DNA from: a bacterium
GTDB lineage: Bacteria; JAHJDO01
NCBI GenBank assembly: GCA_030611945.1
Contig: JAUWOV010000086.1
Coordinates: forward strand, 1-6,709
Direction: 5' to 3'
Length of the DNA stretch: 6,709 nt
The notes beneath the pieces are model-generated. The model was not told where the DNA came from and made no database searches. It saw only the letters and a list, made by a program, of their open reading frames with translations. This document shows positions 1 through 6,709 of this stretch, piece by piece (positions within the stretch are counted from its first letter, which is position 1; each line of letters starts with the position of its first letter). The position numbers and the translations under genes were made by a program.

Positions 1-65
1 TCAAAGAGCATGGATAACTCTTTTACCTTACGTCTTATTTTCGGATGTTTTCTTTTACTCTTCAC
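1..65 (-). CDS. possible 5' end of a basic protein, running off the window
   Basis: A leftward frame starts at a GTG (65-63) and stays open to the window edge for 21 codons. It reads MKSKRKHPKIRRKVKELSML if GTG is read as Met. The GTG is preceded by a purine-rich GGAAGAG that could act as a ribosome binding site, and it overlaps the end of another leftward open stretch whose stop lies at 57-55. The peptide is strongly basic (Lys/Arg-rich). I do not recognise it. A 21-codon frame in AT-rich DNA can easily occur by chance, and a rightward 48-codon frame from position 10 covers the same bases, so this is only a candidate. Confidence 0.22.
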   Translation of the reverse strand, partial: MKSKRKHPKIRRKVKELSMLF

Positions 66-234
66 AGTCTCTTCCCATAAAGCCTACATAATTGTAGGAC
101 ATTTTGCCAGACAAATCAACTGTCTTCTCATTGACAATCTCGTTGTATTTTTCTGATAAATCAATTATAGTTACCCCAATAGTATAGAGATATTAAATGT
201 CGCAGGACCACGAGAAAGCAAAAGTCAACTAAAA
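55..234 (-). pseudogene. possible decayed leftward gene remnant (two frames joined at a G run)
   Basis: This stretch has no intact gene. On the minus strand, one frame from about 227 reads LLSRGPATFNISILLG and stops at a TAA immediately after a GGGG run (plus-strand CCCC at 174-177). The frame one base over, open from 192 to the stop at 57-55, continues as GVTIIDLSEKYNEIVNEK, followed by a tail ending GFMGRDCEE. One extra G in the run would join them into a single 50-60 residue peptide. This frame has no ATG near its 5' end. I do not recognise the product. The join is inference: short open stretches are common in AT-rich sequence, and a third minus frame of 34 codons also exists here. Confidence 0.2.
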
Positions 235-263
235 GACTATCTTGGTATTTTGTTAAGAATAAC

Positions 264-473
264 ATGTATAAATGTATGGGTGAGAAAATGCAGGGTAAAG
301 AGATTACACCTAGAGCAATAGGTAAAATTAAGAAAGGTGTATATTATATTCCGGATTGTCCGGATTATGAACCACGGATTAATATCCCTAAAAAAGTCCA
401 TATAAAAGAACCCTTTACTGGTTGGAATTGTCATAATTGTAAGAATCTTGAAATTAATGTTAGCTATAAATAA
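264..473 (+). CDS. small hypothetical protein with a C-terminal CxxC
   Basis: This rightward ORF gives 69 residues from ATG 264, with in-frame alternatives at ATG 276 (65 aa) and ATG 288 (61 aa). ATG 288 is the best-supported start because GGTGAG (277-282 region) lies just upstream with a short spacer. The protein is small, basic and soluble-looking. It has a CPDYEPR segment in the middle and ends in WNCHNCKNLEI, so a CxxC pair plus the earlier Cys could bind a metal or form a disulfide. I do not recognise a family. It lies 60 bp upstream of trmO on the same strand and could share a transcript with it. A 261-bp antisense frame covers the same bases. Support is the coherent Cys/Pro/Trp-containing C-terminus and the start signal; function is unknown. 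Confidence 0.42.
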   Translation: MYKCMGEKMQGKEITPRAIGKIKKGVYYIPDCPDYEPRINIPKKVHIKEPFTGWNCHNCKNLEINVSYK

Positions 474-533
474 AAGTGGTAATTTACTTTCTAACAAGAT
501 AAATGTATAGAAAAGCTAATAAGAGAGTATCTC

Positions 534-1037
534 ATGAAAGATAGTAAATTTATATTCCAGTCCATAGGAATTATCCATTCTCCACATAAAGAAATTTCCA
601 AAATCCCGATACAACCTGTTTTTTGTAACGACATTGAAGGCACAGTTATATTAAATGATGAATATGCTGACGGATTGAAAGATTTGCAAGGATTCTCTCA
701 TATCTATTTATTTTATTATTTCAATCGTTCACAGAAAACGTGTTTGCGTTTAAAGCCATATCTGTCAGATCATGAACATGGTATTTTTGCTACACGCGCT
801 CCACACCGTCCCAATAAATTAGGAATGAGTCTTGTGCGATTGGATAGAATTGAAGATAATATTCTTTACGTCAGGGATCTTGATATATTGGATGGCACAC
901 CCTTGCTTGATGTCAAACCATACATACAAAGGTTTGATTCAAGGGAAGATGTCAAATCAGGGTGGCAGGACACTGTCTTAAACGATGTTGCCACTGTGCG
1001 AGGTTTGAGAGATTTTAAGAGACAGAAAGGGAAATGA
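534..1037 (+). CDS. trmO: tRNA (N6-threonylcarbamoyladenosine37-N6)-methyltransferase, TrmO/TsaA (UPF0066) family
   Basis: The 167-residue cytosolic protein belongs to the family that transfers a methyl group from S-adenosylmethionine to t6A37, next to the anticodon of certain Thr tRNAs, giving m6t6A. Seen here: an N-terminal IGIIHSPHKE strand, the middle GFSHIYLFYYF block, the family signature HGIFATRAPHRPNKLGMS (about residues 82-99, the SAM/active-site loop), and LDILDGTPLLDVKPYIQRFD near the C-terminus. The usual family form of the signature is RPNPIG, so RPNKLG is a mild variant. The length fits a single beta-barrel domain without the extra C-terminal domain of the E. coli enzyme (about 235 aa). 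The start at 534 follows a weak AGAGAG site. The TGA stop overlaps the ATG of the following cotransporter gene (ATGA), so the two are probably translationally coupled. The family assignment is firm; activity is inferred from family. Confidence 0.93.
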   Translation: MKDSKFIFQSIGIIHSPHKEISKIPIQPVFCNDIEGTVILNDEYADGLKDLQGFSHIYLFYYFNRSQKTCLRLKPYLSDHEHGIFATRAPHRPNKLGMSLVRLDRIEDNILYVRDLDILDGTPLLDVKPYIQRFDSREDVKSGWQDTVLNDVATVRGLRDFKRQKGK

Positions 1038-1966
1038 TAAAAGATATAATTTTTGGCACGGTCGGCGGACTCGGGTTATTCCTCTATGGCATTCACATAA
1101 TGAGTGACGCTCTCCAGAAAGTAGCTGGAGATAAGATGAGAAAAATACTGGGCATAATAACAAATAAGGCTTTTTTCGGCTTATTGGCCGGCGCTGGAAT
1201 TACCAGTATTATTCAGTCAAGTAGCGCAACAACAGTTATGGTAATAGGCTTTGTTAATGCAGGGCTTATGACCTTAAAGCAGGCCGTTGGTGTTATATTC
1301 GGAGCGAATATAGGAACAACTATTACCGCTCAGCTTATTGCTTTTAAAATAACTCATTATGTGCTGCCCATCATTGGGATAGGCTTTGCATTGCATTTTT
1401 TCTCTAAGAAGCGCATGCCAAAACAAGTAGGCATGGTCATATTCGGATTTGGTCTTTTGCTTCTTGGTTTGAGTATTATGACGGATACGGTGCGGTTCTT
1501 GCGTAGCAGCCAGGCTGTGGAAGATATCTTTGTCAATTTTAGCAGGACACCTATTTTAGGAGTGCTTGCAGGGATGATTGTAACTGTGATTGTTCAGAGC
1601 AGCAGCGCAACAGTTGGTATTACAATGGCACTTGGTATGGGAGGACTTATTGATATAAATGCAGCAATCCCTTTATTGCTTGGGGATAATATCGGAACAT
1701 GCGTAACAGGAATGTTGGCAAGCATTGGAACTAATGTCGGAGCTCGCCGTGCTGCTGTGGCTCATGTTCTGTTTAATATAACAGGAACGGCAATAGTTTT
1801 ATTGCTGCTCCCAGCCTATAAGGCACTAGTTATGTACACGGCAAATGATATTGGAAGGCAGATTGCCAATGCGCATACACTGTTTAATGTTATTAACGCT
1901 TTTTTGTTTTTGCCTTTTACAGGAGCCTATGCCAGATTAATGGGTAAAATTAAACATTTAGGGTAA
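1034..1966 (+). CDS. Na+/phosphate cotransporter (NptA/PNaS family), 3' end cut off by the transposon
   Basis: This multi-pass inner-membrane protein is predicted to import phosphate with sodium. Two inverted copies of the family core are visible: repeat 1 begins near residue 10 (GGLGLFLYGIHIMSDAL) and carries QSSSATT at about 62-68 and FGANIGTT after it; repeat 2 carries VQSSSATVGIT at about 188-198 and LLGDNIGTCVTG after it. Gene-derived sequence ends at about residue 302 (base 1941). The last residues, MGKIKHLG, and the TAA at 1964-1966 are encoded by the left terminal repeat of the transposon. Full-length bacterial relatives are commonly above 500 aa with a cytoplasmic PhoU-like C-terminal domain, which is absent here. 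Both transport repeats remain, so the 310-aa product could still fold and function; that is inference. The start overlaps the trmO stop. Confidence 0.9.
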   Translation: MIKDIIFGTVGGLGLFLYGIHIMSDALQKVAGDKMRKILGIITNKAFFGLLAGAGITSIIQSSSATTVMVIGFVNAGLMTLKQAVGVIFGANIGTTITAQLIAFKITHYVLPIIGIGFALHFFSKKRMPKQVGMVIFGFGLLLLGLSIMTDTVRFLRSSQAVEDIFVNFSRTPILGVLAGMIVTVIVQSSSATVGITMALGMGGLIDINAAIPLLLGDNIGTCVTGMLASIGTNVGARRAAVAHVLFNITGTAIVLLLLPAYKALVMYTANDIGRQIANAHTLFNVINAFLFLPFTGAYARLMGKIKHLG

Positions 1967-1981
1967 ATCTGTCATAGGATT
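1942..1981 (+). repeat. left terminal inverted repeat (IRL)
   Basis: These 40 bp are identical to the reverse complement of 5924-5963. The pairing extends one base outward (T1941/A5964) and breaks at 1940 and at 1982. It begins GGGTAAAATTAAACATTTA and ends CTGTCATAGGATT. The GGGTAAA end motif occurs twice, at 1942 and again at 1961, and ATTTA-GGG-TAAAT (1956-1968) is a small palindrome around the second copy. The repeat supplies an in-frame TAA (1964-1966) to the interrupted cotransporter gene. Tn3-family ends are usually about 38 bp, so the length is close to normal; the doubled motif and the absence of the usual inner TAAG are unusual. Confidence 0.95.
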
Positions 1982-2010
1982 TCTCAAAAAAGCTTGAATT
2001 TACGTAGTTT

Positions 2011-2040
2011 TGGGTAAATTAAACAAGTTCCATAGGATTC
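2011..2040 (+). repeat. shortened internal copy of the terminal repeat
   Basis: This stretch reads TGGGTAAATTAAACA, then AGTTC, then CATAGGATTC. The outer part matches the first 16 bases of the terminal repeat including T1941, with one A fewer. The inner part matches its last 9 bases. The 16-base middle of the full repeat is replaced by 5 bases. It has the same orientation as the left end, about 70 bp further in, and its last two bases are the beginning of the tnpR stop triplet (2039-2041). A second AGGATT follows directly at 2041. It may be a leftover older end, or an extra transposase binding site. Confidence 0.7.
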
Positions 2041-2659
2041 AGGATTTTGTCCCTAATTTCCTTGATTTAATAAATTCGTAGAGTGCTGTTCTAGATATTT
2101 CCATAATTTTGGCAATGGAAGACTTTGAAACAGTTTTTGATAGCAGAGTTTCGATTTCTTCTTCTCTGCCATCCAGTTTTGATTTCCCCAACGAGCCTTT
2201 TGGTCTACCAAGCAATTTCCCTTTAGCCTTTGCTGCTGCCAATCCTTGCTTGGTCCTTTCGGAAATTAGGTCCCGCTCAATCTCAGCAAAGAGACCAAAC
2301 ATTGCAATCATTACCTTAGTTTGCATGTCCTGTCTACCATTACCATTTAGAACAATGTTTTCTTTCACAGCAATAAACTTGTTTTTTCTCTTAATCAATT
2401 CATCAACGATTTGGATAATCTGTCCCAAGCTTCTGCCCAAGCGGGAAAGCTCACTAACGATTAACATATCGCCATGATTCATTTGTTCTAAAAGCTCAGT
2501 GATTCTGCGTTTTCCCACAGACTTTTGAGATGAGACTTGAAGCTTAATAAAATCATCAATTTTTATTCCCTGTTTATGTGCATAGTCAAGAATCGACAAC
2601 CTTTGGCTATCTAAACTCTGCTTATCTGTGGACACTCGTAAATATGCTATTGTTTTCAT
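2039..2659 (-). CDS. tnpR: serine resolvase/invertase of the transposon (TnpR)
   Basis: The 206-residue serine recombinase is expected to resolve the cointegrates made during replicative transposition by acting at a res site, and to repress the divergent promoters. The N-terminal catalytic domain shows YLRVST with nucleophile Ser10 and Arg8, then SELSRLGRS with Arg73 and Arg76, and the long helix FAEIERDLISERTKQGLAAA (about 124-143). A GRPKG hinge (151-155) leads to a C-terminal helix-turn-helix, roughly 178-203 (SKSSIAKIMEISRTALYEFI). It is slightly longer than the 185-aa Tn3/gamma-delta resolvases. The ATG at 2659-2657 has GGAG 6 bases upstream (2669-2666), a good ribosome binding site. It is transcribed away from tnpA across a shared 128-bp region. 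The DNA inversion activity known for relatives cannot be excluded, but the context favours resolution. Confidence 0.93.
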   Translation of the reverse strand: MKTIAYLRVSTDKQSLDSQRLSILDYAHKQGIKIDDFIKLQVSSQKSVGKRRITELLEQMNHGDMLIVSELSRLGRSLGQIIQIVDELIKRKNKFIAVKENIVLNGNGRQDMQTKVMIAMFGLFAEIERDLISERTKQGLAAAKAKGKLLGRPKGSLGKSKLDGREEEIETLLSKTVSKSSIAKIMEISRTALYEFIKSRKLGTKS

Positions 2660-2713
2660 CCTTTTCTCCGCACATGTCTAGGAAAACATAAAAATGAGTT
2701 TTTCTTTACAATT

Positions 2714-2742
2714 ATTGTCTGCTATAATCAGACGTTTTGCAA
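2714..2742 (-). promoter_or_regulatory. possible tnpR promoter
   Basis: On the minus strand, TTGCAA (2742-2737) is followed, after 17 bases, by GACAAT (2719-2714). These match the -35 and -10 consensus at four of six positions each with ideal spacing, about 55 bases ahead of the tnpR start. The segment overlaps the tnpA extended -10 and the same half-sites, so the two promoters would be face to face and co-repressed. This is weak sequence evidence only. Confidence 0.35.
2720..2728 (+). promoter_or_regulatory. extended -10 promoter for tnpA inside a resolvase-like palindrome
   Basis: TGCTATAAT is a perfect extended -10 element (TGN-TATAAT) on the tnpA strand, about 60 bases before its start codon. 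A T-rich but weak -35 region (TTTTTC at 2699-2704) precedes it at an 18-base spacing. The element forms the centre of the palindrome GTCTG-CTATAAT-CAGAC (2717-2733), whose arms are resolvase-like half-sites, so bound TnpR would cover the promoter and repress tnpA. Repression of both genes by resolvase is known for Tn3; here it is inferred from overlap. Confidence 0.6.
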
Positions 2743-2787
2743 GATATATTTTATCTATTTAGACGAACGATAAAGTAGGATTTGGAT

Positions 2788-5700
2788 ATGGCTACACACC
2801 TCAAAATTCTTAGCCAACACGATAGGATGATTTTTGAATTCCCTCCAAAATTTAATGGAGAAGATAGAAAGCGATTTTTTGCCTTGCCAAAATGGACTAT
2901 TGAACTGGTGGATAGCTTTAAAACTCCCACAAATAAAGTAGGCTTTGTTTTGCAACTTGGATACTTTAAGGCAGCCAACAAATTCTTTGTTGCCAAGAAG
3001 TTCCATCGCAAAGATATGGAATTTGTTGCCAAAAAATTAGAAATTTCGCCCGAAAAAATCAATTTTAGGAAATACATAGAAAGAACCTTTGCCAGACATC
3101 AAGAGATCATTCTCGAAAGACTTGGATTCCAAAAGTTTAATGAACAATTCAAACAGTTTCTTATTAAAGAGGCTGTATCTCTATGCTCAAAGCAGATGAA
3201 ACCGCGATTTATGTTTATGTCGCTGGTTGATTTTCTTAGGGGAAAAAGGATTGAAGTTCCTAACTATAATATTTTATCCGAGGTTATTACGAATGCCTTA
3301 AAACTTTTTGAAAGAAGAGTTATGTTTTCGATTGAAAAGCATCTAACTTTAGTGGAAAGACATCTTCTTGATGAACTTTTGGACATAAGCGAAGAATACC
3401 TTGCGGAGGAAAAACAAGATTTAAAAATCAAGCGGTATAAAGTCACCCTACTTAAAAAAAGTAACCAGTCTACAAAGCCTTCTAAAATAAGAGAGAACAT
3501 TTATGACATGGAATGTCTTAAAGCCCTTTTCCGTAAACTCAAACCAATTATAGACCATTTGGATTTGACACCGGAAGTTATTAGATATTATGCTCAGCTT
3601 TTGATCAAATCACAGATTTTCCAAATATCTAGGAGAGAGGACAATAAATACCTACTCCTAATTGCTTTTGTTATCCATCAGTATTACAGACTAAACGATG
3701 TTCTTGTGGAGATTTTGATACAGGCAAGTCAAACAGCTATTAACACCAGCGCAAGGGAACATAAAGAAAGTTTTTACGAAGCTCGGCGATCCAGGCATCA
3801 GATTATCAGCAATGTTTCCAAGTCCATGATCAATCATATAAGTACGTTGCAGAAGATTGAAGAGGTCATCCATGGTCAGGAATTAACTAATGAAGATAAA
3901 GTAAAGATTGTAGAATCTCTACTTCCAAAGAAGAAGATACCAGAATATTCTGAGATACAAAAACAACTGACACTGTTAGAAAAAGAATCCACACGAATTA
4001 TCAAAGATGATGACTATTATGATATTATGGAATCTAGATCCATAAAACTTCAAAACAGGGTTTCGGAAATTATTAAACGACTTCACTTCGACAGAGAAAC
4101 TTCCGACAAAAAGATTATTGAAACAATTGAGTATTACAAAAAAAGAGACGGCCTCTTGGGAGTTGATACTCCACTTGAACTTTTGGATATCAGCGAAGAG
4201 GAGGTTGTGTTCGATGATAAAGGGAAATTAAGAGTATCTCTTTATAAAATTTTATTATTTGAAAAAGTTGCGTCTGCTATCAAGTCAGGTGCATTAAATC
4301 TACGTTATTCCTACAAATACCGATCATTTGATGATTATCTAATTCCTCAAGATGTCTGGAAAACGCAAAAAAAAGAACTTCTGGAACGAGCAGGGTTAAC
4401 ACGATTTGAAGATTTTCAAAACTTAGAATCTAATATAAAGCAAAGTCTTAAATTCCAGTACCAGGTAACAAATGAAAATATTAATAGGGGTAAAAATAAA
4501 TACGTAAAGATTGATGCTGGAGGCAACTTAAAGGTCTCAACACCAAAGAAGGAAAAAGATACTCCTGACGCTGTAGCAAATTTGTTTCCAAAAAACCGAT
4601 TCATTTCCTTATTTGAAATATTATCAACTATCAATAAAGCCTCTGCTTTTACGGACTGCTTTGAGCATTGGCAAATCAAGCATAATCGAGAAAAACCAGA
4701 GGATAAAACTTTTTTTGCTGGGGTCATTGGTTATGGATGTAATCTCGGCATCAGAAAGATTGCAAAGATTTCCACTAACATCAAACAGAATGAACTTGAA
4801 AACACAGTTAATTGGTATTTCTCTGCTGATAATTTGAGTCATGCAAATGACAAAATCTTAGAACTTATGGACCAACTACAGCTTCTAGGTCTTTTTAAGA
4901 AAGAAAAAGATATAACTCATACCAGCAGCGATGGCCAAAAATTTAATATCGCTGTCGAGTCCTTAAATGCAAACTATTCTTACAAATACTTTGGAAAAGG
5001 AAAGGGCGTAACTGTCTACAGTTTTATCGATGAAAGCCATCGGCTTTTTTATTCAACAGTCATCAGTTCTTCAGAACGCGAAGCAGCATATCTAATCGAT
5101 GGATTAATGCATAACGATGTGGTTCAAAGCGACATCCATTCCACCGATACGCATGGATATAGTGAAATGATTTTTGGCGTCACTCATTTGTTGGGAATTT
5201 CATATGCGCCACGGATTAAAAAATTCAGAGACCAAAGACTCTATAGTTTTGAGAAAAGGTCAAATTTTAAAGATCTTAACTACCTAATTCTGCCGGATGG
5301 AAGAATTAACACAAGAATCATTGCGGAAAATTGGGACAACATATTACGTTTTGTGGCGACCATAAAATTGAAAGAAACAACAGCCTCTCAATTGTTCAGG
5401 AGACTAAGTTCTTACTCGCATCAACATCCGCTGTATCGAGCTCTGAAAGAATTTGGGAAAATACCTAAAACCCTTTTTCTTCTCAAATACATTGATGATC
5501 TTGAACTCAGACAAGCTATTGAAAAACAGCTGAATAAGCTGGAAAGCTCCAATAAATTTGCAGATGCTGTCTTTTATGGGAACAACCAGGAATTCCAACA
5601 GGGTACGAAAGAGGAGCAGGTTATAGCAGAAGGATGTAAACGATTGATTGAAAATGCGATAATTTGCTGGAACTACTTATATCTATCTCAACTTGTCTAC

Positions 5701-5871
5701 GATGCTGAAACTGAAGTACAAAAACAAAATATTATTCAAACTATCAAAAACGGCTCAGTAGTTGCCTGGCAACATATCAATTTACAGGGAGAGTATGACT
5801 TTTCTGAGGAAACACTGAAAGATTCTATTGAATTTAGACTTCCAGAATTATTGGCATTGAAAGTTAGCTGA
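2788..5871 (+). CDS. tnpA: Tn3-family DDE transposase (TnpA)
   Basis: This protein carries out replicative transposition by binding the terminal repeats and joining the 3' ends to the target. From ATG 2788 it has 1027 residues, normal for the family (about 960-1010). AGTAGGA (2774-2780) is a good ribosome binding site 7 bases before ATG 2788; an in-frame TTG at 2782 is too close to it. The N-terminal part (about 1-165, HLKILSQHDRMIFEFPPKF onward) matches the DUF4158 DNA-binding region seen in Tn3 transposases; a long Lys/Glu-rich helical middle follows. The catalytic domain (about 600 to the end) shows SSDGQKF with D715, STDTHGY with D787 and LNKLESSN with E919. Spacings of 72 and 132 are close to those of characterised members. 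GKGVTVY, LLGISYAPRI and LFRRLSSYSHQHPLY are further family blocks. No frameshift or missing key residue was seen. Confidence 0.96.
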   Translation: MATHLKILSQHDRMIFEFPPKFNGEDRKRFFALPKWTIELVDSFKTPTNKVGFVLQLGYFKAANKFFVAKKFHRKDMEFVAKKLEISPEKINFRKYIERTFARHQEIILERLGFQKFNEQFKQFLIKEAVSLCSKQMKPRFMFMSLVDFLRGKRIEVPNYNILSEVITNALKLFERRVMFSIEKHLTLVERHLLDELLDISEEYLAEEKQDLKIKRYKVTLLKKSNQSTKPSKIRENIYDMECLKALFRKLKPIIDHLDLTPEVIRYYAQLLIKSQIFQISRREDNKYLLLIAFVIHQYYRLNDVLVEILIQASQTAINTSAREHKESFYEARRSRHQIISNVSKSMINHISTLQKIEEVIHGQELTNEDKVKIVESLLPKKKIPEYSEIQKQLTLLEKESTRIIKDDDYYDIMESRSIKLQNRVSEIIKRLHFDRETSDKKIIETIEYYKKRDGLLGVDTPLELLDISEEEVVFDDKGKLRVSLYKILLFEKVASAIKSGALNLRYSYKYRSFDDYLIPQDVWKTQKKELLERAGLTRFEDFQNLESNIKQSLKFQYQVTNENINRGKNKYVKIDAGGNLKVSTPKKEKDTPDAVANLFPKNRFISLFEILSTINKASAFTDCFEHWQIKHNREKPEDKTFFAGVIGYGCNLGIRKIAKISTNIKQNELENTVNWYFSADNLSHANDKILELMDQLQLLGLFKKEKDITHTSSDGQKFNIAVESLNANYSYKYFGKGKGVTVYSFIDESHRLFYSTVISSSEREAAYLIDGLMHNDVVQSDIHSTDTHGYSEMIFGVTHLLGISYAPRIKKFRDQRLYSFEKRSNFKDLNYLILPDGRINTRIIAENWDNILRFVATIKLKETTASQLFRRLSSYSHQHPLYRALKEFGKIPKTLFLLKYIDDLELRQAIEKQLNKLESSNKFADAVFYGNNQEFQQGTKEEQVIAEGCKRLIENAIICWNYLYLSQLVYDAETEVQKQNIIQTIKNGSVVAWQHINLQGEYDFSEETLKDSIEFRLPELLALKVS

Positions 5872-5923
5872 AATGGGAACGGAAAATTTTAGAAAATCCT
5901 TACAGGTCAGGGTATTTTTACTG
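5872..5923. other. short non-coding spacer between tnpA stop and right terminal repeat
   Basis: These 52 bases hold no gene. They contain AT-rich sequence with a degenerate sub-terminal match to the repeat (near 5891-5906, minus strand). I see no stem followed by a T run that would make a convincing terminator for tnpA. Confidence 0.5.
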
Positions 5924-5963
5924 AATCCTATGACAGATTTACCCTAAATGTTTAATTTTACCC
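5924..5963 (-). repeat. right terminal inverted repeat (IRR)
   Basis: This is the perfect reverse complement of IRL over 40 bp, read inward from 5963 as GGGTAAAATTAAACATTTA and so on. It begins 52 bp after the tnpA stop. The outermost TAA (5960-5958) terminates the interrupted pstA frame. Just inside it, on the minus strand, CCTGTAAGGATTTTC (around 5906-5891) resembles the inner part of the repeat (TCTGTCATAGGATTTC) and may be a degenerate sub-terminal copy. Confidence 0.95.
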
Positions 5964-6050
5964 AATAATAAAAAGAGCCAACATAATAACAACAGCCGCC
6001 AATCTCAATATTGCAAAACCTATAGATTCTTTGAGCTTTCTTAAATTCAT
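5958..6050 (-). pseudogene. pstA: phosphate ABC transporter permease PstA, N-terminal fragment cut by the transposon
   Basis: PstA pairs with PstC to form the membrane channel of the high-affinity PstSCAB phosphate importer. The frame starts with ATG 6050-6048, overlapping the pstC stop as ATGA, and reads MNLRKLKESIGFAILRLAAV and then VIMLALFII, which is a basic N-terminus entering the first membrane helix. After codon 29 the right terminal repeat begins, giving Gly and a TAA at 5960-5958. PstA proteins normally have about 280-300 residues, so over 90 percent is missing and the fragment cannot work. Identification rests on the N-terminal pattern and on its place directly after pstC. The rest of pstA, and the expected pstB and phoU, are not on the other side of the transposon. 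Confidence 0.82.
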
Positions 6051-6709
6051 CCTAATCTTCTCCTGAATCTCTGTGTTAAAAGATCGGCAATGATATTAAA
6101 AGCCAATGTCATCATAAAAAGAACTATGGCAATAGCAAACAAAGCGTGATAGTGATCGCCTCCTACCACTGTTTCCCCCATCTCAGCAGCAATAGTGGCA
6201 GTCATGGTGCGCACAGGTCTGAAAAAGGAGCGAGGTATAACCGCTGCTCCGCCCGCAACCATTAACACAGTCATTGTTTCACCCACTGCTCTGCCCATGC
6301 CCAAGATAATTGCAGTGCTTATTCCGCCAGCTGCGGCAGGAACAGTTATTTTGACAGTTGTCTCCCATCTGTTTGCTCCTAATGCGTATGAAGCTTCTTT
6401 AAAACTCTTGGGAACCGAAGAAATAGCGTCTTCGGAAATACTGGTAATAGTTGGAATAGCCATAATCCCCAAAAGGATAGAGGCGGTAAATGCAGTCAGC
6501 CCCACGGGTAAACCGAAAAAATTCTGCACCCACGGAGCCACAACCACCATTCCAAAGAAGCCGTAAACCACAGAAGGAATACCTGCGAGAAGTTCTATTG
6601 TCGGCTTTATAAGCCCTTTTATTCTTGGTTGAGCCGCTTCTGAGATGTAAATAGCTGAAGCCACTCCTAAAGGCACAGCAATAATCAGCGCGCCAAATGT
6701 AACCCATAG
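6047..6709 (-). CDS. pstC: phosphate ABC transporter permease PstC, 5' end outside the window
   Basis: This inner-membrane permease subunit of the PstSCAB phosphate importer has 220 residues visible, open to the right edge; the true start lies beyond. It begins LWVTFGALIIAVPLGVASAI, in the middle of the permease domain, so the GTG at 6676 is an internal codon and not the start. Visible features are several membrane helices, the GIPSVVYGFFG loop, and an EAA-type cytoplasmic loop that would contact the PstB ATPase (SFKEASYALGANRWETTVKI, followed by GGISTAIILGMGRAVGET). The C-terminus is hydrophobic with a basic tail (RFRRRLG). It overlaps pstA by four bases (ATGA), so they form an operon. With pstA broken downstream, PstC has no partner encoded here. 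Assignment to PstC and not PstA rests on gene order and on the following PstA N-terminus. Confidence 0.93.
   Translation of the reverse strand, partial: LWVTFGALIIAVPLGVASAIYISEAAQPRIKGLIKPTIELLAGIPSVVYGFFGMVVVAPWVQNFFGLPVGLTAFTASILLGIMAIPTITSISEDAISSVPKSFKEASYALGANRWETTVKITVPAAAGGISTAIILGMGRAVGETMTVLMVAGGAAVIPRSFFRPVRTMTATIAAEMGETVVGGDHYHALFAIAIVLFMMTLAFNIIADLLTQRFRRRLG

Follow-up and report, generated by a model that had tools for sequence, protein, structure and literature searches.

How does a single transposon come to lie between the stumps of two different phosphate-transport genes, nptA and pstA, with no target duplication to mark its arrival? The question is raised by a stretch of 6,709 bp (hereafter the window) that makes up one whole contig, C18, of the draft genome of an uncultured bacterium (G000; 1.66 Mb, 119 contigs, 90.9% complete, 3% contaminated), with pstC running off the contig's end. 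A sequence-only reading of this DNA had put the arrangement down to a Tn3-mediated rearrangement, either deletion or inversion, in place of a simple insertion. We have followed up that proposal by comparison with two genomes of the same genus (G002 and G003, 96% and 91% complete) and a relative (G004), as well as with related transposons from other sources. The features on which the argument turns are the following, in window coordinates.

534-1037, + strand: trmO-like gene upstream of nptA (TIGR00104, 132.6 bits, cut-off 93.25)
1034-1941, + strand: nptA (Na+/Pi symporter), first 302 codons, transport domain complete, PhoU-like C-terminal part lost
1936-1940: left flank ATTAA, native nptA sequence (alternatively TTAAT, 1937-1941, if the repeat starts at GGG)
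1941-1981, + strand: left terminal inverted repeat, 41 bp, TGGGTAAAATTAAACATTTAGGGTAAATCTGTCATAGGATT
2012-2045, + strand: further repeat-like stretch, degenerate, just within the left end (read from the sequence)
2039-2659, - strand: serine recombinase/resolvase, 206 aa (PF00239, 2.4e-35)
2660-2781: divergent intergenic region, 122 bp, by its position the expected place of res
2782-5871, + strand: Tn3 transposase, about 1027 aa, intact (PF01526, 420.9 bits; DUF4158, 103.6 bits)
5924-5964, - strand: right terminal inverted repeat
5965-5969: right flank ATAAT, native pstA sequence (alternatively AATAA, 5964-5968, under the other boundary)
5964-6050, - strand: pstA, first 29 codons (69% identical to residues 1-29 of G004 PstA)
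6047-6709, - strand: pstC, C-terminal 220 codons, contig end inside the gene (TIGR02138, 255.6 bits, cut-off 196.45; 89% to G004)

An intact Tn3-family transposon and its ends

The element between nptA and pstA is a complete Tn3-family transposon, consisting of a serine resolvase, a 1027-aa transposase and exact inverted repeats, and its identity as a transposon is far beyond chance: the transposase matches PF01526 over the complete profile (1-389 of 389) and scores 711.6 bits with NF033527, for which the cut-off is 500. Of the traits of the family, it has the large DDE transposase, repeats in the range of about 38-41 bp and, for the resolution of cointegrates, a serine recombinase divergent from the transposase. 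A repeat search of the 122-bp intergenic region returned no repeats strong enough to define res. A degenerate copy of the terminal-repeat motif, GGGTAAATTAAACA...CATAGGATTCAG, occupies positions 2012-2045 of the window, and a related element described below (L045) carries a comparable inner copy at its position 801.

The inverted repeats had been taken to start at GGG, and from that point (GGGTAAAATT...) they are indeed identical at all 40 positions (1942-1981 against 5924-5963); one T more probably belongs to them, with which the identity extends to 41 of 41 (1941-1981 against 5924-5964). This T ahead of GGG is common to both ends in the window, as it is in L045, L117 and L118, the closest three relatives whose two ends are both resolved, and since L045 then displays a 5-bp duplication, ATGAA, we adopted a repeat of 41 bp, by which the element would probably measure 4,024 bp, from 1941 to 5964. 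A more distant element, L122, is fitted by the GGG start, with the duplication ATCTA; the position of the boundary may therefore differ by a single base between elements.

The transposon is single-copy in the draft genome, where a second copy was sought and not found, and none of the other contigs ends in a transposon end. No close DNA match to it was found on plasmids, and neither a relative of the transposase nor the exact terminal repeat was found in viral contigs. The likeness is greatest to L045, an element in the metagenome-assembled genome of Nitrospirae bacterium nDJH14bin7 (JADFXO010000217.1), which has the same gene order, with a divergent serine recombinase and a transposase of about 1030 aa that is 61% identical to that of the window, and whose terminal repeat is identical at 34-35 of 40 positions; it differs in being located in other genes and in retaining its duplication, ATGAA, at the T-GGG boundary. 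Tn3-family elements on the Thiothrix plasmids pTunz1 and pTfr153 share the divergent recombinase and the transposase at about 44% identity, have ends of the form TGGGTGAA...CATAGGATTT and, like the window's element, lack matching flanks of 5-9 bp; they differ in being plasmid-borne, among host genes unrelated to phosphate.

Two breakpoints and unmatched flanks

Both native genes break off at the ends of the repeats, since alignment with the intact genes of relatives stops at those points. On the left, the window aligns with the intact nptA of the same-genus genome G002 as far as base 1941 and there stops, in agreement with the earlier statement that the left repeat truncates nptA at about codon 302 (the cut falls after codon 302). 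On the right, the pstC-pstA DNA aligns with that of G004 as far as 5965, which bears out the truncation of pstA after codon 29 by the right repeat.

A simple Tn3 insertion is expected to leave a 5-bp target duplication. The flanks of the window had been reported not to match at 5 bp, and this holds under both boundaries (TTAAT/AATAA and ATTAA/ATAAT) and at every length from 5 to 9 bp. Of the related elements, six have clear ends (L045, L117, L118, L120, L122 and L125); two of these show a duplication and four do not, a count from which L119, L121, L123, L124 and L126 were left out, their automatically found terminal repeats being untrusted. Given these proportions, the absence of a duplication in the window is less remarkable than it would otherwise be, and, as deletion or recombination is known to erase the duplication, its absence does not exclude membership of the Tn3 family.

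How the two genes came to be joined

We believe, with some confidence, that the junction is the real product of an ordinary, intact Tn3-family transposon and arose through adjacent deletion or through recombination of two copies in direct orientation. The transposon would have sat in, or entered, either nptA or pstA, whereupon the DNA on one side would have been removed by one of two routes: intramolecular replicative transposition in cis into the other gene (the adjacent deletion), or recombination, resolvase-mediated or homologous, between two copies in direct repeat. After either, a single copy would remain, with an old flank on one side, a new one on the other and no duplication; the route taken, the gene first struck and the closeness of the two loci at the time are things that we infer. 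The locus has the marks of an adjacent deletion, in that the element is single-copy, its flanks are unmatched and the breaks fall exactly at the repeat ends. Two further observations lend support. Contigs of this draft end about 136-141 bp inside a multi-copy insertion sequence (IS), a sign that repeats normally stop the assembler, and yet it passed through the 4-kb transposon; and the lineage does make duplications, since the closest complete relative, L045, has the 5-bp ATGAA. A Tn1331-derived element of the Tn3 family, on pAAC154-type plasmids, offers a parallel: it deleted 171 bp next to one of its ends, later 1,259 bp next to the other, and both duplications were lost (PMC5142620). In that case parent and product plasmids were both sequenced, whereas the window is known from the product alone.

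The favoured reading has to accommodate the fate of the remaining pst and pho genes. In G004 the operon pstS-pstC-pstA-pstB-phoU is intact, and a simple deletion running through pstA should next take pstB and phoU, which the sequence-only reading had supposed probably removed or displaced. They are not lost from the draft: another of its contigs, C64, holds pstB from codon 20, phoU, phoB and phoR, together with a CBS-GGDEF gene and an additional nptA that is intact (nptA2). The first 136 bp of C64 recur nearly identically in about 16 other contigs of the draft, at their termini or close to them, and the start of C64 (1-137; terminal TCCCAAATTCCTATTTAGACCGG...) is apparently one end of a multi-copy IS (about 17 copies) that interrupts pstB at codon 20 and is probably behind much of the assembly's fragmentation. 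Because pstB-phoU-phoB-phoR survive on C64, bounded by the IS in pstB, the rearrangement would require that these genes were already separated from pstA, for example through an IS-mediated rearrangement, or that they come from a co-binned strain without the deletion.

It had further been suggested that nptA and pst could have been neighbours. The relatives do not support this, and a short deletion accordingly has no direct support from them. An nptA follows argH, near gyrB and dnaN, in G004, G002 and G003; the closest G002 orthologue of the window's nptA lies in another context than argH; and in none of these three genomes does nptA border pst. A former neighbourhood is nonetheless possible: nptA2 lies within the pho cluster of C64, in the same relative orientation as that of nptA to pstA in the window. 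In the draft genome nptA2 belongs to this cluster and is no longer in the argH neighbourhood.

The most serious alternative, which we regard as rather unlikely, is an assembly or binning chimera, whereby the population would contain a pair of insertions, in nptA and in pstA respectively, or else two strains, and the contig would run from the left flank of the first into the right flank of the second. The draft is of metagenome type, with 119 contigs and 3% contamination; the pst genes are spread over two contigs, one of which starts in a repeat; C18 has unique sequence at both ends (a repeat was looked for at its left end and none was found); and the sequence that separates the transposon in pstA from the IS in pstB would span a mere 0.8 kb or so and, as so short a contig, may have been discarded. 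Against this, none of the other contigs carries a transposon end, and an assembler that halts some 140 bp inside a different multi-copy element would not ordinarily be expected to pass through a 4-kb repeat present in two copies. The 3' part of nptA is absent as well: in a search of the rest of the genome, which had been proposed as a check, the remainders of nptA and pstA were not found, and neither were pstS, the start of pstC or the start of pstB, in a draft that is 90.9% complete and from which short contigs with the 3' parts may have dropped out. The mis-join that the sequence-only reading named as its main alternative is weakened by these points and keeps some likelihood, as short contigs may be missing.

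Whereas a simple deletion would not keep pstB-phoU-phoB-phoR, an inversion would. Intramolecular transposition, which is known to yield inversions too (PMC5142620), would in this case have gone in trans and placed a second, inverted copy at the far end of the inverted segment, with the 3' halves of both genes joined there. We nevertheless hold it improbable, since the required second copy was not assembled, no contig ends in a transposon end and a joined nptA 3'/pstA 3' sequence was not found in the draft genome; of the deletion or inversion originally proposed, rearrangement as such thus stands as the best reading and inversion is the less likely form. Finally, a simple insertion at a pre-existing nptA-pstA fusion, made by an earlier rearrangement, is very improbable: nothing specific speaks for it beyond the multi-copy IS as evidence of other sources of rearrangement, the fusion and insertion points would have to coincide exactly in both genes, and the 5-bp duplication, here absent, would remain.

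The shortened NptA and what is left of phosphate uptake

Both genes had been called broken, and both are cut; for nptA, the transport domain of which is whole, the word may overstate the damage. The shortened protein consists of 302 native residues and 8 encoded by the repeat, compared with 543-544 aa for intact NptA in relatives; it is 91% identical to the G002 protein (89% in DNA) and matches PF02690 twice and TIGR00704 over 6-302 of 308. Both transport repeats and every hydrophobic segment are kept, there being none past residue 300, and the match to the PhoU domain in intact G002 NptA begins at residue 340. As the whole transport domain is thus retained and only the PhoU-like domain lost, the shortened NptA may still transport phosphate. 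A structure prediction (pLDDT 36) was uninformative and was set aside. NptA proteins naturally without the PhoU-like domain exist, as in the B. subtilis and V. cholerae types (PMC13170248); the architecture is alike, although those are natural full-length genes and the short form in the window was made by a transposon. This resemblance calls for caution, as 'truncated' need not mean 'dead'. That the transposon-made NptA would be a working, unregulated phosphate importer, selected while two mobile elements dismantled the high-affinity pst operon, is a speculation to which we give little credence.

The pst operon is cut by two different elements, 821 bp apart in G004 coordinates. In the same-genus genomes G002 and G003 neither pstC nor pstA was detectable, so that the pst importer is missing more than once within the genus. 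These findings suggest a lineage that is dismantling its high-affinity phosphate importer while keeping sodium-driven ones, and they provide a clear field example of a Tn3-type element joining two cut genes and losing its duplication, albeit one of modest general importance, the mechanism having long been known.

Two minor observations concern the genomic surroundings. The pho cluster runs pstB-phoU-phoB-phoR-GGDEF-nptA2 in the window's source genome (L051, 137-6832) and phoB-phoR-phosphoesterase-GGDEF-porin-pstSCAB-phoU in G004 (L052, 848-10797). In addition, an intergenic stretch of about 30-50 bp from G002 (L080, about 2435-2486) occurs at 85-94% identity in at least seven contigs of the draft genome (C115, C73, C28, C113, C19, C12 and C114) and is possibly a small dispersed repeat.
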